Assembly: GCF_004361815.1 (NCBI RefSeq)
Contig: NZ_SNWA01000002.1
Location: 868,001 to 932,000, forward strand
DNA length: 64,000 bases
Direction: 5' to 3'
Origin: Paraburkholderia sp. BL10I2N1
GTDB taxonomy: Bacteria > Pseudomonadota > Gammaproteobacteria > Burkholderiales > Burkholderiaceae
Positions within the stretch are counted from its first letter, which is position 1. Each line of letters begins with the position of its first letter. The notes beneath the pieces were generated by a model, which made no database searches, was not told the origin of the DNA, and saw only the letters and a list, made by a program, of their open reading frames with translations. The translations under genes were made by a program, and so were the position numbers. Of this stretch, positions 1 through 64,000 are shown piece by piece.

Positions 1-2
1 TC

Positions 3-650
3 GCCATCGTCGAAGACGAGCCGATGATGCAGTTGCGCCTGCGCGCAATCCTCACGACGCTCGGCTACACTGACGACGCGTTGTCGTTCGCCGCAAGCAT
101 CGTGGAGGCCCAGGCTATGTTCGACGAGCAGCCATTCGCGCTCGCGCTCGTCGACGTGGGGCTTCCGGACGGCAACGGCATCGACCTGATCCGCGCGCTG
201 CATCAACGTGACGCCGCACTGCCCGTTTTGGTAATCTCCGCGTGGAGCACCGAGCAGGTGATCGTCTCGGCGTTGCAGGCCGGCGCGACCGGCTATCTGC
301 TGAAAGAGCGCGACGACGTGGAGATCTCGCTGTCGGTGCGCAGCGCGCTGCGGGGTGGCGCGCCGATCGACCCGTTCATTGCGAAACGTATTCTCGAGCT
401 GCTCGGCGCCGCCGGCACGAAGCGGCTCGGCCACGAGGCTCCGCAGGCGTCGGGGGCGCCGCTGAGTCCGCGCGAGGCTGAAATCCTGACCTTCGTCAGC
501 AAGGGGCTGACCAATCAGGAGATTTCCAGTTTGTTGTCATTGTCCAGGCTGACGGTGGAATGTCACATCAAGAATATCTACAAGAAACTGGCGGTCAACT
601 CGCGCACCCAGGCTGTGTTCGAAGCGCGTTCGCGTGGCTTGTTGCCCTGA
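3..650 (+). CDS. LuxR/NarL-family response regulator (5' end outside window)
   Basis: The reading frame is already open at base 3 (AIVEDEP), so the true start lies upstream. The first 120 or so residues form a receiver domain: acidic pocket in VEDEP, phospho-acceptor Asp in ALVDVGLPDG, Ser/Thr switch in VISAWS, and the conserved Lys in YLLKERDD. Residues from about 150 form a LuxR-type helix-turn-helix (LSPREAEIL, GLTNQEIS, VECHIKNIYKKL). It would bind promoter DNA when phosphorylated. Its end overlaps the start of the sensor kinase gene by about 90 bases, so the two are almost certainly co-transcribed and form a cognate pair. Target genes cannot be told from the sequence. Confidence 0.93.
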   Translation, partial: AIVEDEPMMQLRLRAILTTLGYTDDALSFAASIVEAQAMFDEQPFALALVDVGLPDGNGIDLIRALHQRDAALPVLVISAWSTEQVIVSALQAGATGYLLKERDDVEISLSVRSALRGGAPIDPFIAKRILELLGAAGTKRLGHEAPQASGAPLSPREAEILTFVSKGLTNQEISSLLSLSRLTVECHIKNIYKKLAVNSRTQAVFEARSRGLLP

Positions 651-2555
651 TCGTCGTCATCGGCCTGCTGCAGCACGGCGCGGCACGCGCCGCGCCGGTG
701 CCGCCGCCCGCGGCCGAAACTGACGCCATCGCAAGCCTGCATGTCGAAGCAGCGCGCTCGGACCGGCAGGCGCAAATGCCGCCGCACGACGGCTGGACCG
801 TGGTAACCCTGCCGGATATCTGGACCCAGCGATGGCCGCATTTCGACGGCTCTGTCTGGTACCGCGTGAGCTGGAATCAGACGCCGGGATCGCACCCGGC
901 CGCCGTTGCTCTCGACTATCTCAACATGGCCGGCGAGATCTGGCTGAACGGCGCGCTGTTGCGCCGCGACGAGCACCTCGTCGAGCCGATCAGCCGGATG
1001 TGGAATACGCCGTGGTATCGCGTGCTGTCTACGCGGGAGCTGCAGCCGGGCGAGAACACGCTGCTGATCCGCGTATCCGGCCTCTCTGCTTACCAGCCCG
1101 GCCTCGGCCCGCTGACGATCGGCGCTCCGGGCGTCGCGTGGGACATCTACCGGCACGCACGGCTCGTGCGCCACGATCTGCAGCTTTTCAGCCTTGCCGT
1201 GACCGCGACGCTCGGCCGCTTCTTCCTTGCGCTATGGTCGATGCGACCCAGGGAGACCGCCTACGGGTGGTTCGCGTTCCTTTCGCTCACGTGGTGGTGC
1301 TGGGCCGTCAACGAGATCGTGACGACCACTTGGCCGTTCGCATCGAACGACATGTGGGAGGCGGCCGACGCGCTGCTCTTCCATGTGTTCTGCGTGTCCT
1401 TTTCGATTTTCGTGCTGCGCTTCTGCGATCGCCGCGCGCCGCGCATCGAGCGCGTGCTGTGGCTCAGCGTCGCCGTGGGCGTCGCAGCGGTCGTCGCGTT
1501 GCCGCAAGCGCAATTGGGGACGCTGCGCATCGTGCTGATTCCCGCGTCGGCGCTGATATTCTTCGCGAGCTGCTTCGTGTTCCTGTGGCTGGCCGTGAAA
1601 AGCCGGCGCACCGACCACCGGATCCTGTCGGTGTGCATCGTGATCTTCATCGCGGCGGGTATCCACGATCTGCTGATCGGTGTTCAGCGTACTGCGCGAC
1701 AACCACTATTACACGGCATTCACGTCGCAGTTTCTGATGGTCGGCATGGCGTTCGTGCTCGCGTGGCATTTCGTTGCGAACGTGCGCCGCATCGAGCGTT
1801 TCAACGACGAGCTTACGGAACGGGTCGACGAAGCGCGTGCCGACCTCATGACGACGCTGCAGCGCCAGCATGAGCTCGAAGTCGTGAATGCGCGGCTCGG
1901 CGAACGGCTCGATCTCGCGCACGATCTGCACGACGGGCTCGGCGGCACGCTTGTCAGCGGCATCGCGATGCTCGAGCATACGCCCGAGAGCATTGCGCCG
2001 GGGCGCGTTTTGTCGATCCTCAAGGAGCTGCGCGACGATTTGCGCATCATCATCGATACCGCGTCGAGCCATCAGCTCGGCGAGCATGCACTGGACGACC
2101 TGATTGCACCGCTGCGGCACCGGATGATGCGTCTTTTCGAAGGACGTGGCATCGAATGTGCGTGGCACGTGTCGGGGCTCGATACCATCGGGCTCACCGC
2201 TTCGCAGAATCTCGACGTGCTGCGCGTGTTGCAGGAGAGCCTGACCAACGTGCTCAAGCACAGCGGCGCGACGCGCGTGCGGATCGATCTGCGCCATCTC
2301 AACGGCTCGCTGCGGCTCGTCGTGGAAGACAACGGCACGGGTTTCAATCCTGCCGCTATCGAGGTGCGCCGCGGCCTCGGCATGCGCAGTATGCAGACGC
2401 GTGCAGCGCGGCTCGGCGGCAACCTGACGGTCCGCTCGACCGAAGGCGGGACAGTGTTGACGCTCGCGGTCGAGATCCGGCCATCGGCTATGGTGGCCGA
2501 GCCGCACCACGATGCGTTGCAAGGCGTCAAAGAGGGCGGTGCCAAACGTCGCTGA
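560..2555 (+). pseudogene. 7TM-DISM-type sensor histidine kinase with an internal frameshift
   Basis: Two reading frames together make one kinase. The first (560 to about 1688) has a signal-like hydrophobic N-terminus ending AARA, a beta-galactosidase-like sugar-binding fold (GEIWLNG, WYRVL, GENTLLIRVSG) and several membrane helices. The second (from about 1680) carries the last membrane helix, a coiled linker, the phospho-acceptor box (HDLHDGLGG) and the ATPase domain (N box LTNVLKHSG, VEDNGTGF, GLGMRSM). The break lies at about 1680-1690: dropping one base near 1688 would restore continuity (HDLLIGV into VLRDNHYY). As written, the sensor and catalytic halves are separated, so signalling would fail unless the shift is a sequencing error or the second frame is translated alone from the GTG at 1680. 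It partners the response regulator just upstream. Confidence 0.85.
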
Positions 2556-2941
2556 TCGACCCGTTCCCGACATTGCACCGGGCGGCGCCTGTTCGGCAGC
2601 TCTTTGAGGTATAGCGGTCGTTTGTTGTCTCTCCAGGTCCCCAACACCCTGTTGCCTCGCTTCGCGCTGGCGCCTACATTGTGAAATGTATCCACGGGAC
2701 GTCCTCAACTCGGCGTACACCGTGAACACATGGGCATGAAGTGGGCGAAAATAGACCGGCCGGCACCGTCGCGTCCTTCGAGGATAATTCAGAAATACCT
2801 CCAATAGTTTCCGCTGTCTTGAAGGGAGCAACGTGCAGAACACCATCCATGCCGACATGCCGTGGTTGCCTGAATCGCGCACGATGATACGTCTTCGTGC
2901 GTTTCGAGATCGAGTTCATGCGGCCGTAACGGAGGCAAAGC
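2556..2941. other. Intergenic region, no gene seen
   Basis: The stretch separates the kinase from the glucosidase gene. I see no coding signature, RNA gene or strong terminator. The only clear signal is the Shine-Dalgarno GGAGG at its right end, serving the next gene. Confidence 0.5.
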
Positions 2942-5680
2942 ATGTGTCCTGTAATCGTCGATGTAGCGGAAGAAAAGCGGTTGAACGACGCACGTGTCGC
3001 GCACGTACCGTGGAAGAAGTGGGGGCCGTACCTCAGCGAGCGGCAATGGGGGACGGTCCGCGAGGACTACAGCGAAGGCGGTGACGCCTGGAACTATTTC
3101 ACCCATGAACATTCCCGCTCGCGGGCCTACAGGTGGGGTGAAGACGGGCTCGGTGGACTGTGCGACGACCAGCAGCAGCTGTGTTTTGCGCTTGCACTAT
3201 GGAACGAGCGCGACGCGATTCTGAAGGAGCGCCTCTTCGGCCTGACCAATAGCGAGGGCAATCATGGCGAGGACGTGAAGGAGTATTACTTCTACGTCGA
3301 CAGCACACCTACGCACTCGTACATGAAGTATCTGTACAAGTATCCGCAGCGGGAATATCCGTACCGGGACCTGGTCGAGACCAACCGGAAACGATCGCGG
3401 GACGAACTCGAATACGAACTGCTCGATACCGGTGTCTTCGATGACGACCGGTATTTCGACGTGTTCGTCGAATACGCGAAGGCGGGCCCGGAAGACATCT
3501 TCGTGCGCATTTCCGTGCATAACCGCGCACGGGAAGGGACACGGCTGCGGGTCCTACCGACGCTCTGGTTTCGCAATACCTGGTCGTGGGGCCACGACGA
3601 CCGCAAGCCATCGCTGTGCGAAGCAGGTCCAGGCGTCATTCGTGCAACGCATCATGAACTGGGTGAGTACTGGCTCTATTGCGAGGGCGCGACGGAACTG
3701 CTCTTCACGGAAAACGAAAGCAACGCACAGCGTCTATGGAATCAATCCAACGCGTCACCGTATGTGAAGGACGCGTTCCACGCGTACGTCATTGCGGGGC
3801 AGCGCGAGGCTGTGAATCCCGCCAGGACGGGAACCAAGGGCGCGGCCCATTATGTGTGCGACGTACCCGGCGGCGGCAGCGCGACCATCCGGTTGCGCCT
3901 GACGGCAGGCAAGTTGGACAATGCCTTCGACGACTTCGAGAACACCTTCAATGACCGCATTGCCGATGCGGACGAGTTCTACGCGCGCGTTGCCCCAAAG
4001 TCACTGACCGAGGACAAGCGCCGGGTGCACCGTCAGGCTTTGGCGGGCATGCTGTGGGGCAAGCAGTACTACTACTTCGATCTCGAGCGGTGGCTGCGCG
4101 AGCACCGCAGTCATCCATTGCTCGAAGCCGCCCGGCACGATGTGCGCAATGCCGACTGGTTCCACATGTTGAATGCCGACGTGATCTCGATGCCGGACAA
4201 GTGGGAGTATCCGTGGTACGCGGCCTGGGACCTGGCCTTTCATACGGTCGCCCTGGCGCTCGTCGATTTCGATTTCGCCAAGGAGCAGTTACTGCTGATG
4301 CTGCGCATCCTGTATGTCCACCCGAGCGGCCAGATCCCAGCCTACGAGTGGAACTTCAGTGACGTAAATCCGCCCGTGCATGCCGCCGCCACGCTCTGGC
4401 TCTACAGGTATGAGAAAGCGCTGGGACGTGCTGACCCGCGCTTTCTTGAACGCTCGTTTCAGGGGTTGATGCTCAATTTCAACTGGTGGGTGAACCGTAA
4501 GGACCCTTCAGGTCGCAACGTTTTCGCCGGCGGCTTTCTGGGGTTGGACAACATCGGTGTATTCGATCGCAGCGCGCAGCTTCCGACGGGCGGATCCCTC
4601 GAGCAGGCAGACGGAACAGCGTGGATGGCGTTTTATTGCCAGAGCATGCTGGAGATGGCGATCATTCTGACTGAGTACGACCCGATGTACGAGGAGATCG
4701 CCTTCAAGTTCGTTCAGCACTTCATGTGGATTGCCTACGCGATGGACCGGCGTGGCGAACATCCAGACGAGATGTGGGACGAGCAGGACGGATTCTTCTA
4801 TGATCTCCTGCGGCTCCCGGACGGCCAGACCATGCGTCTGAAGGTGAGGTCAATGGTGGGGTTGCTGCCGCTGTGCGCATCGACGGTTTTCGAAGCCGAT
4901 TCTGTCTCGCGCTGTCCGAAACTGCTGGAGCTAGTCGCGCAATTTCGAGCGCGTTACCCGGAACTGGTTGCCCATGTGGCCCCGATCGATTCCGGCTTCA
5001 TCGGCCATAGGGAACGCAGGCTCCTGTCGATCCTGAACAGGCGGAAACTCGAACGCGTGCTCGGATACCTGCTTGACGAGAACGAATTCCTTGGGCCGCA
5101 CGGCATTCGTTCGCTCTCTCGCTATCATCTCGATCATCCGTACGTGATCAATGTTGGTGGGCTGGATTACAAGGTGCAGTACCTGCCCGCTGAATCGAAT
5201 ACCGGGATGTTCGGCGGAAACTCCAACTGGCGCGGTCCGGTGTGGATGCCGGTGAATCTGCTGATTGTCAGGGCGCTGATGAATCTCTACGGCTTTTTCG
5301 GTGATGAGTTCAAGGTTCAATGTCCGACGGGGTCCGGGCCGCACATGACGCTGTTTGAGGTGGCACAAGAGATCGTCCACCGGCTGACGGGTACGTTTCT
5401 GCGCGATGCGGATGGGAGGCGCCCCGTGTACGGCGGGACGGGCAGGTTCCAGGACGATCCGCATTGGCGTGACCTGATCCTGTTCTACGAATATTTCCAC
5501 GGCGACAACGGTGCGGGGCTTGGTGCCAGTCACCAGACCGGCTGGACGGGTCTCGTCGCACCTCTGCTGGATCTGTTCGGGCGTATCGACGCTCAAACCG
5601 TTCTGGAAAGCGACCGCTGGCGCGTCATGGCCGGCGTCGTCGGGCAACAAGCGGGCGGAGAACAGATGGACGGGAAGTGA
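2942..5680 (+). CDS. GH63-like (mannosyl-oligosaccharide-glucosidase type) glycoside hydrolase
   Basis: This 912-residue protein resembles the large bacterial relatives of glucosidase I (GH63, (alpha/alpha)6 barrel). A beta-rich N-terminal part covers residues 1-350. The C-terminal barrel carries aromatic and acidic blocks typical of the family ([61 protein letters not shown]). No signal peptide is present, so it should act in the cytoplasm on alpha-glucosidic substrates, perhaps trehalose- or glycogen-related sugars or osmolyte glycosides; the substrate is inference. The ATG is well placed behind GGAGG (taacGGAGGcaaagcATG). The gene stands alone, with no glycan genes beside it. Confidence 0.85.
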
Positions 5681-6073
5681 GGGAGAAAATCCATCCGAAG
5701 CGCGCCCAACCCTGTTTGCCGTGCGCGGCGACGTCCTGCCCCCTTCCGCACAATCGCCGACTATCTCGAAGGGTTGTTAGATGCCTGCCGAGGTCAGCAT
5801 GACCGTGAACACGCTGCGGCGCGTGCCGGCAGGCCTCGAACAAGCCTCAACGTACCCGGCCGGCGCGGTCGTCATGGGGACCCGGCACATCCGTTCAGAG
5901 AGACAACCGTCATAGAGTTTGCAAAGGCTCCTTGAGCCCATTGAGCCTGCGGGCAGTCGACGGAGGGCAAATGCCTTCGAACTGCGAGGAATATGGAAGA
6001 AATGCGCCGCTTGCGACCACAACTAACACACCGGTACGGAGTCTTCAGAGTGTCCAACCCGCAATCCGCGCCG
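5681..6073. other. Intergenic region, no convincing gene
   Basis: A 43-codon frame at 5781-5912 has no family features and is probably chance. An imperfect long-range hairpin pairs GCCTGCCG near 5782 with CGGCAGGC near 5830, but it lacks a T-run. Nothing else is supported. Confidence 0.4.
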
Positions 6074-6897
6074 CTACGGGCCCGCAGCACCATTTAGCCG
6101 GGCACCTGTTGCCTCGACCTGTGTCATAAGCCGGTAAGAGACATAGTATTTGTAGATGTTGCGCACGTAGGTCGGGGTCTGCATGCCGTCGACGACGACG
6201 ATCTGCAAAAGCCCGGCATTGAGCATCTCCAACTCGTCCTCGTCTTCGAGCGCATCAGGTAGCAGCGTGACCTTGACTGGTGGCCGGCCGCTCAGGATGA
6301 GTTGCTTGTCCAGTTCGACGAGACTGTCGTAGTAGCTGGAGGATCGACGCACCTGAACGGTTTTTCCTGCCATGTCGTCCAGCGTTGTGAGCCTGGGCGA
6401 ACGCGGACCAGTCACTACGACCTCACGCACCCCCTTCTGGTCTTGCGGTGCGACAAAGTCCACAAGCTTCAGGCGCTCGTCCGTCACCGTCAGATCGCCT
6501 GCGGCGATATCACCCAGACCGGAGTTCAGTTCCGCGAACAACCGGTCGCGGGTGGTCGGAATCAGGAATACTGTCAAGGGACGCTTGTCCAGCCGGTCGG
6601 CGTAGGTCTTGTTGAGATACCGCTCGAAGTCACGCACCAGTTCCGCGGTCAGACCGCGTTCAACGCCCTCGTCGACGAAGTACAGCGTGCGGCTGTACGG
6701 CACGAGCACCCGGATCGCGTGTCGCCCGAGCATCGCGTCGAAATCCCCCGTCCACGGCTGGTCGCTCAGGCTGAGATGGCGACCGGCACGGACGAGGCCG
6801 GAACTGCGGCGACGCCCGCCGCGCCTGCGTCCTGTTCCGCGAGCGCAAGCATGCACAGAAGCCCCGCGGCGGCCAGGAGCAGACGGACCGGATTCAT
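6074..6897 (-). pseudogene. MltF-like lytic transglycosylase remnant (frameshift plus internal deletion)
   Basis: The start is set by GGAGG 8 bases before an ATG at 6897, which opens a good signal peptide (MNPVRLLLAAAGLLCMLALA). That frame hits TGA at 6769-6767. The mature protein lies in another frame, entering near LSDQPWTGDFDAML. The body is the first lobe and part of the second lobe of a periplasmic binding-protein domain (SBP_bac_3), as in MltF. After VVVD the sequence jumps directly to TPTYVRNIYKYYVSYRLM, which resembles the extreme C-terminal tail of the MltF lysozyme-like (SLT) domain. About 200 residues, including the catalytic glutamate, are therefore missing. Normal family members are about 450-490 residues; this is about 275. 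It is neither secreted intact nor catalytic. The deletion is inferred from family architecture. Confidence 0.72.
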
Positions 6898-7211
6898 GAC
6901 GCAGACCTCCGCACGCAGCACATCGACTACATAGCGCTCGTTTCAAGCATAGTTCATCGCTTGGGGTTCACGTTGCGCTGTCCTGCTTCACCGGGCTGAC
7001 AGATGTCATGTCATAGACATCGATGCATCGAACTCGGCGACAAGTCATGGAAGTTGACGGCCAGTGATGGCCGACGAAGAGCCCGTTGCCTGAACGGACC
7101 CCACTGCGCATGTTAGAAAACACGCGGAAACGATGTGCAGAAGCTTCATAGGGCCGTTTTTGCCACGGCTGCTCAATACCGTGCTATTGCAACGACAACA
7201 AAGGAGACCGA
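6898..7211. other. Divergent intergenic region
   Basis: This lies between the transglycosylase remnant (leftward) and the hydrolase gene (rightward) and should hold promoters for both. I can point only to the two Shine-Dalgarno sites: GGAGG serving 6897, and AAGGAG at 7201-7206 serving 7212. No RNA gene is seen. Confidence 0.5.
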
Positions 7212-8195
7212 GTGAAAATCGTGGCCGTGATAAGCACCCTGTTTGCCCTCCTTGCTGCGCCTGCCGGCGCCGCCGATGTCGGCTTCGAGGAGGTCAAGAT
7301 AGCGAACGGAGCGGAGCCGCCGCTAACGGCCGGGGTGTGGTATCCGACTAACGCGCCGGCGACCTCGCACTCGTTGGGAAATTTCACCCAGACCGTGGCG
7401 CCGGACGCTCCGATTGCTGGCCATGGCCTGCCGCTGGTCGTGATGTCGCACGGCGGCGGCGGGTCGTACGACGGCCACTACGACACGGCTCTCGCCCTGG
7501 CTCACGCGGGCTTCGTGGCGGCGGCGGTCAGTCACGCCGGCGACACTTTCGATGACCAGAGTCAGGTCTTGCAGCTGTGGCGCCGTCCCGCGCAGCTTCA
7601 CCGGCTGGTGGACTACATGCTCGCTGAGTGGCCCTGGCGCGAGCGGCTGGATGCGGCCCGCGTCGGCGCGTTCGGCTTTTCCAACGGCGGCTTCACCGTG
7701 CTCGTGGCCGCAGGCGGGGTCCCAGACCTTTCGGAGATCGCCCCGTATTGCGAGGCACACGCCGATCACGACCTGTGCGTGGCCCTGCAGCACGCCGGCG
7801 TCGATCCTCATTTCGGAGCGGATATTCCTGCCGGTGCGTGGGTCAGCGACCGGCGCATCAACGCCGCGGTCAGCGCCGCGCCGGCGTTCGGCTTCGCCTT
7901 TGGACGCGCGGGGCTAAGCAGTGTGCGCATCCCGATCCAGCTCTGGCGAGCCGCCAACGATCGTCATCAGCCGCATCCCTACTATGAGGAGGCGGTACGC
8001 GCCAACCTACCCCGAACACCCGAATATCACGTGGTCGCCAACGCCGGCCACTATGACTTCCTGCCACCCTGCGATGCGCGTCTTTCCCGCAACGCGCCGG
8101 ACGTCTGCAACAGCCTGCCCGACTTCGACCGCGCGGAATTCCACGAACAATTCAACGCCGCCGTGGTGCATTTTTTCCAGGCAACGCTGCGATAG
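7212..8195 (+). CDS. Secreted alpha/beta hydrolase (dienelactone hydrolase / PAF-acetylhydrolase-like)
   Basis: The 327-residue product opens with a cleavable signal peptide (MKIVAVISTLFALLAAPAGA|AD) and should be periplasmic or secreted. Strand and oxyanion features come first (PLVVMSHGGGGSYDGH). The nucleophile elbow GFSNGG (G-x-S-x-G) is near residue 155, and the likely catalytic His is in VVANAGHYDFLPP close to the C-terminus. The cysteine pairs around PYCEAHADHDLC and PPCDARLSRNAPDVC suggest disulphides. The GTG start is fixed by AAGGAG five bases upstream. Members of this family are esterases or lipases of varied specificity, so the substrate is unknown. Confidence 0.85.
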   Translation: MKIVAVISTLFALLAAPAGAADVGFEEVKIANGAEPPLTAGVWYPTNAPATSHSLGNFTQTVAPDAPIAGHGLPLVVMSHGGGGSYDGHYDTALALAHAGFVAAAVSHAGDTFDDQSQVLQLWRRPAQLHRLVDYMLAEWPWRERLDAARVGAFGFSNGGFTVLVAAGGVPDLSEIAPYCEAHADHDLCVALQHAGVDPHFGADIPAGAWVSDRRINAAVSAAPAFGFAFGRAGLSSVRIPIQLWRAANDRHQPHPYYEEAVRANLPRTPEYHVVANAGHYDFLPPCDARLSRNAPDVCNSLPDFDRAEFHEQFNAAVVHFFQATLR

Positions 8196-8259
8196 GAATC
8201 GGCACGGCACGTATCCGTTACCATGACGTCTGCACGTTCCAATCTGAAAGCAATTCGTC

Positions 8260-8853
8260 TTGCCTACCTACACCCTTCCCTTCGCACTCACCGCGGAACT
8301 CGAAATCCGCAAAAGCCGCTTTATCGCCCATGCGATCCCGGTTGAAAATCGCGACGCGGCGATGGCCGAACTGCGCCGCCTGCGCGACGAACATCCTGCC
8401 GCCACGCACGTCTGCTGGGCGCTCCTCGCCGGCGGGCAGTCCGGCATGTCCGACGATGGCGAGCCGTCCGGCACCGCGGGCCGGCCGATCCTGGAAGTGC
8501 TGAGACATCACGATCTCGACGGCGTGCTGGCGGCCGTCGTCCGCTACTACGGCGGCGTGAAGCTCGGCGCGGGAGGCCTCGTGCGTGCCTACACCGACGC
8601 GATTGCCACGGCGCTGCAGGACGCACCACGCGTCGAACGGATTGCGCAGGCAACGCTGACCGTGGAGATCGCCTACCCGGACGAAGCACGCGTGCGACGC
8701 TGGATCGAGCAGGAGAACCACGCGCTCGCAGAAAGCGCCTACGGCATGGCTGTGCGGCTCACCATCCGCATGCCGGTCACGGCACTCGATGCCGCGCGCG
8801 ATGCGTTGCGCGACATGACGCAAGGGCGCGCCCTGTTCCCCGTTACCGCTTAG
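8260..8853 (+). CDS. yigZ: YigZ/IMPACT-family protein
   Basis: This 197-residue protein has the UPF0029/IMPACT N-terminal fold with its hallmark blocks (EIKKSRF-like EIRKSRFIAHA, ATHVCWA, SDDGEPSGTAGRPIL, VVRYYGGVKLGAGGLVRAY), followed by the DUF1949 ferredoxin-like C-terminal domain. Relatives are thought to bind nucleic acid or translation factors; the bacterial role is not settled. The TTG start gives MPTYTL, which matches the usual start of the family. The Shine-Dalgarno signal is weak. It runs 65 bases downstream of the hydrolase gene on the same strand and faces the permease gene that ends at 8924. Confidence 0.9.
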   Translation: MPTYTLPFALTAELEIRKSRFIAHAIPVENRDAAMAELRRLRDEHPAATHVCWALLAGGQSGMSDDGEPSGTAGRPILEVLRHHDLDGVLAAVVRYYGGVKLGAGGLVRAYTDAIATALQDAPRVERIAQATLTVEIAYPDEARVRRWIEQENHALAESAYGMAVRLTIRMPVTALDAARDALRDMTQGRALFPVTA

Positions 8854-8923
8854 GCTGTATCCGGCGCGATTGCGCAGCGGCCCCCAACACCTGCAAACAC
8901 GCTGGCTCCAGAACGACTGGCCT

Positions 8924-10747
8924 TCAGTATGCCGGTAGCATCCAGGGAACAAGCAGCACGCTAACCGCCATCACGACCAGCGTGAACGGTGCGCCAACCT
9001 TGACGAAATCGGCAAGGCTGTAATTGCCAAACGTGCTGACAAGCGTATTGACCGGCGAAATGGGCGTCGCGAAGGCCGATGACGCGCCCAGCGCGACCAT
9101 CATGCCGAAAGGGTAAGGCGACGCATGCAGATGGCTGGCGAGCGCAACAGCAACGGGCGCCATCAATACCGCCGTGGCGGTGTTTGAAATGGCAAGACCG
9201 ATGAGCGCGGTCATCGCGAAGACGGTCGCCAGCACGGCTCTGATGCTTGCGGTGCCAACCAGCGCAAGCATCGCGTCGGCGCCCAGGTCCATCCCGCCTG
9301 TCCGTTTCAGCGCCAGCGCAAACGGCAGCATGCCGACGATCAGTATCAGGGTGCGCCAGTGAATCGCCCGATAAGCCGAATCGAGATCGATACAACGGAA
9401 GAGCCCCATCAGCAGACAACCGATCAGCACCGACTGAACATAGGGCAGAACCCCGGTCACCATCAGTATGAGCACCAGCAGCAAACAGGCGATCGCGTGC
9501 GGCGCCCGGTCGGGCACGGGGACGAGCGTGCGACCTTCCACCGGCAGGCTGAGCGCAATCAGATCGTGCCCCTCCTTGCGCAGTGCCCGAAAGGCCGCCC
9601 ATGGCCCGACCAGAAGTAGCGTATCGCCAACCTTCAGTGTGGCGTTCTCGAGCCCATGATCGTGCGTGACCCGTCCACGGCGCAGGCCGACCACGCTCAG
9701 TCCATGCTGCATAAGCAATGGCGACTTGTCGGGCTTCATGCCAACCAGGTGAGAGTCCACTGGGATGATGGCCTCAGCCATGCCGACGTCGCGTGATTGA
9801 TCGGTAAAGTAGGTTCCGGCCATCGGTAGCCGCTGCAAGACAAACCGCTCGCACAACGCGTCGATGTCGAATCCCTTTGCGTCGACGTCGACAAGCAGGA
9901 TGTCGCCCGCGCGCACTTCGGTGCTCGACAAGGCGTGCAGCACTTCTCTTTTGAAACGCTGGAACCGTTCGACCGCGATCACATGGGCGTCCGGCGCGGC
10001 GTGCAGGCCAAGACTGCCGAGCGTTTCGCCCACCAGCGGCGACGAGCGTTCGACACTCAGCCGGAACGCGCGGTCCTGCAGGCCATATTGCGCCACCCAG
10101 TCCTGCAGCGTTGGACCGTCTGCACGGCGCGCCGCTGTGCTGCTGCCCAGTCTGCGCCGTACCACGACCATATAGGCAATGCCGAGCGCAAGCACGGGCG
10201 CGCCGATCGGTGTGAACGTGAAGAAGCCGAAGCCCTGCTCGCCGATACGCATCAATTCGCTGTTGACCACCAGATTCGGTGCGGTGGCCACCAGCGTCAT
10301 CATGCCGCTGATCAGCCCGGCGACGCTCATCGGCATCATCAGGCGGCTGGCGGGAGTACCCGTCTTCTGCACGACATGCAGCGCCACCGGAACGAAGATG
10401 GCCACCACAGCGGTCGTACTCATGATCGAGCCCATCACGCCGACGCAGACCATCAGCAGAACGAGCAGGCGGGTTTCGCTGCTGCCGCTGGTTGCCACGA
10501 GCCAGTCCCCGACGCTTTGCGCCACGCCGGTGCGTACCAGCCCTTCGCCCAGCACAAAGAGCGCGGCGATCAGGACGACGGCCGGATCGCTAAAACCCGC
10601 GAGCGCCTCGTTGATCGTGATGACGCCGGTCGCCGGTAGCGACACGATCATGATCAGCGCGACCGCGTCGATCCGAGGTCTGCCGATGACAAACATCGCA
10701 ATGGCGGCGCCGAGCAGCACAAGAACTGCGACGAGGTCGGAGTGCAT
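8924..10747 (-). CDS. SLC13-family permease with central TrkA-C domains
   Basis: The 607-residue protein has two halves of membrane helices with sodium/anion symporter features (FSDPAVVLIAALFVLGEGLVRTG, STTAVVAIFVPV in the first; SNTATAVLMAPVAVALA and TPISPVNTLV in the second). These flank a soluble middle section with two TrkA-C (RCK C-terminal) repeats at about residues 205-370. This layout is typical of bacterial SLC13/YbhI/SAC1-type carriers for sulfate or dicarboxylates. I place the start at MHSDLVAV (10747), because the extra residues of the longer frame are not membrane-like. The substrate is not determined. Confidence 0.87.
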   Translation of the reverse strand: MHSDLVAVLVLLGAAIAMFVIGRPRIDAVALIMIVSLPATGVITINEALAGFSDPAVVLIAALFVLGEGLVRTGVAQSVGDWLVATSGSSETRLLVLLMVCVGVMGSIMSTTAVVAIFVPVALHVVQKTGTPASRLMMPMSVAGLISGMMTLVATAPNLVVNSELMRIGEQGFGFFTFTPIGAPVLALGIAYMVVVRRRLGSSTAARRADGPTLQDWVAQYGLQDRAFRLSVERSSPLVGETLGSLGLHAAPDAHVIAVERFQRFKREVLHALSSTEVRAGDILLVDVDAKGFDIDALCERFVLQRLPMAGTYFTDQSRDVGMAEAIIPVDSHLVGMKPDKSPLLMQHGLSVVGLRRGRVTHDHGLENATLKVGDTLLLVGPWAAFRALRKEGHDLIALSLPVEGRTLVPVPDRAPHAIACLLLVLILMVTGVLPYVQSVLIGCLLMGLFRCIDLDSAYRAIHWRTLILIVGMLPFALALKRTGGMDLGADAMLALVGTASIRAVLATVFAMTALIGLAISNTATAVLMAPVAVALASHLHASPYPFGMMVALGASSAFATPISPVNTLVSTFGNYSLADFVKVGAPFTLVVMAVSVLLVPWMLPAY

Positions 10748-11068
10748 GATTGTGCGGGTAATGACCAGGACTCTGAATGTACACGTTTTGAACATGATTC
10801 AGGCGCGTTGCCGTTGTGGCGGCTCGACCTCTGGCATCGGCGCGGCAATAACGGCGCGTTCGCGTGGCCTGGCTTATCCGGCCGCGAGTCAGTTTGCTGC
10901 CATGCTGGACGCAGCGGTGATGGTCCCGGCTGCCTCAAATGGGGAATGCTGCACCAGGTTGGCGATCGCCAGGATTGCCGTGTGGTCGTGCGTGCCGCTC
11001 CGGCGTGGCCCTGTCCGGCGCCGGGCGACGAACCAGGCCACAACCCTTCACGGCCAGACAACGACCGA
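10748..11068. other. Intergenic region, no gene seen
   Basis: This gap lies upstream of the permease and downstream of the Mla-type operon, both on the minus strand, so it should hold the permease promoter. No coding pattern, RNA or T-run hairpin was recognised. Confidence 0.45.
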
Positions 11069-11686
11069 TCACGCATGCAACGGCTGCGTGCCAACCCAGT
11101 TGATGACCTGCGCGACGAGATCGTCGCTGGCGGCGGCCAGTGCGCGGGCACCGCCTGCGGCATCGGGCGAACTGGCGGGCGCACGCGCGACGAACGTGCG
11201 CTGCCCGACCACCTTGCCGTCCTGAAACAACGTGGCGCGCGCGGCGACGGCGCCGTGGCTATCGGCCTGGCCGTCGAACACCTGTTCGAACTCCTGCAGA
11301 TCGACCCGCAGGACCGGCGCGTGCACGCCATCGGCGCCGGTCAATACGGTGCCGCGTGAGCTGAGCGCGGTGCGCAGACGCTGCGTCAGCAATTGCGACG
11401 GCGGCATCGTCCAGTGACTGCCCGAATACGATGCCAGCCGCTGGGCATCGGCAAAACCCAGCCGGTAGTTCAGGTTGTCCGTACTGAGCGACTCGGGTGC
11501 GGTCACGTCCAGCACCTTGACCGCCGGCATCGTGCTTGCCACAGCAAGCGGCGCTGGCGGACCGAAGTCATAGCGAATGTCCTCCACCACACCCCTCGTA
11601 CCGATGCACCCGGCAAGAACGCCGAGAGCAAGCGCGACGGTCAGCGCGGCGCCACCGGAAACCAAACGACGAATTGAGCATGACAT
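11069..11686 (-). CDS. ABC-type transport auxiliary lipoprotein (PqiC/DUF330-like)
   Basis: This 205-residue protein starts with a lipoprotein signal (ALALGVLAGC, lipobox LAGC), so it should be anchored in the outer membrane or periplasmic face. The rest matches the ABC-type transport auxiliary lipoprotein family (KVLDVTAPESLSTDNLNYRL, MPPSQLLTQRLRTAL). It is the last gene of the four-gene operon with MCE, ATPase and permease subunits, 18 bases after the MCE gene. Such proteins dock the MCE channel to the outer membrane in lipid trafficking. Confidence 0.85.
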   Translation of the reverse strand: MSCSIRRLVSGGAALTVALALGVLAGCIGTRGVVEDIRYDFGPPAPLAVASTMPAVKVLDVTAPESLSTDNLNYRLGFADAQRLASYSGSHWTMPPSQLLTQRLRTALSSRGTVLTGADGVHAPVLRVDLQEFEQVFDGQADSHGAVAARATLFQDGKVVGQRTFVARAPASSPDAAGGARALAAASDDLVAQVINWVGTQPLHA

Positions 11687-11704
11687 GGCAATGTCCCTTT
11701 TCAG

Positions 11705-12667
11705 TCATTTTGCCGCGTTGGCAGCGGGCCATGAAAAACCTGGCTCGCCCGGTCCCGGGGCGGCGGGCGTAGCGCCGAACAGCACGCTACGCGGGTTGGT
11801 GCTGAACGTATCGGCGGCACGATCGATCGAGCGCGCGGCGCTGCGCACGTCGTCGGAAAGCGAATTGACGCGCGGCAGCGTGTCGTAACCCACGCGCGCC
11901 GACAGCTCCTGCACTGTTGCGTCGATTGACGTCAAAGCCTCGCCGGCCTGTTGCGCGGCCGTGCCCACCTTGTTCAGGTTCATCTCGAACGGACCGTTCG
12001 GCCGGTTCAGGTTGGTGATCATCTGGTTCGTCGACGCAAGCATGTGGTCCAGCTGGTTCAGCGTGGCCGGCAGCTTGCCGGCGGCCGGCCCCATCTGCTG
12101 CGAAAGCGTGGCGACGCCATCGGCGGCATGCTGAAGGCTCGTGATCGTCGCCTGCAACTGGGCGTGCATCTCGGGGGACAACATGTCGTGAACGTCGTCG
12201 GCGACCCTTTCGAGCTTGCGCAGCAGGATGTCGCCGCGCAGCTGCAACTGGTCGAACAGGCCCGGACGCATCGGCAACTGCGCGACCTGTTTCGCCGACG
12301 TCGACAATGGCGACAGATCTTTGCCCGTGTCGTCGAGCTGGACGAACGCGAGACCGGTCACGCCTTGCAACGCAAGAGTCCCGAAGGTCGAATGCGTAAT
12401 CGGCGCGTGCTGGTCGACCATGATCCGGATCACGATCTGGCCCGGATGATCGCGATCGAACTTGATCGACTGCACCCTGCCGACATCCAGCCCGCGAAAG
12501 CGCACGGCGGCATCGGCGTAAAGCCCGGTCACACTGGTCCGCGCAATCAGGTCGTACGGTTCGCGCACCGACCGGTCGACGTTGAACAGGAAGGCCACCA
12601 CAGCAATCGTAAGCGTCAGCGCCACGGTGAAGAGCCCGGCCCAGAACGCATGTGATTTGTTTTCCAT
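11705..12667 (-). CDS. MlaD/MCE-domain substrate-binding subunit of lipid ABC transporter
   Basis: The 320-residue protein has one N-terminal membrane anchor (HAFWAGLFTVALTLTIAVVAFLF), then an MCE domain (YDLIARTSVTGLYADAAVRFRGLDVGRV, ALQGVTGLAFVQLDD), and a long helical C-terminal tail that would form the periplasmic needle or barrel. The start is set at MENKSH (12667); the longer upstream frame overlaps the ATPase gene in nonsense sequence. It follows the ATPase gene by 19 bases. Role: it binds phospholipid in the periplasm and links the inner-membrane ABC core to the outer-membrane partner. Confidence 0.9.
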   Translation of the reverse strand: MENKSHAFWAGLFTVALTLTIAVVAFLFNVDRSVREPYDLIARTSVTGLYADAAVRFRGLDVGRVQSIKFDRDHPGQIVIRIMVDQHAPITHSTFGTLALQGVTGLAFVQLDDTGKDLSPLSTSAKQVAQLPMRPGLFDQLQLRGDILLRKLERVADDVHDMLSPEMHAQLQATITSLQHAADGVATLSQQMGPAAGKLPATLNQLDHMLASTNQMITNLNRPNGPFEMNLNKVGTAAQQAGEALTSIDATVQELSARVGYDTLPRVNSLSDDVRSAARSIDRAADTFSTNPRSVLFGATPAAPGPGEPGFSWPAANAAK

Positions 12668-12686
12668 CGTCAGGTCCCCAGGATTC

Positions 12687-13565
12687 TCACAGCGGCACGT
12701 CGGCCGATGCCGGTTCGAGCGCCGCCGGCGGCAGCTTCGCGCGGCGCTCCGGCGGCAGCGCCTGCAAGGCGCGGCGGCCACGCAGGCCGAGGAAATACTC
12801 GCGGATGAACGGATCATCCACACCCGCCACTTCCTCGACCGGGGCGGCCACCAGCACCTTGCGCTCGGCCAGCACCGCCACCCGCGTGGACAGCGCGATC
12901 ATCGTATCCAGGTCGTGCGTCACCATCACGACCGTGAGCCCCAGCGCCCGGTGCAGCGTGCTGATCAGCTCGACGAACTCGTCCGACGCCTGCGGATCGA
13001 GCCCCGCCGTCGGTTCGTCGAGAAACAGCAGCTCCGGCTCCAGCGCAATCGCCCGCGCAATGCCCACCCGCTTGACCATCCCACCCGACAGCGCCGCCGG
13101 CATCTTCGACGCATGCCTGCACGGCAGCCCCACCATTTCCAGCTTCAGCATCACGATGTCGCGCAGCAGGTCCTCCGGCACCTTGCCCAGTTCGCGGAGC
13201 GGCTGCGCGACGTTGTCGAACACCGACAGCGACGAGAACAGCGCGCCACGCTGAAACAGCATCCCCGAACGGCTGCGCAGCAGGCGCGCGTTCTCCGGCG
13301 ACATCGTCGACGTATCCTCGCCGAACAGCTTGATGGTGCCCGCGCTCTGACGCTCGAGCCCGAGAATCTGCCGCACCAGCGTCGTCTTGCCCGAACCCGA
13401 GCCGCCCACAACCGACACGATCTCCCCGCGCCGCACCTCGAAGTTCAGGTGCTGATGGATGATCGTGCGTCCATAGCGCTTGGTGAGCTCGCGCACCTCG
13501 ATCACCGGCTCGGCGATCTCGGGCATCGGATGGCCGCGCACGGCCGGGGCGAGCGGCGCTGTCAT
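12687..13565 (-). CDS. ABC transporter ATP-binding protein (MlaF-like)
   Basis: This 292-residue ATPase shows Walker A GGSGSGKTT (residues 54-62), the Q-loop FQRGALF, signature LSGGM (about 159), Walker B LLFLDEPTAGLD and the switch His in VTHDLD. It belongs to the MlaF/Ttg2A group that powers phospholipid or hydrophobic-compound transport. Its ATG shares a base with the TGA of the permease gene (TGATG at 13565), implying coupled translation. A second start at the internal Met (residue 14) is possible. Confidence 0.92.
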   Translation of the reverse strand: MTAPLAPAVRGHPMPEIAEPVIEVRELTKRYGRTIIHQHLNFEVRRGEIVSVVGGSGSGKTTLVRQILGLERQSAGTIKLFGEDTSTMSPENARLLRSRSGMLFQRGALFSSLSVFDNVAQPLRELGKVPEDLLRDIVMLKLEMVGLPCRHASKMPAALSGGMVKRVGIARAIALEPELLFLDEPTAGLDPQASDEFVELISTLHRALGLTVVMVTHDLDTMIALSTRVAVLAERKVLVAAPVEEVAGVDDPFIREYFLGLRGRRALQALPPERRAKLPPAALEPASADVPL

Positions 13566-14698
13566 CAGATCCCCACGCGCTGGAAGAGAATCGCGAACAC
13601 CGCGTCCGCGAGAATCACGACCGTGATCGACGTCACCACCGACGCCGTCGTGCCTTCACCCAGGCTCTGCGAATTGGCCTTGATGCGAAACCCGAAGTGA
13701 CAGCCGACGATCGCGATCAGCATGCCGAACGCCACGCCCTTGCCGAGCCCGAACCACAGGTTCGCGATCGGCACCACGCCCGGCAGCGCCCGCGCGAAAA
13801 ACGACATGTCGATGCCCAGCACGATCTTCGCGGCCACCGCGCCGCCCGTCAGCGCGATGATGTTGGTCCACATCACGAGCAGCGGCATCGCAATCGCCAG
13901 CGCCAGCACGCGCGGCAGGATCAGCCGCAGACCGTGCGGGATGCCCATCACGCGCATCGCGTCGAGCTCCTCGGTGACGCGCATCACGCCGATCTGCGCG
14001 GTGATCGCCGAGCCCGAGCGCCCCGCCACCAGGATCGCCGCGAGCACCGGCCCGAGCTCGCGGATGATCGCGAGCCCCAGCAGGTTGACGATGAACTGGT
14101 TCGCGCCGAACTGCCGCAGCTGCTGCGCCGACAGGTAGCTCAGCACGATGCCGATCAGGAAACCGACCAGCGCGGTGATCGGCATGGCCCGGGCTCCCGC
14201 GTTGTAGACGTTCGCCGAGATCTCGGTCCACGGGGTGACTTTCGGGTTGCGCGCCACCAGGAGCAGATCGATCACGACGCGGCCGAACATCGCGATGCCG
14301 CCGTACAGGTGCTCGAAGAAGGAGAAGATCGTCAGGCCGAGACGCGTGAACGGATCGATGCGCAGCACCGGCTCCGGGTTGTCGCGCGCCGCGTCGAGCA
14401 GCGCGATGCGCTCGAAGATCTCGCGCTGCGTGTCGTTGAGCGCGACCAGCTCGGCCGGCATCCGGCGGCCCCAGACGCGCCATAGCGCCTGGCCGCCGAC
14501 GTGATCCATCCGGGCCACGTGCGACAGGTCCCACTGGCTGACCTTCTCGCTGGCGAGCGCGCCCAGCTTGAGCACCGCACCGCCGCGACGCGCCTTGTCA
14601 CGCGCGAGCGCGAGCGCCGTCCACTGACCGGATAGACGGACGACCTTTCCCTGGCTGCCAGCCGCGACTTCGAGGCCGGGCGGAGTATCGTGGTTCAA
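13565..14698 (-). CDS. MlaE-family permease with N-terminal STAS-like domain
   Basis: In this 377-residue protein residues 1-110 are a soluble STAS-like segment (WDLSHVARMDHVGGQALWRVWG). Residues 150-377 are the MlaE permease, with about five to six membrane helices and the family blocks ARAMPITALVGFLIGIVLSY, RELGPVLAAILVAGRSGSA and TEELDAMRVMGI. The fused STAS/MlaE form is common in Burkholderiales. It is the first gene of the Mla-type operon, followed by ATPase, MCE subunit and lipoprotein. The system should move phospholipids between inner and outer membrane and help keep outer-membrane asymmetry and solvent resistance; the direction of transport is not shown by sequence. Confidence 0.92.
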   Translation of the reverse strand: MNHDTPPGLEVAAGSQGKVVRLSGQWTALALARDKARRGGAVLKLGALASEKVSQWDLSHVARMDHVGGQALWRVWGRRMPAELVALNDTQREIFERIALLDAARDNPEPVLRIDPFTRLGLTIFSFFEHLYGGIAMFGRVVIDLLLVARNPKVTPWTEISANVYNAGARAMPITALVGFLIGIVLSYLSAQQLRQFGANQFIVNLLGLAIIRELGPVLAAILVAGRSGSAITAQIGVMRVTEELDAMRVMGIPHGLRLILPRVLALAIAMPLLVMWTNIIALTGGAVAAKIVLGIDMSFFARALPGVVPIANLWFGLGKGVAFGMLIAIVGCHFGFRIKANSQSLGEGTTASVVTSITVVILADAVFAILFQRVGI

Positions 14699-14907
14699 GG
14701 ATCGTTACACGCTGGTTGTCGGAGCGAGACCATTGTAACGAAACCCACAGCCCAACGGGCGTCTTCGCACGCCTCGACGCCGCCTCACTGACCTGTGTGC
14801 GGCGGAATCGCGACAGCAGGCGGCGGTCACCACGTTGACGCCTTCACGGCGCATGAAATACGCATCAAAGCTGCCACTACGGGACCGCACAGACGCAGCG
14901 CAGACGC

Positions 14908-15741
14908 TCAATACCTTGCCGGAATCCACTTGTAGGGATAGTCCGGCTCCTTGTATCCACCCGCCTTTTGCCTCGGGGGAAGCTCGACCTGGGGCAGCGC
15001 GATCTCTTCATAGGGAATCAGGCTCAAAAAATGCGCGATGCAGTTCAGCCGGGCGCGCCGTTTGTCGTTGCCTTCGACCACGTGCCAGGGCGACGCCTTT
15101 GTGTCGGTCGCGGCGAGCATGGCGTCACGCGCGCGCGAGTAGTCGTACCAGCGCCTGTGCGACTCCATATCCATCGGGCTCAGCTTCCAGGTTTTGCGGC
15201 CGTCGATGATGCGCTCGGAGAAACGGCGAGTTTGCTCCTCCTTGCTGACCTCGAACCAGTATTTGACCAGAGTCACACCGGAATCGATGACGTCCTTTTC
15301 CCAGGCGGGACAGAGCCGGAGAAAGCGCTGATACTGGTCGTCCGTACAGAAGCCCATGACCTTCTCGACTCCCGCGCGGTTGTACCAGCTCCGGTCGAAA
15401 ATCACGACCTCTCCGGCCGCGGGAAAATGCTCGAAGTAGCGCTGAAAATAGATCTGCGTGCGCTCCCGCTCCGATGGCGCCGGCAACGCAACGACTCGGA
15501 ACACGCGCGGGCTGACGCGCTCCGTGATCCGCTTGATCACACCGCCCTTGCCAGCCGCGTCCCGCCCTTCGAAGATCACGATGATCCTCGCTCCGGAATG
15601 CTTCGCCCAGAACTGCAGCTTGACCAGCTCGACATGGAGCTCGGTCATTTTCGCTTCATACTCCTGCCGCGAGAGCTTCGGCTTCGCCGCTGATTGCTGA
15701 CTCTCGCGCCGGCTGGACTTCCTGCCTTTCCTCTGGCCCAT
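14908..15741 (-). CDS. ppk2: Polyphosphate kinase 2 (PPK2), first copy
   Basis: The 277-residue enzyme has the PPK2 thymidylate-kinase-like fold: Walker A FEGRDAAGKGG (57-67), the catalytic DRSWYNR (116-122), lid Arg/Lys residues, and the C-terminal block KKRARLNCIAHFLS, here KRRARLNCIAHFL. PPK2 enzymes move phosphate between polyphosphate and nucleoside di- or triphosphates. The single-domain size and motifs fit class I (NDP to NTP), though class cannot be proved by eye. The N-terminus is short and basic (RKGRKSSRR). It sits 23 bases after the Na/Pi cotransporter gene on the same strand, which suggests joint expression with phosphate uptake. Confidence 0.92.
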   Translation of the reverse strand: MGQRKGRKSSRRESQQSAAKPKLSRQEYEAKMTELHVELVKLQFWAKHSGARIIVIFEGRDAAGKGGVIKRITERVSPRVFRVVALPAPSERERTQIYFQRYFEHFPAAGEVVIFDRSWYNRAGVEKVMGFCTDDQYQRFLRLCPAWEKDVIDSGVTLVKYWFEVSKEEQTRRFSERIIDGRKTWKLSPMDMESHRRWYDYSRARDAMLAATDTKASPWHVVEGNDKRRARLNCIAHFLSLIPYEEIALPQVELPPRQKAGGYKEPDYPYKWIPARY

Positions 15742-15764
15742 GATTTCACCATCAAATGAATGTA

Positions 15765-17450
15765 CTAGCGGAAATCTCTCGTGGTCTTCGCTATCGCTCT
15801 CGCAAACTGCGAAATCTGCCGGCCCTGTTCGATCAGGTCCATGGCCAGCCGGAAACTCAGCACGTCGGATTTATCAGCCAGTTGCAGTTTGCCAAGCACG
15901 ACCTGGCGCGCCGCTGCCGCCAGGTTTTCGATCTCCGCCTTCGCCGCGATGACCTGAGCCGCTTCGCTCGCCTCGGGGTCGCCAATCGTTCCGACGGCCT
16001 GTTCGAGATTCCGGATTACGGTGTCCGCGAATCGCGTCGTCGCCTCATCGCGCAATCGCGTGAGGTCGACCTGCTGCGTCAATCTTTGCTGGCTAACGGA
16101 TACCAGATTGGTCCCGACGATGCCGCTGATGCTTTCCAGATAGGTGGCAACCTGAGAGAACCCGACCATCCGCTGGCCTTCCTCCTCGGAGTGCTCCACC
16201 TGGGACAACAGGCCGATATAGTGAAGAATCTCCGACTCCAGCCGGTCGGTTTCCCTGTCCTGATCCAGCAGAAGATTGATCTCCTCGATCGTTCCGGTGG
16301 AAATCATCTGCGAGCCGCTGCGAACGATTTCCAGAACCAGTTGACCCAGACGCGTCAGTTCGAGGCGTACTCGCTGAAGCCCGAGCGAAGGCGCCGTCAG
16401 GGACGATTCGTCCAGATAGACCGGATCACCCGCCAGTTTGAGTTCCTGCGCCCGCTTCGGAACGATGATCTGGGCAAGCCTCGCGATCGGCCCGGTGAAC
16501 CAGATCAGGATCAGCGTACTTGCCACGCTGAATATCGTGTGGGTGTTGGCAACCTGGCGCGGCGTTTCGGCCGCCAGTCTCGCCACCCCTTGCAGGTCCG
16601 GGAAGGACGGCGAAACATGCCGCACCAGATCCGCCATCTGCGGGATGAAGAACACCCAGAACAGGACGCCGACGACATTGAAGATGAAATGCACCACGCC
16701 GACCTGGACCGCCTCGGCCGATTTTCCGATCGCGGCGAGTAGCGCCGTTCCGCACGTGCCGACGTTGGCGCCCAGAATCAGCGCGATGCCTGCCTCGAGC
16801 GGCATCAGACCCTGCCCCCCCAGCGCGATCACGATGGCCAGCGTCGCCGCGGAGCTTTGAACCACGGCGGTGAAGATGGCGCCCACCACGATGCCCAGCA
16901 GCGGGTTCTCCATATTCTGCATCGCGTCGATGAATGGCTGGAATGTCCGCAGCGGACGCGTCGCGTCGCCCATGAACTGGATTCCCAGAAACAGCAGGCC
17001 CAGCCCGAGAATCACACCGCCAATCTGCCGCAGCAGGTCGCGCCGCCCGAACGCATGCAGGAGAAAGCCGAGGGCCAGCATGAACGGCGTCAGTTTCGAA
17101 ACGTCGAAAGCGATGATCTGCGCAGTGACCGTCGAGCCGATATTCGCGCCCATGATCATCGGCACCGACTGTGTCAACGTCATCAACCCGGCGGAAACGA
17201 ACCCGACCATCAGGACCGTGGTGATGGTCGACGAATTCAGGAGCGCGGTAACGACGGCGCCGGCCAGCACCCCTCGGAACCGGTTCGAGGTCAGCATGCC
17301 CAGCAGCGCCTGCAGTCGCGATCCGGCGATGGCCTTCAGGCCGCCGGTCATGAATTCCAGACCGAGAAGAAAAAGGGCAAGGCCACCGATCAGGAGCCCG
17401 AACATCTGGACCAGATTCAGATTGGCGATTTCTGCGGGAGAAGGAGTCAT
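15765..17450 (-). CDS. Na+/phosphate cotransporter (NptA/PNaS type) with PhoU-like tail
   Basis: The 561-residue protein has the repeated Na/Pi-cotransporter membrane domain (GLALFLLGLEFMTGGLKAIAG, GAVVTALLNSSTITTVLMVGFVSAGLM, then GAIFTAVVQSSAATLAIVIALGGQG). The QSS/NSS motifs mark the two inverted repeats. A helical PhoU-like region covers about residues 345-561. I start it at MTPSPAE (17450), with AAAGG upstream. It imports phosphate with sodium across the inner membrane; the PhoU-like tail may tune activity. It lies between the PPK2 gene and the P-type ATPase gene, all on the minus strand. Confidence 0.9.
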   Translation of the reverse strand: MTPSPAEIANLNLVQMFGLLIGGLALFLLGLEFMTGGLKAIAGSRLQALLGMLTSNRFRGVLAGAVVTALLNSSTITTVLMVGFVSAGLMTLTQSVPMIMGANIGSTVTAQIIAFDVSKLTPFMLALGFLLHAFGRRDLLRQIGGVILGLGLLFLGIQFMGDATRPLRTFQPFIDAMQNMENPLLGIVVGAIFTAVVQSSAATLAIVIALGGQGLMPLEAGIALILGANVGTCGTALLAAIGKSAEAVQVGVVHFIFNVVGVLFWVFFIPQMADLVRHVSPSFPDLQGVARLAAETPRQVANTHTIFSVASTLILIWFTGPIARLAQIIVPKRAQELKLAGDPVYLDESSLTAPSLGLQRVRLELTRLGQLVLEIVRSGSQMISTGTIEEINLLLDQDRETDRLESEILHYIGLLSQVEHSEEEGQRMVGFSQVATYLESISGIVGTNLVSVSQQRLTQQVDLTRLRDEATTRFADTVIRNLEQAVGTIGDPEASEAAQVIAAKAEIENLAAAARQVVLGKLQLADKSDVLSFRLAMDLIEQGRQISQFARAIAKTTRDFR

Positions 17451-17561
17451 CTTGCTTTGCCTTTTGTCACGTCGCCCATTCCTGAAATGAAACATCGCCG
17501 GACGGCTGCCCGCCCTTCCGGCTTCCCGCGAGGAACGTCAGGCCGCTGCGCGCGGCATCGG

Positions 17562-20297
17562 TCACGTCGTCGCCAGGCCCGGCTTCGATGCGCGCCATCT
17601 GCGAATCACCCATTTCTCGGCTTCGACAATCAGGAAGAACACAAAGCCGCCGAGGAACAGCCATGGCCAGATTCCAGCGGGAATGGCCATCGTGCCGAAC
17701 AGATCCTGAAGCGGCAACGCATAGGTAAAAAAGAGCTGGAGGACGACGACAGCACTGATCCCCATCGGCAGATAACGATTGCCGAGATGCGCCGTGATCG
17801 ACAGCGAGGAATCGACCCGGTAGCGGGTATTGAGCAGATAGAAAATCTGACCGATCGTCAGCGTGTTAACCGCAACCGTGCGCGCGAGTTCGTCCGGCGC
17901 ATCGTTTGCCTTCATCCAGAAGAACGCCCACAGCGTCAGTGCCAGCAGACTCAAACCGACGAAGATCACCCGCCAGATCCCAAACCCGGTCAGGATGGGA
18001 CGGCCTGCCACGCCTGGCGGGCGGCGCATGACGTCCAGCTCGTGGGGCTCGAAGGAAATGACAAGACCCAGTGCGACTGACGTCACCATGTTGACCCATA
18101 GCACCTGAGGCGCCGTGATCGGCATGGTGAAGCCGGCCAGGATCGCCACCATGATGACGGCCGCCTGCGCGACGTTGGTCGGCAGCATGAAGAGAATCGC
18201 CTTCTCGATGTTGTTGTAGACCGTTCGCCCCTCGCGGACAGCGGCCGTGATCGACGCGAAATTGTCGTCGGCCAGCACCATCTCGGCGGCTTCCTTGGTT
18301 ACCTCCGTGCCCTTGATGCCCATCGCCACACCGATGTCGGCCTTCTTTAGGGCCGGCGCATCGTTCACGCCGTCGCCCGTCATTGCCACGACCTGGTTGT
18401 TTGCCTGGATCGCCTTGACGAGCCGAAGCTTGTGCTCCGGGCTTGCACGCGCGAATACGTCAACCTTCAGGACCGCCTCCTGCAGCGCAGCGTTGTTCAT
18501 CGCCTCGATCTCGACGCCAGTCAGCGCTGTCTTGCCATCACCGATGCCGAGCATTCTCGCGATCGCAGCAGCCGTGATCCTGTGGTCGCCCGTGATCATG
18601 GTGACGCGGATGCCGCCGGCGTGGCATTCCTTCACGGCTTCGATGGCTTCCTTGCGCGGCGGATCGAGCAGACCGACCAGCCCCAGCAGTACAAGCGTCT
18701 TCGGCAGATCCGCAGGCGAAAGGTTTCTACCGGCCAGACCCGGATGCTCGAGCCATGCGAGCGCCAGCACGCGCTCGCCTTGCGCCGCAAGCTGGTCTGA
18801 GGCCTTCAGAAAATGTGCAAGATCGATCGGCTGCGGGCCGCCCCTCGTCTGTTGCCGGTCGCAATGCTCGAGGATGACTTCGGGCGCCCCCTTGACGAGA
18901 AGAAACTGACCGCCGTCCGCCGCTTCGTTCAGCGTCGCCATGAAGCGGTGCTCGGACTCGAAGGGGATCGCGTCGACGCGACGCCAGGCCGCCTGCTGCG
19001 CCTGCCGTTCGAGGCCGATCTTTGTTGCGAACGGATATAGCGCGCCCTCGGTCGGATCGCCTTCGACCTTCCAGACGCCGTCCTCCTTGCGCAGTTCCGC
19101 GTCGTTGCAGAGTATCGAAACGCGCCCCATCAGATCGAGGACCGAGTCCTGATTCGCCGGTGCACCATCACGCAGAACCCGTCCATCGGGTGCATAGCCA
19201 TCGCCTTCGATCTGAAAAGCGGCCTCGGCGGTGACGGCCGACACGACCATCATTTCCATCAGTGTCAGCGTGCCGGTCTTGTCCGAACAGATCCGCGATA
19301 CGGAACCGAGCGTTTCCACCGCCGGCAGCCGGCGGATGATGGCGTTGCGTTGCGCCATGCGCTGAACGCCGATGGCGAGCGTAATCGTGATGATGGCAGG
19401 CAAGCCCTCCGGAATGAGCGAGACCGCAATGCCGACGACAGCCTGAAAGATCTCGACGAACGGCAATCCCTCGACCCATCGGCCGTAGGCGAACACCAGT
19501 GCACCGATCACGAAAATGACCGCCGTAATCGCGTAGCCGAATTTCTTGATCTGGCGCAAGAGCGGTGTCTCGAGCGAGTTGACCGCGGCCAGCATCTGAT
19601 TGATGCGCCCGAGCTCGGTTTCGCTTCCTGTCGCAACGACCAGCCCTGTGCCACGTCCGGACACCACTAGGGTTCCGGAGTAGGCCATGCTATGGCGATC
19701 CCCGACCGTCGCATGGGCCGCGACGGGGGTGACGGATTTGTCGCTCGGCACCGATTCTCCGGTTAGCGCCGCTTCCTCCATGCGCAGGTTCTTGACGTCA
19801 GTCAACCGAAGGTCGGCAGGAACCTTGTCGCCTGACTCCAGAAGGACGACGTCGCCCGGCACAAGCTGGTCCGATGCGATCATGCGGGTTTCGCCCGAGC
19901 GCAATGTTCGAGCCTCAGCGGAAAGCATGTTGCGGATCGAGTCCAGCGCCTTTTCGGCCTTGCCCTCCTGGATGAAACCGAGCAATGCGTTAACGACAAC
20001 GACACCGAGAATGATCGAGGCATCGATCCACAGCCCCAGCATCAGCTTGACGAAGCCGGCACCAAGCAAAACGTAAACCAGGACATTGTTGAACTGGCCG
20101 AGAAACTTCATCAGCAGGCTTTGTTTGCCCGATTCGGGCAATCGGTTCGGACCGTACTTTTGGAGCCGCGCAGTCGCTTCCGAGGCGTCCAGGCCCGACT
20201 GGGTGTTCACGCCTAGCTGTCTCGCCGCCTCGTCCGCGGGCACAGCATACCAGGCCTCGACCTCGCTCCGAGGTCTTGCGTTTGTCGCCTCGTTCAT
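17562..20297 (-). CDS. P-type (P2-like) cation-transporting ATPase
   Basis: This 911-residue pump has an N-terminal cation-ATPase domain (YGPNRLPE), an actuator with TGES, the phosphorylated Asp in CSDKTGTLT near residue 340, a nucleotide-binding domain, the hinge TGDGVNDAPALKKADIG, and ten predicted helices. Helix 4 keeps PEGLPA. Helix 6 reads NMVTSVALGL where SERCA-type Ca pumps have NxxTD, so the ion cannot be assigned as Ca2+; Na+ or another cation is possible. The start is ATG at 20297. The neighbours (Na/Pi cotransporter, PPK2) suggest a linked ion and phosphate homeostasis cluster. Confidence 0.9.
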   Translation of the reverse strand: MNEATNARPRSEVEAWYAVPADEAARQLGVNTQSGLDASEATARLQKYGPNRLPESGKQSLLMKFLGQFNNVLVYVLLGAGFVKLMLGLWIDASIILGVVVVNALLGFIQEGKAEKALDSIRNMLSAEARTLRSGETRMIASDQLVPGDVVLLESGDKVPADLRLTDVKNLRMEEAALTGESVPSDKSVTPVAAHATVGDRHSMAYSGTLVVSGRGTGLVVATGSETELGRINQMLAAVNSLETPLLRQIKKFGYAITAVIFVIGALVFAYGRWVEGLPFVEIFQAVVGIAVSLIPEGLPAIITITLAIGVQRMAQRNAIIRRLPAVETLGSVSRICSDKTGTLTLMEMMVVSAVTAEAAFQIEGDGYAPDGRVLRDGAPANQDSVLDLMGRVSILCNDAELRKEDGVWKVEGDPTEGALYPFATKIGLERQAQQAAWRRVDAIPFESEHRFMATLNEAADGGQFLLVKGAPEVILEHCDRQQTRGGPQPIDLAHFLKASDQLAAQGERVLALAWLEHPGLAGRNLSPADLPKTLVLLGLVGLLDPPRKEAIEAVKECHAGGIRVTMITGDHRITAAAIARMLGIGDGKTALTGVEIEAMNNAALQEAVLKVDVFARASPEHKLRLVKAIQANNQVVAMTGDGVNDAPALKKADIGVAMGIKGTEVTKEAAEMVLADDNFASITAAVREGRTVYNNIEKAILFMLPTNVAQAAVIMVAILAGFTMPITAPQVLWVNMVTSVALGLVISFEPHELDVMRRPPGVAGRPILTGFGIWRVIFVGLSLLALTLWAFFWMKANDAPDELARTVAVNTLTIGQIFYLLNTRYRVDSSLSITAHLGNRYLPMGISAVVVLQLFFTYALPLQDLFGTMAIPAGIWPWLFLGGFVFFLIVEAEKWVIRRWRASKPGLATT

Positions 20298-21235
20298 CGC
20301 TCACTCCACAATTTTGTTGCGGGCGCAAATTTATTCGAGCCTGCGGATGCGATTGTTTGGAACTAATTAAACGGGTTTAACGGATTGGAGGGAGACCGCC
20401 ATCAAGAACGTAGCGAGAAACGACTGCGTACAGTCTACTTCACGATCAACAGGGCTATTTTTGCAGTTTGATTGGCACCCGGGAATGTATCTGTTTGCTC
20501 TGCACGTCACACATGGACGTGTCTCATTCCGGCCACCGCCAGTTCCTCGAACTTCTAGAATAGGCCGCCCAGCCCTCAAATACCAGACGGGATCGGCATC
20601 GCTGACGGTCTCTAATCGATGTCGTACCGGCAAAACGAGGTCCTGCCGTCGGATTTCGCCACAGCGCGCAATACGTTTTATCGCCATCGAAATGCATGGC
20701 CTCCCGGCTTCATCGATGCTCCGAAACGCGCTTATGGCGAAGCATCTACGTGCCGCGCAACACGGTCGCTTCCGGTCTCTCCTCGATCCGGGAGACCCGC
20801 CCGCGACTGCAGTGCGGCATATCGCTGGAGCCGAAATCCGATGTGTGAAACTGTTAAAGAGGTTCGGATCAGGCCGGCCGCATACCTGCGACCGGGGCAG
20901 TCATCTGGCGATCAAGCATCTGGCGGTCAACCCTTGCAAATGCGACTACGCAGCGTTTGCGGGACGGTACACGCGCTGGCGCTTGCTGGAATCTGCGCGG
21001 GTATTGGCGTCAGACTTGGGTCCATCGCTCAAGACTATCCGTAGATCACGGCTCGTTCATACTGAACGCCCCGTAGTCGACGCAGCATCGACATTTCCTT
21101 TTCGAGTCACTCTCATGAATCCAGCTTCGATCGCCCGTTTGATGACAGCGATTTTTTACCGCGATATCAATTCGCTATCCGAATCAATAAACTCTTCAAG
21201 CCCATACACCGCACCGCATCCCGACGCTCCCGGTA
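20298..21235. other. Gene-poor 0.9-kb stretch
   Basis: Open frames exist (for example 20461-21333 and 20619-21044 on the plus strand) but their translations have no recognisable domain, a composition like random high-GC sequence, and no Shine-Dalgarno site that I trust. The base composition is lower in GC than the flanking genes. I see no RNA gene or mobile-element ends. It could be decayed coding DNA or a regulatory spacer upstream of the ATPase gene. Confidence 0.4.
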
Positions 21236-21463
21236 CTATTTTTGAACCGGTCGCAAGGCGCCGCGCGTCCAACTGCGCAACAGGCTTAGAACGCACCCGC
21301 CCGTCAGCATGCCCAGCACATAAATGCCTATGACGAGCAACGACGCGGGCAAAGTAACGCTAGCCGAGAACAGTGACAAAGTCACCATCTGGAAATTCTG
21401 GATCTTGAACAGCAGCACGACCGCTGTCACCAGCACGATAAGCGCAATATAGACAAATTTCAT
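21236..21463 (-). CDS. LapA-family small membrane protein
   Basis: The 75-residue protein has two transmembrane helices (MKFVYIALIVLVTAVVLLF, then PASLLVIGIYVLGMLTGGCVLSLL) separated by the short conserved stretch KIQNFQMVTLSLFSASVTL. This is the lipopolysaccharide assembly protein A (DUF1049) pattern of N..x..V.L.. between two helices. GGGGAG sits 8-10 bases before the ATG at 21463, ruling out the longer frame. LapA relatives act with LapB in control of LPS synthesis in enterobacteria, but many Burkholderia paralogues are uncharacterised. Confidence 0.78.
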   Translation of the reverse strand: MKFVYIALIVLVTAVVLLFKIQNFQMVTLSLFSASVTLPASLLVIGIYVLGMLTGGCVLSLLRSWTRGALRPVQK

Positions 21464-22101
21464 ATCGAAGCTCCCCTCTTGCGTTGAGATACTTCCGATG
21501 AGCGCGATCGAGTCCACTTCAGGCGTAAAAGCGCTCCGGTCTGGACACGATATATTTACCACGACATCCGGTGCAAAAGTACCAAAGAAGCGGAAGAGAA
21601 AGCATGAAGCGATAGATTGAGCGGCACAAGACCGACTTCAGGGCGGGTACGGGGTGCCCCGATACACCGGCCACTGTTTACCGCGCCGAAATAACCACGA
21701 TGGTTGTTGGATAACCTGAAACGAATCCTCTTCACCGGCAATCGGCCGCGCAAAACGTTTTCACCACCGATCCGCAAAGTCGGCGCGCTCATTCCGCATG
21801 ACAACCATCAGCAATCCTTTGGATTCTTATAGAAAGGGAGTTAGACTGCACATCGCGCCAACTGAACTCTTCGGAGAAGAAACATGAATGTCAAATCTGA
21901 CCAGTGCGCCTGCATAAGTGTTTCTTCAAACAGCCGACGGGCAGCCCATCCATGCCCTCACCTCCAGCAGTGCGCTATCTGAAAGCTTTTTGATCGGAAT
22001 CAGAAGGCAAAGCGACCGTCGATAGAGCCCCGACAGGCGCAACACGGCGCTACACCTGCCTCGTCCGATCCCACCTCGCATTACCCGACCGGAGACCTGC
22101 C
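21464..22101. other. Intergenic region with one tiny Cys-containing frame
   Basis: No substantial gene is visible. A 32-codon frame at 21884-21982 starts MNVKSDQCACIS behind a good ribosome site (GGAGAAGAAAC). The start looks like small metal-binding (metallothionein-type) proteins, but the frame soon loses any family pattern; it may be a remnant or chance. The right end holds the leader of the MipA/OmpV gene. Confidence 0.35.
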
Positions 22102-22962
22102 ATGCGTTATACCTCGATACGTCGCAAGACCAGTCTGCTGCTGGGCTGTGCTCTCTCGCTGCTCGCCGCCCCCGCGATGGCCGACGACACCGTCTCCATT
22201 TCGGACAGCCTGTACGCCCTCTCCAATGCGGAAGACCCCAATGTGGCCCAGCCCAACGCATGGCATTTCACGGTGGGCGGCGGCATGGTCGTCATGCCGA
22301 AATTCCCTGGCGCCAGCGGCACCAAGGTTGAAGGCGTACCGCTCCTCGGCGCGAGCTACGGCCGCTATTTCATCGGTTCAAACCCGGACGCGGGGGCGCT
22401 GCTCAGTCTCGGCGCGTATCTGTATCGGGACAGCAACTGGCGCGTGGGACTCGCGGTGACCTACGATTTCATCGAGCCGCGGCAGGAATCCGACGATGCA
22501 CGGCTGCACGGCCTTGGCGATGTCCAGCGTACGGCACACGCAGAACTGTTCGTTATCTACACGTACGCGTGGGTCTCAGCGCGCGGCAGCGTTTTGACTG
22601 ATATCGCTGGAAAAGACCGGGGAACGGTGGCAACGTTCGACGTGATGGCAAAGTATCAGCCGATCCCCGAACTGACGCTCACCGCGGGGCCAGGACTAAC
22701 ATGGGCCAGCAGTGAGTACAACCAGACCTATTTTGGCATCGACGAAGAGCAAAGTGCCCGCTCCGGCCTCGCCAGCTTCTCTCCCGGCTCGGGGGTGAAC
22801 AACCTGCGCTTCTCGGTCGGCGCACGCTATCGTCTTGCAGACCACTGGAATATCGGGGCGTCTATCACGGCCGCCTGGCTGCGCGGCGATGCAGGCGACA
22901 GTCCGATCGTCGAAAAGAAGAATCAGATGACGTATGCCCTCTTCGCCAGCTACCTGTTCTAA
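22102..22962 (+). CDS. MipA/OmpV-family outer-membrane protein
   Basis: This 286-residue protein has a Sec signal peptide (SLLLGCALSLLAAPAMA|DD) and then a beta-rich chain with alternating aromatic residues ending in F (LFASYLF), the usual outer-membrane C-terminal signature. Family blocks are WHFTVGGGMVVMPKFPGASG, GRYFIGSN and LTAGPGLTWASSEYNQTYFGI. MipA was described as a scaffold for murein-synthesising enzymes and OmpV as an outer-membrane protein; the exact role in this lineage is unknown. It is transcribed alone and converges on the GMC oxidoreductase gene. Confidence 0.9.
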   Translation: MRYTSIRRKTSLLLGCALSLLAAPAMADDTVSISDSLYALSNAEDPNVAQPNAWHFTVGGGMVVMPKFPGASGTKVEGVPLLGASYGRYFIGSNPDAGALLSLGAYLYRDSNWRVGLAVTYDFIEPRQESDDARLHGLGDVQRTAHAELFVIYTYAWVSARGSVLTDIAGKDRGTVATFDVMAKYQPIPELTLTAGPGLTWASSEYNQTYFGIDEEQSARSGLASFSPGSGVNNLRFSVGARYRLADHWNIGASITAAWLRGDAGDSPIVEKKNQMTYALFASYLF

Positions 22963-23098
22963 AGGCAGGAGGTGCAGGTCGCAGGTCCTGAACCGAAGCG
23001 CGCAATTTGACGTAGCGCATGAAACGGCCGGCGACAGGCAAAAGCAAGACGGCCGTCTCGCGCCGACGTCGAAACGGCCAGTCGTCCGCTCAAGCAGA

Positions 23099-24760
23099 TC
23101 AGTGCGCGACAGCCATCTCCCCGATCGCGTGCACCGGAAGCCCGTCGGCATCAGCATCTTCGAGAATCATCGCAGCCCCCTTCTCCGCGACCATCATGGT
23201 AGGCGCGTTAATGTTGCCCGACGTGATGTTCGGGAAGATCGACGCATCGACAATCCGCAATCCGGCGATGCCATGCACACGCAGACGCTCATCGACCACG
23301 GAGGTCTGCGGGTCCGGTCCCATCGCACACGATCCACACAGGTGATAGATCGATCCTGACTGCTCGCGAAAGTATTGCAGCATCGCTTCGCGGCCCTGCA
23401 CCTGCGGCCCCGGAGAAATTTCCTCGACCGTGATGTCCCTCAGTGCAGGAGAAGCCATCACCTTGCGGATCAGCTCGCAACCCTGCACGACTTCATCGAG
23501 GTCCTTCTCCGTCGTCAACGCGTTGATGCGGATCTTTGCCGGATCTTCGACACGGGTCGACGCGATTTCGATCGAGCCGCGGCTGGTCGGCCGGCAAGGG
23601 TTGAATGCGAGCAGGAAGCCCGAGTACGGCTCCGGCTCCAGATTCGCCTTGCTGCTCTTCGGAATACGGTACGACAGCGGATTGAAGTACAGCTGCAGGT
23701 TCGGCTGCGCCTCTTCGTCGTTGCCCCTGAAAAATCCGCCCGACTGGTTTACGCTCATCGCGAGCGGCCCCTTGCGCGTCAGCAGATACTGCAAGCCGAG
23801 TTTCAGCTTGCCGATGAGCGGCCGCATCTCGTCGTTCAGCGTCTTACGGTTCGAGCGATAGTAGAAGCTCACGCACAAGTGGTCCTGCAGGTTCTGTCCG
23901 ACCGCCGGCAACTCGTGCACGAGCGGAATGCGATGCTTCGCGAGCAGGTCGCGCTCGCCCACGCCTGAAAGCTGCAAAAGCTTGGGCGTATCGACAGCGC
24001 CGGCCGCCAGAATCACCTCGCGATTCGCGATGAAGCGCCTGACCTCGCCGTTCTGCCGGACGACCACGCCGGTCGCGCGTTTCTGGTTGTCGAACAGCAC
24101 CTGGCTTGCGAGCACGTTGCACTCGACCGTCAGATTCTTGCGACCCAGCACCGGATGCAGGTACTCGAAGCTGCTCGACGAACGCTGTCCGTTACGCGTA
24201 TTCACGTCGTAGATGCCCGCGCCTTCGAACTGCGCGCCGTTGAAATCGTGCGTGCGCCTGTAGCCCGCCTGCTCGCAGCCTTTCAGGAACACGTGGCAGA
24301 TCGGATGCACGTCGTCCTTCATCGGTGAAATGCGGATCGGGCCGTCGGCGCCGTGATATTCGGTGTTGCCAAGCGGATGCGACTCAAGCTTGCGGAAGTA
24401 CGGCAGCACGTCGCGAAAGCCCCAGCCGCGATTGCCGGCGGCGGCCCAGTCGTCGAAATCATGAGGCTGTCCGCGCACGTAGATCATTGCGTTGATCGAA
24501 CCGGAACCACCCTGCACCTTGCCGCGCGGGCAGTAGATCGGGCGGTTGTCGAGTTCCTTCTCCGGCTCGCTGTAGTACATCCAGTTATACGTTTCGTTGT
24601 AGTACGTCCTGGTGAAACCGACCGGAATCCGGAACCAGAAGGAATCGTCCTTGCCGCCTGCTTCCAGCAGCAGCACGGAATGGCTTCCGGACGCGGAGAG
24701 ACGATTGGCGAGGATGCAGCCCGCGGAGCCCGCGCCGACGATGATGTAGTCGTAGTTCAT
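23099..24760 (-). CDS. GMC-family FAD oxidoreductase (choline/alcohol dehydrogenase-like)
   Basis: The 553-residue flavoenzyme has the FAD-binding N-terminus DYIIVGAGSAGCILANRLS, the GMC signature 1 region GGSGSINAMIYVRGQ, signature 2 GAVDTPKLLQLSGVG, and the catalytic C-terminal blocks SIYHLCGSCAMG (active-site His) and NINAPTMMVAEKGA. It oxidises a primary or secondary alcohol and passes electrons to oxygen or an acceptor. It is the last gene of a run with an enolase-superfamily enzyme (40 bases upstream) and a sugar-acid-type MFS carrier, so its substrate is probably a small polyol or sugar acid rather than choline. Confidence 0.9.
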   Translation of the reverse strand: MNYDYIIVGAGSAGCILANRLSASGSHSVLLLEAGGKDDSFWFRIPVGFTRTYYNETYNWMYYSEPEKELDNRPIYCPRGKVQGGSGSINAMIYVRGQPHDFDDWAAAGNRGWGFRDVLPYFRKLESHPLGNTEYHGADGPIRISPMKDDVHPICHVFLKGCEQAGYRRTHDFNGAQFEGAGIYDVNTRNGQRSSSSFEYLHPVLGRKNLTVECNVLASQVLFDNQKRATGVVVRQNGEVRRFIANREVILAAGAVDTPKLLQLSGVGERDLLAKHRIPLVHELPAVGQNLQDHLCVSFYYRSNRKTLNDEMRPLIGKLKLGLQYLLTRKGPLAMSVNQSGGFFRGNDEEAQPNLQLYFNPLSYRIPKSSKANLEPEPYSGFLLAFNPCRPTSRGSIEIASTRVEDPAKIRINALTTEKDLDEVVQGCELIRKVMASPALRDITVEEISPGPQVQGREAMLQYFREQSGSIYHLCGSCAMGPDPQTSVVDERLRVHGIAGLRIVDASIFPNITSGNINAPTMMVAEKGAAMILEDADADGLPVHAIGEMAVAH

Positions 24761-24800
24761 GCTGTTAGCGCCCGAAGACGCCCCTGTCGAAATGCAAGGA

Positions 24801-26018
24801 TCAACCCCTGGCCGGCGACGTGTCTTTCACGTCGGCCGGGACCGGCGCCATCTGCAGATGCAGCCTGTCGCCCGTGTAGGGCGAATGCTGCTGCACGACT
24901 TCCATGTTCAGTTCGACGCCGAGACCCGGTTCCGTCGACGGAATGATGTAGCCGTCTTCCCAGCGCAGCGGCGTCTTGAGGATTTCCGCGTGGAAACCGC
25001 CCCATGTGCCGATGCTTTCCTGAATCAGGAAGTTAGGCGTGCACGTCGCCAGCTGGATGCTCGCGGCCGCCCCGATGGGGCCGTTGTAGAGATGCGGGGC
25101 GATCTGGGCGTAGTACACCTCGGCCAGCGTCGCGACCTTCTTCGCTTCCAGCAGACCGCCGACACGCGACACATTCAGTTGCAGGATCGACGCCGCGCCC
25201 GCTTCGAGCAGCTTGAAGAATTCGTACTTGGTGGTCAGGCGCTCGCCTGCTGCGATGGGAATGCTGGTGTGCTGCGCCACCTGCGCCATCGCCCCTTCCT
25301 GCCCTGGTGGAACCGGCTCCTCGAACCACAGCGGATCGTATCTCTCCAGACGCTTCGCAAGACGGATGGCCGATGACGGCGCCATCTGTCCGTGCGTGCC
25401 GAACAGCAGGTCAGCCTTGTTACCGACCGCCTCGCGCACCTTGCGGCAAAACGTTTCGCAACGGTCCAGCACCTCGAGCGAGAGTTGATGCCCCGAGTAC
25501 GCGGTGTACGGACCGGCCGGATCGAACTTCACGGCCGTAAAGCCGCGCTTCACATTCGCGGCGGCGCATTCGGCTGCGAGATCGGGATCGTCGTAGTCGT
25601 ACTCGCCGCGACGGTTCTTCGGATACAGGTACGTGTACGAACGCAGACGCTCATGCACGCGGCCGCCCAGCAACTCATACACCGGCTTGTTCGCCGCCTT
25701 GCCGATGATGTCCCAGCACGCCATCTCGAGGCCGCTGACGACGCCCATCATCGTCAGGTCCGGGCGCTGCGTGAAGCCGCTCGAATACGCCTGCCGCCAC
25801 AGCCGTTCGACATGATGCGGATCCTCGTCGAGCAGATAGCGCAAGAACACGTCGTCGATGATAGGCATCATCGCTTTCGGATGGAACGTTGCCGAATAAA
25901 TTTCGCCGACGCCCTCGATCCCGCAATCCGTCTTCAGCTTGACGAAGATCCAGTACATGCCACCCAGATGCGGCGGCGGCACGGCCACGATATGTGTTTC
26001 GAGCGAGACGACTTTCAT
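24801..26018 (-). CDS. Enolase-superfamily (mandelate racemase/galactonate dehydratase-like) enzyme
   Basis: The 405-residue protein has the N-terminal capping domain and the (beta/alpha)7-beta barrel of the MR/MLE group. Visible blocks are WDIIGKAANKPVYELLGG, the lysine-bearing AVKFDPAGP, FEEPVPP and AAGERLTT (two metal ligands), and the His block APHLYNGPIG. At the usual first metal-ligand position (D-x-H-G-R in acid-sugar dehydratases) it reads G-T-H-G-Q. It probably dehydrates or cycloisomerises an acid sugar. Its ATG abuts the stop of the MFS gene (26018/26019), so both are translated from one message. Confidence 0.85.
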   Translation of the reverse strand: MKVVSLETHIVAVPPPHLGGMYWIFVKLKTDCGIEGVGEIYSATFHPKAMMPIIDDVFLRYLLDEDPHHVERLWRQAYSSGFTQRPDLTMMGVVSGLEMACWDIIGKAANKPVYELLGGRVHERLRSYTYLYPKNRRGEYDYDDPDLAAECAAANVKRGFTAVKFDPAGPYTAYSGHQLSLEVLDRCETFCRKVREAVGNKADLLFGTHGQMAPSSAIRLAKRLERYDPLWFEEPVPPGQEGAMAQVAQHTSIPIAAGERLTTKYEFFKLLEAGAASILQLNVSRVGGLLEAKKVATLAEVYYAQIAPHLYNGPIGAAASIQLATCTPNFLIQESIGTWGGFHAEILKTPLRWEDGYIIPSTEPGLGVELNMEVVQQHSPYTGDRLHLQMAPVPADVKDTSPARG

Positions 26019-27335
26019 TTACACACCTTTCTTGTTGTTGAGCGTGTTCCGCAGCGCGAGGCCCGCGATACCGCCGAGCGCGGCGACAGCGGCCACATAA
26101 CCGAAATAGAACTGGTAGCCGAGCACGCCCGGGTACGTCTGCGTCAGATAGCCGTTGATCAGCGGCAGGAATACGTCCGGCGAATAACCGAGCACCGATA
26201 TCAGACCGATCGCGAGGCCCATCGTCGATACGGGAATGTTGCAGCGATCGAGCAACGCCCAGTAGAGCCCGCGAATTGCGTACGTCAGCACGCGGATGAA
26301 GAGGACGAGGAAGGCGAGCATCAGATGGCTGCTGATGCCAGGCGCGGCAACGAGACCGACCAGCGACAACGCAGCGAGAAAAAGCGCGATGATGAGCACG
26401 GAGATCTTCGAGAAGCGATCGCCGAGATAGCCGCCGCCGATGCCGCCGATCGGGCGCATCCACAGCTTGAGCGTCGTAATCGTGCCGGCCATCACCACCG
26501 ACAGTCCGATCTGCCCTTCATGCAGATACGCCGAGAAACTGTACGTCGCCCAGAACACCTGATAGCCGCAGAACACGATGGCCGCCACGAGCCACAGCTC
26601 CGGAATCTTCGCGAGCGTCTTCAGGTCGACCAGTACGTTATTGCGTCTGCTGGCGACGCCGCGCTTCGCGGCAACGCTCCCCGCAGGATCTCTCACGAGG
26701 CCGAGCGCGACACCGAGTGCAATGCACAGGAACGCGTACATGTAGATGACGAGCCTGAAACCGGTGGCGACGGGTTCGCCCTTCGTCTGCGTCACCCACG
26801 CAAACAGCGTGATCGCGACAGTGGCGAGCATCGCTTCGACGAGGCCGCGGCCGCCGTCGAGGAAGCCGAAGAAGCGGCCCTGCTCGTCGCTGCCGGCAAT
26901 CAGCATCACGCGCTTGATGACGGCGGCCCAGAACGTGAGGCCGGTCGTGAGACCCCAGCAGCCGAAGATCACCATCAGCGCGTGGAACGACGGCGCTGTC
27001 GAATACCAGAGCCCGAGGGCGCCCGTTGCGATCAGCGAGAAGCAGATCAGAAGACGCGGCGCGATCCGGTCCGCGAGCCAGCCGCTCGGCAGATAGCTCA
27101 GGAGGAAGATCGTGCCGAGCGAGGAATACAGATAGCCGAGCTGGCTTTCGTTGATGCGGAAGACTTCCAGCATCGTCGGCTGATAGACCTGCCGCAGATA
27201 CAGAATCGGATAGATCGCACCAGCTGCGATGACGAGCAGAAGCAGCTGGGTATAACGCTGCGCGCGCGTGTCGCGCAACGCAGCGGCTTCGCTGGAAATG
27301 CCCGGCGTGAGGGATTGAACGGGTTGGGTAGACAC
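26019..27335 (-). CDS. MFS transporter (organic/sugar-acid type)
   Basis: This 438-residue carrier has twelve predicted helices. The start is GTG at 27335, fixed by AGGAG nine bases upstream and giving STQPVQSL. It begins with helix 1 at LLLLVIAAGAIYPILYL and contains MFS loop motifs (SGWLADRIAPR after helix 2, GGGYLGDRFSKI in the second half). It probably imports the substrate of the following enolase-superfamily enzyme and GMC oxidoreductase. It lies 157 bases after the aldehyde dehydrogenase gene, so it may have its own promoter or share a long transcript. Confidence 0.88.
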   Translation of the reverse strand: MSTQPVQSLTPGISSEAAALRDTRAQRYTQLLLLVIAAGAIYPILYLRQVYQPTMLEVFRINESQLGYLYSSLGTIFLLSYLPSGWLADRIAPRLLICFSLIATGALGLWYSTAPSFHALMVIFGCWGLTTGLTFWAAVIKRVMLIAGSDEQGRFFGFLDGGRGLVEAMLATVAITLFAWVTQTKGEPVATGFRLVIYMYAFLCIALGVALGLVRDPAGSVAAKRGVASRRNNVLVDLKTLAKIPELWLVAAIVFCGYQVFWATYSFSAYLHEGQIGLSVVMAGTITTLKLWMRPIGGIGGGYLGDRFSKISVLIIALFLAALSLVGLVAAPGISSHLMLAFLVLFIRVLTYAIRGLYWALLDRCNIPVSTMGLAIGLISVLGYSPDVFLPLINGYLTQTYPGVLGYQFYFGYVAAVAALGGIAGLALRNTLNNKKGV

Positions 27336-27492
27336 TGGAACGCTCCTGAGAGACACCCTGCGCCCGGCGCCTCGATGCGCGGGCTCTGGCACGTCTCCGA
27401 TATCTTTTGTTATGTCTGCAATGCACGGCGAACGCGCACCTGCCAGTTCGGACAAGCGCCTTCCGTTCACACGGAAAGCGCCCCGGATGGGA

Positions 27493-28917
27493 TCAGTACT
27501 TCATGACGACGAGACGGGTCTGCGTGAATTCGAGCATGCCGTGCTTGCCGTCGTCGCCGCCGAGGCCGGAGCGTTTCCAGCCTGCATGGAAGCCCTGATA
27601 CGGATCGGCCGGCGTGCGGTTCACATACAGTTCGCCCGCTTCGATGTTGTTCGCCACCTTCATCGTGTTGCGATAGTTTTCGCTGTACAGCACCGACGAC
27701 AGGCCGAACTGGTGATCATTGGCCATCTCCAGCGCTTCGTCGAGCGTGCGGTATTTGACGACGGGCATGATCGGGCCGAAGGTTTCTTCCTGGATGATCT
27801 CCATGTCCTGGCGGCAGTTCGACAGCAGCGTCGCCGGATAGAAGAAGCCCTTGCCTTCGGGCAGCTTGCCGCCCGTTTCGATCCTCGCGCCCGCCGCGAC
27901 TGCACGCTCCACCATCGCGTGAATCGAATGACGCGACGACTCGTTGACGAGCGGCCCCATCCAGCCTGCGTTTTCGCTGCGGTCGCCGGATTTCACGGCG
28001 CTCATGTGTTCCTTGAGCAGCGCGACGAAGCGCTCATGCACGCTCTCGTGCACATAGACGCGTTCGATGGCCGTGCACAGCTGGCCGCAATGCGTGGTCT
28101 TCGAGGCCACGAGATCGCGCGCGGCCTTCTCCAGATCGGCATCCGGCTCGATGATCGCGGGCGTCTTGCCGCCCAGTTCGAGCGACGGCTTTGCAATATT
28201 CGCCTTGCAGTATTCGAGCACCTTGCGGCCCGCACCGACGCTGCCCGTGAGCGTGATCATGCCGACTGCCGGATGCGTGCAGACTGCTTCGGCCGTCGCA
28301 TGGCTCATCGCGAGAATGTTCACGACGCCAGCCGGCAATCCCGCCTGCGCCACAGCCTTCGCAATTTCGAACGCGGATGTCGGCGTGTTGTTGCTCGGGC
28401 GCACGATCACTGTATTGCCGGTGATCAACGCAGGCGCAATCTTGCGCATCAGCGTGTACACCGGGAAATTGAATGGAATCAGGCACGCGACGACGCCGAT
28501 CGGCTCACGATGCAGCACAAGGTTTTCGTCAGGGGTGTCGCTGGGGATGACTTCGCCTTCGATCCGGCGCGCCCATTCAGCGTGGTAGCGGGTGATCTGG
28601 CCAGCGTAGACCGCCTCGCTGGTCGCATCGGCGACGCTCTTGCCCGATTCCTGCGCCAGCGCCGCGCCGATGGCGGGCGCGCATTCCGTCAGCGCGTCGG
28701 CCAGCTTCTGCAGATAAGCGCCGCGTTCGGTGGACGGCAGTTTGCGCCAGCCCTTCTGCGCGGTCGCCGCGGCTTCGACTGCGGCGACGGCTTCGGCCTT
28801 CGAGGCGCCGGAAACCTGCGCGATCAACGCTTCGGTGGCGGGGTTGTAGACGGGGATGAGTTCATCGGTTGCGGGTTCGATGAACTGGCCGCTGACGAAA
28901 TTCCGATCGAGTCGCAT
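27493..28917 (-). CDS. NAD(P)-dependent aldehyde dehydrogenase (AldA-like)
   Basis: The 474-residue enzyme starts at MRLDRNFVSGQF (28917). It carries the full ALDH set: cofactor site PFNFPVYTLMRKIAPALITGN, glycine motif TGSVGAG, general base Glu in ELGGKTP, catalytic Cys in HCGQLCTAIERVYV, and the C-terminal EETFGPIMPVV. It oxidises an aldehyde to its acid. It resembles lactaldehyde/glycolaldehyde dehydrogenases, which fits a sugar-derived pathway ending in a small aldehyde. The neighbours on the same strand are the sugar-acid carrier downstream and a LysR regulator upstream. Confidence 0.92.
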   Translation of the reverse strand: MRLDRNFVSGQFIEPATDELIPVYNPATEALIAQVSGASKAEAVAAVEAAATAQKGWRKLPSTERGAYLQKLADALTECAPAIGAALAQESGKSVADATSEAVYAGQITRYHAEWARRIEGEVIPSDTPDENLVLHREPIGVVACLIPFNFPVYTLMRKIAPALITGNTVIVRPSNNTPTSAFEIAKAVAQAGLPAGVVNILAMSHATAEAVCTHPAVGMITLTGSVGAGRKVLEYCKANIAKPSLELGGKTPAIIEPDADLEKAARDLVASKTTHCGQLCTAIERVYVHESVHERFVALLKEHMSAVKSGDRSENAGWMGPLVNESSRHSIHAMVERAVAAGARIETGGKLPEGKGFFYPATLLSNCRQDMEIIQEETFGPIMPVVKYRTLDEALEMANDHQFGLSSVLYSENYRNTMKVANNIEAGELYVNRTPADPYQGFHAGWKRSGLGGDDGKHGMLEFTQTRLVVMKY

Positions 28918-29212
28918 GTTTCTTACCAGGTGGCGGAGTGCGAAAAGTGCATGGCCAGCGGCTATGGGATCCATTCCACCGGCGCATGGAGCGAATCTTC
29001 CGTGCGCGACCAGGAGACGACAAGCGACTAATTTGGGCGACAAACATTCGAAAAACGCATGTTAGTCGGTAGATTGACAAGCGGGAATGCTGCCGGATCG
29101 TCGGCCCGGCTGGACGTTGCCCGGCACGATCTCGCCTGACAACCCGGCAACCTGATCCAGAATCGGAGATATCGGAGATGAGCGATTGCGCCGCACGCGG
29201 CATCGCCCGTGT

Positions 29213-30166
29213 TCAACGCCCGCGGATCAGCGGCGCCGGTGACGACGCCGAGGGCTCGAAGCTGCGCTCCGCGAGCCACACTTCCTGCAGGAGCCAGTCG
29301 CGAAACGACGCAAGATGCGGCAGGTCGCCCTGCTCCGGCCGCGTTACGAGCCAGTAAGACTGATGCCCATCCACGTGCACGTTCAGCACCTGCGTGAGCT
29401 GCCCGGTAGCGAGTTCACGCGCAATCATATGACGATCGGCGATCGTAATACCGAGGCCGTCGATGGCCGCGCGGATCGCGAGATCCAGCAAGTCGAATTC
29501 GTAGCCTCCGGCGGTATCGACGCCCTCGATTCCCGCCGCTTTCAGCCAGTGCTGCCACGTCTGAAAGCGCTGATCGTCGCTGGCGAGCACATGCAGCAGC
29601 GTGAACTGGTTGACGTCGATTGCCTGCTGGCCCGCCTGCCGCGCGAGCAGCGCCGGGGAGCACACGGCCACGTGCCGTTCGTTCATCAGGAGGCGGCTGT
29701 CGAGCCCTTCCCATTCGCCATTGCCAAAGCGGATCGTGCAATCGAGCACACTCGACTCCGCGAGGCTGTCCTCGACGCGCGTCGACAGGCTCAGTTCGAG
29801 TTCGGGATGCTCGTCGCGCAGACGGCCAAGGCGAGGCATCAGCCAGCGGCTGGCGAAGGTAGGTGGCGCGTTGATCCGCAGGCGGTTGAGGTGCGTCTTC
29901 TCCTGAATGCTGCGCACCGTCAGTTCGATCCGGTCGAATGAATGCTGCAACGCCTGCAGCAGCACGCGCCCGGCCGCGGACAGTTCGAGGTGATGGTGGC
30001 GGCGCTGCAGCAACGGCTCACCGAGTTGCTCCTCCAGCTGGCGCACCTGCCGGCTGACCGCGCTCTGCGTGACGTTCAGCAGTTCGGCCGCGCGGGTGAA
30101 ACTGCCCGTGCGACCGGCCACTTCGAAGGCTTTGAGCGCGTTCAGCGCGGGCATTTTTCGTTTCAA
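29213..30166 (-). CDS. LysR-family regulator (GcvA-like)
   Basis: The 317-residue protein has an N-terminal winged helix-turn-helix (LNALKAFEVAGRTGSFTRAAELLNVTQSAVSRQVRQLEEQLG) and a periplasmic-binding-like effector domain (RLRINAPPTFASRWLMPRLGRL). The PALNALKAFE start places it in the GcvA/AmpR-type branch. It lies between the LivK-type gene and the aldehyde dehydrogenase gene, all on the minus strand, and is the best candidate for control of the aldehyde/sugar-acid genes downstream. The ligand is unknown. Confidence 0.92.
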   Translation of the reverse strand: MKRKMPALNALKAFEVAGRTGSFTRAAELLNVTQSAVSRQVRQLEEQLGEPLLQRRHHHLELSAAGRVLLQALQHSFDRIELTVRSIQEKTHLNRLRINAPPTFASRWLMPRLGRLRDEHPELELSLSTRVEDSLAESSVLDCTIRFGNGEWEGLDSRLLMNERHVAVCSPALLARQAGQQAIDVNQFTLLHVLASDDQRFQTWQHWLKAAGIEGVDTAGGYEFDLLDLAIRAAIDGLGITIADRHMIARELATGQLTQVLNVHVDGHQSYWLVTRPEQGDLPHLASFRDWLLQEVWLAERSFEPSASSPAPLIRGR

Positions 30167-30274
30167 GGGCGTCTCTGGGCGGATGCGGCGAACCGGTCGC
30201 CATTTTACGCGAGGGTACGCGTCCGCCCAGATACTGCCCAGATGCCGCCGTCAGGCTCCGGCCTCAGTTGCCGA

Positions 30275-31420
30275 TCAGGTTCCGCCGATCGTCCGCAGAC
30301 TCTTCCATTGCCCCTGCTCGACTTCGAACAGCGTATAAGGCGGCTTGATCAGGTCGCCGTACGGGTCGAACGAGATCTTGCCGGTCACACCCGTCACCGA
30401 AACCTTCGCGAGACTGTCGACGATTTTCTGACGGTCAAGCGAATTCGCGTCCTCGATGGCCCTGGTCATCGCGAGTGCCGCGTCGTAGGCGAACGGGGCG
30501 TACAGCTCGACGTCCTGATTGAAGCGCGCCTTGTAACGCTTGCCGAACTCCTGCGCCGCGGGCAGCTTGTCCAGCGCCGGACCCGGCTCCAGATCCTGGG
30601 TCTTCTCTCCCGACGCGCCCGCGATCTGCAGGAACGCGGCGCTCTTGAGCGCGCCCGCGCCGAACAGTTGCGCGTTGATCCCGAGCGAGCGCATCTGTTT
30701 GACGAGCATGGCCCCCTGCTCGTCCAGACCGCCGAAGAAGATCACGTCGACGTTCTTGCTCTTGAGCGTCGTCAGAATCGCGCGGAAGTCGACCGCCTTG
30801 TCGTTCGTGAATTCGCGATCGACGACGTTGCCGTTCGCTTCCTTCACGCCCTTCTCGAACGCGTCGGCGAGACCCTGCCCGAACGCCGTCCGGTCGTCGA
30901 TGATGCCGATGCGCTTCGCCTTCATCTGTTCGACCACAAAGTGGCCCGCGACCACGCCGCCGACGCCGTCATGGCCCATGGTCCGGAACACGTTCTTGAA
31001 GCCCTGCTTCGTGAGCGCGGGGTTGGTCGAGCCCGGCGTGATCATCGCGACACTCGCCTGGTGGTAGACCGCCGATGCCGGAATACTGCATCCCGAGTTG
31101 TAGTGGCCGATCACGCCCACCACCCCATCGTCAACCAGCTTCTGGGCGACCTGGATTGCCACACGCGGGTCCGCCTGATCGTCCTGCACGTCGAGCACGA
31201 ACTTGACCGGCTTGCCGCCGATTGTCGGATGCTTCGCGTTCTCCTCATCGAGCGCCAGTTGCGCGCCGAATTGCAGATCCTTGCCGACCCGCGCGACAGG
31301 ACCCGTCAATGGCCCGGCGAAACCAATCTTGACGACCTCGGGATCGGCGGCCCAGGACGAAGGTATCTGCGCGCCCAGTGCGCAGACTGCGAGACTCAAA
31401 AGCCAATAGCGGCGATTCAT
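30275..31420 (-). CDS. Branched-chain amino-acid-type ABC transporter substrate-binding protein (LivK-like)
   Basis: This 381-residue protein has a signal peptide (YWLLSLAVCALGAQIPSSWA|AD) and a type I periplasmic binding fold (VKIGFAGPLTGPVARVGKDLQFGAQLALDEEN, GHYNSGCSIPASAVY, FRTMGHDGVGGVVAGHFV). It would capture an amino acid or similar small molecule in the periplasm. No permease or ATPase genes lie beside it, so it must share membrane parts with another system. It follows a DadA-like oxidoreductase gene by about 120 bases, suggesting the two serve one substrate. Confidence 0.92.
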   Translation of the reverse strand: MNRRYWLLSLAVCALGAQIPSSWAADPEVVKIGFAGPLTGPVARVGKDLQFGAQLALDEENAKHPTIGGKPVKFVLDVQDDQADPRVAIQVAQKLVDDGVVGVIGHYNSGCSIPASAVYHQASVAMITPGSTNPALTKQGFKNVFRTMGHDGVGGVVAGHFVVEQMKAKRIGIIDDRTAFGQGLADAFEKGVKEANGNVVDREFTNDKAVDFRAILTTLKSKNVDVIFFGGLDEQGAMLVKQMRSLGINAQLFGAGALKSAAFLQIAGASGEKTQDLEPGPALDKLPAAQEFGKRYKARFNQDVELYAPFAYDAALAMTRAIEDANSLDRQKIVDSLAKVSVTGVTGKISFDPYGDLIKPPYTLFEVEQGQWKSLRTIGGT

Positions 31421-31539
31421 GATGCGCTCCTTGCGGTATTTGGCGTCGCGCGTTTGTGTATGTCGACTGACCCGACGCGCGACACGTCGAAGTCGTCCTG
31501 CGGTGCGTACTGCAAAAATCGAAAATCGTCAGTCGTCTG

Positions 31540-32793
31540 CTAATGCGCCTGCCTCGCACGGTGGAAACGCGTCGCCGCATACGGGGCGAGGTCGAGCGGT
31601 GGATTGCGCCGCGCCACCAGGTCGGCGACGATGCGCCCGCTGATACCCGCGAGCGTCAAACCCAGATGCTGGTGACCGAAGGCGTAGATCACACGCTCGC
31701 TCGCCCGGGCGCGCCCGAGCACCGGCACACCGTCAGGCAGCGTCGGGCGAAAGCCGAGCCAGCTGCTGTCGGGCTGCGCCAGCGCGGGCAAGGCGCGCTT
31801 CGACGAAAACGTCAGCAGATCGAGCAGCGAGCGGTTGCGGGTATCGCTGAAACCACCCAGCTCGACCGTCCCCGCGACGCGGATGCCGTCGCTCATCGGC
31901 GTCATATAGAAGCCTCGTTCCGCCCAGCCGACAGGTCGCGAGATCAGCTGAGCCGTGCCCGGATAGCGCACGTGATAGCCGCGTTCGGTATCGAGCGGCA
32001 CGACGTCGCCGCATTGCCGCGCAAATTTCGCGGAACGCGCGCCCGTGGCGATCACCGCGTAATCGAAGCGACGTGGCGCGTCGCCTTCGACGCTCAGCGT
32101 CGCACCGTCTGCGGCAGGTTGCACGGCATTCACCGCCGAACGCTCGAACGTGAGTCCGCACCCCCTCAGCTGTTCGAATAGCGTCTGCAAAAAACCCGGC
32201 GGATCCGAGAAATGCCAGCTGTCCTTGAAAAGCACGCCGCGCTCGAAGATCGGCGCAAGCGATGGTTCGAGTTGCCGGATGTCCGCGGCGGCCAGCACGT
32301 CGAATGCGACACCCAGTTGTTGGCGCAGGTCGAGGGTCGGCCGTGATGCGTCAAACGATGCCGCACTGGAGTACAGGTACAGGCACTCGCGCGGCCGCAC
32401 GAACTCCGCGAGTGACGCTCCGGCGAGGAGCGGTGCGTAACCCTCCTGCGCATGCGCGAGCAAGGCGGCAAGCGCGCCGGCGCTCGCCTCGTAGCGGCGC
32501 GGCATCGAACTCATCAGAAAACGCACGAGCCACGGCGCAATCTGCGGCAGATAGCTCCAGCGCAGCCGGAACGGACTCGAGGCCGACAGCAGAAAGCGCG
32601 GCAGATCACGAAATACGGACGGGTTGTTCACCGGGATGCACGCATAAGGCGCGAACGTCCCGGCGTTGCCGAATGACGCGCCCTGTGCGACGCCCGATGG
32701 ATCGAACATCGTCACGCGGTGTCCGTCACGCATGAGCCAGGCAGCGCTCGCGAGCCCGATAAACCCGGCGCCTACGATGGCAACTTCCGCCAT
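31540..32793 (-). CDS. DadA-like FAD-dependent amino-acid/amine oxidoreductase
   Basis: The 417-residue flavoprotein opens with the Rossmann FAD motif VAIVGAGFIGLASAAWLMRDGHRVTMFD and belongs to the DAO/DadA superfamily (GASFGNAGTF, VIATGARSAKFA, GYHVRYPG, GFRPTLPDGVPVLG, GHQHLGLTLA). It should oxidise a D-amino acid or secondary amine to the keto acid. ATG at 32793 follows GGGAGGCAGG; the longer frame upstream adds low-complexity Arg-rich sequence. It is transcribed divergently from a MocR-type regulator and upstream of a LivK-type binding protein. Confidence 0.9.
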   Translation of the reverse strand: MAEVAIVGAGFIGLASAAWLMRDGHRVTMFDPSGVAQGASFGNAGTFAPYACIPVNNPSVFRDLPRFLLSASSPFRLRWSYLPQIAPWLVRFLMSSMPRRYEASAGALAALLAHAQEGYAPLLAGASLAEFVRPRECLYLYSSAASFDASRPTLDLRQQLGVAFDVLAAADIRQLEPSLAPIFERGVLFKDSWHFSDPPGFLQTLFEQLRGCGLTFERSAVNAVQPAADGATLSVEGDAPRRFDYAVIATGARSAKFARQCGDVVPLDTERGYHVRYPGTAQLISRPVGWAERGFYMTPMSDGIRVAGTVELGGFSDTRNRSLLDLLTFSSKRALPALAQPDSSWLGFRPTLPDGVPVLGRARASERVIYAFGHQHLGLTLAGISGRIVADLVARRNPPLDLAPYAATRFHRARQAH

Positions 32794-33084
32794 TACCTGC
32801 CTCCCCGCGTCGCGGCTTCGCCGCTGCCTGACAGCCAATACGAAAGGCGCGCCGCCGCCCTGATGTTGCGAAGACCCGCGTTCACGCAAACCCAAAGCTC
32901 ATCGCAGGCGCTGGGCACAGGCTCGTTAGCGAATGTTGCAGCGCTGAGCGCGCTAAAAGCCTGCGCGACGGGAGCGCGGGCCGGTGCCCGGACTGTCATG
33001 CGAAGTCTCGACAAGAAGGGGTTGGCGAGGGGCCTCACGGCCAGCGAACTGCGAACACACCAGACAAACCATGACATCTAGAAT

Positions 33085-33127
33085 CACACAAGATTTTTTT
33101 GTGTGCAATTAAAAGACTCATTGTGTG
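33085..33127. promoter_or_regulatory. Candidate MocR operator: TTGTGTG repeats
   Basis: CACACAA at 33085-33091 and TTGTGTG at 33099-33105 form a perfect 7-bp inverted repeat with a 7-base spacer. A second TTGTGTG at 33121-33127 is a direct repeat 22 bases further, two helix turns away. The site lies between the divergent DadA-like and MocR genes. MocR proteins are known to bind repeated sites in such divergent regions. Binding is inference. Confidence 0.45.
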
Positions 33128-33270
33128 GCATGGGAGTTTCCCTGGATTCGCATTGGCGCGGTCCTTGCGCGTGTGTAAGAAGATTGCTCTGAGCTTTATC
33201 TGGTATAGAATCCTTGGACTTGTCGCAAACATGCGGACAAACCCGGTTTTGTATGGAGACACGCAAGAGA

Positions 33271-34692
33271 ATGGCTTCCGGCAAAGAGGAATCGCGCGCC
33301 GCGAACGGCGGAGACAGGACAAACGGCGCGCCAGCTCAGACAAAGCGTGCGACCTATGTCGAGGTGTCGAGCTCGATCGAAGACGAAATCCGCAGCGGCG
33401 TCTATCCGCCGGGCAGCCGGCTGCCGCCTCAGCGCCAGCTCGCGACAGAGCTGGGCATCAATGTGTCGACCGTGTCGCGCGCCTACAAGGAGTTGCAGCT
33501 TCGCGGGCTCGTGATCGGCAGCAAGCGGCGCGGCTCGCTCGTGACGGGCGGCGCGATGCCGAGCGTCGAACCTGCGCGCGTCTCGAACGGCGGAGCGATC
33601 GATTTGACCGTCAACCGGCCCGCCACCGGCGAATTCCTGACCTGCCTCGCGCGCACGCTGGCCGACTTGCCGCGCGACCCCCGCTATCCATCATTGCAGG
33701 AATATCAGCCCCCGCAAGGGCCGCTGTGGGCGCGCGCCGCGGGTGCGAAATGGATGACCGCGCCTGGCTTCGCGCCATCGCCGGATCATGTGGTGGTGAC
33801 AAGCGGCGCGCAGCATGGCCTCTACGCAGTGCTGAACAGCCTGATCGGCACGGACGGCATCATCCTCGCCGACCAGCTGACCTATTACGGCCTGAAGGCG
33901 CTCGCGCCGGTCTTCCAGTTCGAGATCGTCGGCGTGCCGAGCGACAGCGACGGCCTTCTGCCCGACGAAGTGGACCGCATCTGCCGCCGCACCCAGGTGA
34001 AGGCGATCTTCACGGTGCCGAACCTGCAGAATCCGACCGTCACGACGATGAGCCTCGGACGCCGGATGGCGCTCGTCGACGTCGCGCGCCGCCACAACGT
34101 GGTGATCATCGAAGACGACGTGTACGGCCCGCTCGTCTCCCAGCGGCTGCCCACTCTCGCGAGCCTGTGCCCCGAACTGACGTTCCACATCGCCGCGACT
34201 TCGAAGATCCTGGCCCCGGGTCTTCGGCTCGGTTATCTGCTGAGCCCGCCGGAAAGCTCGGCGTTGTGCGCGGAAGCCGTGCGGACGACCGCCTGGATGC
34301 CGGCGCCGATGTCGATGCTGATCGCAACGATCTGGATCGAGGACGGCACTGCGCGCCACATCATGGACGCGCAGCTCGCGGAAATCCGCGCGCGCCGGGA
34401 TCTGGCTCGCGAACTGCTGCCACAGGAATACCTCGAGTCCGACGCGGCCTGCATGTTCGTCTGGCTCAAATTGCCGCCACCCTGGCGCGCCGACGATTTC
34501 GCCGCCAACGCCAAGGCACGCGGTGTGATCGTCATGCCATCGTCGGCTTTCGCAGTCGACCGCTCGGAAATCGAACATGGCGTGCGGATCAATCTGGCAT
34601 GCGCATCGAGCCGCGACCAGCTCGTCAGCGCGTTGCGCCTGCTGGCCGGCACGCTGAAGGACCGGCCGCGCGCGCTATTTGGCACTATTTGA
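33271..34692 (+). CDS. MocR-type regulator (GntR helix-turn-helix fused to class I aminotransferase fold)
   Basis: The product is about 473 residues. A GntR winged helix (YVEVSSSIEDEIRSGVYPPGSRLPPQRQLATELGINVSTVSRAYKEL) is followed by a fold-type I PLP-aminotransferase domain (VVTSGAQHGLYAVL, FTVPNLQNPTVTTMS, IIEDDVYGPL, and the PLP lysine in ATSKILAPGLRLGYL). Such proteins use PLP or a PLP adduct as the signal. ATG at 33271 follows GGAG at 12 bases; ATG at 33253 (METRKRM) is an alternative. It is divergent from the DadA-like gene, which it probably controls. Confidence 0.9.
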   Translation: MASGKEESRAANGGDRTNGAPAQTKRATYVEVSSSIEDEIRSGVYPPGSRLPPQRQLATELGINVSTVSRAYKELQLRGLVIGSKRRGSLVTGGAMPSVEPARVSNGGAIDLTVNRPATGEFLTCLARTLADLPRDPRYPSLQEYQPPQGPLWARAAGAKWMTAPGFAPSPDHVVVTSGAQHGLYAVLNSLIGTDGIILADQLTYYGLKALAPVFQFEIVGVPSDSDGLLPDEVDRICRRTQVKAIFTVPNLQNPTVTTMSLGRRMALVDVARRHNVVIIEDDVYGPLVSQRLPTLASLCPELTFHIAATSKILAPGLRLGYLLSPPESSALCAEAVRTTAWMPAPMSMLIATIWIEDGTARHIMDAQLAEIRARRDLARELLPQEYLESDAACMFVWLKLPPPWRADDFAANAKARGVIVMPSSAFAVDRSEIEHGVRINLACASSRDQLVSALRLLAGTLKDRPRALFGTI

Positions 34693-34783
34693 GGGGCATA
34701 ACGACACAGTCCCGTCATCAATGTGACACGCATACCCTGCAGGATCGAAAGTTCCCCCCACCCGCTCCCCCAGGGCCCAGGCC

Positions 34784-36370
34784 ATGCCAGAACTCTCATA
34801 CCCGCGAACGGAAGCAGCAACCGGGCGAGGCCGCAGCATCAGCCTCATCGTCTTTCTGGGTGTGATCGCTGTCGGCGCCTTCTATGTCGCCACGCATCTG
34901 ATCGACGATCTGCAGCCATTCCGCCAGGGTTCGTACTTCCCGTACTTCCTGCTCGGCATCGCGCTCCTGATCGCCTTGGGCTTCGAGTTCGTCAACGGCT
35001 TCCACGACACCGCCAACGCCGTCGCCACCGTGATCTACACCCATTCGCTGACGCCTAACCTGGCGGTTGTCTGGTCCGGCGCATGGAATTTTCTCGGCGT
35101 GCTGACGTCGAGCGGCGCGGTCGCCTTCGGCATCCTGCAGTTGCTGCCGGTCGAACTGATTCTGCAGGTCGGCAGCAGTGCAGGCTTCGCGATGGTGTTC
35201 GCGCTCCTGATCGCCGCGATCATCTGGAATCTCGGTACCTGGTATTTCGGCCTCCCGTCGTCCAGTTCGCACACGCTGATCGGTTCGATCATCGGCGTCG
35301 GCCTCATGAACCAGTTGCTGCACGGCGCGTCGGGCACGAGCGGAGTCGACTGGAGCCAGGCGCTCGGCGTCGGCAAGTCGCTGCTGTTCTCGCCAATTGT
35401 CGGCTTTCTGCTGGCCGGCCTGCTGCTGCTGATCCTCAAGGCGGTCGTGCGCGTGCCGGCGCTCTATGCCGAACCGGTCGGCAAGGAGCCGCCGCCGTTC
35501 TGGATCCGCTGCCTGCTGATCCTGACCTGCACGGGTGTTTCGTTTGCCCACGGCTCGAACGACGGCCAGAAAGGCATGGGCCTCATCATGCTGATCCTGA
35601 TCGGTACGGTGCCCACCGCCTACGCGCTGAACAAGGCCGTCACGCCCGCCGAAACGCAAACCTTCCTCGCCGTCGCGCAGCAGGCCGCTGCGGTGCTCGA
35701 CCGCTACACAAACGGCGCGCCGATGTCGACCGATCCGCGTGCCGATGTCGAAGCCTTCGTGCGCACCCGCGAACTCACGCCCGCGACCGTGCCGGCGTTG
35801 AAACAGCTGACGCTCCAGATCGGCCAGCAGGTCGGTGCGTCCGGTTCGATGGCCAACGTCCCGAGAGACATCGTCGACAACGTGCGCAACAACATGTATG
35901 TCGCATCCGAAGCGATCCGCCTGATGACGAAAGCGAAGCAACCCGCGTTCGCCCCGGACGACTTCAAGGCCATCGACAACTTCCGGCACCAGACCGATCA
36001 CGCGACCAAGTTCATTCCGACGTGGGTGAAAGTGGCGGTCGCGATTGCACTCGGGCTCGGCACGATGGTCGGCTGGAAGCGGATCGTCGTGACGGTCGGG
36101 GAGAAGATCGGCAAGCAGCATCTGACCTACGGCCAGGGGGCATCGGCGGAACTGGTCGCGATGGTGACGATTGGCGCGGCCGACATGTACGGATTGCCGG
36201 TGTCGACGACGCACGTGCTGTCCTCGGGCGTGGCGGGCACGATGGCCGCCAACGGCTCCGGTCTGCAATGGAACACCGTGCGCAGCCTCGTCATGGCATG
36301 GGTGCTGACGTTGCCGGTGTCGATCGCGCTGTCGGCTGGACTTTACTGGCTGTTCCGCCAGCTTTTCTAG
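34784..36370 (+). CDS. pit: PiT-family inorganic phosphate transporter
   Basis: The 528-residue carrier has the two PiT signature repeats: GFEFVNGFHDTANAVATVIYTHSL near residue 68 and VSFAHGSNDGQKGMGL near residue 250. The paired GLPSSSSHTLIGSIIGVGL and YGLPVSTTHVLSSGVAGTM also match. About ten helices flank a soluble loop (about 290-400). It imports metal-phosphate with protons at low affinity. It converges on the second PPK2 gene, with a shared two-way terminator between them. Confidence 0.93.
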   Translation: MPELSYPRTEAATGRGRSISLIVFLGVIAVGAFYVATHLIDDLQPFRQGSYFPYFLLGIALLIALGFEFVNGFHDTANAVATVIYTHSLTPNLAVVWSGAWNFLGVLTSSGAVAFGILQLLPVELILQVGSSAGFAMVFALLIAAIIWNLGTWYFGLPSSSSHTLIGSIIGVGLMNQLLHGASGTSGVDWSQALGVGKSLLFSPIVGFLLAGLLLLILKAVVRVPALYAEPVGKEPPPFWIRCLLILTCTGVSFAHGSNDGQKGMGLIMLILIGTVPTAYALNKAVTPAETQTFLAVAQQAAAVLDRYTNGAPMSTDPRADVEAFVRTRELTPATVPALKQLTLQIGQQVGASGSMANVPRDIVDNVRNNMYVASEAIRLMTKAKQPAFAPDDFKAIDNFRHQTDHATKFIPTWVKVAVAIALGLGTMVGWKRIVVTVGEKIGKQHLTYGQGASAELVAMVTIGAADMYGLPVSTTHVLSSGVAGTMAANGSGLQWNTVRSLVMAWVLTLPVSIALSAGLYWLFRQLF

Positions 36371-36407
36371 AAAGGGCTGCTGCCAGTCTGTCAGACGAGT
36401 CAGATCG

Positions 36408-36443
36408 AAAAAACGGCGCGCCAAATAAAGGGCGCGCCGTTTT
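36408..36443. terminator. Bidirectional rho-independent terminator
   Basis: A perfect 13-bp stem pairs AAAACGGCGCGCC (36410-36422) with GGCGCGCCGTTTT (36431-36443) around the 8-base loop AAATAAAG. The stem ends in T or A runs on both sides, so it can stop transcription of pit from the left and ppk2 from the right. Confidence 0.9.
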
Positions 36444-36481
36444 CACTTGCCCTGCCCTTTCGGGTGCATCTTTCGAATGAA

Positions 36482-37408
36482 TCAGTACACTTCCGGCACG
36501 ATCATCGACTGCGACACGGGCTGACGGAAGTACTCCGAGTTGTACACGCGATCCGGCAACATGACGAGCGGATGCTCGATCTCGTGATACGGCACCTGGC
36601 TCAGCAGATGGTGAATGCAGTTCAGGCGTGCGCGCTTCTTGTCGACGGCCTGCACGACCCACCACGGCGCTTCGGGAATATGCGAGCGCTGCAGCATCAC
36701 TTCCTTCGCGCGTGTGTACTCCTCCCAGCGACGCCGGCTTTCCAGATCCATCGGGCTCAGTTTCCACTGCTTCAGCGGGTCGAGAATACGATTCTGGAAG
36801 CGGATTTCCTGCTCCTCGTCCGTGATCGAAAACCAGTACTTGACGATCTGGATGCCGCTGCGCACCAGCATCTTTTCGAACTCCGGCACCGAGCGGAAGA
36901 ACTCTTCATATTCGGCGTCGGTACAGAAATTCATCACGCGCTCGACGCCCGCGCGGTTGTACCAGCTGCGGTCGAACAGCACCATTTCGCCCCCCGCCGG
37001 CAAATGCTGCGTGTAGCGCTGGAAATACCACTGCGTGCGCTCGCGGTTGTTCGGCGCAGGCAGCGCCGCAACACGGCACACACGGGGATTCAGACGCTGC
37101 GTGATGCGCTTGATCGCGCCACCCTTGCCGGCCGCGTCGCGGCCTTCGAAGATCACGACCAGCCGGTGGCCCGTGTGCACGATCCAGTCCTGCAGCTTGA
37201 CCAGTTCACCCTGCAGGCGGAACAGTTCGCGGAAGTAGTGCTTGCGCGCTTCGCGCGCCTCGACGGTAAGGCCGTCCGCACCGTCAAGGATGCGGTCGTC
37301 TACTTCCATCTCGAGTTCCTCATCGTACGCATCGATGAGATCTTCTTCGAAGCGGCGCTGGCGTTCGGCGAACGAAGCCGCGTCGTGAGCCATGTCATTT
37401 TCTTTCAT
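36482..37408 (-). CDS. ppk2: Polyphosphate kinase 2 (PPK2), second copy
   Basis: This 308-residue enzyme keeps Walker A FEGRDAAGKGG (87-97), catalytic DRSWYNR (about 146-152) and the C-terminal KKRARLNCIHHLLSQVPY. Compared with the copy at 14.9 kb it has an acidic N-terminal extension of about 30 residues (EEDLIDAYDEELEMEVDD), so the two are old paralogues rather than a recent duplication. AGGAG upstream fixes the ATG at 37408. It interconverts polyphosphate and nucleotide phosphates. Position opposite pit again couples PPK2 with phosphate uptake. Confidence 0.92.
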   Translation of the reverse strand: MKENDMAHDAASFAERQRRFEEDLIDAYDEELEMEVDDRILDGADGLTVEAREARKHYFRELFRLQGELVKLQDWIVHTGHRLVVIFEGRDAAGKGGAIKRITQRLNPRVCRVAALPAPNNRERTQWYFQRYTQHLPAGGEMVLFDRSWYNRAGVERVMNFCTDAEYEEFFRSVPEFEKMLVRSGIQIVKYWFSITDEEQEIRFQNRILDPLKQWKLSPMDLESRRRWEEYTRAKEVMLQRSHIPEAPWWVVQAVDKKRARLNCIHHLLSQVPYHEIEHPLVMLPDRVYNSEYFRQPVSQSMIVPEVY

Positions 37409-37563
37409 CGCGGATCTCCTGTGCGGCTGGAAGGCACTGCTCGCGCCGTGCACGGCGGCATCGAAGGGACGATTATCGAAGCGCGAAGTGTCAACGATGT
37501 TACCTGGCGGTGCCAGTGACAACCGCCGGTCAGGGAGGGGGAACAGCACATCATCGCGAGATT

Positions 37564-37947
37564 TTAAACGCGCAACGGCCGCGCGAAGCTCAGCTCGTGG
37601 CCATCCGGATCGACGATATGGAAGTAGCGTTCGCCCCATGGCGCGTCCGAAGGCGGAAACTCCGGCCGCAAGCCGGCAGCCAGCGCTTTCTGGTAGACGC
37701 CATCGACGTCGGACACGTACACGATCACCCGGCCCCACCAGTTGATCGGGCCGCGCGTGTCGGCAATCAGGTTCAGAAACGACATGCCAAAGGCAAACGA
37801 TGTAAAGGCCTCATCTGGGCCGCCAAACTTGCGCGGAAAACCCAAGGCCTCGTAAAACGGCACGGCGCGCGCCATATCGTGTGTGGCGAGTGTGATCGCG
37901 CTCAGCGATTCGATGAGCGGCTCGGCCTGGCCGGATGTCGGGTTCAT
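37564..37947 (-). CDS. VOC-family (glyoxalase-fold) protein
   Basis: The 127-residue protein has the vicinal-oxygen-chelate fold: SLSAITLATHDMARAVPFYEALGF at the start and YFHIVDPDGHELSFARPL at the end, with a metal-type Glu/His pattern (THDM, DGHEL). It is similar to lactoylglutathione lyase or dioxygenase-like small enzymes, but the substrate cannot be named. GAAGGAG nine bases before the ATG at 37947 supports this start over the longer frame. Confidence 0.85.
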   Translation of the reverse strand: MNPTSGQAEPLIESLSAITLATHDMARAVPFYEALGFPRKFGGPDEAFTSFAFGMSFLNLIADTRGPINWWGRVIVYVSDVDGVYQKALAAGLRPEFPPSDAPWGERYFHIVDPDGHELSFARPLRV

Positions 37948-38119
37948 TGCGTCGCGCTCCTTCCTGTGCAAGGCATATGTCAGCAAGTGTCTCACATACG
38001 CCATGGCAAACGATGCAGGCCGCGCCCGCATCGGCGGCGGTCGCTGACCGCCATCCGGCGCATCTTGAAAACCGGTGAGCGGCCCTGCATGTGGTTTTCC
38101 ATTTACCCGGAGCCCGATC

Positions 38120-39148
38120 ATGGGAAGCCGTCCCCGTTTCATCGACGATCTGTCGCGGGGTGCGCCGCACGCGGCCGCACCTAATCCTCACGAAGACGAC
38201 GCATTGCTCGACGCCTACTCGCGCACGGTGATAAGCGCGCTCGAGCGCGTGCAGCAGGCCGTCGCGTTCATCTCTGTCGAACGGCGGATGCCGGGCGACA
38301 CCAGCGGCCGCGGCACGCGCGGCGGCACCGGCTCGGGCTTTCTGTTCACGCCCGACGGCTATCTGCTGACCAATAGCCATGTCGTGCATGGCGCTACGCA
38401 CATTCGCGTCACGCTTGCCGACGGAGCGACCTTCGACGCCGATCTGGTCGGCGACGATCCCGGAAGCGACCTCGCCGTGCTGCGGATCGGTTCGGCCGAG
38501 CCGTTGCCGCACGTCGAACTGGGCGAATCCGGCAAGCTGCACGTCGGGCAGATCGCGATTGCCGTGGGTAATCCGCTCGGTCTGGCGCAGACCGTGACGA
38601 CAGGCGTGGTGTCGGCGCTCGGACGTTCGCTGCGTTCGAACTCGGGACGCATGATCTACGACGTCATCCAGACCGACGCCGCGTTGAATCCAGGCAACTC
38701 CGGAGGCCCGCTGATCAACTCGACAGGCCAGGTGATCGGTGTGAATACTGCAATTATTCCAGGCGCCCAGGCGATCTGCTTCGCGACCGCGATCGACACC
38801 GCCAAGTGGGTCATCATGCAGATCTTCGCCTATGGGCGCGTTCGGCGAGCCTATATCGGCGTCGCCGGCACCACGGCGCCGGTTTCGCGACGCATGCAGC
38901 GGTATTTCGGCCTGACGGCTGTCAGCGGCGTGCGTGTGGTCGAAGTGGGCAAAGGGAGTCCAGCGGCGCTCGGCGGGTTGCGGACCGACGATATTGTTGT
39001 GGCTATCGATGCGATTGCCGTCGATAGTGTCGATGGTTTGCAACGGACGCTGGATGCTTCGCGGATCGACCGCGCTGTCAGCGTGACGGTTCTGCGTGGC
39101 GCACAGAAACTTGACCTGACGTTGACACCGATTGAGCAGGCCAGTTAG
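38120..39148 (+). CDS. HtrA/DegP-like trypsin-type serine protease with PDZ domain
   Basis: The 342-residue protein has a chymotrypsin-fold protease domain with the triad His in LLTNSHVVHGA, Asp in PGSDLAVLRIG and Ser in NPGNSGGPLINS, then one PDZ domain (VVEVGKGSPAALGGLRTDDIVVAIDAIAV). Unlike classic DegP/DegQ it shows no signal peptide or membrane anchor at the chosen ATG (MGSRPRFIDDL, CGGAG upstream), so it may work in the cytoplasm. The segment before the protease domain is about 50 residues. Stress-related proteolysis is the likely role. Confidence 0.88.
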   Translation: MGSRPRFIDDLSRGAPHAAAPNPHEDDALLDAYSRTVISALERVQQAVAFISVERRMPGDTSGRGTRGGTGSGFLFTPDGYLLTNSHVVHGATHIRVTLADGATFDADLVGDDPGSDLAVLRIGSAEPLPHVELGESGKLHVGQIAIAVGNPLGLAQTVTTGVVSALGRSLRSNSGRMIYDVIQTDAALNPGNSGGPLINSTGQVIGVNTAIIPGAQAICFATAIDTAKWVIMQIFAYGRVRRAYIGVAGTTAPVSRRMQRYFGLTAVSGVRVVEVGKGSPAALGGLRTDDIVVAIDAIAVDSVDGLQRTLDASRIDRAVSVTVLRGAQKLDLTLTPIEQAS

Positions 39149-39198
39149 CGCGTGCGTTACCTATACTGGGGAAATGGATAAGCCCACAGGAGAGCGAC

Positions 39199-39462
39199 GT
39201 GGCCGGTGACTATCAGGTGAAAGTTGCACGGGATATCGCTGGATACGATGACTACGGCCTGCCGGGTGTAACGCGCGTACCCGCCAGAATTGTGATTGTT
39301 GCAGCGCGGCGCGAGATGGTGTTTGGCAGTCGTGAGGCAATCGACAGGTTCGTCGATGCCTGCCGGCGTGCCGCGGACGAGGCTTTCGATTCTCCGTCGC
39401 CGCAAGACGTTGATCACGCGGCCGCCTGGTGCAGGTTTTACGAGCGGATCCTGAAGTTGTAG
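39199..39462 (+). CDS. Small hypothetical protein (87 aa)
   Basis: The GTG at 39199 is preceded by AGGAGAGCGAC, a strong ribosome site. The product is soluble, mixed alpha/beta, with no signal peptide, and ends in a Trp/Phe/Tyr-containing helix (AAAWCRFYERILKL). No family is recognised. It follows the protease gene by 50 bases on the same strand and may be co-transcribed with it. Confidence 0.65.
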   Translation: MAGDYQVKVARDIAGYDDYGLPGVTRVPARIVIVAARREMVFGSREAIDRFVDACRRAADEAFDSPSPQDVDHAAAWCRFYERILKL

Positions 39463-39532
39463 GGCGTCACTGTGCTGCCCGCTTGCTCACAAAGATCCCG
39501 TCGATATCACGGGGGCGGAACGCATTCATGCT

Positions 39533-40963
39533 TCAGCTCGTCTGCCCTCTGTGGCCGCGTGCCAGTTCATCGCCCGCATCGTGAGGGAGGCGCGCCGTCA
39601 CCGGAATCGAGCAGACCGAGAACAGCCCCACCACCAGAAACGCTGGCCAGAAGTCCGTCCAGACGATCGTCGGATGGCCTTGCAGGTCGTGCGATAGTTG
39701 CAGGACAAGCCCGGCGATCGTCACCCCAAGGCCAAGCGAAATCTGCTGGATCACGCTTGCGACGCTCGTCGCGCGTCCGACGTCACGGCCTGGAATATCC
39801 GCGTACGCAAGCGAATTCAGACTCGTAAACTGCAGCGACGGGAAGATGCCGCCGACGAGCACCACGCACCAGATCAGCCAGTGCGGCGTGCCCGGTATGA
39901 ACGATCCATATACGGCAATCACTAGCCCGGCGAACGCCGCATTGACCATCAGGACCTTGCGAAACCCGTAGTGCGCGAGCACGCGGGACGCAAAACTCTT
40001 CATGAAAATGGCGCCGAACGCGGACGCACAGGTAATCGCGCCCGCCGCGAACGCGGTCATGCCGAGCCCTTCCTGCAAGGCGAGCGGCAGCAGAAAGGGC
40101 ACCGCGCCGAGCCCGATACGAAACAGCGATCCGCCCAACACGCTCGCATGAAAACTCGGAATACGCAGCAGGCGCAGATCGAGCACCGGCAGTTCGACAC
40201 GTCGCGCGTAAAGCCAGTAGGTGCCCAGCAGCAGCGTGCCGATCAGGCACATTCCAACCGATGTCGAGGTTGACACCAGCGGGCCGCCCACCAGCGACAA
40301 CCCCAGCATGAACAGCGATGCTCCACCTGCGGACAGCACGAAGCCGGTCCAGTCGAGCCGCCCCGGATCCGCTTCGCGCACGTTCTGGATGTGCCGGTTC
40401 GCGAGCCAGATGCCAAGAATGCCGATCGGTATGTTGATGAGGAAGATCAGACGCCAGTGCAGGTAGGTCGTGATGAAGCCGCCGAGCGGCGGCCCGATTA
40501 CCGGCCCAAGCAGCGCGGGCACAGTCAGATAGTTGACCGCGCGGATGAACTCCGACTTCGGCACCGACCGGAAGATGATGATCCGCCCAACCGGCACCAT
40601 CATCGCGCCGCCGATCCCCTGCACGAAGCGTGCAAACACGAACATCGGAAGCGATGTCGACGCCGCGCTCATCAGTGATCCGACAAGAAAGATGCCGATC
40701 GCGGTGCGAAATACGGTGCGTGAACCGAAGCGGTCGGCCACCCAGCCGCAGATCGGAATGAACACGCCGAGACCGATCACATAGGCAGTGACCGCGAGCT
40801 TGAGCGTAATGGGGTCGTGACCGAGATCGCGCGCCAGAACCGGCAACGAGGTCACGATGACCGTGGCGTCGACGTTTTCCATGAACATCGCGCACGCGAC
40901 GATGAGCGGAACAATGAAAGTGCCTAAAGCGAGCGGCATTGGCAGAAGGACGGCAGGCGGCAA
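39533..40963 (-). CDS. DHA2-family MFS drug exporter
   Basis: The 476-residue protein has fourteen likely helices and the DHA2 pattern: FMENVDATVIVTSLPVLARDLG in helix 1, GWVADRFGSRTVF in loop 2-3, and GIGGAMMVPVGRIIIFRSVP plus the antiporter motif region ALLGPVIGPPLGGFI. It is of the EmrB/QacA type, exporting drugs or toxic compounds with protons. No EmrA-type adaptor is beside it. The start at 40963 or at the internal Met 8 codons on (MPLALGTF) is equally possible. Confidence 0.88.
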   Translation of the reverse strand: MPPAVLLPMPLALGTFIVPLIVACAMFMENVDATVIVTSLPVLARDLGHDPITLKLAVTAYVIGLGVFIPICGWVADRFGSRTVFRTAIGIFLVGSLMSAASTSLPMFVFARFVQGIGGAMMVPVGRIIIFRSVPKSEFIRAVNYLTVPALLGPVIGPPLGGFITTYLHWRLIFLINIPIGILGIWLANRHIQNVREADPGRLDWTGFVLSAGGASLFMLGLSLVGGPLVSTSTSVGMCLIGTLLLGTYWLYARRVELPVLDLRLLRIPSFHASVLGGSLFRIGLGAVPFLLPLALQEGLGMTAFAAGAITCASAFGAIFMKSFASRVLAHYGFRKVLMVNAAFAGLVIAVYGSFIPGTPHWLIWCVVLVGGIFPSLQFTSLNSLAYADIPGRDVGRATSVASVIQQISLGLGVTIAGLVLQLSHDLQGHPTIVWTDFWPAFLVVGLFSVCSIPVTARLPHDAGDELARGHRGQTS

Positions 40964-41271
40964 AGCCGCGGACGTAAAGCCGCGATTATCGCATCGCGGT
41001 CTTGTGCATGTCAGATAAGTTGCGCCCCGGCAGCGTTTCGTCGATTTCGTCGATTCATAGCCAGGAAATATTTATGTGCGCCTGAAATCTTTCAGTTCCA
41101 TGACGCTTTCATCGCGTAAAGCTGTCAGTCCACGATTGCGGCAGGAAGCAGGATTCTTCAAATCCAGATAAAGTGCGGTACCTGTTGCGCCACCATGACA
41201 CTCATGGCCGTCGCGCAACCTTCGCCGGGACGCCTGTCCGGCGAATTGCGAAACGTACCACCCGGGTTTTC
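40964..41271. other. Divergent intergenic region
   Basis: This spacer lies between the exporter gene (leftward) and a small secreted protein (rightward) and should carry both promoters. An AT-rich patch sits around 41045-41090. I see no coding or RNA feature. Confidence 0.4.
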
Positions 41272-41703
41272 ATGAAACGTCTGTCCCTTATCCTTGTCGC
41301 CTCGCTTCTTGCGGCGTTGCCGCTTGTGTCGCGCGCGTCCGACCTCGACGCGCCGCTCGCCTGCAACGAATCCGCTCATCAATTTGTCGCCGACCTCGCC
41401 GACCAGCAATTGATCAATCCGACGCCGATGCGGGTCGAAAGCAATTCGATCAACGCCTTCTGGCCATCACGGGGCGCGAAGCTCACGGCATTCGGGTTTT
41501 CGGTGTTTGCCGTTGTCGCCTACGAGAAGGACGACCCCATGTTCCGTACTGGCGACGGGGAACCGGTCGCGAAATCCGCCTACGGCGCCGTGGTGTTCGG
41601 CAGCGAAGAAAAGGTGCAGGAAGCCCTTCAAAGTGCGGGAAGCACTGCCATCGTTCACCACGTCGCTCCTCACGTGACCGCGATATTCTGCAAGCGAAGC
41701 TAG
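41272..41703 (+). CDS. Secreted hypothetical protein (143 aa)
   Basis: ATG at 41272 starts a clear signal peptide (MKRLSLILVASLLAALPLVSRA|SD). The mature part of about 120 residues has two cysteines (LACNES near its start, IFCKRS at its end) that could pair, and a mixed alpha/beta pattern (KLTAFGFSVFAVVAYEKDDPMF, GAVVFGSEEKVQEALQ). It should be periplasmic. No family recognised. Confidence 0.72.
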   Translation: MKRLSLILVASLLAALPLVSRASDLDAPLACNESAHQFVADLADQQLINPTPMRVESNSINAFWPSRGAKLTAFGFSVFAVVAYEKDDPMFRTGDGEPVAKSAYGAVVFGSEEKVQEALQSAGSTAIVHHVAPHVTAIFCKRS

Positions 41704-41878
41704 AACACGGCCTTTGAGCGGCTGCAAAAAGCCCGGCGGAGCGCCCCGGTTTCCCATTCACCGCGAAGCGTCGAGCCCCGTATGACGTGGGGCTTTCCTG
41801 AAGCATCTGCGATGTACCTGGCGGCCCCGGCAAGCCGATCGCAAGCTGCTTTGCGAGAATCGGGAGAACTGGCGCATT

Positions 41879-42403
41879 TCAGCCAGGACGACGAAACTCA
41901 TTTTCGACCCAGGCGGCGGCACTCGCCTTCGTCAGCTTGAAGCCCGGCGCGACGCGCACCTGCGCGAGCTGCTCGCCGAACGCGTCACGCGCGGTCAGCA
42001 TGGCATAGGGATCGTCTTCGGCCGGCACAATATCGAGCGTGATCTCAAGTTCGTCTTCGCTCGTTGCGGAGGCTACCGTCACGCTCTTGTGCAGCATTGC
42101 GTGTAGCTGCTGTTCGTGCCGGCGCAGCACTTCCGACGCGGTCTTCACCAGCGTGTTGAAGGCGGAAGTGTCGAGCGGCTTCGGATTCTTCTTGTCGCGG
42201 CCCATCGTCCAGGGGCCGACAAGCGCGGGTTCCGCTTCGCCGTCTTTTGTCATCTCTACGGCCCAGCCATCGTCGTCTTCGTTCTTGATGACGCGCGCAG
42301 TCCAGCCGTCTTCGCGCCACAAACGCGCATCCCGCAGTGTTTCCGGGACACCCTCGTGCGGTTCAGCGGATAAGTCTGGTGATGGAAGCGGCGTATCGGT
42401 CAT
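41879..42403 (-). CDS. Conserved hypothetical cytoplasmic protein (174 aa)
   Basis: The frame from MTDTPLPSP (42403) gives an acidic soluble protein with a Trp-rich strand region (LWREDGWTARVIKNEDDDGWAVEMT) and a C-terminal helix (ASAAAWVENEFRRPG). Codon use is like the neighbours, so it is a real gene. There is no strong Shine-Dalgarno before 42403; an upstream start to 42523 is possible but its sequence is less protein-like. No function is recognised. Confidence 0.7.
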   Translation of the reverse strand: MTDTPLPSPDLSAEPHEGVPETLRDARLWREDGWTARVIKNEDDDGWAVEMTKDGEAEPALVGPWTMGRDKKNPKPLDTSAFNTLVKTASEVLRRHEQQLHAMLHKSVTVASATSEDELEITLDIVPAEDDPYAMLTARDAFGEQLAQVRVAPGFKLTKASAAAWVENEFRRPG

Positions 42404-43029
42404 GGCTGTTTTTTGACTCACGTTCGGAACCCGTTCGGCGTAACAAGGGGCGGATTTTACCCGCTCCAGCGCGCCGGAACCCATCCCTATATCGAAAGGA
42501 CGATGCCGCACATCCGGATTCAATCGATGAAATAATGAATTGCGCCCATGGAATTAATTAAATATTATTACAACCATCATTCAAAAAAAACGCAACTCAA
42601 AAGCGCGTTAAAGAGATGAAAAAGACAACCCTGATCAAGGGTCGATAGCTGTCTTAGTCGGTTACGCCTGCCGGAATTAGTTCTCAACCCGGAATATTCT
42701 TTTGCGGAAAACCGCGTCAATGCCATTTGCCGTTTCACAACGACCTGACTGCATTGCGTAATACTCCGCAACACCCGTCGCGCTTGAGCAACAGCCCGAA
42801 ACTTGACACGCGACCTACGCGTGCCCTGCAAGTCTGAAAATCACTTTATAAATCCACACTTATGCTTTTCATTTCCGGCATTCCGAATTCTGGAAGACTT
42901 TATTGTGCAGCATGCAATTAAATATTCGAGTGGGGCGAATACACTTCGCAACGAATCGTCAGTCGGCCGGATGCATTTATGGCTTGAACTGGAAGACGAT
43001 TCCCTATGCACTGTCTCGGAGTTAAAAGC
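42404..43029. other. AT-rich intergenic region upstream of porin
   Basis: About 600 bases are clearly richer in A+T than the surroundings (for example the 42535-42610 stretch with ATTAATTAAATATTATTAC and an A-run). No gene is seen on either strand. Such long AT-rich leaders upstream of porin genes often hold regulatory sites (OmpR- or H-NS-type), but I cannot identify one. Confidence 0.45.
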
Positions 43030-44205
43030 ATGAAAAGAACCATTGTTATCGCGGGCATCCTCGGCGGGTTCGCGGCATCGGCCCAGGCTCAAAGCAGCGT
43101 CACCCTGTACGGCACGCTGGACGCCGGCCTTGTCTACGCGAACAACCAGGGCGGCCATAGCAGCTGGCAACAGGGCAGCGGCTCGGTGTCGGACACCTAC
43201 TTCGGTCTGCGCGGCAGCGAAGACCTGGGCGGCGGTCTGCATGCGATCTTCACGTTGGAAAGCGGCTTTAACCTGAACAACGGCCAGTTCTCGGAAAGCA
43301 ACACGTTGTTCAACCGTCAGGCCTTCGTCGGTCTGCAGAGCGACAGGTTCGGCGCGTTGACCTTGGGCCGCCAGTACGACTCCGTCGTCGACTACCTCTC
43401 GCCGCTGTCGGCAGCAGGCGCAGGGTACGGCAACAATCTGGCCGGTCACCCGCTTGACAACGACAACCTCGACAACTCGTTCTCGATCAGGAACGCGGTC
43501 AAGTACACGAGCGCTGACTATGCGGGTCTGAAGTTCGGCGGCCTGTATGGCTTCAGCAACGCCGCCGGCCAGTTCTCGAACAACCGCGCGTGGAGCGTCG
43601 GCGCATCCTATGAGAATGGCCCGATCAGCGCTGCGGCTGCCTACCTGCAACTGAACAATACGCTCGGCACCGACGGCGGCATCAGCAACAGCGGTGGCGC
43701 CCTGACAGTGGAAAACGGCAACGGGAACGTCGCCGCGGCCCTGCAGCGCACCTATGGTGTGGGCGCGAACTACACCTACGGTCCGGCCGTGGTCGGCTTC
43801 GTCTGGACGCACACGCAGTTCGACGGCATTGGCTCCGTCAACAGCAATTTCACGGGCTCCAACTTCGATGCCGGCCTGTCGGGTACGAACCTGCACCTCG
43901 ACAACTATGAAATCAACGGTCGCTACGCGCTGACGCCGGCTTTGGGACTCGCAGCAGCCTACACGTTCACGGACGGCAAGATCTCCGGCTCGAACAGCTC
44001 GGGCGATCCGAAGTGGCACACCGTATCGCTGCAAGCAGACTACTCGCTCAGCAAGCGTACCGATGTGTACGTCGAAGGCGTCTATCAGCACGCATCGGGT
44101 GAACTCGGAAACGGTCGCGCTAACGTCGCAGCGATCAACACGCTGTCGCCGTCGTCGACGGGCAATCAGGTGGCGGCTGCAGTGGGCCTGCGCCACCGCT
44201 TCTGA
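43030..44205 (+). CDS. Gram-negative trimeric porin (OmpC/Omp32-like)
   Basis: The 391-residue protein has a signal peptide (MKRTIVIAGILGGFAASAQA|QS), the conserved first strand SSVTLYGTLDAGLVY, the porin signature FGLRGSEDLGGGLHAIFTLESGF, the loop-3 region, and the final GLRHRF strand ending in Phe. It should form a 16-stranded trimeric channel in the outer membrane for small solutes. The start is chosen at the signal-peptide Met (43030), GGAG ten bases upstream. A hairpin follows the gene. A decayed relative lies at 51.1-51.8 kb. Confidence 0.95.
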   Translation: MKRTIVIAGILGGFAASAQAQSSVTLYGTLDAGLVYANNQGGHSSWQQGSGSVSDTYFGLRGSEDLGGGLHAIFTLESGFNLNNGQFSESNTLFNRQAFVGLQSDRFGALTLGRQYDSVVDYLSPLSAAGAGYGNNLAGHPLDNDNLDNSFSIRNAVKYTSADYAGLKFGGLYGFSNAAGQFSNNRAWSVGASYENGPISAAAAYLQLNNTLGTDGGISNSGGALTVENGNGNVAAALQRTYGVGANYTYGPAVVGFVWTHTQFDGIGSVNSNFTGSNFDAGLSGTNLHLDNYEINGRYALTPALGLAAAYTFTDGKISGSNSSGDPKWHTVSLQADYSLSKRTDVYVEGVYQHASGELGNGRANVAAINTLSPSSTGNQVAAAVGLRHRF

Positions 44206-44222
44206 TCGCCATTGTTGCAAAG

Positions 44223-44248
44223 CAGGCCGGATCCGCGGGTCCGGCCTG
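44223..44248 (+). terminator. Hairpin after porin gene
   Basis: CAGGCCGGA (44223-44231) pairs perfectly with TCCGGCCTG (44240-44248) around the loop TCCGCGGG, 18 bases after the porin stop. There is no T-run, so this may be a rho-dependent or mRNA-stabilising hairpin rather than a classic terminator. Confidence 0.65.
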
Positions 44249-44506
44249 GCACAAACAGAAACGCTCGCGTGCTCCCCGTATGCGCGCGTCTTTGTGCACG
44301 CGACACATCGGGATCGATCGATTTTCAGGATAGCCGCAGGTATACTGCGCGACAGCCGCCTTCCTCGTTGCCAACGTCGCAGCCCTTGCGACACCCGCCA
44401 GCAGAACGGCGGCTTCGCCGCGGAGTATCTGGCGTCGACTGGCAACGCCGCGCTCCGCCCGCGCCCCAAGTTCCCGCGCACCACCGGGGACGCCGACGAC
44501 CGGATC

Positions 44507-44851
44507 ATGAAAAGACTTCTTCTGCTTGCTCCCGCTGTCCTCCTCGCCGCTTGCGGTTCTCCCGGCAGTGTCTCCACGAGCCGTTCCGCGGAACCGATTA
44601 TCTATGTGTCTTCACCACGCTCCGCTGCCGATATCGCCAGCTGCCTTTCCGGCCGTCTGCCGCGCGTGCAGACCGCGCGGATCAACGGCGCAACCGAACT
44701 GACGGTCGGCTCGAGTTCGAACGGTTCGTATTTCGTTACGCTGACGCCGTCGGGCCGGGGCTCGGTCATCAAGGTATTGCACCCGGAGGGTTCGCCGGAA
44801 GATCCGCCGGAACCGGAAATGCGCTTCGACGTCGCGCGCTGCGCGGTGTAG
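44507..44851 (+). CDS. Small lipoprotein (114 aa), function unknown
   Basis: ATG at 44507 opens a lipoprotein signal (MKRLLLLAPAVLLAACGSPG, lipobox LAAC). The mature domain of about 95 residues has a two-cysteine pattern (IASCLSGRLP and VARCAV) and alternating strands (TELTVGSSSNGSYFVTLTPSGRGSVIKVL). It is exported and lipid-anchored. I do not recognise the family with certainty. Confidence 0.72.
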   Translation: MKRLLLLAPAVLLAACGSPGSVSTSRSAEPIIYVSSPRSAADIASCLSGRLPRVQTARINGATELTVGSSSNGSYFVTLTPSGRGSVIKVLHPEGSPEDPPEPEMRFDVARCAV

Positions 44852-44969
44852 GCGGCACGCGTTTTCGCATCGCAGTCAAAGCGCGCGCCTGAAGAGCGGC
44901 CTGCAAGGGCTTTCGTTCGACGCGCACATCTGCGAACATAGCCGCCCTTCTTCACGCGGTGCGATAACG

Positions 44970-45482
44970 ATGGCATCAAGCAAGGCACATCATGCCACCG
45001 GCTGGGCAGCCGGTCTCATTGCCGCGGCACTGGTCGCCCATGCTCACGCGACTGGCCCCTGGCATCTGTGGACGATGCTGGCGTTCGCCGGCGGTGTCGC
45101 TGGCGGCACCGCGCCCGACTGGCTCGAAGTCGCGTGGTGGTCGCGTACGCGGCGCCTGTGGATCACCCATCGAACGCTCACGCATTGGGGCATCGGCTGG
45201 CTCGCGTTGCTCGCGTGGTCGTATCACCTGCTGGGGCATCGTTCGTTTGCGGCGCCGCTGTTCGGGTTTGCATGCGGCGGCCTGATGCATCTGCTTGCGG
45301 ACTGGCCCAATCCTCTTGGCGTCCCCTGGATCGCCGGACGTCACTCGCTGAACTGGTGGAATAGCGGCCACTGCGATCTGTTGATCGTCGGCGCTTCGTG
45401 GGTCGCCGCGTGGTTCGTCGCCGGGCATGTATGGCTGCATGGCGGCCATGGGCTGTCGATGCTGCCGCATCTGCGGCTGTGA
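44970..45482 (+). CDS. YdjM/DUF457-type membrane-bound metal-dependent hydrolase
   Basis: The 170-residue membrane protein has about four to five helices and the family histidine/aspartate set: SKAHHATGWAAG at the start, GTAPDWLE, THRTLTHWGIGW, and GGLMHLLADWPNPLGVPWI. These residues form the presumed metal site of the membrane-bound metal-dependent hydrolase family (E. coli YdjM). The reaction in vivo is not established. It stands alone behind the small lipoprotein gene. Confidence 0.87.
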   Translation: MASSKAHHATGWAAGLIAAALVAHAHATGPWHLWTMLAFAGGVAGGTAPDWLEVAWWSRTRRLWITHRTLTHWGIGWLALLAWSYHLLGHRSFAAPLFGFACGGLMHLLADWPNPLGVPWIAGRHSLNWWNSGHCDLLIVGASWVAAWFVAGHVWLHGGHGLSMLPHLRL

Positions 45483-45814
45483 TGGGGGCGCCGGATAGTG
45501 CGGTAGTTATCAACAGTTAATGTTGGCAAGCCTGTGGACAATTTGCGGGAAAGCGGGACAAGCCGCTGAAACGATTCAATTTGTGCCGTGCGCGTCCGGC
45601 GTGTGCATTTGCAATGCCGACAACACGAATCGCAGGGCCGTGGAGTAAGCACACCCTGACCTGAAAAACACAGCGCATCTCTCTACAGACAAAAAAGAAG
45701 GCGACCAACATGTCTGCGCGATAGGCCGATTCAATTGGCATGCAAGTCGACAACATCGTCTAATCGATTCCGCGCTGTCGCGGTCCCCATCTCGCTCAAC
45801 ACCAGGAGAGCACC
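45483..45814. other. Intergenic region, no gene seen
   Basis: No coding signature on either strand. The right end carries the ribosome site (ACCAGGAGAGCACC) of the DUF3562 gene. A partly AT-rich patch around 45660-45710 may hold its promoter. Confidence 0.4.
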
Positions 45815-46012
45815 ATGGCCCAGCCCAACGTCGAAGATGTCGTCAAGGCAATCGCCGCCGACACCGACACCCCCGCTGAAATCGTGTCAAAGATGTATGC
45901 AGAAACGTGGGACGAATACAGCGATGGAGCCCGAATCATGGACTACATGGCGGTTCTCGTCGCCAAACGCGTCCGCGAGAATCTGCGAAGCCTCCGTCAT
46001 AACAGACACTGA
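45815..46012 (+). CDS. DUF3562-domain small protein (65 aa)
   Basis: This short helical protein matches the DUF3562 pattern: VKAIAADTDTPAEIVSKMYAETW, then a second helix ending LVAKRVRENLRSL. The family is common in Burkholderiales and of unknown role. AGGAG stands seven bases before the ATG. It is monocistronic. Confidence 0.8.
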   Translation: MAQPNVEDVVKAIAADTDTPAEIVSKMYAETWDEYSDGARIMDYMAVLVAKRVRENLRSLRHNRH

Positions 46013-46188
46013 GGTTGTATCAGCAACAAGTTTCGGTAAGTCGCTTCCGGGCGTCGGACTTCGGCAGGCATCCTGAAAGCTCATTGGCATCCTTGCGATT
46101 GCGTGCGTGCCGTGTCATGCGTGTCGTCGATGCCGCCAGTATGGCCCGGTAAGTTCGTTGACCCAGAGTAACCGCAGGACTGTACTGG

Positions 46189-46413
46189 ATGACCGCAAGC
46201 TATGAAACAACCCGCGAAATTGAAATCGAACTGAATGGTTTGCACTATCGCGGCCGGTATCGCGTCATGGCCGGTACGGTCATTGTCTATTACGAAACGG
46301 AAATCAAGTTTGCCGAGTTCGGCATGAATATGCCGGAAGTCGTCGCAAAGTGGCTGTTGCGGGACATTTCGTGCCGCGTCGAAGCAAAAAGGCGAAAGTC
46401 CAGGACTGGCTAA
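46189..46413 (+). CDS. Small hypothetical protein (74 aa)
   Basis: The sequence alternates charged and hydrophobic residues (EIEIELNGLHYRGRYRVMAGTVIVYY), suggesting a small beta-sheet protein, then a basic tail (CRVEAKRRKSRTG). The regular strand pattern speaks for a real gene; the Shine-Dalgarno site is weak. No family is assigned. It converges on the CHAD gene. Confidence 0.6.
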   Translation: MTASYETTREIEIELNGLHYRGRYRVMAGTVIVYYETEIKFAEFGMNMPEVVAKWLLRDISCRVEAKRRKSRTG

Positions 46414-46451
46414 CCGCTACCAGGGATTGCCGGGGTTCGGCCGCTGACCGG

Positions 46452-47363
46452 CTACGATGCCGCGTTCAGCATGTCCTGTACGGCGTGCATGCGACGTTTT
46501 TTCAGGTCTTCCAGATACCTGACGGCTTCTTTGACTACGGTGTGATCACCAAGCTGGGGAGAGTACTCCCGGAGTAGCGTTTCGCTCGTGACGATGTCGT
46601 TGAGCTTCCCGAGTTCGTCCTGCACCGACGTCAACCGCTCAATCGTGGCCTGATGGTTGCCTTCGAGGACTGGCGAAAAGAACTCAAGCAAATACCGCAG
46701 CCTCTTTCCTGAGATTCGGACCTCGTGAAGCACGGCGTAGCCAGGGTCTTCATGCGACACCGCCCGCTTCAACCGCTTCTTGAGTGCCTTCTCTGCTGAC
46801 CCGACACGGTCTTCAGCAAACTCCGCAAGCGTAGGACTGGAGGCTCGCGAATCGAGTTGATCGCGCGCCCCCACCAGTGCGCACTCCAGTATTCGCTCGA
46901 CGCCGGCATTTCCGATTGCAGTCCGGCTGAAGGCCAGCGCGTCGGCGCGATGCTCGTCTACAGACCCGAGTAGAGAGGTAAACGAATACGGCATCGACTC
47001 ACCAGCCAAAAGGAGGTCGCGCAAGACGTCCCAGTCTCGTGTTTTGCCGGCGGCGGTGGCCAGAGATTTGAATTCGCCGCGCTGAAACTTCGCGTCTTTC
47101 CTGTCGAGTAACGGCTCGTACGCCCACCAGAGCGAACGCAACCGGCGTAGCGCAACGCGAAGCTTGTGGAGCACCTCCGGGTCCGCTTTCGAATCAAGCT
47201 TACGAACCCGTCGCCCCGCCTCCTCGGCGGGCGCGGCGGCGAGAAGCGAAAAAGCGTCAGCAACCGACATTTCAGGGGTTATCAAGTCTGCGCGGTCGCG
47301 ACTGGGGGAGAAGCCTGCGTCCGGTGATTCCGCCTCTGCTGATACGCTGGGTAGGGAACTCAT
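46452..47363 (-). CDS. CHAD-domain protein
   Basis: The 303-residue protein is almost wholly a CHAD domain: conserved His and basic residues in VLHKLRVALRRLRSLWWAYEPLL, LKKRLKRAV, VLHEVRISGKRLRYLLEFFSPVL and ELGKLNDIV. CHAD domains are helical and bind inorganic polyphosphate through these positive patches, often being found on polyphosphate granules. AAGGAG before 47363 fixes the start. It links with the two PPK2 genes and two phosphate carriers in this window. Confidence 0.9.
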   Translation of the reverse strand: MSSLPSVSAEAESPDAGFSPSRDRADLITPEMSVADAFSLLAAAPAEEAGRRVRKLDSKADPEVLHKLRVALRRLRSLWWAYEPLLDRKDAKFQRGEFKSLATAAGKTRDWDVLRDLLLAGESMPYSFTSLLGSVDEHRADALAFSRTAIGNAGVERILECALVGARDQLDSRASSPTLAEFAEDRVGSAEKALKKRLKRAVSHEDPGYAVLHEVRISGKRLRYLLEFFSPVLEGNHQATIERLTSVQDELGKLNDIVTSETLLREYSPQLGDHTVVKEAVRYLEDLKKRRMHAVQDMLNAAS

Positions 47364-47761
47364 TTCCGGCAGCTCCTTGCGACGATAAGGCGGACGGGAA
47401 CGCATTAAACCGCGTGCAGAACAGGCCACGTCGAGCGCGCGCTGGCCCGATATTGCAACCCCGGCAACGCAGAGGGCCAATGAAATGCTACCGTCTCAGG
47501 CAACACCGTGGTTTAGCCCAATGAATTGTACGATGCGAAAATGTTCGTGTCGGCTTTTGCTGCATCAACCCCTCGCAGCTGGGCGGCGGGTCATCAGAGT
47601 TGACCCACCGAAACGGACACCTATCCATTTGAGGAGGGAGTGCTCGAAGGGCGGCGTTTTGATCGGAGAATGGCCTGCGGCCCCGAGGACCCGGGGCTGA
47701 TCGTCGAGTTAGCTCGACCGCCTGATCGAGCCGGGCCGTTGCAACATGAGTGCCGCGCTCA
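47364..47761. other. Intergenic region, possible mobile-element scrap
   Basis: No intact gene. Bases about 47600-47640 read TGACCCACCGAAACGGACAC and onward, which looks like the terminal sequence found at the ends of some IS elements, but no transposase or matching inverted end is present. Treat as unassigned. Confidence 0.3.
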
Positions 47762-47968
47762 TCAAGAATTGTCTGACGTGGGTGGCAGGCTGTGCGAGTC
47801 CATCCAGTCGTAGATATTGGTGCCGTTCGCCCAAGCCCAGTTTCGCGTCTGCTCGCGCGTTTTGTCGATCGTTTCAGAATGCGTTTTCGAGGATGAAGTT
47901 TCGTCAGACTGACGGCTCGGGCTACCCGCGCCGCCAATATTTCGGGAGTTCGTAGAATCGTACTTCAT
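47762..47968 (-). CDS. Small hydrophilic hypothetical protein (68 aa)
   Basis: The frame starts at ATG 47968 behind AAGGAAATAGCA. The product is Ser/Thr/Asn-rich and disordered for 40 residues (SPSRQSDETSSSKTHSETID), then ends in NWAWANGTNIYDWMDSH, which looks like a short folded motif. No family is recognised; expression is plausible because of the ribosome site. Confidence 0.45.
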   Translation of the reverse strand: MKYDSTNSRNIGGAGSPSRQSDETSSSKTHSETIDKTREQTRNWAWANGTNIYDWMDSHSLPPTSDNS

Positions 47969-48003
47969 TGCTATTTCCTTAGCGCGTTGACTGCCACCGC
48001 ACA

Positions 48004-48180
48004 TCAATCCTGCTCCGCCACCTCACGTTGCAATGACGCAGCGACCAGCCCGGCAAAGCGCTCCAGCGCCGCAACTGAGCCGTGCACTGTGCGGTACTCC
48101 TGACGTCCAATCTTTGCGTCAAGAACCACCGTCATTCCAGATTGTTTCGCGAGGTCGAGGATGTCCATCTGATACTCCAT
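48004..48180 (-). CDS. Small conserved hypothetical protein (58 aa)
   Basis: From MEYQMDILDLA (48180) the protein has a compact alpha/beta pattern: MDILDLAKQSGMTVVLDAKIGRQEYRTVHGS followed by a helix ALERFAGLVAASLQ. It resembles short Burkholderia proteins that I recall as unnamed conserved hypotheticals, but I cannot verify this. It is soluble and lies just upstream, on the same strand, of the 68-residue protein. Confidence 0.55.
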   Translation of the reverse strand: MEYQMDILDLAKQSGMTVVLDAKIGRQEYRTVHGSVAALERFAGLVAASLQREVAEQD

Positions 48181-48460
48181 ACCGCTGAACGATGCGCTTG
48201 AGCGAGTCCGTTGATCACCGTGAACTGTGGTCCACTGCCCTGATTCTAGGCACTGTGCGGCGGACATCAACGGCGCAGGGCGAATTCACAGTTATGGATT
48301 CGACAACAATGAGGACGAGCGGCGCCCCAACTTGCGCTGGAATCAAGGAGGCCCCTTATCCCAGCAGCTTCACTTACAGTTGATTACAACCGTCAGGCGT
48401 CGCAAGTGCGTGCCGTTCGTACAATCGGAGCACTTGAGCAGACTTTTTGGGGACACAGAG

Positions 48461-48880
48461 ATGAAAACTGTGCAATGGATTGCCGCCGGCCTCGTGACCC
48501 TGGCGTCCATGACTGCCTATGCGGGCGCAGACGGCAATGGCGGTGGGCATGGCGGTGGGCATGGCGGTGGAGGCGGTAGTGGCGGAGCAAGCAGCGGGGG
48601 TGCCGGACACGGCGGTCTGAGCGGCGATGCGGGCGGAATGTCCGCCGGCCACATGAGCAGCAAGGGTTTGAGCAACACGAACGGCTTCAGTTCGGCCGAT
48701 TGCGACGCCTGTCTTGCCCGCGCGGCGGATCGGTCGGACACGGAGGCAGATCGCGCGGAGGCTAAAACGAGCCGTACCGGGTTTCACTCGGGTTTTGCAG
48801 ATCACTCCCGTTCACGCTCGCACACGCGGGTGAGCGCGAATCTGCACCACAGCAAACACACTGCCATCCATACGAGCTGA
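48461..48880 (+). CDS. Secreted Gly/His-rich protein (139 aa)
   Basis: The signal peptide MKTVQWIAAGLVTLASMTAYA precedes a low-complexity Gly/His segment (GGGHGGGHGGGGGSGG; tandem GGCGGTGGGCAT units at about 48539-48570), a Ser/Gly/Met section, then the pair CDAC and a His/Arg/Ser-rich tail (HSRSRSHTR, HHSKHT). The histidines and CxxC-like pair could bind metal ions in the periplasm; this is inference. The start is chosen for the signal peptide. A long hairpin follows directly after the stop. Confidence 0.68.
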   Translation: MKTVQWIAAGLVTLASMTAYAGADGNGGGHGGGHGGGGGSGGASSGGAGHGGLSGDAGGMSAGHMSSKGLSNTNGFSSADCDACLARAADRSDTEADRAEAKTSRTGFHSGFADHSRSRSHTRVSANLHHSKHTAIHTS

Positions 48881-48884
48881 TAAA

Positions 48885-48915
48885 CCGATGAGGGCGCCGT
48901 CGGCGCCGTCATCGG
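48885..48915 (+). terminator. Hairpin after Gly/His-rich gene
   Basis: CCGATGAGGGCGCC (48885-48898) pairs with GGCGCCGTCATCGG (48902-48915) with one mismatch and a three-base loop GTC, starting four bases after the stop codon. No T-run follows. It probably ends or stabilises the transcript. Confidence 0.65.
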
Positions 48916-48931
48916 TCCATCGCGTTTCCCG

Positions 48932-49100
48932 TCAGCAATTTCCCTTCTTCGCCTGACCTGGCGGACAGAAGCCGTTGCCCGGTCCACCCTGCTGTCCGCC
49001 TTGCGGCACGACCACCAACGCAGGCGCTTCCGGGTTTTGTCCGAATCGGGAAAGTCCCAATGCACCTAAGGCCGCTCGGGACGTTACATCTGTGTAGGCG
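48932..49100 (-). pseudogene. Possible remnant of a small secreted Cys-containing protein
   Basis: Read leftwards, this frame ends NPEAPALVVVPQGGQQGGP, NGFCPPGQAKKGNC and TGA. The Pro/Gly/Gln-rich tail with CPPGQAKKGxC is like small exported proteins seen in Burkholderiales, as far as I recall. No start codon with signal peptide is found in frame upstream, so the 5' end appears lost. Low confidence. Confidence 0.3.
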
Positions 49101-49236
49101 CGCTGCGGGCCACGGCGAAGATATCCGCACCAGAAATTATGTCGGGCCGTGCACAGCGAGCAGTATCAACGTAGAAGACGTCGTTACGCATCTGTTGTTC
49201 GTGCGTGCAACTAGTAGGAAGAACCGGGGGAATATC

Positions 49237-50721
49237 GTGCTCGTGCCTGAATTGTCTGAACGTCCTGGACCGATCTCCTGCGTGAGTGCCGATCTGGCAC
49301 AGTCCGCCCCTCTGCCCCGACCGGACACCCAACGCCGATTAATCTGCGTTGCCCGCGCACCGAATGAAGCACTCCTTGCCGAGATGCGCTCAGCCGGCTG
49401 GGACATCACAATCGCGAAAACCGCTGCCCGAGCAGAGCTCGCCGCGAAAGCGGCAGGCCCTGCAGCGGGCCTCATCGATTTCCATGACTTCACGCCGCGC
49501 GACCTTACCGCCCTCAAGGCAAGCTTGAGTCAACCGACCATCGGTTGGGTAGCGATGACGGGCGACGGAGAGTCAGCAAGCCGCAGCGTGCTCGAACTGA
49601 TTCGCAATTTCTGTTTCGACTACGTCACACTGCCAATGCCGCCTGAATGGATCTCGCACGTGCTCGGACACGCGCGTGGCATGGTAGCGTTGAACTATGT
49701 CGACACCGTCGCCGAGGTCACGCTTAAGGGCAACAACAGCATGGTCGGCGCCAGTGCAGCAATGCAGCAGCTTCTGCGCACGATCAGCAAGGTCGCCAAA
49801 TCGAACGCAAGCGTGTTCATTTCCGGCGAATCGGGTACAGGCAAGGAACTCACCGCCCTTGCGATTCACGAGCATTCCCCGCGCCGCAAGGCGCCGTTCG
49901 TTGCGATCAATTGCGGCGCGATTCCGCATCATCTTCTGCAATCGGAACTGTTTGGCTACGAGCGCGGCGCCTTCACGGGTGCAGACCAGCGCAAGATCGG
50001 CCGCATCGAATCGGCGAATGGAGGCACCCTGTTTCTCGATGAGATCGGCGACATGCCGATCGAGGCGCAGGCGAGCCTGCTGCGCTTCCTGCAGGAAGGC
50101 AAAATCGAGCGACTCGGGGGCCACGAGTCGCATCCCGTCGACATACGCGTGATATCCGCGACACACGTCAACCTCGAAGCAGCGGTACGCGACGGGCGCT
50201 TTCGGGCCGATCTGTTCCACCGCCTGTGCGTGCTGCGCGTCGACGAGCCGCCGCTGCGCGCGCGCGGCCGGGACATCGAAATACTGGCACATCACGTCCT
50301 GCAGAAGTACAAGGTCGACAGCGCCCAAAAGATTCAGGGCTTTACGCCCTCAGCGATCGAGGCGATGTACGGCTACCACTGGCCGGGCAATGTGCGCGAG
50401 TTGATCAACCGCGTGCGCCGCGCGCTCGTGATGGCTGAAGGCAGACTCCTTACCGCTCGAGATCTCGACCTTGAATCCCAGGTTGAGACGGAGATGACCA
50501 CGCTTGATCAGATACGCGAGGCGGCCGAGCGCAGCGCAATTGAATCGGCCTTGTTGCGGCACAATCACCGATTGAGCAAGGCGGCAGCGGCGCTCGGCAT
50601 CTCACGCGTCACACTGTACAGAATGATGATCGCGTACGGGATGAACGCCCCGGATACGGCTGCTGACAATGAGAATGAGAGTGAGATAGCCGTGGAGTTA
50701 AACCGTGAGACCTCCGCCTGA
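49237..50721 (+). CDS. VpsR-like sigma-54-dependent activator
   Basis: The 494-residue protein has an N-terminal receiver-like domain (RLICVARAPNEALLAEMRSAGW, AAGLIDFHDF), then an AAA+ domain: Walker A GESGTGKE, the sigma-54 contact loop GAFTGA, Walker B GGTLFLDEIGD, and the arginine finger region FRADLFHRLCVLRVDEPPLR. It ends in a Fis-type helix-turn-helix (LSKAAAALGISRVTLYRMMIAYG). The layout matches VpsR-type regulators, some of which respond to c-di-GMP and switch on exopolysaccharide genes. GTG at 49237 is preceded by GGGGG. A GGDEF-EAL protein gene lies nearby at 52-55 kb. Confidence 0.88.
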   Translation: MLVPELSERPGPISCVSADLAQSAPLPRPDTQRRLICVARAPNEALLAEMRSAGWDITIAKTAARAELAAKAAGPAAGLIDFHDFTPRDLTALKASLSQPTIGWVAMTGDGESASRSVLELIRNFCFDYVTLPMPPEWISHVLGHARGMVALNYVDTVAEVTLKGNNSMVGASAAMQQLLRTISKVAKSNASVFISGESGTGKELTALAIHEHSPRRKAPFVAINCGAIPHHLLQSELFGYERGAFTGADQRKIGRIESANGGTLFLDEIGDMPIEAQASLLRFLQEGKIERLGGHESHPVDIRVISATHVNLEAAVRDGRFRADLFHRLCVLRVDEPPLRARGRDIEILAHHVLQKYKVDSAQKIQGFTPSAIEAMYGYHWPGNVRELINRVRRALVMAEGRLLTARDLDLESQVETEMTTLDQIREAAERSAIESALLRHNHRLSKAAAALGISRVTLYRMMIAYGMNAPDTAADNENESEIAVELNRETSA

Positions 50722-50914
50722 CCCTCGCGCGATTTTTTGATGCCCGTATAATCGCGACACGATGCCGCAGGTGCCTGCCCGCACGCCTGCCGTGCCCCGG
50801 CACACCGCGGCCACCTATCGGAGACACCCGGAGCCCCCGGAGACAGAAGCCCGTCGCGCCCGCGTCCGCAGCAGCGGCGCTCATCGCGCGCGACGGCGTC
50901 AGGAGAATGCGCGC

Positions 50915-51092
50915 GTGCACGTCAAACATCAATTGTTCGCGGACGCGGATCATCACGCCAGTGCGCTGCAAGGTTGGGACCAGCGCTACGACCAGCTGAG
51001 CGCAGGGCGCTTTCAGAGCGCGCTGCGCCAGTTGCAGGTCGAAGGCGTCCAGGTTTTTCACGAAGCCGCCAACCGGCAGATCGTCCTGGTCG
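50915..51092 (+). pseudogene. 5' fragment of an AraC-type regulator gene
   Basis: GTG at 50915 follows AGGAG with a nine-base gap. The translation (HVKHQLFADADHHASALQGWDQRYDQL, GVQVFHEAANRQIV) matches the N-terminus of AraC regulators of the type that begin with a D-x-D-x-HA..LxGWxQxYDQL segment. After about 55 residues the reading runs directly into porin sequence in another frame. The helix-turn-helix part is entirely gone. The frame stays open to 51211 but the rest is out-of-frame porin. Confidence 0.6.
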
Positions 51093-51840
51093 ACGCTATA
51101 CGGTTCGAGCTTCGGCGATATCGACAACCTGAATGCAACGCTCAATCTCAACAACGCGATTCAATATGTGAGTCCCGCCATCGCCGGGCTGACATTCAGC
51201 GGCACGTATAGCCTCGGCGGCGTCGCGGGCGATTTCTCGCAGAAGCGCGGCTGGGCGGTATCCGCGAATTACGCCGGTTCACCGGTATCGTTCGGGGTCG
51301 GCTATCTGGCGCTCAACAATCCGCTCGATGCCGCGTTGGGGGGATCACAAGGATATTTCGGCGCGCTCGCCTGTTCGAATCCGGATGCGATGTACTGCCA
51401 GTTGCAGAATGCGCTCGTATACGTATGGCCCGGCCACCGTCTCAATCGCCTACACGCACAAGACCCTCGACGACAGCCAGTACTTCGCCAGCGCCGTGCG
51501 CCCCGAAGGCGCGGACGCGCGCTTCGATATCGTACAGGTGAATGGCACGTGGGCAATCACGCCCGCATGGAGCGTCGGTGCGGCCTACATCTACAACTCG
51601 ATGAGAACGGATGTCAGTGGTTCGCCGAAATTCCATCAGGTCAATCTCGGCACGTCGTACAACCTGTCGAAACGTAGGACGCTGTACGCAGTGGGGATTT
51701 TCCAGAAGGCAGCAGGTAGCGGCATCGCCACCGATTCCACCACGGGTGCGACAGTGAATTACGCGCAGATTCCGAATCTGCCGAATTCGAATTCGGACCG
51801 GCAGGTATCGCTGACCGTAGGATTGAAGCACGCTTTCTGA
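51093..51840 (+). pseudogene. Porin remnant (5' truncated, one frameshift)
   Basis: From about 51099 one frame reads like the middle of a trimeric porin (YGSSFGDIDNLNATLNLNNAIQYVSP, LTFSGTYSLGG). Near 51415 the sense moves to another frame (SYTYGPATVSIAYTHKTLDD) and continues to the usual end GLKHAF. Signal peptide, first strands and signature are missing, so no channel can be made. It is distantly like the intact porin at 43 kb. The 5' side is fused to an AraC fragment. Confidence 0.8.
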
Positions 51841-51858
51841 CTGCGAGCGCTTTAGAAA

Positions 51859-51892
51859 AACCGTCGCCGCCCCGACACCAGCGGCGACGGTT
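51859..51892 (+). terminator. Hairpin after porin remnant
   Basis: AACCGTCGCCGC (51859-51870) pairs perfectly with GCGGCGACGGTT (51881-51892) around CCCGACACCA, 18 bases after the remnant's stop. An A-run precedes the stem, so on the minus strand the same hairpin ends in a T-run and could terminate leftward transcription from the GGDEF-EAL gene. Confidence 0.75.
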
Positions 51893-51975
51893 CATCGACA
51901 ACACGCCCGCAGGCAGCCTGTGGCACCACGGATGACTCATCTGGCGGCAACACGTGGCGCTTCCTGCGCGCTCCC

Positions 51976-54969
51976 TTAGGGTGTGTCATGGGCGGCAATA
52001 CCCGGACTGAGATAACGGGGAAGTGACGAGATGTCTGGCTTGCGCAGCGGTTTGCTGTAGAGGAAGCCTTGGGCAACCTGACAACCATGATCATCAAGAA
52101 ACGCCGCCTGCTCCATCGTCTCGACGCCTTCAGCGACGACCCGCTGCCCAAGGCAGCGTGCGATGGAAAGAATCGCCTTGACGAGCTCGGCATGACGCCG
52201 GTCGGTGGTGACCCGTTGCACGAACGTACGATCGATCTTAAGCGTGTCAATTGGAAAGCGAGCCAGATAGCTGAGCGCGGAGTAGCCGGTGCCGAAATCA
52301 TCGATCGCGATCGATAGCCCCATGTTCCTGAACGCCAAAAGCGCGCTCATGACCGAGTCGTCTTCCTCCAGCAGCAGGCTTTCGGTGATCTCGAACTCCA
52401 GCCATTCGGGGCGGCAACCGGTTTCATCGAGGATCTCCTTTACCATCAGCGCCAGGTCGCGACACTGAAACTGCCTGGCCGACAGATTGATTGCCACCTT
52501 GTGACGCGCTCCGCCGCCTGCGTTCCATTCGGAGGCCGCGCGACAGGCTTCGCGAAGCACCCATCTGCCGAGATCGACGATAAGGCCTGTTTCTTCTGCA
52601 ACCGGCACGAACTGAGCCGGCGAAATGAAACCCGCGCCAGGCCGATTCCACCTCAACAACGCTTCGGAGCCGATCACTTCTGCATCGCGAAACGACACCT
52701 GGGGCTGGTAATGCAGTTCAAGCTCGCCTTGATCGATCGCGCGACGAAGCTCCGACTCGAGCAACAGATGCGCGGTGGCTTCGACTGTCAGATCTTTCGT
52801 GTAAAAGCGAAAACCGCGACGACCTGAGCGCTTCGCGAGGTACATCGCCGAATCCGCATATTTCAGCAGATCTTCGGCATCGATACTGTCGATCGGATAC
52901 AGCGCGATGCCGAGGCTGCACGAAATGAACACTTCTCTTCCGTCCAGCAGGAAACGCTCGTCGAGCCTGTTGATGATCATCGCGGAGATCTGCTCGAGGG
53001 TGCAACGATCGCGAATCTCGGGCAGCAGAACGGCGAACTCGTCGCCACCAAAGCGCGCGACCGTGTCGCCTGGACGCACGCAGGCGAGCAGGCGCCCCGC
53101 TGCTTCACGCAACAGCTCATCACCGACCGCATGGCCCATCGTGTCATTGACGCCCTTGAAACGGTCCAGGTCGATCATCATGACGGCCGTCAAGCGACCG
53201 TGCGCGCTGGTGGAGATTGTCTGTTGCAAGTATTCGTTGAACAGGGCGCGGTTCGGCAGCGCTGTCAGCGCATCGAAATACGCCATGCGATGGATCTTTT
53301 CCCTCGACGCATGGAGCTCCGTGATGTCCCGTCCCACGGCAAGGACCGTTTCCACCGTGCCGTTCGCCCCGAGCTCCGGGGTCAGCCTGATCAGGTGGCA
53401 TAGCTGCCTGCCCTCGGCCGGCCCCCATTTCAACTCGAATTCCCTGTCGCGTGCCTTGGCGAATACTTCCTCGAGCTGTTGCTCGTAGAGGACTGTATTG
53501 GGGCCGCCTGGATATTCGCTCGGCGTCTTGCCGATCAGTGCCTCTGCTCCCCCCTTGGCGAGCGATGCGAAAGTCGGATTGACGTAGATGCGTCGAAAAT
53601 CCCTTCCGTAGCGGGCAACCGTATCGGGCGAGTGTTCGACGAGGGTTCTAAATTCCCGCTCCCGCCGGGCCAGTGTTTCGTCGAAACGGCGCCGCTCAGT
53701 CATGTCCCGCGCCACGCCGAGCACGCCCGTCACCGCACCCTGCGCATCGAATACCGGCAGCCGGCGCGTCTCCAGCAACGTACGCTCGCCGGTCGCCGGA
53801 GAGACCACCCACTCGTCATTGACGCAAATACGCATTGCATCGATTGCCGCCTCTTCGCGTTCGCGAAAGAAGTCGGCCAATCCGGCATCAAAGATGTCGT
53901 AATCGGTTTTCCCGAGAATGTCAGCTTTCGACTTGCCGACAAATCGCTCAACACCGTGATTGCACAGCATGAAGACGCCAGCCGTGCTCTTTAGCCACAC
54001 CATATCGGGAATGGTATGCAGCACGTTCATCAACTGTGCGCGTGCCTCGGATAATTCCAGCGCCTTGTCTTCGAGGCTCTTGTTGAGCTGGAGAATTCTT
54101 TCGTATTGTGTCCGCTGCTCGGCTTCTGCCTGCTTGCGTTCCGTGATGTCCAGAATCGCACCGATCAACCCGGCCTTGCGGCCCTCACCGTCGTGAAAAA
54201 CCGCCTTGCTGAATTCCACGTCGCGCACCTCTTTCAGCGCGTTTCGGGCCTTGAATTCGTATCGCTGGATGCCCCCATTCGCGAAGAGATCCTCGTCCAT
54301 GTCGAAATAGGTTTTCGCCAATTCGTAGGGGCTCGTCTCGAAGACGGTCTTACCGACGAATTGCTGCTTTGATATGCCCAAAAACGCTTCAAAGGCCTTG
54401 TTGAGGTGTAGATACCGCCCTTCCCTGTCCTTCGAGAAAACGGGAATGGGAATGGTATCGAGCAGCGATTCGAGAAAGGACTCCCGCTCGCGGAGTTTTG
54501 CCTCCGCACGCTTGCGCGCGGTGATGTCGAAATAGATCGCGAGCACACCGGGTTCCCCGTCTCGAACCGGATCCGTCACGAACTGTATGAAGTAGTGTTC
54601 GCGCTGTGCCGCACGGATACCGTCGAACGCCAGTTCCAACTCGCGCGCGACGCCGGTGGTAGCGACTTCGCGAATGGCATCGAGGTAACACCGCAGCGTC
54701 CGCGGCGACAGCAACTCGGCTTCTGTAAGCAACACCCGGGAGCTTTCGGATGCGGCGCTCATCGTCGTTGCCGCGGCGCGATTCATGTAGCGCCGTTGAC
54801 CGTGCGCGTCGTAACGGATGACAGGCATATGCAAATCGCTGACCGGTACGCAGTATTCGCTTTCGCTGTCGATTCCAGGGTTTTCCATGCTGTCAAAGAG
54901 ACTGTTTGTCCGCAAAACGCCGTCTACGCTGCAGTTCCCGGAATCGGCAACGTCACCAATGCGCATCAA
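51976..54969 (-). CDS. Multi-PAS GGDEF-EAL protein (c-di-GMP turnover)
   Basis: This 997-residue protein has four PAS domains in series (roughly 45-155, 165-290, 315-435, 445-565; each followed by a D-I-T or D-M-T boundary such as YFDITARKRAE and ARDMTERRR), a GGDEF domain with the intact active-site motif RFGGDEFAVLLPE, and an EAL domain with SEALLRW and the later IDDFGTGYSALSYL, LKIDRTFV and AEGVET blocks. Both catalytic motifs look intact, so it could make and degrade c-di-GMP, with PAS sensing choosing the direction. No membrane segment is seen. It is a single gene, opposite in direction to the VpsR-like activator. Confidence 0.93.
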   Translation of the reverse strand: MMRIGDVADSGNCSVDGVLRTNSLFDSMENPGIDSESEYCVPVSDLHMPVIRYDAHGQRRYMNRAAATTMSAASESSRVLLTEAELLSPRTLRCYLDAIREVATTGVARELELAFDGIRAAQREHYFIQFVTDPVRDGEPGVLAIYFDITARKRAEAKLRERESFLESLLDTIPIPVFSKDREGRYLHLNKAFEAFLGISKQQFVGKTVFETSPYELAKTYFDMDEDLFANGGIQRYEFKARNALKEVRDVEFSKAVFHDGEGRKAGLIGAILDITERKQAEAEQRTQYERILQLNKSLEDKALELSEARAQLMNVLHTIPDMVWLKSTAGVFMLCNHGVERFVGKSKADILGKTDYDIFDAGLADFFREREEAAIDAMRICVNDEWVVSPATGERTLLETRRLPVFDAQGAVTGVLGVARDMTERRRFDETLARREREFRTLVEHSPDTVARYGRDFRRIYVNPTFASLAKGGAEALIGKTPSEYPGGPNTVLYEQQLEEVFAKARDREFELKWGPAEGRQLCHLIRLTPELGANGTVETVLAVGRDITELHASREKIHRMAYFDALTALPNRALFNEYLQQTISTSAHGRLTAVMMIDLDRFKGVNDTMGHAVGDELLREAAGRLLACVRPGDTVARFGGDEFAVLLPEIRDRCTLEQISAMIINRLDERFLLDGREVFISCSLGIALYPIDSIDAEDLLKYADSAMYLAKRSGRRGFRFYTKDLTVEATAHLLLESELRRAIDQGELELHYQPQVSFRDAEVIGSEALLRWNRPGAGFISPAQFVPVAEETGLIVDLGRWVLREACRAASEWNAGGGARHKVAINLSARQFQCRDLALMVKEILDETGCRPEWLEFEITESLLLEEDDSVMSALLAFRNMGLSIAIDDFGTGYSALSYLARFPIDTLKIDRTFVQRVTTDRRHAELVKAILSIARCLGQRVVAEGVETMEQAAFLDDHGCQVAQGFLYSKPLRKPDISSLPRYLSPGIAAHDTP

Positions 54970-55326
54970 GGCATGCCATCAGTACGGTAACGGCGGGAAA
55001 CGGAGATTCTGAAGAGCGCCGATTGGGGTTTTCCGGATTTGGCGAAAATATGCCGCGTGCCGGCCGCCAGCTGCCAGTCGATGATGACGACACAACATCC
55101 CGTCCGGCAATACCTGCAAACGCTGCCAGCGCTCGGGCCGAGTCCTTTCGAGACGCTGACCGGTCCTCCAAACCGCTCCGAAGCAGACAGTCTTCCCCCT
55201 GCGTCTGCGGTGATACGTTCCGTGCGCCGCGCCTCACCTCGTCATCGCAGTCCACCATGCCGCCCAGCGTAGAATCTGACTCTTTCGGAAGCGACGGCAA
55301 ACCGCTGGAAGTGATACGGAACAGAT
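54970..55326. other. Divergent intergenic region
   Basis: This spacer lies between the GGDEF-EAL gene (leftward) and the LysR gene (rightward) and would contain both promoters. No gene, RNA or repeat stands out. Confidence 0.4.
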
Positions 55327-55935
55327 ATGGAAATCAAGTGGATTGAGGACTTCATCGCGCTCTCCCAGTATCAGAGTTTCTCGCGCGCCGCTGAATTCCG
55401 GAATGTCACTCAGTCAGGGTTCAGCAGGCGAATCCAGTCACTTGAGCAGTGGGTGGGCGCGGACCTCATCGACCGGAGCAGCTTCCCCCCGACGCTGACG
55501 CCTGCCGGTCAACTGTTTCGGGAAGCCGCGGAAGACATACTTGGAAAGCTGTTTGATACGCGAGCCATCATACGCACCGAGCAACGCATGGCGGGCAAAG
55601 GCCTGCAGATTGCAGCGGGCCACACGATCGCGCTGAGTTTCCTCCCCGCCTGGTTGAAGGCCCTCACCGCGCGTTTCGGCGAGGTGCGCGCGCGAGTGAT
55701 TCCGACCAATGTCCACGATTCGATCCTGATGCTCGTCAACGGCAACTGCGAGCTGATGTTCGCCTATCACCACCCCGAGCTACCGCTCCACCTGGACCCT
55801 ACGAGGTACGAACACCTTACCGTGGGTGTCGACACATTCATGCCGGTCTGCAGGCCAAACCAACGTTCCGCGGCCATGTTTCGCTTGCCGGGAACGGTGG
55901 ACCGGCCATTGCCACTTATTTCGTATACAGAAACC
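55327..55935 (+). pseudogene. LysR-family regulator, 5' part (split by mobile DNA)
   Basis: The first 203 codons are an ordinary LysR protein: helix-turn-helix MEIKWIEDFIALSQYQSFSRAAEFRNVTQSGFSRRIQSLEQWVGADLIDR, then the first lobe and crossover of the effector domain (LQIAAGHTIALSFLPAWL, CELMFAYHHPELPL). The order is that of HypT/YgfI-type LysR proteins. After LISYTET the family sequence stops and mobile-element DNA begins. The sense resumes at 59043 in matching codon phase (TASYFGRCLA). The gene stands directly upstream of the aspartate operon and was probably its regulator. Confidence 0.88.
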
Positions 55936-55950
55936 AGCGGCGGCCTCCGA

Positions 55951-57946
55951 GTAGGTGAGGAGGTCGCCCCCCTCACCCCTCACAGTCCCGGACGAGCCCA
56001 ATTAAGGCATCCGGTTCTTCATCGTGCAGATTCGCTCACGATTTTGCGTAGCTATGGACAATCCGAGGCTGCGGCAGCGGAAATAGTTTGAGTATTCCTG
56101 CAAAGGCAACCCATGGCAGAGAGCGTTTGTTCGACCTTCGCGATAACCACTTTCGCCAGATGCGTGCGACCTGGTACGGCAGGGTCGCCAGGCGCTCATA
56201 GTTCCCGCTGATGCCGAAGTAGGCATAGTGCCCCTTGAGCATCCGACACAGACGCCGGTGCTGATCGCGAAGCGGCCTGGTCCGCATACTACGGCAAACC
56301 TGGTTTATCGTTTTAAGCGTACGCGCGATGCGATCTTTGGCGGTTAATTGCCGCACCATGGCCCGGCCCTTCTCCGAAGTCACCCACACGTGGGTGAATC
56401 CGAGGAAGTTGAAGGTCGTGGCCAACGGCTTCTGGTCATCATCGTGGCCGAATTGCGGTTGGAAGCGGAAATCAATCATCCGGGTTTTGTCCGGATGCAA
56501 TTCCAGGCCGTACTTGCCCAGTCGCTTTTCCAGCACCCGCATGACTCGTTCCGCATCGTCTTTGTGCGCGAGTATCACGACAAAGTCGTCCGCGAAACGA
56601 ACCAGGGTGCTCGGACCGCGAAGGCGCGGTTGCACCTCAGCAGCAAACCATTCGTCCAGAACATAATGCAGAAACACGTTGGCGAGGCAGGGTGAAATCA
56701 CCCCGCCCTGGGGGGTACCGGAATCAGGATACGTTAGCTGGCCATCGTCCAGTACGCCCGCTTTCAGCCACTTGTCGATCAATCTTCTTACCACGCCATC
56801 GGTGACTCGTCTGGCGAGAAGCTCTCTCAATTTGGCCCGATCGATGCTGTCGAAGTATTTCCGAACATCAACGTCGAGCACCCACTGTCCACCACGATAC
56901 ATAACTCCCTTCCACACAGAACGCAACGCCTCGTGAGCACTGCGACCGGGTCTGAAGCCAAAGGAGCAGTCGTGAAAGTCATGTTCATAGATCGGCTCCA
57001 GAAGCATGACGATGGCACGCTGAGCCACCTTGTCTTCGAAGGAAGGAATACCGAGCCCGCGACGACCGCCGTCCGCCTTGGCGATGAAATGCCGACGGAC
57101 CGGCTGCGCGCGGTAGCGGCCTGACTTGAGCCGGTCGACTAGCCCGAGAAGATTCTGCGTAAGATTCACCGCATAGTCCTCTCCAGACTGCCCATCGACG
57201 CCGACTGCACCATCCTTACGCGTACAGTCGTAGGCATACCTCACCCACTCAAAGTCGATGTTGTGATTTAACGAGGTGAACGCCATCTCGGGATTACTTC
57301 TCGCCAGCATGGCTATTCGTTCCTGTTTCGTTGACACGCTTTCAGGTTTCAAGGCACCTCCGTGTTTCCCACGAACGATTCTGCAACGACGACGCCCCCC
57401 TTTCCATCGACCGGGTCCGCCTGAGCGGCGTTCCCCGGCGTCATCAGTACTACGAGGGCGCTAAGACTTCCTGTGTCGAATACGAAGTCGCTTATGGATT
57501 CGCTTCTTCGCTCCAATCCTTCTTCTCCACGTTTTGCTCCCTGCGGCGGAGAGGTCCGCAAGGTATGGCCCGGTTTATATCGCCCCGTGCCTCAGGGCCG
57601 CACAAGATTGGTCGAACACAGGACCTCCCAGGTTCCTGGGGAATCCATCCTCGTACCTTTGCCCTGCTCTCAGACCCCAGTCGGCCTGGCGAGCCTCACC
57701 ATTACGGCTCACACAGTGCAGTCCCCAGTATTTGAAAAGTGAAGACACCAACGGTTACTTCATATCGAGGCTCAATCACACGGCTTAAGTACCCGCTGCC
57801 TACGCTTCAAGTAGTGCGTTACCGCACTCGCATGCAAGGCTTGCTTCCGGCTGGTGGTTAGCCTTTGCCGGGAGGGAGTCGAACCCTCTGGATTCCAATG
57901 ACTGGTTTCCGTCACATGACTTCCTCCAATCCCAGGCTTCGCCTGG
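55951..57946 (-). mobile_element. Group II intron (about 2.0 kb), minus orientation
   Basis: The 3' end carries a domain V/VI-like structure at 55951-56017: read leftwards, a GAACCGGATGCC to TCCGGGACTG hairpin, then GGTGAGG/CCTCACC and CCTAC at the boundary. The intron ORF lies inside. Upstream of it a 590-base structured leader (domains I-III) runs to GCGCCAGGCGAAGCCTGGG at about 57946. Full group II introns start GUGYG; here only GCGCC is left, directly against IS30-family DNA. Boundaries are approximate. Confidence 0.75.
56036..57352 (-). CDS. ltrA: Group II intron reverse transcriptase/maturase
   Basis: The 438-residue protein has the RT blocks in order: SFEDKVAQRAIVMLLEPIYE, FGFRPGRSAHEAL, catalytic Asp in LDVDVRKYFDSID, TPQGGVISPCLANVFLHYVLD, the RFADDF catalytic pair, ELHPDKT and FLGFTHV. 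A maturase (GIIM/X) domain follows (MLKGHYAYFGISGNYERL, VARIWRKWLSRRS). There is no HNH endonuclease at the C-terminus, so it would rely on nicked or single-stranded targets. TTG at 57352 follows GGAGG with six bases. It should help splicing and retrohoming of the surrounding intron. Confidence 0.92.
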   Translation of the reverse strand: MKPESVSTKQERIAMLARSNPEMAFTSLNHNIDFEWVRYAYDCTRKDGAVGVDGQSGEDYAVNLTQNLLGLVDRLKSGRYRAQPVRRHFIAKADGGRRGLGIPSFEDKVAQRAIVMLLEPIYEHDFHDCSFGFRPGRSAHEALRSVWKGVMYRGGQWVLDVDVRKYFDSIDRAKLRELLARRVTDGVVRRLIDKWLKAGVLDDGQLTYPDSGTPQGGVISPCLANVFLHYVLDEWFAAEVQPRLRGPSTLVRFADDFVVILAHKDDAERVMRVLEKRLGKYGLELHPDKTRMIDFRFQPQFGHDDDQKPLATTFNFLGFTHVWVTSEKGRAMVRQLTAKDRIARTLKTINQVCRSMRTRPLRDQHRRLCRMLKGHYAYFGISGNYERLATLPYQVARIWRKWLSRRSNKRSLPWVAFAGILKLFPLPQPRIVHSYAKS

Positions 57947-57949
57947 CGC

Positions 57950-59042
57950 TATCAAATCTGAAGTGCAACACCTGTTTCGTATAAGGTGTTGCGATGCACG
58001 AAAGAACTCAGTATCAACAACTTCAGCCTGAAGAGCGCTTGACCATTGCAAGTCTGCATTTGCAGGGTTCGAGTATCCGGGCCATGGCCCGGATACTCGG
58101 GCGCTCGCCAGCCACCGTTAGCCGTGAACTGGCGCGAAACAGCTTGCCTGCTGGCTACGCGTCCGTGTCGGCCGAAGCGCTCAGTGCCGCACGCCGCAGC
58201 GCGGGTCGCGGCCCCACAAAGCTTTGCCTGCAAAGCGTCTGCTGGCGCATCGTTCTCACCCTGCTCGAGTGGAAATGGTCACCCCAGCAGATATCGGGCA
58301 CACTGAAGCGCATGTATCCGACCGACCCGACCCAGCAGGTTTCGCACGAAACCATCTACACGGCCATCTATGCCCAGCCGCGCGGCGAACTGCGCCGTCA
58401 GCTCATTGCCTGCCTGCGCCATGGCCACAGCACGCGTATGCCGCGTACACGGGGCACAGACCGGCGTGGACAGATTCCCGACATGGTCAGCATTCATGTG
58501 CGGCCGCCCGAAATCGAAGACCGGTTGATGCCTGGACACTGGGAAGGCGACTTCATCAAGGGTGCCGGCAACCAGTCTTCAGTAGGCGTTCTGGTCGAAA
58601 GGACCAGCCGCCTGGTGCTGCTCGCAAAGATGGAAGACGCCACCGCCGCTTCAGCACTGGCGGCCTTCTCCGCCAAACTCAATTCGATTGCCGAGCCATT
58701 ACGGCAGAGCTTCACCTACGACCAGGGCAAAGAAATGTCGCGGCATAAAGAACTCACCGCCGCGACCGGCGTGAAGGTGTACTTCTGCGACCCGCACAGT
58801 CCATGGCAACGCGGCACTTGTGAAAACACCAACGGCCTGCTGCGCCAGTATCTGCCCAAAGGCACAGACCTTTCGGTCTACAGTCAGGACGAACTCGACG
58901 CCATTGCAGACAGTCTGAACAGCCGGCCTCGCGCGACTCACGCCTTCCATTCGCCATTCGAGGTCTTCGCCGCGACCCTTGCTTCAGCAAGTCAACCTCA
59001 AGGCTCTAAACATTAAACCCGCTGTTGCGCTTCACTCTTGAA
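57950..59042 (+). mobile_element. IS30-family insertion sequence
   Basis: A single transposase gene is framed by imperfect inverted ends: ATCAAATCTGAAGTGCAACA on the left (about 57950-57969) and, read backwards, TTCAAGAGTGAAGCGCAACA on the right (about 59042-59023). Size (about 1.09 kb) and layout fit IS30. The exact tips cannot be fixed by eye. The left end abuts the group II intron and the right end abuts the LysR 3' part. Confidence 0.8.
57994..59016 (+). CDS. IS30-family transposase
   Basis: The 340-residue protein has an N-terminal helix-turn-helix (LQPEERLTIASLHLQGSSIRAMARILGRSPATVSREL) and a C-terminal DDE domain: first Asp in GHWEGDFIKG, second in TYDQGKEM, and Glu in RGTCENTNGLLRQYLPKGTDL. 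All three catalytic residues and the full length are present, so it is likely active. Confidence 0.95.
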   Translation: MHERTQYQQLQPEERLTIASLHLQGSSIRAMARILGRSPATVSRELARNSLPAGYASVSAEALSAARRSAGRGPTKLCLQSVCWRIVLTLLEWKWSPQQISGTLKRMYPTDPTQQVSHETIYTAIYAQPRGELRRQLIACLRHGHSTRMPRTRGTDRRGQIPDMVSIHVRPPEIEDRLMPGHWEGDFIKGAGNQSSVGVLVERTSRLVLLAKMEDATAASALAAFSAKLNSIAEPLRQSFTYDQGKEMSRHKELTAATGVKVYFCDPHSPWQRGTCENTNGLLRQYLPKGTDLSVYSQDELDAIADSLNSRPRATHAFHSPFEVFAATLASASQPQGSKH

Positions 59043-59354
59043 ACCGCCAGCTATTTCGGCCGCTGTCTTGCGCTACTGTTGGGTCGCGCCGAGGCTACGC
59101 CGGTTTTGCGCCTTCACTACGAGTCCGACATGGCCGAGGTCCTCAAAAAGCTGGTCATGGAAGGCGAAGGGGTCGCATGGCTTCCCAAAAGCTCCATCGC
59201 CGCCGAGCTTGATGCGGGAGAGCTGGTTGCCGCTGGCAGGCCAAACTGGAATCTCGAAGTCGAGCTTCGCGTGTATCGGGATGCCTCGAATCGAAGTGAG
59301 TTTCTGGACACGCTCTGGCGGCACCTTCGGGCCGCTTCGCAGCCCTCCGAATAG
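59043..59354 (+). pseudogene. LysR-family regulator, 3' part
   Basis: The codons TASYFGRCLALLLG, VLRLHYESDMAEVLKKLVMEGEGVAWLPKSS and ELRVYRDASNRSEFLDTLWRHLR give the second lobe and end of the LysR effector domain whose first part ends at 55935. GAAACC occurs at both edges (55930-55935 and 59040-59045), as expected of a duplicated target or a chance match. On its own this piece cannot bind DNA. Confidence 0.87.
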
Positions 59355-59528
59355 GGTTATCCCACGTTATGCGAAATTCGCATGACCATATGCCGGACTA
59401 GCATCGAAGTTTTTTTGACCATCCCTACTATCCGTCCATACGCAGCAACGTCGCCTGGCCAACGGCGTTTTTGCCCTCTCCCCGCGTACGGTGGTCGCGT
59501 CTGACCTTTGTGCGCTTCCCTCGGACGG

Positions 59529-60824
59529 ATGGAAATGAAAAACCGCCTCACGCTCTATATTCTCGTCGGCATGGTGCTCGGCGTGATTGTCGGCTACATA
59601 TGTCATCGGACGGTCGGTGACGCCGCCGAAGCGAAGACCATCGCAGGCTACTTCTCAATCATCACCGATATCTTCCTGCGGCTCGTGAAGATGATCATCG
59701 CGCCGCTCGTCTTCGCCACACTGGTATCCGGCCTTTCCGGAATGGAGGGCTCAAGCGATGTGCGCAGAATCGGGCTCAGGTCAGTTGGATGGTTTGTGTG
59801 CGCATCCCTTTTTTCACTCGCGCTTGGCCTCGTTCTGGCGAATCTTCTGCAGCCCGGCGCGGGGTTGCATATGGTTCAGACGAACGCCGATGTGGCCACC
59901 GGCCTCAACACCGCTGGTCTGAACTTCAAGGACTTCGTGACGCATGCGTTTCCGACCAGCATCATGGATGCGATGGCTCGGAATGACATCCTCCAGATCC
60001 TTGTCTTCTCCGTGCTGTTCGGCGTTGTTCTGAGCGTCATCAAGACGGACCCGCGTGTGGCGCCGCTGATCGCTGGCGTGGACGCTCTCGTTCCTGCAAT
60101 GCTGAAGCTGACCGACTACGTGATGCGACTCGCACCCGTGGGTGTGTTTGGCGCGCTTGCCGCTGCGATTACCGTACACGGCCTCGATGTATTGATGACA
60201 TACGGCAAGCTCATCGGCAGCTTTTATGTCGGTCTCGTACTGCTGTGGACTGCACTCATTCTTGTTGGCTATGCATTTCTCGGTAGACCCATCTGGGCGC
60301 TATTGAAGGCCATCCGGGAACCGGCAATGCTCGCGTTTTCGACTGCCAGCAGTGAGGCGGCTTATCCGCGTCTCACCGAGAAGCTGGAAGAGTTTGGTGT
60401 TGACAAGAAAGTTGTCGGCTTCACCCTGCCGCTCGGATATGCGTTCAATCTCGACGGCTCAATGATGTACCAGGCGTTCGCTGCGATTTTTATCGCACAG
60501 GCATTCGGCATCGACATGCCTCTGAGCGCGCAAATCACCATGCTGCTGGTGCTGATGCTGAGTAGCAAGGGCATGGCGGGCGTCGCAAGAGGCTCGGTGG
60601 TCGTGGTCGCCGCTGTCGCCCCGATGTTCCATCTGCCGCCGTCGGGAGTCGTTCTCATCCTTGCCATCGACCAGATTCTCGACATGGGCAGAACAGCGAC
60701 AAACGTGATTGGCAACAGCATCGCCACGGCGGTTATCGCAAAGTGGGAGGCAAAGCGGGTCCCCACGCGACAGGAAGCGAACGTTGAAACAGTGTTCGGC
60801 CAACTTCAAGGCGAGACGAAATGA
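59529..60824 (+). CDS. Dicarboxylate/amino-acid:cation symporter (DAACS)
   Basis: The 431-residue carrier belongs to the glutamate/dicarboxylate transporter family (GltP/DctA). Visible blocks are LRLVKMIIAPLVFATLVSGLSGM, the hairpin-1 serines AFSTASSEAAYPRL, GYAFNLDGSMMYQAFAAIFIAQAFG (the N-x-D-G ion site) and the C-terminal ILDMGRTATNVIGNSIATAVIAKWE. It should import aspartate, glutamate or C4-dicarboxylates. The start is ATG 59529 or 59535 (MKNRL). Its TGA overlaps the racemase ATG (ATGA, 60821-60824), so the two are coupled. Confidence 0.9.
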   Translation: MEMKNRLTLYILVGMVLGVIVGYICHRTVGDAAEAKTIAGYFSIITDIFLRLVKMIIAPLVFATLVSGLSGMEGSSDVRRIGLRSVGWFVCASLFSLALGLVLANLLQPGAGLHMVQTNADVATGLNTAGLNFKDFVTHAFPTSIMDAMARNDILQILVFSVLFGVVLSVIKTDPRVAPLIAGVDALVPAMLKLTDYVMRLAPVGVFGALAAAITVHGLDVLMTYGKLIGSFYVGLVLLWTALILVGYAFLGRPIWALLKAIREPAMLAFSTASSEAAYPRLTEKLEEFGVDKKVVGFTLPLGYAFNLDGSMMYQAFAAIFIAQAFGIDMPLSAQITMLLVLMLSSKGMAGVARGSVVVVAAVAPMFHLPPSGVVLILAIDQILDMGRTATNVIGNSIATAVIAKWEAKRVPTRQEANVETVFGQLQGETK

Positions 60825-62302
60825 CGGCCGGAAACTTCAAGAGCGAGCGCAAGTTCGGTGTGGTCGGTGGTCTCGGGCCGTTGGCTAGCGCGGACGTCTT
60901 TTTCAAGCTCGTGATGTCGACTCCTGCAACCAGCGATGCAGAACACTTCGATGTGGTCTTCGAGCAGCATCCCTTCCGGAGTTCAGGCACGGGCAGCGAA
61001 GCGACGACGCAAAGAAAACTCCATATTTTCGACATGATTAACGGCTTTGAGAAGCGAGGCGTGACGACTGTTGTGCTGCCTTGTTTCCTCAGCCATACCT
61101 TCATTGACGAGTTGAAAGCCAACTCGCCGTTGCAGATTGTTGACATGGTCGAGGCCGTTCGCAGCCACGTTCGAAGGAAGTTCCCAGCAGTTCGTCGCGT
61201 GGGCGTGCTGGCCTCGGACTACACCCGAGGCAGGAGGCTATTCGAAAAATATTTCTCGGCATCCGAATTCGAGGTTGTTCATCCACGACTGCGCGACAAC
61301 GTCGACCTCGTCACGGAAGCCGTTTATGGACCAGACGGCGTAAAGAGCGGAAACCTTCGTGGTCGTCCAGTCGAGCTTCTGCGCGAAGCGTGCGAGGACC
61401 TTATCGCACAGGGCGTAAATATCATCGTGCTAGGCATGACAGAGATTGCACTCGTCGCGGATGAAATCGGCCCACTGCGCGTCCCGATGGTTGATTCGAA
61501 TCTCGCGTATGCGCAATACGTCGTTTCGGGGCAGTACGGTTCGGCCGAAACAGTCTTCAAGGTCGGGGTAGTCGGCGGCGTTGGCCCCTTGGCTACCGTA
61601 GATTTCATTCAGAAGATAGTGCGCAGCACGCCCGCAAAAAGGGATCAGGACCATATCAAGCTCCTGGTCGAGCAAAATCCGCAGATTCCCGACCGGACAG
61701 AAAGCCTGATTGGCGATGGCCCCGACCCTACCGTCTCTCTTTACGCGACATGCAAAAGGCTTGAAGCGGGTGATGCGGACATCATCGCCATCCCGTGCAA
61801 CACAGCTCATGCCTTCGTCGAACGGATTCAGCCCTATCTCAACATACCGATTGTGAACATGCTGACGGTCACCGTTCGCTATCTTCGCGAGACGTTTCCC
61901 GCGCTTCGCGCAGTTGGCGTGCTGGCAACCTCCGGAACGGTCGCAAGCCGGGTCTACGAAAAGGCGCTCGAGTTGCAGGGCCTACATCAGGTCGTACCCG
62001 GACCCGCCTTGCAGACACGCGTCATGGATGCCATTTATGGCAAGGAAGGTGTAAAAGCCGGGTTCACGACCGGGCGATGTCAGGACGATATTGCTGCCGC
62101 AGTGGATGGACTTATCGCTCAGGGCGTTGAAGTCATCATCCTTGGATGTACGGAGCTACCGCTACTTCTTCCGCATAAGGAATTCGTGGGCGCGAACGGC
62201 ACCCTCGTCAGTCTGGTCGACCCCACCGATGTACTGGCGAGACAGTGCGTGACGTACGCAACTTCAGCGGCGGAATTGCCGCATCGCAATGCAGCTGGTT
62301 AA
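60821..62302 (+). CDS. Tandem double-domain aspartate/glutamate racemase-family protein
   Basis: The 493-residue protein is two Asp/Glu racemase domains in a row. Domain 1 (about 10-245) begins KFGVVGGLGPLASADVF; domain 2 (about 248-480) begins KVGVVGGVGPLATVDFI. Ordinary racemases are about 230 residues and use two catalytic cysteines. Domain 2 has both (IPCNTAHAF and ILGCTELPL). Domain 1 has only the first (LPCFLSHTF); the second site reads VLGMTEIAL with Met for Cys, so it probably cannot racemise. It may be a dimer fused into one chain with one active half. It starts on the ATGA overlap and is followed by aspA. Confidence 0.9.
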   Translation: MTAGNFKSERKFGVVGGLGPLASADVFFKLVMSTPATSDAEHFDVVFEQHPFRSSGTGSEATTQRKLHIFDMINGFEKRGVTTVVLPCFLSHTFIDELKANSPLQIVDMVEAVRSHVRRKFPAVRRVGVLASDYTRGRRLFEKYFSASEFEVVHPRLRDNVDLVTEAVYGPDGVKSGNLRGRPVELLREACEDLIAQGVNIIVLGMTEIALVADEIGPLRVPMVDSNLAYAQYVVSGQYGSAETVFKVGVVGGVGPLATVDFIQKIVRSTPAKRDQDHIKLLVEQNPQIPDRTESLIGDGPDPTVSLYATCKRLEAGDADIIAIPCNTAHAFVERIQPYLNIPIVNMLTVTVRYLRETFPALRAVGVLATSGTVASRVYEKALELQGLHQVVPGPALQTRVMDAIYGKEGVKAGFTTGRCQDDIAAAVDGLIAQGVEVIILGCTELPLLLPHKEFVGANGTLVSLVDPTDVLARQCVTYATSAAELPHRNAAG

Positions 62303-62388
62303 CACGAAAACCCCCATGACGGTCCCGACGCATCAAGAGCGCCGGGTGACGCAGTTCGTCCATCGAATCCAGTACCAACGAGGAACCT

Positions 62389-63807
62389 ATGCTCGCGCCC
62401 ACTGAACGTATCGAACACGACCTTCTCGGCGACCTCGCCGTGCCCGCCGCAGCCTGTTACGGCATCCACACGTTGCGTGCGCTCGAGAACTTTCCCATCA
62501 CCGGAATTCCCATCTCGACTTACCCCAACCTCATCAATGCGCTGGCGAGCGTAAAAGAGGCTGCCGCGCTGGCGAACCGTGAACTTGGGTTACTCAGCGA
62601 ACTCAAGACGCAAGCCATCGTTGAAGCATGCAGGCAAGTCCGTTCCGGCGCCGCACACGACCAGTTCGTGGTCGATGTCATTCAGGGCGGCGCGGGAACC
62701 TCGACGAACATGAACGCGAATGAAGTTATCGCCAATCTTGCTCTTGAACATCTTGGACATCAGCGAGGCGAATACGCCGTCCTGCATCCGAATGAGGACG
62801 TCAATCTTGGGCAAAGTACGAACGACGTCTATCCGACGGCGCTGAAAATTGCGACATACGCGGGAATCATGCAACTGGTCGATGCAATGGCCACGTTGCG
62901 CACCTCGTTCGAACGTAAGGCCGAGGAATTCAGGAGCGACCTGAAGATGGGGCGCACGCAACTTCAGGATGCCGTTCCCATGACGCTGGGGCAAGAGTTC
63001 AGCACGTTCGCGGTCATGCTTGGCGAAGACGAGGAGCGACTCAAGGAGGCCGCAAAGTTAATCTGTGAGATTAACCTGGGGGCCACTGCCATTGGTACGG
63101 GCATCAACACGCACCCTGAATACGCGCAGCTCGCTTGCGGTCACCTGAGCGGCGTGACCGGCATTCCTCTGACGACTTCTCCGAACCTGATCGAAGCAAC
63201 GCAGGACGTTGGTTCGTTTGTGCAGTTGTCGGGCGTGCTGAAACGGGTTGCGGTCAAGCTCTCGAAAACCTGCAATGACCTGCGTCTTCTTTCGAGTGGG
63301 CCACGCGCGGGTCTGGGGGAAATCAATCTGCCGCCCGTACAAGCGGGCTCCAGCATCATGCCCGGGAAGGTGAACCCGGTCATCCCCGAAGTCGTCAACC
63401 AGATTGCGTTCGAAGTGATCGGCAACGATGTGACCGTAAGCTTTGCTGCGGAAGCGGGTCAGCTGCAACTCAATGCATTCGAACCCATCATCGCGCACAG
63501 TCTTTTCAAAAGCGTCGCCCACCTGCGCGCCGGATGCCTCACGCTCGCTTCAAAATGCATCGATGGCATCACGGCCAATCGGGACCGGCTACGGTCAATC
63601 GTCGAGAATTCGATCGGCATCGTGACTGCACTCAATCCATACATCGGTTACACGCATGCTACGGAAGTCGCACGCGAGGCGCTCGCGTCTGGCCGAAGTG
63701 TGGCGGAGATCGTGCTCGAGAAGGGTTTATTGAGCCAGATGCAACTCGATGAAATCCTGCAGCCTGTGATGCTGACCAAGCCGAGGAAAGTCGAGCCGGT
63801 CGCGTAA
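62389..63807 (+). CDS. aspA: Aspartate ammonia-lyase
   Basis: The 472-residue enzyme has the fumarase/aspartase blocks: AGTSTNMNANEVIAN, NLGQSTNDVYPTALKIA, GRTQLQDAVPMTLGQEF, TGINTHPEY and the mobile signature loop GSSIMPGKVNPVIPEVVNQ. It turns L-aspartate into fumarate and ammonia. It is third in the operon after an amino-acid carrier and a racemase, which fits growth on aspartate of either chirality. Fumarase C is less likely, since the order and neighbours suit aspartase. Confidence 0.92.
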   Translation: MLAPTERIEHDLLGDLAVPAAACYGIHTLRALENFPITGIPISTYPNLINALASVKEAAALANRELGLLSELKTQAIVEACRQVRSGAAHDQFVVDVIQGGAGTSTNMNANEVIANLALEHLGHQRGEYAVLHPNEDVNLGQSTNDVYPTALKIATYAGIMQLVDAMATLRTSFERKAEEFRSDLKMGRTQLQDAVPMTLGQEFSTFAVMLGEDEERLKEAAKLICEINLGATAIGTGINTHPEYAQLACGHLSGVTGIPLTTSPNLIEATQDVGSFVQLSGVLKRVAVKLSKTCNDLRLLSSGPRAGLGEINLPPVQAGSSIMPGKVNPVIPEVVNQIAFEVIGNDVTVSFAAEAGQLQLNAFEPIIAHSLFKSVAHLRAGCLTLASKCIDGITANRDRLRSIVENSIGIVTALNPYIGYTHATEVAREALASGRSVAEIVLEKGLLSQMQLDEILQPVMLTKPRKVEPVA

Positions 63808-63819
63808 GGGACGGCGACT

Positions 63820-63840
63820 GGGGTGTCGCGTCGGCACCCC
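63820..63840 (+). terminator. Weak hairpin after aspA
   Basis: GGGGTG (63820-63825) pairs with CACCCC (63835-63840) around a nine-base loop, 13 bases after the aspA stop. No T-run follows, so it is at most a weak or rho-dependent stop. Confidence 0.4.
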
Positions 63841-63946
63841 GGCTGATGCGAGTCAGGTCTCGCCCGATCCTGCAGATTCCTGTCGCGACGGCTGGGTAAC
63901 CACGCGTTGTCCGCCGTCTGGGGGATAGTTCTTGAACGATCTGAAG

Positions 63947-64000
63947 TCAGGCTGCGCTCGCGAGCACCTTCGCGATCGCTTCTGTCACCGGCCCGACGTT
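63947..64000 (-). CDS. C-terminal end of an unidentified gene running in from the right
   Basis: The last 17 codons of a leftward frame (NVGPVTEAIAKVLASAA, then TGA) look like an ordinary helical protein C-terminus. Too little is inside the window to name it. Confidence 0.4.
   Translation of the reverse strand, partial: NVGPVTEAIAKVLASAA

Follow-up and report, generated by a model that had tools for sequence, protein, structure and literature searches.

In Paraburkholderia sp. BL10I2N1, a gene encoding a LysR-type regulator is interrupted by an IS30-family element, and that element is itself interrupted, inside its left terminal inverted repeat, by a group II intron. The locus lies in a 64,000-nucleotide stretch of DNA, here called the window, and each of its three layers, operon regulator, IS, and intron, is readable from the sequence. 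Judged by sequence comparison, it is highly probable that the IS30-family element would have entered lysR first and that the intron would then have retrohomed, guided by base pairing, into the left repeat of the IS.

The first part of lysR (55327–55938, + strand) encodes residues 1–204, that is, the HTH domain and the first half of the effector domain. Its open frame continues to 56091, adding 50 foreign residues. The second part (59052–59354, + strand) supplies the last 100 residues and the stop codon. The LysR protein is broken after residue 204 of 304, with no single unbroken frame spanning it, and both LysR-type domains, HTH_1 and LysR_substrate, are detected, the latter in two pieces. The original prediction was that these are halves of one gene in the same codon phase, and comparison of the joined protein with intact homologs was set beforehand as the test that could refute it. 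The LysR codons indeed end at 55938 and pick up at 59049 with the phase unchanged. The comparison, carried out across 29 loci (L022–L050), left the claim standing: both parts are matched in 13 loci, at 52–94% identity, and in every one of the 13 the second part begins at the base immediately following the end of the first. Loci L042 and L043 match the first part alone, in weak partial alignments (27–30%). When joined, the protein sequence is YTET-S-YFGRC, and the 3-bp target duplication, AGC, forms its S codon. Of the proposed start of the second half, TASYFGRC, the SYFGRC portion is correct, and the extra A is IS sequence. By this alignment, the two parts are one gene interrupted by mobile DNA. 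No second copy of lysR was found in the genome, where the best other match reaches 46% (150 of 172 candidates scored).

A group II intron and an IS30-family element had been proposed to lie between the halves, and we find the genes of both: an RT/maturase gene (56036–57352, − strand) and a transposase gene (57994–59016, + strand). The IS measures 1104 bp and exists as two segments, the tip of the left terminal inverted repeat, GGCGGCC (55939–55945, + strand), and the remainder, extending to the right tip, AACCGCC (57952–59048, + strand). Its terminal inverted repeats are GGCGGCCTCAAATCTGAAGTGCAACA versus GGCGGTTTCAAGAGTGAAGCGCAACA. Copies of AGC flank the element on the left (55936–55938) and on the right (59049–59051); IS30-family elements generate a short target duplication of 2–3 bp. 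The transposase is intact, at 340 aa, and scores 318 bits against model NF033563, for which the cut-off is 80. On the sequence of its transposase, its repeats, and its short duplication, the element is a member of the IS30 family. Among IS30-family elements on plasmids of Caballeronia and Paraburkholderia, the best listed matches span about 95% of the query IS and are 76–90% identical to it. A different target duplication, GAAACC, had been suggested. It must be replaced by AGC: the left GAAACC (55930–55935) consists of the LysR codons for E and T, and the right one (59040–59045) lies within the IS terminal inverted repeat and occurs also at the right ends of IS copies L005 and L007, where the adjoining DNA differs.

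The two mobile elements were initially taken to be stacked side by side. Rather, the intron is nested in the IS left repeat, as revealed by L053, an intron-free copy of the IS elsewhere in the genome. L053 is identical at 1104/1104 bases, encodes an identical transposase protein, and has its own duplication, CTC. The intron (55946–57951, − strand; 2006 bp) interrupts the left terminal inverted repeat 7 bp in from the tip, and the intron ends are defined by this empty site together with guide–exon pairing. It is antisense to both lysR and the transposase gene. Repair of the lysR message by splicing is ruled out, because an antisense intron cannot restore that message.

The intron appears to choose the IS end because its guide sequences match it. 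Specifically, the guide region (approximately 57730–57765, − strand) contains EBS2, TGAAGT, and EBS1, TCAAAT, at intron positions of about 189 and 216. Both hexamers match the left repeat read outward, ACTTCA-G-ATTTGA (IBS2, spacer, IBS1; 57952–57964, − strand), with which they are predicted to pair. Across 11 distinct guides, with the hexamers chosen by eye within the loop, 62 of 66 positions pair with the final six bases of the exon; in 20000 shuffles the mean was 29.8 and the maximum 52. When the exon is slid by 1–3 bases, pairing falls from 67/72 to 22–32. Sites that match the guides number only 12 in 9.2 Mb, and seven of them are IS30-type ends. In addition, the intron is present at three sites (four copies) in the genome, all of them IS30-type ends. 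At C2:1.288 Mb, one copy is 100% identical and is followed in tandem by a second at 99.8–99.9%; at C4:0.29 Mb, a copy that is 99.95% identical resides in a different IS30-type end. Both repeats serve as targets, since the intron occupies the left repeat in the window and at L051 and the right end of another IS30-type element at L052. Together, these pairing and distribution data leave scarcely any room for the notion that the intron reached an IS end by chance, which would find its support in the other relatives of the intron, as these are found elsewhere, at sites that include IS of other types and unidentified DNA. A related locus (L056/L085) has no IS30 tip downstream. A phage collection contained no match to the intron, and 300 genomes of the order, with two candidates scored per genome, yielded, outside the intron's own genome, short fragments only, in six.

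The genome carries both occupied and unoccupied copies of a single target, which makes it a natural test of lagging-strand homing. Among the seven guide-matching IS30-type ends, a small sample for a test that was chosen after the sites were seen and that uses skew as the proxy, those on the G-rich strand of the replicon arm are filled (3/3) and those on the other strand are empty (0/4 filled). This count includes the empty site C2:2344808, whose 20-kb bin has a skew of −0.0055, opposite to the sign of its arm, and C3:73967, which is an IS30-type end by sequence alone and has no transposase match in its 3 kb. Over these seven sites and with a skew proxy, the pattern tentatively follows what homing into the lagging-strand template would be expected to give. 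The RT/maturase (438 aa, TTG start; TIGR04416, 349 bits, cut-off 300) has RVT_1 as its sole Pfam match, and no endonuclease domain was found by Pfam. Because no such domain is evident, the most likely point of entry for the intron is the lagging-strand template while it is single-stranded at the replication fork, the route printed for RmInt1 and RmInt2.

We propose that the locus arose in two steps. In the first, the IS30-family element would have transposed into lysR, duplicating AGC; in the second, the mobile intron would have retrohomed into the left terminal inverted repeat. Since the AGC copies stand outside both elements, the order of the two insertions is not given by the sequence alone. 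An IS already harboring the intron could have entered lysR together with it as one 3.1-kb unit, and the fact that both elements are nearly unchanged relative to their other copies fits that idea. We judge such an entry improbable on three counts. The left-repeat tip lies 2 kb from the rest of the repeat, and a transposase for which the repeat is a single recognition site should refuse it; an identical IS lacking the intron is present in the genome; and at C4, the sole other site open to intron-free comparison, the intron resides in a different IS30-type end. Under the favored two-step history, the same separation of tip from remaining repeat by the 2-kb intron probably immobilized this IS copy.

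The intron departs from consensus at its ends and, it appears, in domain 5. Ribozyme domains 1–4 are recognized by Rfam model RF02005 at 57665–57881 (129 bits, gathering threshold 49). Group II introns begin with G and have A as the penultimate nucleotide (boundaries GUGYG...AY), and their domain 5 carries an AGC (or CGC) triad. Here, the boundaries, from the empty site and the guide register, are UAGCG...GGA, and the domain-5-like hairpin 3′ of the RT gene reads GAACC...GGGAC, with no such triad. The Rfam domain 5 model, RF00029, gives no match in the window copy even at an E value of 1, which leaves it uncertain whether this particular copy is active; a GAACC relative, L152, does attain the RF00029 cut-off. 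Because GA is present at both ends, the empty site alone permits three parses of the 5′ end. TAGCG was preferred over GATAG and ATAG, as the guide pairs in the TAGCG register; read by eye, this parse also fits conserved codons of the host genes at L088, L093, and L150 (IS66 type) and L057 (IS630 type). Among all 37 introns with both ends read, 25 have U1 and G(−2), and 12, from Halomonas and its kin, have G1 and A(−2). The first and penultimate nucleotides form a known contact between the two intron ends. It is quite possible, although we lean slightly against it, that this intron belongs to a broad lineage with a coupled change, U1 plus G(−2) replacing G1 plus A(−2), often with AAC for AGC in domain 5, that is still mobile. 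If so, U1/G(−2) would be a natural swap of the end-to-end contact in working ribozymes. The deviant ends give specialists a comparative handle on that contact.

As predicted, lysR lies upstream of carrier, racemase, and aspartase genes, all on the same strand: an SDF-family carrier (DctA/GltP-like; 59532–60824, + strand; PF00375, orthologs L022–L035, start codon provisional), a protein of two Asp/Glu-racemase domains (60821–62302, + strand), and an aspartate ammonia-lyase (62389–63807, + strand; above the TIGR00839 cut-off). Two LysR-type boxes, ATGC-N7-GCAT (59369–59383) and, 21 bp from it, ATG(C/T)-N7-GCAT (59390–59404), are each present in 15/15 intergenic regions. The lysR gene probably controls an operon for aspartate use. 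That operon is still present with both of its operator boxes, probably deprived of the regulator. Control of the operon is likely altered; the likely outcome for the host is an aspartate operon with an operator and without a regulator, in one sequenced genome. We consider it unlikely, with somewhat more weight than the rivals above, that the operon is active, whether driven from the IS, by read-through from the transposase gene or by a promoter facing outward, or through a truncated LysR that still acts. The transposase gene is oriented toward the operon, a scan of 58900–59560 found no terminator-like site, and the truncated protein retains its HTH domain. Against this, its effector domain is halved and bears the foreign tail, and a consensus scan of the same interval found 0 sigma-70-type promoter sites (0.2 expected in shuffles, weak either way).

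Nesting of this kind has already been described in Sinorhizobium, and the locus adds a new example. As to intron ends, the integron-associated group II intron UHB.I2 has boundaries UUGCG..GU (PMC7923331), and so shares the U at the first position and the G at the penultimate position with the present lineage; it differs in belonging, per its authors, to class CL1 and in residing in an integron array. RmInt1 of Sinorhizobium meliloti, found in ISRm2011-2, is likewise IS-borne, with an RT/maturase lacking an endonuclease domain and a deviant 3′ end, CC (PMC5894124, PMC4238363). RmInt1, however, lies inside an IS630-family element and not in its repeat, whereas the present intron is in an IS repeat. 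The nearest S. meliloti intron protein in our plasmid set is 41.8% identical, and we do not equate it with RmInt1. A printed precedent for homing into repeats is S. meliloti RmInt2, which is assigned to class D, inserts in both the left and right repeats of ISRm17 with a bias to the lagging-strand template, and is thought to curb that IS (PMC5894124, PMC8496243). The likeness is one of published description, and the IS family and the host differ here. With this locus, the homing into repeats that is printed for RmInt2 is extended to a betaproteobacterium and its IS30-type ends.

A lysR gene split by mobile DNA, as proposed in the original prediction, is borne out by comparison with related genomes. 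In this 9.2-Mb genome of four contigs, where the window spans C2:868001-932000, the gene starts at window position 55327 and breaks after residue 204; 59052-59354 encodes the final 100 residues. Both parts were compared with 29 loci (L022-L050) fetched around homologues of the SDF-family carrier gene of the downstream aspartate operon. The search for an unoccupied gene that had been suggested was thereby run: the joined parts match contiguous homologues in 13 loci (first part, 73-94%; second part, 52-89%). Because the first part stops exactly at the start of the second in 13/13 of these loci, the two parts are, on sequence comparison, one gene. L042 and L043 matched the first part alone, weakly and incompletely, and the stretch fetched for L025 (genome G030; carrier 87% identical), 1.5 kb upstream of the carrier, holds no such lysR.

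The transposase between the lysR parts belongs to the IS30 family. An intron-free IS copy elsewhere in the genome (L053, C2:2344808 region) is identical at 1104/1104 bases and carries CTC on both flanks. Relative to that copy, the window IS runs from GGCGGCC (first base 55939) to AACCGCC (last base 59048), with AGC on either side; the group II intron (55946-57951) separates the 7-bp tip of the left inverted repeat from its remainder. The prediction had stacked the intron and the IS side by side and had suggested GAAACC as a possible target duplication. Neither idea survives: the intron lies inside the repeat of the IS, and the left GAAACC is coding sequence while the right one is IS repeat. 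In place of stacked elements, the arrangement reads as a nest: a regulator gene holds an IS, one repeat of which holds an intron. The transposase gene contains, in its opening stretch, a perfect 30-bp palindrome (58070-58099; 15-bp arms without a spacer), and corresponding inverted matches are present in other IS copies.

Upstream of the carrier, ATGC-N7-GCAT followed 21 bp on by ATG(C/T)-N7-GCAT occurs in 15/15 regions (the window and L022-L035). Both boxes have the T-N11-A form of LysR boxes. The operator is thus retained next to a broken regulator. The best-matching LysR gene elsewhere in the genome, with 150 of 172 candidates scored, reaches 46% identity. Loss of operon control would be the likeliest outcome, and an operon driven from the IS would be a less likely one. 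At L025, both LysR-type boxes are likewise kept upstream of the orthologous carrier. The operon racemase (60821-62302) carries two Asp/Glu-racemase domains in one polypeptide and is matched best in NCBIfam by the cysteate racemase CuyB; upstream of lysR, a minus-strand gene (51976-54969) encodes a 997-residue PAS-GGDEF-EAL protein.

Rfam recognizes intron domains 1-4 (RF02005, 129 bits), NCBIfam identifies the intron-encoded RT/maturase, and Pfam reports RVT_1 only for that protein. At C2:1.285-1.290 Mb (L051), one intron copy is 100% identical to the window copy over 2005 bases, and a second follows in tandem, at 99.8-99.9% over two pieces split by another insertion. The pair (L051 3023-8437) sits at one IS30-type end. 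By eye, the splitting insertion has IS3-type-looking ORFs, and beyond the second copy the IS30 is interrupted by an element with IS66-type-looking ORFs. For the copy on C4 (L052; 99.95% identical), the site is the right end of a different IS30-type element, whose match is limited to roughly its final 180 bp (72%). Relatives in other genomes are placed elsewhere, some with IS66-type or IS630-type motifs at their junctions (by eye). An IS30-type tip can be read in the 3' flank of L061, L089, and L123, judged on short sequence only, but not in that of L056/L085, a single locus. The opening 400 bases of L056 (genome G032), a fragment from the same genus as the window, are present in the Paraburkholderia ultramafica locus L085, which makes Paraburkholderia the probable genus. 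The window IS transposase was matched in 0/12 intron loci searched. Genome G132 carries a related intron (78% identical) twice, as the equal-scoring copies L057 and L072, in what looks by eye like an IS630-type transposase gene. Because near-identical copies occupy several sites and G132 carries this equal-scoring pair, we infer that the intron lineage is mobile.

The domain 1 guides, TGAAGT and TCAAAT, are complementary to the left repeat, which reads outward ACTTCA-G-ATTTGA; the L052 end reads GCTTCA-C-CTTTGA. A pairing test took 17 entries, the window plus 16 of 21 guide/target rows; L062, L074, L101, L139, and L166 were omitted as duplicates of guides and targets already included. Over 11 distinct guides, 62/66 positions pair, a count reached in 0/20000 shuffles (mean 29.8, maximum 52), with the guide hexamer chosen by eye within its loop, a choice that favours pairing. 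The weakest guide-exon pairing is 4/6, in L087. Across 12 introns, 67/72 positions pair in register versus 22-32 after sliding the exon by 1-3 bases, and this in-register pairing makes U the first base of the intron.

Both intron ends were readable in 37/49 scanned loci, several 5' ends being chosen by eye and 3' ends by motif (unused: L100, L102, L107, L114, L118, L127, L129, L147, L152, L154, L157, and L158). First-base U accompanies penultimate G in 25/37 introns, and first-base G accompanies penultimate A in 12/37. In an arbitrarily rooted RT tree of 41 rows, the 11 G-starting rows included group together on a single branch (100/100) next to U-starting rows, so that few independent changes underlie the association. 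In Halomonas and kin (L097-L122), the ends are GUGCG...CGAC, one branch beside UNGYG...GG(A/C) introns, first and penultimate bases changing together. Counted by hand, distinct domain-5-like hairpins number about 40 with GAACC at their start and about 20 with GAGCC. The window hairpin (55980-56030, minus strand) is of the GAACC type, AAC replacing the AGC triad, and shares this form with the roughly 40 in relatives that span several phyla. The Rfam domain 5 model does not match the window copy. Because it does find one GAACC relative, L152, the variant may already be covered by curated data.

The genome contains 12 occurrences of the target pattern RCTTCANNTTTGA and one of the reversed control pattern; 7 sites are IS30-type ends by sequence and 5 are not. 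Among these ends, filled targets lie at C2:925952 (minus), C2:1290437 (minus), and C4:289603 (plus), and empty ones at C2:2272535 (minus; the end of an IS fragment), C2:2344808 (minus), C3:73967 (minus; no transposase match nearby), and C3:544700 (plus). In sampled 20-kb bins, C2 GC skew is negative in 13/13 bins between 0.18 and 1.88 Mb and positive in 24/27 beyond, the exceptions at 2.32, 2.34, and 2.40 Mb all lying above -0.01; values are +0.012 at 60-80 kb and -0.029 at 540-560 kb on C3, and +0.024 at 280-300 kb on C4. Assigned by arm, the target is on the G-rich strand in 3/3 filled and 0/4 empty sites; by single bins, C2:2344808 (own bin, -0.0055) counts the opposite way. The probability of so complete a split by chance is 1 in 35, calculated by hand for 7 sites with the test chosen after seeing them. 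In this small post hoc test, the split fits intron entry into the lagging-strand template.

Such a bias is described in PMC5894124 for RmInt2 in ISRm17; the same paper states that introns of this kind limit the spread of their IS, and PMC8496243 repeats the ISRm17 statement. The principle of intron homing into IS repeats is already known; a literature search at the level of titles and abstract openings returned no description of homing into IS30 repeats. The unusual intron lineage is the most interesting by-product of this nest. According to PMC4238363, consensus group II introns end GUGYG...AY, with first and penultimate nucleotides in contact, and RmInt1 has a deviant CC end. PMC7923331 gives UUGCG..GU boundaries for a published intron, and PMC4424553 gives the domain 5 triad as AGC or CGC.
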